Source of the DNA: Elusimicrobiota bacterium
GTDB lineage: Bacteria; CAYTYR01; UBA6262; DAOVJB01
DNA length: 9,136 nucleotides
Assembly (NCBI GenBank): GCA_030673425.1
Contig: DAOVJB010000035.1
Location: forward strand, 1 to 9,136
Reading direction: 5' to 3'
A model generated the notes under the pieces. It was not told where the DNA came from and ran no database searches. It saw only the letters and a program-made list of their open reading frames with translations. Every line of letters begins with the position of its first letter. Positions within the stretch are counted from its first letter, which is position 1. A program made the translations under genes and the position numbers. Positions 1 to 9,136 of this stretch are shown one piece after another.

Positions 1-318
1 AACAGGCATCACCACAGGAAGTCTGGTGGAAGCCGCGATGTAAACTACTTCCCACATAAGCGCGAGACCGTTGGCACTGGTTGCGGTCATCGCACGCACA
101 CCGGCGCTTGACGCTCCCACTACAGCACTCATAGCACTATGTTCGGATTCTACAGGAATTAGCTCAGTATCCACAACACCGTCCGCAACGAACTGTGAAA
201 ATTTCATTACAATCTCTGTCTGCGGAGTAATAGGATATGCAGCCACTACGTCAGGATTTATCTGACGCATTGCCTCGGCTGCAGCCTCATCTCCGGTCAA
301 AGCAACTATTTTGGACAT
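1..318 (-). CDS. porA: Pyruvate:ferredoxin oxidoreductase, alpha subunit (N-terminal 106 codons; continues off the left edge)
   Basis: The alpha subunit carries the pyrimidine-binding half of the thiamine diphosphate site of the enzyme that converts pyruvate, CoA and oxidised ferredoxin to acetyl-CoA, CO2 and reduced ferredoxin in the cytoplasm. The visible part is domain I: YPITPQT at residues 28-34 (Thr31 matches a conserved active-site Thr of the family), VESEHSAM at 56-63 with a probable cofactor-contacting Glu, then [13 protein letters not shown] at 78-90 and RLPVVMP at 99-105. This run closely resembles the four-subunit PorA of Thermotoga-type anaerobes as I remember it, which favours pyruvate over branched-chain 2-oxoacids. 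The ATG at 318 has a perfect AGGAGG six bases upstream. It starts 13 bp after porD. The frame is open to base 1, so the gene is cut by the window edge and not broken. porB would be expected next, outside the window. Confidence 0.95.
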
Positions 319-323
319 CTTAA

Positions 324-329
324 CCTCCT
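324..329 (-). promoter_or_regulatory. Shine-Dalgarno sequence of porA
   Basis: The minus strand reads AGGAGG five bases before the ATG at 318. It lies in the 13-bp gap between the porD stop and porA and fixes the porA start. Confidence 0.85.
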
Positions 330-331
330 GA

Positions 332-613
332 TTATTTTTCCATTTTAATACATTTTAAAGGGCATACTTTCTCACATATACCGCAGCCTTTACAATGATC
401 ATAATCAATTTCTTTGATTTTTCCGTCCTGGATAATTATGGCTGAATCAGGACAGTATATCCAGCAAATAAGACAGTTGGTGCATTTCGCTTCGTCCCTT
501 ACAGGTTTGAACGTCCGCCAATCACCTGTTTTATACTTTTGGGCATTGCCTGCCTCGGTAATTAAACCGCCTATCGGAATCTCCTGCCAGGTTTTTTCTT
601 TTTCTTTAGTCAT
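332..613 (-). CDS. porD: Pyruvate:ferredoxin oxidoreductase, delta subunit (2[4Fe-4S] ferredoxin-like)
   Basis: This 93-residue electron-transfer subunit carries electrons from the PorA/PorB catalytic core to soluble ferredoxin. Two complete cluster-binding motifs are visible: [12 protein letters not shown] (Cys44, 47, 50, 54) and [12 protein letters not shown] (Cys74, 77, 80, 84), each of the form C-x2-C-x2-C-x3-C-P typical of bacterial 2[4Fe-4S] ferredoxins. The 40 residues before them ([13 protein letters not shown], then a GDWRTFKPV stretch) are the usual lead-in of free-standing PorD proteins. The length is normal for the family. Its ATG overlaps the porG stop in an ATGA (610-613), so translation is probably coupled and the two subunits are made in equal amounts. 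porA follows after 13 bp. Nothing looks damaged. Confidence 0.95.
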
Positions 614-1182
614 CCTGTTTTTACCTCCTCGTATGCTCTTTGAATACCGTCAATATTACCTTTAACCTTCTCCTCGCCTATTTTCTTTAAGAATTTCTTT
701 TTTATATTCTCTTTCAGATCGTCCAAACTGACCAGACCAGTCGCTTTAATTAAAGCACCCAACATGGGCATGTTGGGCATAGGCAGTTTAAGACATTCAA
801 GAGCAATCTTAGTAGCATCTACCGTAAACACTTTACCTGCTTTGAATTTTAACATTTCACGGATAGCATCAGGAGTCTGAACAGTATTAACCAGCAACAC
901 ACCGTTATCATCCAATCCTTCTGTTACATCAATCGATTCCAATAACGTAGGGTCTATTACTACAACTACTTCCGGGCTATTTACTCCGCAGTGAATAGTT
1001 ATCGGTCCATCCGCGATACGGGTAAATGCCTTCATTGGAGCACCGGCTCTTTCCGGCCCATACTCAGGAAAAGCCTGTATAAATTTTCCCAGTTCAAGAG
1101 CTGTCTGTGCCAAAAGCGAAGCAGCGGTCTTAGCACCCTGTCCTCCTCTTCCGTGCCAGCGTATTTCTACTAAGTTCTGCAT
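610..1182 (-). CDS. porG: Pyruvate:ferredoxin oxidoreductase, gamma subunit
   Basis: This is the 190-residue gamma subunit of the cytoplasmic PorGDAB complex, the domain that closes over the CoA/thiamine diphosphate site. Family marks are GRGGQG at residues 11-16 in an opening strand (VEIRWHGRGGQG), FPEYGPERAGAP at 38-49, the acidic-capped strand VVVVIDP at 72-78, and PNMPMLGAL at 136-144. An in-frame ATG exists at 1215, but the start at 1182 is chosen because AAAGGAGG (1190-1197) precedes it by seven bases and the family starts right before this strand. That ribosome site overlaps the pilC stop codon, and the genes are only 13 bp apart, so porG is probably on the same transcript as pilB-pilC. 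The 3' end overlaps porD by four bases. Confidence 0.95.
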   Translation of the reverse strand: MQNLVEIRWHGRGGQGAKTAASLLAQTALELGKFIQAFPEYGPERAGAPMKAFTRIADGPITIHCGVNSPEVVVVIDPTLLESIDVTEGLDDNGVLLVNTVQTPDAIREMLKFKAGKVFTVDATKIALECLKLPMPNMPMLGALIKATGLVSLDDLKENIKKKFLKKIGEEKVKGNIDGIQRAYEEVKTG

Positions 1183-1195
1183 TATGTATCCTCCT

Positions 1196-2425
1196 TTACA
1201 TTCCTCTACGAACAACTTTTATAATATCATACATAGGTAAAATTAAACTCATCGCAATAAATCCGACCATTCCACCCATCACAACAAGCAACACAGGCTC
1301 TATAACAGATGACAGGTTTCTTATTAAATTTTCCAGGTCCCTGTCATAAAAATCGGCTATCTTAATCATAAGCTTATCCACTGTGCCTGTTTCCTCCCCT
1401 ACAGGAATGATGTTTGTCACCAGCGGACTGAAAACACCGCTGTCTGCCATGGGTTTGCTTATACTGCCACCCCTTTTAACATTTAATGCAACCCTGTCCA
1501 GAACGCGGTTTATAACAACATTATTGGTTACTTCTTTACAAATCTCCAGTGTTTCAATAACCGTTATGCCGCTTGCAAGCAATATCCCGAAAACACGGGT
1601 AAATCTTCCAATTACCATCATATATACCAGATTCCCGAAAATAGGCATCTTAAGCTTAAGTTTATCTAAAAGAAATCTTCCTTTTCTGGTCTTCTTAAAC
1701 TGCTTAAAACCTACAATAAAAGCAACTATTCCTCCAAATAAAAGATAAATACGCTTTCGGATAAGAATACTTAATCCATCCAACATCCTTGTTGGCGCGG
1801 GTAATGTAACCCCTGCTGTCTTAAATATCTCAACAAACGTAGGCAGAACAAAGGTCACAAGAAAGAAAACCGCCGCAAAAGATATACAAAGCACCACTAC
1901 AGGATAGGTCATCGCAGACTTCATTTTTGACCTTAGCTCTTCATCTCTCTCACTGAATGAGGCCCAGCGGTTTAGGAGTTGATCCATACCGCCACCTACC
2001 TCTCCAGTATGAACCATTGCAACAAACAATCTTGAGAAAACCGCGGGATACCTCGCTAAAGCTAGAGAGAGCGGATTACCCTGGTTTATATCTTTGCGGA
2101 CATTATTTATAATCCTCTTAAATTTCGAATTCCGTGTCTGCCCTTCTAAAACATCAAATGCCTTGGTTAATGTTAATCCGGCTCCAATCATAGTGGATAA
2201 CTGCTGACAGAAGATAGTCTTATCCTTTTGAGGTACAGGCATTATGTTATCAATAAATTCCTGCAGGTCAAAAGACATAATGCTTTTCGTCTCTTTGGAG
2301 ACATTTGCTACAAAAAGACCTTTCCTGCGAAGAGACTCAATGGCATTATCTTCATCTACGGTTTCTATAGTCCCTTCGACTGTCTTGCCGGCCTTGTCAA
2401 AAGCCCTATACTTAAATACAGGCAT
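1196..2425 (-). CDS. pilC: Type IV pilus inner-membrane platform protein PilC (GspF family)
   Basis: PilC is the polytopic inner-membrane protein on which the PilB ATPase turns during pilin assembly. The 409-residue length is standard. It opens with MPVFKYRAFDKAGK and a VEGTIE strand, the usual start of PilC/GspF. Two repeated GspF domains follow: roughly residues 68-190, with GAGLTLTKAF and GEVGGGMDQLL, and 270-395, with LASGITVIETLE and PVGEETGTVDKLM. Hydrophobic segments are visible at about 172-196, 226-240 and 374-397; the last follows SSVIEPVLL, a conserved feature of the second domain. The ATG at 2425 has GCGGAGG five bases upstream. It starts 29 bp after pilB, and porG follows after 13 bp. 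No pilin, PilT or secretin gene is nearby, so a type II secretion GspF cannot be fully excluded, but the PilB partner and chemotaxis context favour pili. Confidence 0.93.
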   Translation of the reverse strand: MPVFKYRAFDKAGKTVEGTIETVDEDNAIESLRRKGLFVANVSKETKSIMSFDLQEFIDNIMPVPQKDKTIFCQQLSTMIGAGLTLTKAFDVLEGQTRNSKFKRIINNVRKDINQGNPLSLALARYPAVFSRLFVAMVHTGEVGGGMDQLLNRWASFSERDEELRSKMKSAMTYPVVVLCISFAAVFFLVTFVLPTFVEIFKTAGVTLPAPTRMLDGLSILIRKRIYLLFGGIVAFIVGFKQFKKTRKGRFLLDKLKLKMPIFGNLVYMMVIGRFTRVFGILLASGITVIETLEICKEVTNNVVINRVLDRVALNVKRGGSISKPMADSGVFSPLVTNIIPVGEETGTVDKLMIKIADFYDRDLENLIRNLSSVIEPVLLVVMGGMVGFIAMSLILPMYDIIKVVRRGM

Positions 2426-2454
2426 TAAGCCTCCGCAACTTGTATCTCGTGAAT

Positions 2455-4158
2455 TTAGACTTCCTCGGTAACCCTCATTACCTCTTCTATGCTGGTAATT
2501 CCTTCTATAACCTGCCGCATTCCGTCCTCCATCAAGCTCTTCATCCCCGCATGAATTCCCGCCTGTCTGAGCATGTCTGTGGAAGGACGTCTGATAATCA
2601 AGTCCCTGACATAATGGTCAGGAACGAACAATTCATAAATACCTTGTCTGCCTCTATAACCTGTACCCTGGCAATATTTACATCCTTTCGGCTGATAAAA
2701 CTTGTATTCCTTGTCCAGCTCAAAACCGAGTGATTCCAGAGCTTCCTTGGTAGGAGTATATTCCTCCCTGCATTTCTCGCATAACCTACGGACCAACCGT
2801 TGCGCCAGCACGCCCAGGATCGCCGAAGAAATTAAGAACGGTTCTATTCCCATATCAACAAGACGTGTCACTGCGCCGGGGGCGTCATTAGTATGTAATG
2901 TGGAAAATACCAGATGTCCTGTCAACGCTGCTCTGATCGCGATCTCAGCAGTCTCCATGTCTCTTATCTCTCCTATCATTATAATATCAGGATCTTGCCT
3001 CATGACTGTTCTCAACACTTCCGCAAAATTCAAGCCCACCTTTGGATTAACCGGTATCTGGTTTATTGATCTCAACTCGTATTCTACAGGATCCTCAATA
3101 GTAATAATATTCTTGTCAAGAGTATTGATCTTGTCCAACGCAGCATAAAGGGTTGTTGTCTTGCCGCTTCCTGTTGGACCCGTAACAAGAATAATACCAT
3201 AAGGCTTTCTGACTAACTTTTCAAATATATCAAGGTTGTCCTGGGAAAATCCTAACTGTTCCAGACCAAAAGAGAAAGCACTTTTATCGAGTATTCTCAA
3301 CACTACCTTTTCACCATGAATAGTGGCAATAGTAGAGACACGGAAGGAAATTTCCTTCTCCCAGAACTTTACATGAAAACGCCCGTCCTGGGGTAATCTT
3401 TTCTCAGCAATATCCATATCAGCCATAACCTTGACACGGGAAATCATGGCCGCATGCAACCGTTTGGGAGGGGACATTATCTCATGTAATACACCGTCAA
3501 CCCTGAATCGTATGCGCAATATATTCTTATCCGGCTCGATATGGATGTCACTGGCCCTGCTCTGGATAGCCTGCATAATCACAGAGTTTATCAACTTGAT
3601 AACGGGCGCCTCATCCATAAGAGCCGCGGCGTCTCCCAAGTCCATATCACCTTTATCAGAGGTGATTACTTCTATACTCTCTTCTCCATCTGCAATCTCT
3701 TTCATTATTGCCAAAGAACGATAATACTGGTCAATAGCACGCAGAATTTTAACTTCTGAGGAAATAGCAGGTTCAATTTTACATTTACTTATATATTTTA
3801 AGTTATCAAGCGCCACGACATCAAAGGGGTCGCTCATTGCTACTGTCAGGGTATCGGCAATCTTAAACAAGGGGAAAGACTGATACTTGCGTGCCATTTT
3901 CTCAGGAATTAATTTTACCACTTCAGGGTCGATGCTATACGTGCTTAGATTAATATGGGGGATGCCTAACTGCTCACCCAGGTAATCCATCATCTTGTCT
4001 TCTTCAACCATGCCCAGCTTGACCAGGATTTTACCTATTCTTTCCCCTGTTCTCTGCTGTGTTTCTAACGCTTCAAGCAGTTGATCCTCGCTAATCAAAC
4101 CAGCTTCCCGAAGTATCTCCCCTAATCTTTTCTTCTTTTTCTTCTCTGGCTCAGCCAA
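2455..4158 (-). CDS. pilB: Type IV pilus assembly ATPase PilB (GspE family) with N-terminal MshEN-type domain
   Basis: PilB is the cytoplasmic hexameric ATPase that powers pilus extension. The 567 residues divide into an N-terminal MshEN-like region with two motifs, RLGEILREAG...LLEALETQ (11-34) and RIGKILVKLG...LGEQLG (40-65), a linker, and the catalytic core. Core motifs are Walker A GPTGSGKTT (327-335), Asp box TIEDPVEY (353-360), Walker B ending in GEIRD (396-400), His box GHLVFSTLHTNDA (414-426) and a zinc tetracysteine (Cys460, 463, 493, 496). MshEN motifs of this form bind c-di-GMP in MshE/PilB proteins (family knowledge; binding here is inferred). The start codon is TTG at 4158: there is no ATG or GTG between it and the upstream stop near 4210, AGGGGGA sits six bases upstream, and the RLGEIL motif begins at residue 11 as usual. 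pilC follows after 29 bp. Confidence 0.94.
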   Translation of the reverse strand: MAEPEKKKKKRLGEILREAGLISEDQLLEALETQQRTGERIGKILVKLGMVEEDKMMDYLGEQLGIPHINLSTYSIDPEVVKLIPEKMARKYQSFPLFKIADTLTVAMSDPFDVVALDNLKYISKCKIEPAISSEVKILRAIDQYYRSLAIMKEIADGEESIEVITSDKGDMDLGDAAALMDEAPVIKLINSVIMQAIQSRASDIHIEPDKNILRIRFRVDGVLHEIMSPPKRLHAAMISRVKVMADMDIAEKRLPQDGRFHVKFWEKEISFRVSTIATIHGEKVVLRILDKSAFSFGLEQLGFSQDNLDIFEKLVRKPYGIILVTGPTGSGKTTTLYAALDKINTLDKNIITIEDPVEYELRSINQIPVNPKVGLNFAEVLRTVMRQDPDIIMIGEIRDMETAEIAIRAALTGHLVFSTLHTNDAPGAVTRLVDMGIEPFLISSAILGVLAQRLVRRLCEKCREEYTPTKEALESLGFELDKEYKFYQPKGCKYCQGTGYRGRQGIYELFVPDHYVRDLIIRRPSTDMLRQAGIHAGMKSLMEDGMRQVIEGITSIEEVMRVTEEV

Positions 4159-4164
4159 GAGATT

Positions 4165-4171
4165 TCCCCCT
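4165..4171 (-). promoter_or_regulatory. Ribosome binding site supporting a TTG start for pilB
   Basis: The minus strand reads AGGGGGA, then six bases, then TTG at 4158. It is purine-rich but not a perfect AGGAGG. It is the only plausible ribosome site near the start of the conserved PilB N-terminus, so it decides the start. Together with the TTG codon and the hairpin just upstream it suggests modest or controlled translation. Confidence 0.6.
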
Positions 4172-4182
4172 AAATTGTAAGC

Positions 4183-4230
4183 AAGTGTAAACAGTGAGCA
4201 GATGCCTCTTTACGCTCAAGGCTTACACTT
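4183..4230 (-). promoter_or_regulatory. Two-part hairpin in the pilB leader
   Basis: The outer arms AAGTGTAA (4183-4190) and TTACACTT (4223-4230) are perfect complements over 8 bp. Inside them, TGAGC (4195-4199) pairs with GCTCA (4214-4218) over 5 bp. A symmetric 4x4 internal loop separates the stems and the apical loop is 14 bases. In the minus-strand transcript the structure ends 24 bases before the pilB TTG and 11 bases before its ribosome site. No U-run follows, so it is not an intrinsic terminator. A role in pilB translation or mRNA stability is inference. Confidence 0.5.
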
Positions 4231-4298
4231 TACCTGATTAAACAAACCTGCAATACCTGAAAAAGACGGATTACTACAACGATGCTTGAGGTAGATTA

Positions 4299-4354
4299 CC
4301 GGCGTGGAATTGTCATGCCAGAGGCAGATCCGCCTTAGGTGGAAAATTCCTAAG
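4299..4354. repeat. Cluster of short overlapping inverted repeats downstream of cheC
   Basis: Several small dyads are packed together: TGCC-AGA-GGCA (4316-4326), GGCAGATCCGCC (4323-4334, palindromic apart from one mismatched pair) and CTTAGG/CCTAAG (4334-4339 and 4349-4354, nine-base loop). GGCG (4301-4304) can also pair with CGCC (4331-4334). They lie just after the cheC stop codon. There is no T-run in either direction, so a standard terminator is not supported. They could be a REP-like remnant or an mRNA 3' stabiliser. The rest of the 4159-4356 gap shows no gene. Confidence 0.35.
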
Positions 4355-4356
4355 CT

Positions 4357-4971
4357 TTAAGCAAGGAGCCCCATAGATTTAAGAATAGTATCCAAGGCCC
4401 CGGGGTTAGGTAAGAAGAACATATGCCCGTCCAACTTAGTTCCGGCAACAGAAAGCTCTGTTTTGATAAATACAACGTCGTCTGCCACTTCCCCTATCTC
4501 TATCAATATAAAATCAAGTATTGCACCGGCCATATCATTAGCTAAATCAGGAACCGAGGGTACCAATAATATACCAAGCATCTGGGTCAAGGCATTTAAG
4601 TATGAACCACATAAGATATTACCTACTTCTGTCAGCGCTGAACGTGCGACGTCTGAAGAAAGGTCCATTTCCTGATTTGATTCTCTGTTCAGCACACTAA
4701 TTAATTCCGAGGCACTTTCTTCGGTAATTAAAAACAACATCGTACCTGAGATATCACCAAGCACTCCTGAATAAACTATAAAAACATATCTCTCCGGACC
4801 CACTACCTCAGGAATCTGTTGTAAAGGTATAATAGACACCTCAGGAACACTAATATCTACTGTCTGTTCAACTATTTGACTTAAGGCAGTGGCAGCATTA
4901 CCTGCTCCTATATTTCCCAATTCCTTTAAAGCATCAAGGTGAATTTGTGTTAATTTTCTTCCATCAGCCAT
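4357..4971 (-). CDS. cheC: CheY-P phosphatase CheC
   Basis: CheC dephosphorylates CheY-P and forms a complex with CheD, linking the response regulator to adaptation. At 204 residues it is the usual size. Both halves of the pseudo-symmetric fold keep the phosphatase signature (D/S)-x3-E-x2-N: Asp13, Glu17, Asn20 in LDALKELGNIGAGNA, and Ser111, Glu115, Asn118 in SALTEVGNILCGS. Both active sites therefore look intact, as in Thermotoga CheC and unlike one-site relatives such as CheX. The family's second-strand region (SGVLGDISGTMLFLI) is present at about 68-82. The ATG at 4971 has AAAGGA upstream. It follows hpt after 33 bp and precedes the 198-bp pilB leader. With CheD two genes upstream, a CheC-CheD complex is very likely. 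Confidence 0.94.
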   Translation of the reverse strand: MADGRKLTQIHLDALKELGNIGAGNAATALSQIVEQTVDISVPEVSIIPLQQIPEVVGPERYVFIVYSGVLGDISGTMLFLITEESASELISVLNRESNQEMDLSSDVARSALTEVGNILCGSYLNALTQMLGILLVPSVPDLANDMAGAILDFILIEIGEVADDVVFIKTELSVAGTKLDGHMFFLPNPGALDTILKSMGLLA

Positions 4972-5004
4972 GTTGTTTTCCTTTCTCTTAATAAAATAAT
5001 ATTA

Positions 5005-5388
5005 TTAAGAGCTAACATTTAATCCTTTAAGTTCATTCAAAAGATTATCTATCTGGATACCCGAATCTTTACCATCTTTTACATCTGTCACTAAAACACC
5101 TAAGGTATCCAGCCCTTTGGACAGAACAGCCATTACCTCGCTATTTATTTCTTTTTTGTTAACACAAAAACTGTTAAGAATTTCCTCCATTTGTTGCGAA
5201 ACTCGGGTTAATTTATCGAAATTCATCATGCCTGCCATACCTTTGAGTGTATGGGCTAACCTCATAGCTTCCGTGGTTTCATCAAACGCCGCCGGGTTTT
5301 TTTGTATCTCGTTAAATGAAGACTTCAATCCGTCCAGCTGTTTCTGGCTTTCTGTAAGAAATAATTCTTTGTACTGGTTTAATTCCAT
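5005..5388 (-). CDS. Free-standing histidine phosphotransfer (Hpt) protein, CheA P1-like
   Basis: This 127-residue, all-helical protein is essentially one Hpt domain. The phosphoacceptor motif is AHTLKGMAGMMNFDKL with His46, closest in style to the P1 domain of CheA (AHS/TLKGxAGMMxF), not to HPt domains of hybrid-kinase relays. The N-terminus (YKELFLTESQKQLDGL) is also CheA-P1-like. Nothing resembling the P2, dimerisation, ATPase or CheW-like domains of CheA follows: the frame stops at 5005 and cheC begins 33 bp later. It may be a phosphate donor, shuttle or sink for CheY, phosphorylated by a kinase encoded elsewhere. A start at 5388 is supported by GGAGGG nine bases away. It is either a split-off CheA P1 or an independently evolved Hpt; the sequence cannot tell which. 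Confidence 0.85.
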   Translation of the reverse strand: MELNQYKELFLTESQKQLDGLKSSFNEIQKNPAAFDETTEAMRLAHTLKGMAGMMNFDKLTRVSQQMEEILNSFCVNKKEINSEVMAVLSKGLDTLGVLVTDVKDGKDSGIQIDNLLNELKGLNVSS

Positions 5389-5419
5389 TTCTTCCCTCCA
5401 GTTGTGATACAGATTTAAA

Positions 5420-5911
5420 TTAAATTTCTTTTATTCCCCAGGCAATAGTTCTTATCTTAACCTTGCCTGTTTCCAGATCAAATTCTATCGAACGTCCGTA
5501 ATCTCCGCCGACATCTTCAGAAACAACCTTGATTTTTTCATCAGTCAATGCCTGCCTGGCGTTCAATATATTTCTCTCACCTACATTAAAAGCACTAGGG
5601 TTACTAATCTTGACCCCTGTAAACATATGCGCTCCGCCTACTATTTTACCCTCTAAATTACTCTTGCGGGCGCCGAGTTTTCTCATCTTGGCTATCATTT
5701 CTTTTATGGCCGAGTTGGCAAATTTCGCCTTATTACGGCGTACCCTGACGCTGTTGATATCCGGCAACATTATGTGGGCCATGCCTCCAACCTTTTTCAC
5801 AGGATCATATAATATAATTCCCAAACAGGAACCGAGCCCTAACGTGGTTAAAACATTGGGACTTACCGAAGCTTTTAAATCCGCCATGCCTATTTTGATT
5901 ACTTCCTTCAT
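5420..5911 (-). CDS. cheD: Chemoreceptor glutamine deamidase CheD
   Basis: CheD deamidates selected glutamines of chemoreceptors and is controlled by binding CheC. At 163 residues it has the usual length. The catalytic set of the family is visible: Thr23 and Cys29 in LTTLGLGSCLGI and His46 in GGMAHIMLP, offset by two from the numbering I recall for Thermotoga CheD (Thr21, Cys27, His44). The VGGAHMF segment (91-97) and the GERN stretch (111-114) are further family marks. The ATG at 5911 has AGGAAAAG upstream. It begins a second transcription unit: cheY is separated from it by a hairpin terminator, and a TATAAT lies 17 bp before the ATG. hpt starts 31 bp after its stop. Its substrates, the chemoreceptors, are not in this window. 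Confidence 0.95.
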   Translation of the reverse strand: MKEVIKIGMADLKASVSPNVLTTLGLGSCLGIILYDPVKKVGGMAHIMLPDINSVRVRRNKAKFANSAIKEMIAKMRKLGARKSNLEGKIVGGAHMFTGVKISNPSAFNVGERNILNARQALTDEKIKVVSEDVGGDYGRSIEFDLETGKVKIRTIAWGIKEI

Positions 5912-5928
5912 ATCTTTTCCTAATTACT

Positions 5929-5934
5929 ATTATA
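5929..5934 (-). promoter_or_regulatory. Candidate promoter (-10 element) for cheD-hpt-cheC
   Basis: The minus strand carries a perfect TATAAT between the cheY terminator and the cheD ATG. Transcription would begin at about 5922, giving a very short leader. No good -35 is found at 16-18 bp upstream (ACAGTT or CACAGT). A TCACA-N7-TGTGA dyad (5943-5959) covers that region instead, which would suit an activator-dependent promoter. The placement right after a terminator supports it. Confidence 0.45.
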
Positions 5935-5942
5935 GAATAATA

Positions 5943-5959
5943 TCACAAAAGAACTGTGA
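5943..5959. promoter_or_regulatory. Possible operator dyad upstream of cheD
   Basis: TCACA (5943-5947) and TGTGA (5955-5959) form a perfect 5-bp inverted repeat with a 7-base spacer. It sits over and next to the -35 position of the TATAAT promoter, where a dimeric regulator could bind. A 5-bp dyad in AT-rich DNA can arise by chance. No regulator is identified. Confidence 0.25.
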
Positions 5960-5983
5960 CTTAGGAAAGCTCAGTCAACAACT

Positions 5984-6025
5984 AAAAAATCAGCCTGAGT
6001 AAAGTATAAATTAATACCTCAGGCT
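5984..6025 (-). terminator. Rho-independent terminator after cheY, overlapping its stop codon
   Basis: On the minus strand AGCCTGAG pairs perfectly with CTCAGGCT (8 bp; plus-strand arms 6018-6025 and 5992-5999). Inside the loop GTAT and ATAC can add a second 4-bp stem. The 3' arm is followed by GATTTTTT (six T, 5984-5989). The first two bases of the 5' arm belong to the cheY TAG stop codon, so a ribosome terminating there could affect folding. It divides comFB-cheR-cheY from cheD-hpt-cheC. Confidence 0.8.
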
Positions 6026-6407
6026 ACCCTTCCAGAACTCTCCTTACAGCTTCAATAACTCTTGACGGCTGAAATGGTTTGGTCACAAAGTCTTTTGCTC
6101 CTGCTTGAATAGCTTCTACAACAAGGGCATGCTGTCCCATAGCACTTACCATCAAAACTCTACCCTTAGGATCTATCTTCATTATTTCTTTGACTGCACC
6201 AATACCATCAATATCATCTATCTTTGGCATCACTATGTCCATTGTCACAAGATCGGGTTTTATCTGCTGATACTTCTCAATGGCTTCTCTCCCGTTCTCT
6301 GCCTCCCCGCAGATTTCATACCCCTCTTTCTTCAGGATATCTCCAATCATCCTGCGCATGAACACAGCATCATCAACTACTAAAATCTTAGCTGGATTGA
6401 CCGGCAT
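6024..6407 (-). CDS. cheY: Chemotaxis response regulator CheY (single receiver domain)
   Basis: This 127-residue stand-alone receiver is phosphorylated by a CheA-type kinase and in its active form binds its motility target. The receiver residues are present: Asp12-Asp13 (ILVVDDA), phosphoacceptor Asp57 in TMDIVMP, Ser88 in VSAMGQ and Lys110 in TKPFQPSRV. The SAMGQ and KPFQPSRV segments match the Thermotoga/clostridial CheY type that works with CheC and CheD. One oddity is seen: after MP(60-61) the sequence reads KIDDIDGIGAVKEI, where the family normally has about E-M-N/D-G-I-x-A-V-K-E-I, so roughly three residues are inserted next to the phosphorylation site. The gene has GGGAGGG about eight bases before its ATG and lies 65 bp after cheR. 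Its stop codon is part of a terminator. Its target may be the pilus system instead of a flagellar switch. Confidence 0.95.
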   Translation of the reverse strand: MPVNPAKILVVDDAVFMRRMIGDILKKEGYEICGEAENGREAIEKYQQIKPDLVTMDIVMPKIDDIDGIGAVKEIMKIDPKGRVLMVSAMGQHALVVEAIQAGAKDFVTKPFQPSRVIEAVRRVLEG

Positions 6408-6428
6408 AATCTACCCTCCCTTCAGAGC

Positions 6429-6475
6429 AAAATTTTTTAATTCTGCTGCTTTTGACTCTTGCTTAAAATTTTTTA
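6429..6475. repeat. Direct repeat of an A4T6A tract between cheR and cheY
   Basis: The 11-mer AAAATTTTTTA occurs at 6429-6439 and again at 6465-6475, 36 bp apart start to start. The second copy includes the cheR stop codon. These are A-tract/T-tract blocks that may bend DNA. No clear promoter lies here, and chance in AT-rich sequence is possible. Confidence 0.4.
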
Positions 6476-7576
6476 GCGTGCTCTCTGGTAAATTCTCTCT
6501 CTCGCACTCACGCGTTTAAAAAATTTCTGTCCTTCTATCGGGAGCATTTCAACCTTACCCGTAATCAGAAAACCACCAGGATTAAGAACGCTGTAGAACC
6601 GCTTGTACAGTTTATCCTGAAGCTCCCGGTTAAAATAAATCATTACGTTACGGCAGAATATCACATCAATCTTACCTGGCGGCCTGTCAGATATCAGATT
6701 GTGATATTGCAGCCTGACTATATCCTTTATTTCCTTTTTAAGTTTATACGTTATTTCATCCGGACGGTCAAAATATTTAAGCAGAAGAGTTTTGCTTATT
6801 TTTTCAATACTCCTGCGTTCATACACCGCATGTTGTGCATGTTCCAAAATCTCTTTATCAATATCTGTAGCATAAATAGTTGTTGAAAATCTCCACGACT
6901 CAGCTTCTAATTCTTCCTTGATGAGCATGGCGATGGAATACGGTTCCTCGCCTCCCGCGCATCCTGCACTCCATATTTTTATAGTATGTGCATTCACACC
7001 TTTCTTTTTGCGAATCAAGGGTTTAAGTACTAAATTTCTAAAGGCTTCAAATGTTTCCGGGTTCCTGAAAAACTCTGAAACATTTATAGTTAAAGTATTA
7101 AAAAATTCCGCATATTCCGTCGGGTCACTCAATAAAATACGCAAGTACTCTGCGTACGAACGGACCTTTCTCGCCCGCATCCTTACAGCGATTCTTCTTT
7201 TCAGGCATTTTTCCTGGTACTGGCGGCAATCCAATCCACGGTCACTGAAAATTTTCTCAAGAAGAATCCTGAAAGCCTGATCCTCACCGTACAGGAGTTT
7301 GGTTTCTAACTGATGACGCGGATTTTCATCTATCGCATCAATTGCTTCTTCTATTTTTCTTTTAACTTCTAATTGATATTCACTTTTGGTCTGTTCAATT
7401 ACCGTATATATACTACCGACATCAGTGGTAACATACTTGGGATGAAGCCTGTTTAATGCATAAGCTATTATATCTATTCTGCATTGCTGGCACCTGCAGA
7501 CATCCTTTCTTGAGTCCATGGCCTTTCCCAATGCATCAATGACCAAATCCTCCATTATATTTTTAAGCTCTTCCAT
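6473..7576 (-). CDS. cheR: CheR chemoreceptor methyltransferase with an N-terminal ComFB-like domain
   Basis: CheR transfers methyl groups from S-adenosylmethionine to glutamates of chemoreceptors. At 367 residues it is some 80-90 longer than usual because of an extra front domain. Residues 1-89 match the late-competence ComFB family, with the metal-type cluster CRCQQC (Cys27, 29, 32) followed by RIDIIAYALNRLHPKYV (33-49). CheR proper starts near residue 95: helical N-domain, INVSEFFR (164-171; Ser where Thr is common), SAM-binding IWSAGCAGGEEPYSIAM (201-217), ATDID (236-240), FCRNVMIYF (307-315) and a closing GGFLITGKVE (334-343). The ATG at 7576 is preceded by a purine-rich AAGGTAGG. The upstream gene encodes the same front domain alone, 18 bp away. 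ComFB proteins have been reported as cyclic-dinucleotide receptors in cyanobacteria; that this domain controls the methyltransferase is inference. Confidence 0.93.
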   Translation of the reverse strand: MEELKNIMEDLVIDALGKAMDSRKDVCRCQQCRIDIIAYALNRLHPKYVTTDVGSIYTVIEQTKSEYQLEVKRKIEEAIDAIDENPRHQLETKLLYGEDQAFRILLEKIFSDRGLDCRQYQEKCLKRRIAVRMRARKVRSYAEYLRILLSDPTEYAEFFNTLTINVSEFFRNPETFEAFRNLVLKPLIRKKKGVNAHTIKIWSAGCAGGEEPYSIAMLIKEELEAESWRFSTTIYATDIDKEILEHAQHAVYERRSIEKISKTLLLKYFDRPDEITYKLKKEIKDIVRLQYHNLISDRPPGKIDVIFCRNVMIYFNRELQDKLYKRFYSVLNPGGFLITGKVEMLPIEGQKFFKRVSARERIYQRAR

Positions 7577-7594
7577 TGCCTACCTTAAAATCAT

Positions 7595-7861
7595 TTATTT
7601 ATGACGAGGTCGCTTGCTGATTATCCTTATAGCCTTAATGACTTCCCTTACAATATCAGCCTGGAACTGGGTCGTCAGTTCATCAAGCCTGGTATGAACA
7701 TGTCCCCTCTGGCTGACGACATACTTCGGCGGAAGATGATTCAAGGCACGGGTCATCATATCTAAACGGCATTGCTCACATGTGCAGATATTTTTTTTAT
7801 CAACAAGAATCCTGTTTACCTGTTCCCTGACAATATCCTCCAGATAATTTTTAATTTTCAT
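7595..7861 (-). CDS. Small free-standing ComFB-like protein
   Basis: This 88-residue protein belongs to the ComFB (late competence development protein) family. The signature is ICTCEQCRLD with Cys26, 28 and 31, then ALNHLPPKYVVSQRG (39-53) and a helical tail ending in PRHK. By hand it is identical to the front domain of the following CheR at about 24 of 65 aligned positions, and it stops exactly where that domain joins the methyltransferase (PRHK-stop against PRHQ-LETKLL). Bacillus ComFB lies in a competence operon and its role is unclear. Cyanobacterial ComFB has been reported to bind cyclic dinucleotides and to affect pilus-dependent processes. Here it heads the chemotaxis unit, 18 bp before cheR. 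AAAAGGAG lies 13 bases before the ATG, a rather long spacing, but no other in-frame start exists. Its function in this locus is inferred. Confidence 0.85.
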   Translation of the reverse strand: MKIKNYLEDIVREQVNRILVDKKNICTCEQCRLDMMTRALNHLPPKYVVSQRGHVHTRLDELTTQFQADIVREVIKAIRIISKRPRHK

Positions 7862-7941
7862 AAGAGTTTTTCATCTCCTTTTATTGCGGAAAATCATTCT
7901 GAGATTCTTACTTAGAAAATAATTACCTAATTAATAAAAAA

Positions 7942-7968
7942 ATAACATAAAAAATCATCCATTGTCAA
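7942..7968 (-). promoter_or_regulatory. Candidate promoter for comFB-cheR-cheY
   Basis: In the 119-bp gap between proB and the ComFB gene the minus strand has a perfect TTGACA (7963-7968). A TGTTAT follows at 15-bp spacing (7942-7947), or TTATTT at 17 bp (7940-7945). The -35 is strong but the -10 weak. The stretch downstream is very AT-rich. A leader of about 75 bases would precede the ComFB start. Confidence 0.5.
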
Positions 7969-7980
7969 GGAAAAATTACC

Positions 7981-9078
7981 TTAAAGGATTACTAAATTAT
8001 CCCGGTGTATAACTTCATCATAACCCCTGTACCCAAGAAGCTCTTCTATCTGAATGCTTTTGCTCCCTTTGATCTTGCTTATTTCATCAGATGTATAAGA
8101 AACAAGACCCTTGGCGATTTCTTTTTTATCCTTCGTTTTTATAACCACCATATCTCCGGTCGCAAACTTACCTTCAACGCCCAGGATCCCCGAGGGAAGA
8201 AGGCTTTTGCCTCCTTCAATAATAGCAACACTCGCCCCTTCATCGATAATAATTGCTCCGGAGGCTTTGGCTGCAAAAGCTATCCAGCGTTTTCTCCCCG
8301 AGATCTTGGTTACTTTAGGGAAAAATTTGGTGCCGATTGCCTCGCCCTTAACAATACGCAACAACATCCCGTCTTTAACCCCGTCAGTAATAACAGTAAC
8401 AACACCAGCGGAAGTCGCTATTTTAGCCGCCTGAAGTTTTGTGCGCATTCCCCCGGTTCCGTATTTTGTGCCTTCCTTGCCGGCGCGGTTTTCCATCTGC
8501 GGTGTGATCTCCTCCACAGTTTCTATTAACTTCGCTTCACCATCATGGCGGGGATCCCCTGTATACAAACCTGCCACATCAGAAAGAATAACAAGTAAAT
8601 CAGCCTCAACTTTACTCGCCACCAGAGCAGACAGGTTATCATTATCGCCGAATTTAATCTCCTCCACCGCAACAGTATCATTTTCGTTAACGATAGGAAC
8701 CACTTTATAATTCAGGAGGGTGAGAAGGGTATTCCTTATATTCAAGTACCTGGAACGTTCGGTCATATCATCCCTGGTTAATAATACCTGGGCAACTGTG
8801 CAATGATATACACCGAACAACTCTTCGTAAATGTGCATTAATTGACTCTGGCCTACAGCTGCCGCAGCCTGTTTGGCAGGAATGGTCTGAGGCTGTTCAC
8901 GCAGGTTTAATTTATTAATCCCTGCTGAAATCGCACCCGAGGTAACAAGAATTACCTCCTTCCCCTGATTGTATAAATCCACCAATTCTTTAACGATTTT
9001 CTCAGCGTACTTCCTGTTGAACTTGCCTTCCTTATCAATAAGACTGCTGCTGCCTATCTTAACAACAATCCGCTTCAT
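7981..9078 (-). CDS. proB: Glutamate 5-kinase with C-terminal PUA domain
   Basis: This enzyme phosphorylates L-glutamate with ATP in the first step of proline synthesis, in the cytoplasm. The amino-acid kinase domain covers about residues 1-255: VVKIGSSSL (5-13), TSGAISAGI (46-54), IVNENDTVA (129-137), FGDNDNLSALVA (143-154), LSDVAGLYTGDPR (165-177) and KYGTGGMRTKLQAAKIA (205-221). A PUA domain follows at about 275-350, with GKSLLPSGILGVEG (290-303). The ATG at 9078 gives 365 residues, close to the 367 of the E. coli enzyme, and begins directly at the first strand (MKRIVVKIGSS). An upstream in-frame ATG at 9108 would add ten unusual residues and overlap the preceding gene, so it is less likely. 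AAAGG lies 12 bases before the chosen start. proA is not next to it, which is common elsewhere. The substrate-binding motifs all look intact. Confidence 0.95.
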   Translation of the reverse strand: MKRIVVKIGSSSLIDKEGKFNRKYAEKIVKELVDLYNQGKEVILVTSGAISAGINKLNLREQPQTIPAKQAAAAVGQSQLMHIYEELFGVYHCTVAQVLLTRDDMTERSRYLNIRNTLLTLLNYKVVPIVNENDTVAVEEIKFGDNDNLSALVASKVEADLLVILSDVAGLYTGDPRHDGEAKLIETVEEITPQMENRAGKEGTKYGTGGMRTKLQAAKIATSAGVVTVITDGVKDGMLLRIVKGEAIGTKFFPKVTKISGRKRWIAFAAKASGAIIIDEGASVAIIEGGKSLLPSGILGVEGKFATGDMVVIKTKDKKEIAKGLVSYTSDEISKIKGSKSIQIEELLGYRGYDEVIHRDNLVIL

Positions 9079-9097
9079 ATTCAAACCAAACCTTTCA

Positions 9098-9136
9098 TTA
9101 TTTTTCATATATAAACTCTACCTGCCCTATCTTGAC
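9098..9136 (-). CDS. obg: C-terminal end of a probable Obg GTPase (last 12 codons; begins off the right edge)
   Basis: The minus strand from base 9136 reads VKIGQVEFIYEK and then TAA at 9098-9100. This resembles the end of the C-terminal OCT domain of Obg/CgtA GTPases, which often finishes in a V-R/K-I-G-x-x-E-F-x-Y pattern. The obg-proB order is also common in bacteria, and proB starts 19 bp after this stop. With only 12 residues visible the call rests on the ending and the neighbour, so it is tentative. Confidence 0.5.
   Translation of the reverse strand, partial: VKIGQVEFIYEK

Follow-up and report, generated by a model that had tools for sequence, protein, structure and literature searches.

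A ComFB domain fused to, and encoded beside, the adaptation methyltransferase CheR: a candidate second-messenger module at a type IV pilus locus

Findings

A 9,136-nucleotide stretch of DNA from an Elusimicrobiota bacterium, hereafter called the window, encodes a CheR methyltransferase whose N-terminal part is a ComFB domain, with a stand-alone ComFB gene next to it and both chemosensory and type IV pilus genes in the same string. We lean toward the view that ComFB acts as a regulatory module through which a second messenger controls CheR, both from a separate protein in trans and from a fused domain in cis, and that the chemosensory system concerned here is probably that of type IV pili. A wider formulation, about which we are nearly evenly divided but tend slightly to doubt, is that ComFB is a dedicated second-messenger subunit of CheR in Omnitrophota and the lineage of the window, with CheR as the first enzyme identified as its direct output, and with free and fused forms, the fused one sometimes in tandem, where one copy keeps and the other has lost the conserved core.

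Domain architecture and genomic context

The sequence-only reading had taken the N-terminal residues of the methyltransferase, and the whole of the adjacent small protein, to be ComFB. Profile searches bear this out: residues 5-86 of the fusion match the Pfam ComFB profile PF10719 over profile positions 1-83 of 83 (86.4 bits, E 1.3e-24), and residues 4-85 of the stand-alone protein match its full length (92.8 bits, E 1.4e-26), the curated Pfam cut-off being 25 bits. The motifs CxCxxCR and ALNxLxPKYV, which had been noticed by eye as a shared signature, occur in both copies, and their alignment contains 30 identical (34%) and 61 similar positions out of 87 with 0 gaps (E 1e-24), consistent with an earlier hand count of 24 of 65 identities. 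The free ComFB lies 18 bp upstream of the fusion on the same strand and the two are probably co-transcribed; proB is upstream of the free ComFB, also on this strand. Promoter-like sites such as the one listed in Table 1 are no commoner in the whole region than in shuffles.

The CheR part of the fusion (~270 residues) is complete, with both the CheR_N and the SAM-binding domain recovered by Pfam. Its R171 and D238 are invariant across all 48 aligned CheRs and Y314 is kept in at least 90% of them; among solved structures, B. subtilis CheR (5ftw) and Salmonella CheR are the best matches. Pfam searches yielded no PilZ match in either the fusion or the free ComFB, and no TPR repeats in the fusion at E values up to 1, so that these are neither PilZ-type regulators nor a CheR-TPR protein. 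The stand-alone protein had also been observed to stop exactly at the fusion joint (PRHK-stop in the free copy, PRHQ-LETK in the fused one). This shared terminus is confirmed, but it was rejected as the mark of a recent joining event: because stand-alone ComFBs of many genomes likewise stop at or just past P-x-H, the position corresponding to the fourth zinc ligand (Cys or His) of B. subtilis ComFB (PMC4381287), the joint is a domain boundary at the usual end of the ComFB fold.

Table 1. Features of the window
Feature	Positions	Strand	Evidence
PilC-type pilus platform protein	1196..2425	-	PF00482 9.2e-59
PilB-type type IV pilus ATPase	2455..4158	-	PF00437 5.4e-145, MshEN PF05157 4.5e-22
Tandem 24-residue MshEN motif, 5-residue spacer, in PilB	3970..4128	-	pattern match
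CheC/CheX-type protein	4357..4971	-	PF04509 2.1e-26, PF13690 1.8e-11
Hpt protein	5005..5388	-	PF01627 2.8e-14
CheD	5420..5911	-	PF03975 5.7e-34
CheY	6024..6407	-	PF00072 5.8e-30
ComFB-CheR fusion, 367 aa	6473..7576	-	PF10719 + PF03705 + PF01739, all above cut-off
CheR SAM-binding domain of fusion, residues 165-359	6500..7084	-	PF01739 199.1 bits
CheR_N domain of fusion, residues 101-152	7121..7276	-	PF03705 44.4 bits
ComFB / CheR_N joint, residues 87-100, predicted flexible	7277..7318	-	low pLDDT
ComFB domain of fusion, residues 5-86	7319..7564	-	Pfam
Stand-alone ComFB, 88 aa; CxCxxC and His near C-terminus	7595..7861	-	PF10719 E 1.4e-26
Promoter-like site TTGACA-18-TATTTT, 5' of stand-alone ComFB	7939..7968	-	suggestive only

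The two copies of the MshEN motif in PilB span residues 11-34 and 40-63, the second beginning RIG instead of RLG; a tandem 24-residue motif of this kind with a 5-residue spacer binds c-di-GMP (PMC5013675). After pilC, at positions 1-1215 and on the same strand, are genes for three subunits of a 2-oxoacid:ferredoxin oxidoreductase (the start of alpha, a delta-like ferredoxin, and gamma, the last being the one checked with Pfam). There is no Rfam match within the window.

Predicted structure and conserved residues

The AF2 model of the fusion (mean pLDDT 90.8, pTM 0.69, pLDDT below 50 at residues 91-93) is as for two well-folded domains joined loosely, and the relative placement of ComFB and CheR in it is uninformative because the joint is of low confidence and the pTM is 0.69. 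Its CheR part matches 5ftw (Z 29.4 over 254 residues) and the CheR1 subunit of the MapZ/c-di-GMP complex 5xly (Z 28.3). For the ComFB fold the stand-alone copy (AF2 model, pLDDT 79.7) was the query, and it matches B. subtilis ComFB 4wai (Z 9.2, 85 residues, 2.9 A) and the c-di-GMP-bound Synechocystis CdgR 8hja (Z 9.1), on a scale where unrelated entries reach Z 7.2. Zinc ligands and five dimer-interface positions have been defined for B. subtilis ComFB (PMC4381287). The predicted zinc ligands of the fusion are C27, C29, C32 and H88, the histidine lying just past the domain, with equivalents in the free copy; all five dimer-interface positions are kept in the fusion (N6, E9, D35, N42 and Y48) and in the free ComFB as well.

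Phyletic distribution and pairing with CheR

The search for other ComFB-CheR architectures and their neighborhoods, suggested in the sequence-only reading, proved productive. A profile built from four fusions was run against 384 genomes of the Omnitrophota phylum, 25 of which proved to carry full-length fusions, and the bin that holds the window includes a second fusion (contig C66, L016:12111-13202; 363 aa, 47% identical to that of the window), which is assigned to this genome by binning. The C66 gene is directly 3' of rnhB in a trmD-rplS-rnhB string. The same profile, run against 386 broadly drawn genomes, found no fusion except in the window's own genome, the matches in 208 of them being nearly all due to the CheR part. 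In a first sample of 97 genomes ten others have ComFB, unfused to CheR, and the four same-class relatives in the set each carry a plain CheR, with ComFB found in none. A pattern search combined with tblastn detected no related ComFB in virus contigs. The ComFB-CheR fusion is thus a real, recurrent and lineage-restricted architecture.

Omnitrophota contamination of the contig carrying the window was considered and rejected: its PilB shares 68-69% identity with the orthologues of three same-class genomes and at most 54%, in full-length matches, with those of the Omnitrophota genomes compared, so that the contig belongs to the lineage it was assigned to. The pilB-pilC locus of these three same-class genomes is devoid of chemosensory genes. 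Elsewhere in the window's genome, inventoried by family searches, contig C134 carries a single plain CheR in a pilNOPQ-CheW-MCP-CheR-CheY-CheB string, which includes the one MCP detected in this genome; same-class genomes share much of this layout, continuing into CheA.

The fused form is accompanied by an adjacent one. Of the 25 fusion-bearing genomes, 22 also have a free ComFB gene immediately 5' of a plain CheR, a frequency that does not estimate the one in all Omnitrophota because these genomes were picked for carrying fusions. The gaps or overlaps between the two genes are mostly below 60 bp, and the commonest order is CheA - FtsA-like - ComFB - CheR - CheY - CheD - CheB - CheC - CheW. 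The window also has the order ComFB - CheR - CheY - CheD, with the fusion in the CheR position. A motif search around 36 ComFB loci of other phyla, some on short stretches, found no CheR. That two proteins occur both fused and as neighbors is a classical sign of a working partnership, and since both forms recur here, they point to CheR as the functional partner of ComFB.

Origin of the fusion and of the free copy

In the tree of CheR domains 30 fusions, including the C66 copy, form one clade (100/99), with the window fusion outside it. Constraining all fusions to a single clade is not rejected in either tree (p-AU 0.27 for CheR, 0.09 for ComFB), nor is a grouping of the window CheR with the operon CheRs (p 0.18). 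Because the single clade is unrejected, the sequences remain compatible with one or two fusion events.

The free ComFB of the window falls in the clade of free ComFBs adjacent to plain CheRs (100/98), where it sits inside a 91/90 group of the ComFB tree; an origin as a recent duplicate of the fused domain is not supported. Because of this clustering we regard it as being of the operon-partner type, for which an action in trans on CheR is more likely. The sequence-only reading had instead proposed that it competes or pairs with the fused copy. The dimer-interface residues kept in both copies would allow such heterodimers, and the genes are close enough for joint expression, but the free copy is no duplicate of the fused domain; we consider this role, which would be compatible with the regulatory module favored above, possible though rather unlikely and not the best guess.

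Proposed mechanism and its alternatives

Under the model in which ComFB is a second-messenger module of CheR, the ComFB half would dimerize and bind a cyclic dinucleotide, most likely c-di-GMP. With ligand bound, ComFB would move on its flexible joint (residues 87-100) relative to CheR_N, which presumably contacts the receptor, and receptors would then be methylated at a changed rate. Of the two possible signs, inhibition at high c-di-GMP is the more probable, given that c-di-GMP-MapZ inhibits CheR1 and that the CheR activity of FrzF is held back by its TPR part. The result would be a sensory adaptation matched to the sessile or motile state, as proposed from the presence of CheY, CheD, Hpt, CheC/X and the MshEN-bearing PilB in the same gene string. 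The ligand site is predicted from family membership and from the conserved core, which partly serves the dimer interface.

It is conceivable that ComFB is instead a ligand-free dimerization or docking module, which pairs CheRs or recruits the enzyme to receptor arrays or to the base of the pilus. Conservation of the five interface positions in the window fusion would fit such a role, as would certain fusions in which the zinc motif is kept and the LNxLPPxY..G core is degraded, namely three tandem second fusions and a small fusion clade. Since ComFB is still fused in these proteins (L144, L145 and L146 among them), ligand binding is perhaps not its sole role, and some fused ComFBs may have given it up. 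However, the LNxLxxxY..G core shared with CdgR is retained in most fusions and in all 22 free ComFBs next to CheR, c-di-GMP genes cluster around the ComFB/CheR pairs, and a pure dimerizer would need no free partner gene beside a plain CheR. We therefore judge a ligand-free module unlikely.

As to the messenger of the regulatory module, members of the ComFB/CdgR family bind both c-di-GMP and c-di-AMP (PMC12313861, PMC13075795), and the earlier identification of ComFB as a cyclic-dinucleotide receptor family agrees with the Synechocystis data (PMC12313861). The window's genome encodes two strong REC-GAF-GGDEF proteins and a CdaA-type diadenylate cyclase, and can therefore make both nucleotides. 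Every one of the 25 fusion genomes contains GGDEF domains, with between 4 and 18 matches per genome. Of 24 Omnitrophota fusion neighborhoods, 9 encode PilZ proteins at most 1.5 kb away from the fusion, all above the Pfam cut-off and in three arrangements; these counts of PilZ and GGDEF neighbors come from related genomes and are not fully independent. Four of the nine have a ComFB-CheR - REC-GGDEF - PilZ string (L111, L113, L118 and L120, the PilZ protein being ~100 aa), and the motif is GGDDF in the three REC-GGDEF proteins of this string whose sequence was read. PilZ genes also occur within four free-ComFB chemotaxis operons, and seven genomes have a REC-GAF-GGDEF gene 7-8 kb upstream of the fusion, separated from it by housekeeping genes. 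GGDEF and PilZ genes are absent from the operon of the window itself, whose link to c-di-GMP consists of the PilB MshEN motif and cyclases on other contigs. On account of the universal GGDEF domains, the PilZ/GGDEF neighbors and the MshEN motif, c-di-GMP is the favored ligand. Gating by c-di-AMP, which would work in the same way but tie adaptation to the envelope or osmotic state, appears quite unlikely to us: Synechocystis ComFB does bind it at 2.6 uM (PMC12313861) and a DAC domain is found in 21 of the 25 fusion genomes besides the CdaA-type enzyme noted above, but no DAC gene was seen near the fusions, whereas the c-di-GMP genes listed above lie close by, and no DAC was detected in four of the genomes, whose assemblies are perhaps incomplete.

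Second-messenger gating of CheR had been proposed together with gating by a metal; the former is the better supported by the pairing with CheR and the c-di-GMP genes, whereas control by ComFB as a zinc or redox sensor, a role floated for B. subtilis ComFB (PMC4381287) and consistent with CxCxxC being kept in all 28 fusions scanned, is very improbable because six free ComFBs adjoining plain CheRs (L128, L131, L132, L133, L135 and L147) have dropped the CxCxxC cysteines yet retain the LNRLxARY..G core, cyanobacterial CdgR also lacks them, and B. subtilis ComFB holds its zinc tightly (PMC4381287). The zinc ligands accordingly look structural rather than sensory.

Relationship to known systems

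The assertion that no characterized CheR is controlled in this way was too strong, given MapZ-CheR1 and FrzF. In P. aeruginosa c-di-GMP inhibits CheR1 through the PilZ adaptor MapZ (PMC6370697; structure 5xly), so that messenger control of CheR is a known principle, operating in trans. As in the proposed ComFB-CheR system, c-di-GMP there controls the adaptation methyltransferase; however, MapZ is a separate PilZ adaptor and its target is flagellar chemotaxis, whereas in the window the receptor would be ComFB, as part of the CheR chain or as the product of the adjacent gene, in a locus with type IV pilus genes. FrzF of M. xanthus, a CheR whose fused TPR domain keeps methylation in check (PMC3447774), resembles the window fusion in combining CheR with an extra regulatory domain, but its TPR repeats bind proteins, while the ComFB domain is N-terminal and likely a small-ligand receptor.

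The ComFB/CdgR family (4wai, 8hja) shares with the window domain its sequence family, fold and dimer residues, and its members are cyclic-dinucleotide receptors. Those described stand alone, with DevH, pilus biogenesis or competence as the output (PMC4381287, PMC12313861), unlike the window protein, which has its output enzyme in the same chain. Loss of comFB in cyanobacteria results in less PilJ and CheA of the pilus taxis systems and in hyperpiliation (PMC12313861), which ties ComFB to pilus chemosensing. The MshEN domain (PMC5013675), whose tandem c-di-GMP motif the window PilB also carries, is a receptor of another fold on another protein; its presence suggests that one messenger may reach both the pilus motor and the adaptation enzyme.

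A preprint on the ComFB/CdgR family (Samir et al. 2024, 10.1101/2024.11.10.622515) is cited in PMC12955456. Text searches of the literature, with that family paper outside their scope, returned no combination of ComFB with CheR, and action of ComFB on CheR in cis appears to be new. The outputs linked so far to cyanobacterial ComFB are the transcription factor DevH and pilus genes; the repeated association with CheR would give ComFB a direct partner that is an enzyme and is open to assay in vitro. It raises the possibilities that an internal signal directly tunes the adaptation of pilus-driven movement and that cyclic-dinucleotide control of adaptation evolved more than once, by PilZ in Pseudomonas and by ComFB here, and it gives a starting point for the study of pilus-based chemosensing in nearly uncultured phyla.

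Variant architectures

The tandem fusions are at L110:5450-7683, L112:1764-3874 and L114:251-2488; their second copy keeps CxCxxC and P-x-H and has no Pfam ComFB match at E 0.01. A 543-aa ComFB-CheR (L120:4650-6281) has ~175 additional N-terminal residues with no Pfam match. ComFBs with a C-terminal extension of ~130-150 aa occur in Spirochaete / Brevinematales genomes (L039:4998-5738, L041, L054, L055:5001-5654 and L056), the extension having no Pfam match in the two scanned. In eight genomes (L103-L109 and L020) a divergent CheC-like protein (~217-244 aa) abuts the fusion upstream, and in three of these a free ComFB of fused-type ancestry is inserted between the CheC-like gene and the fusion.
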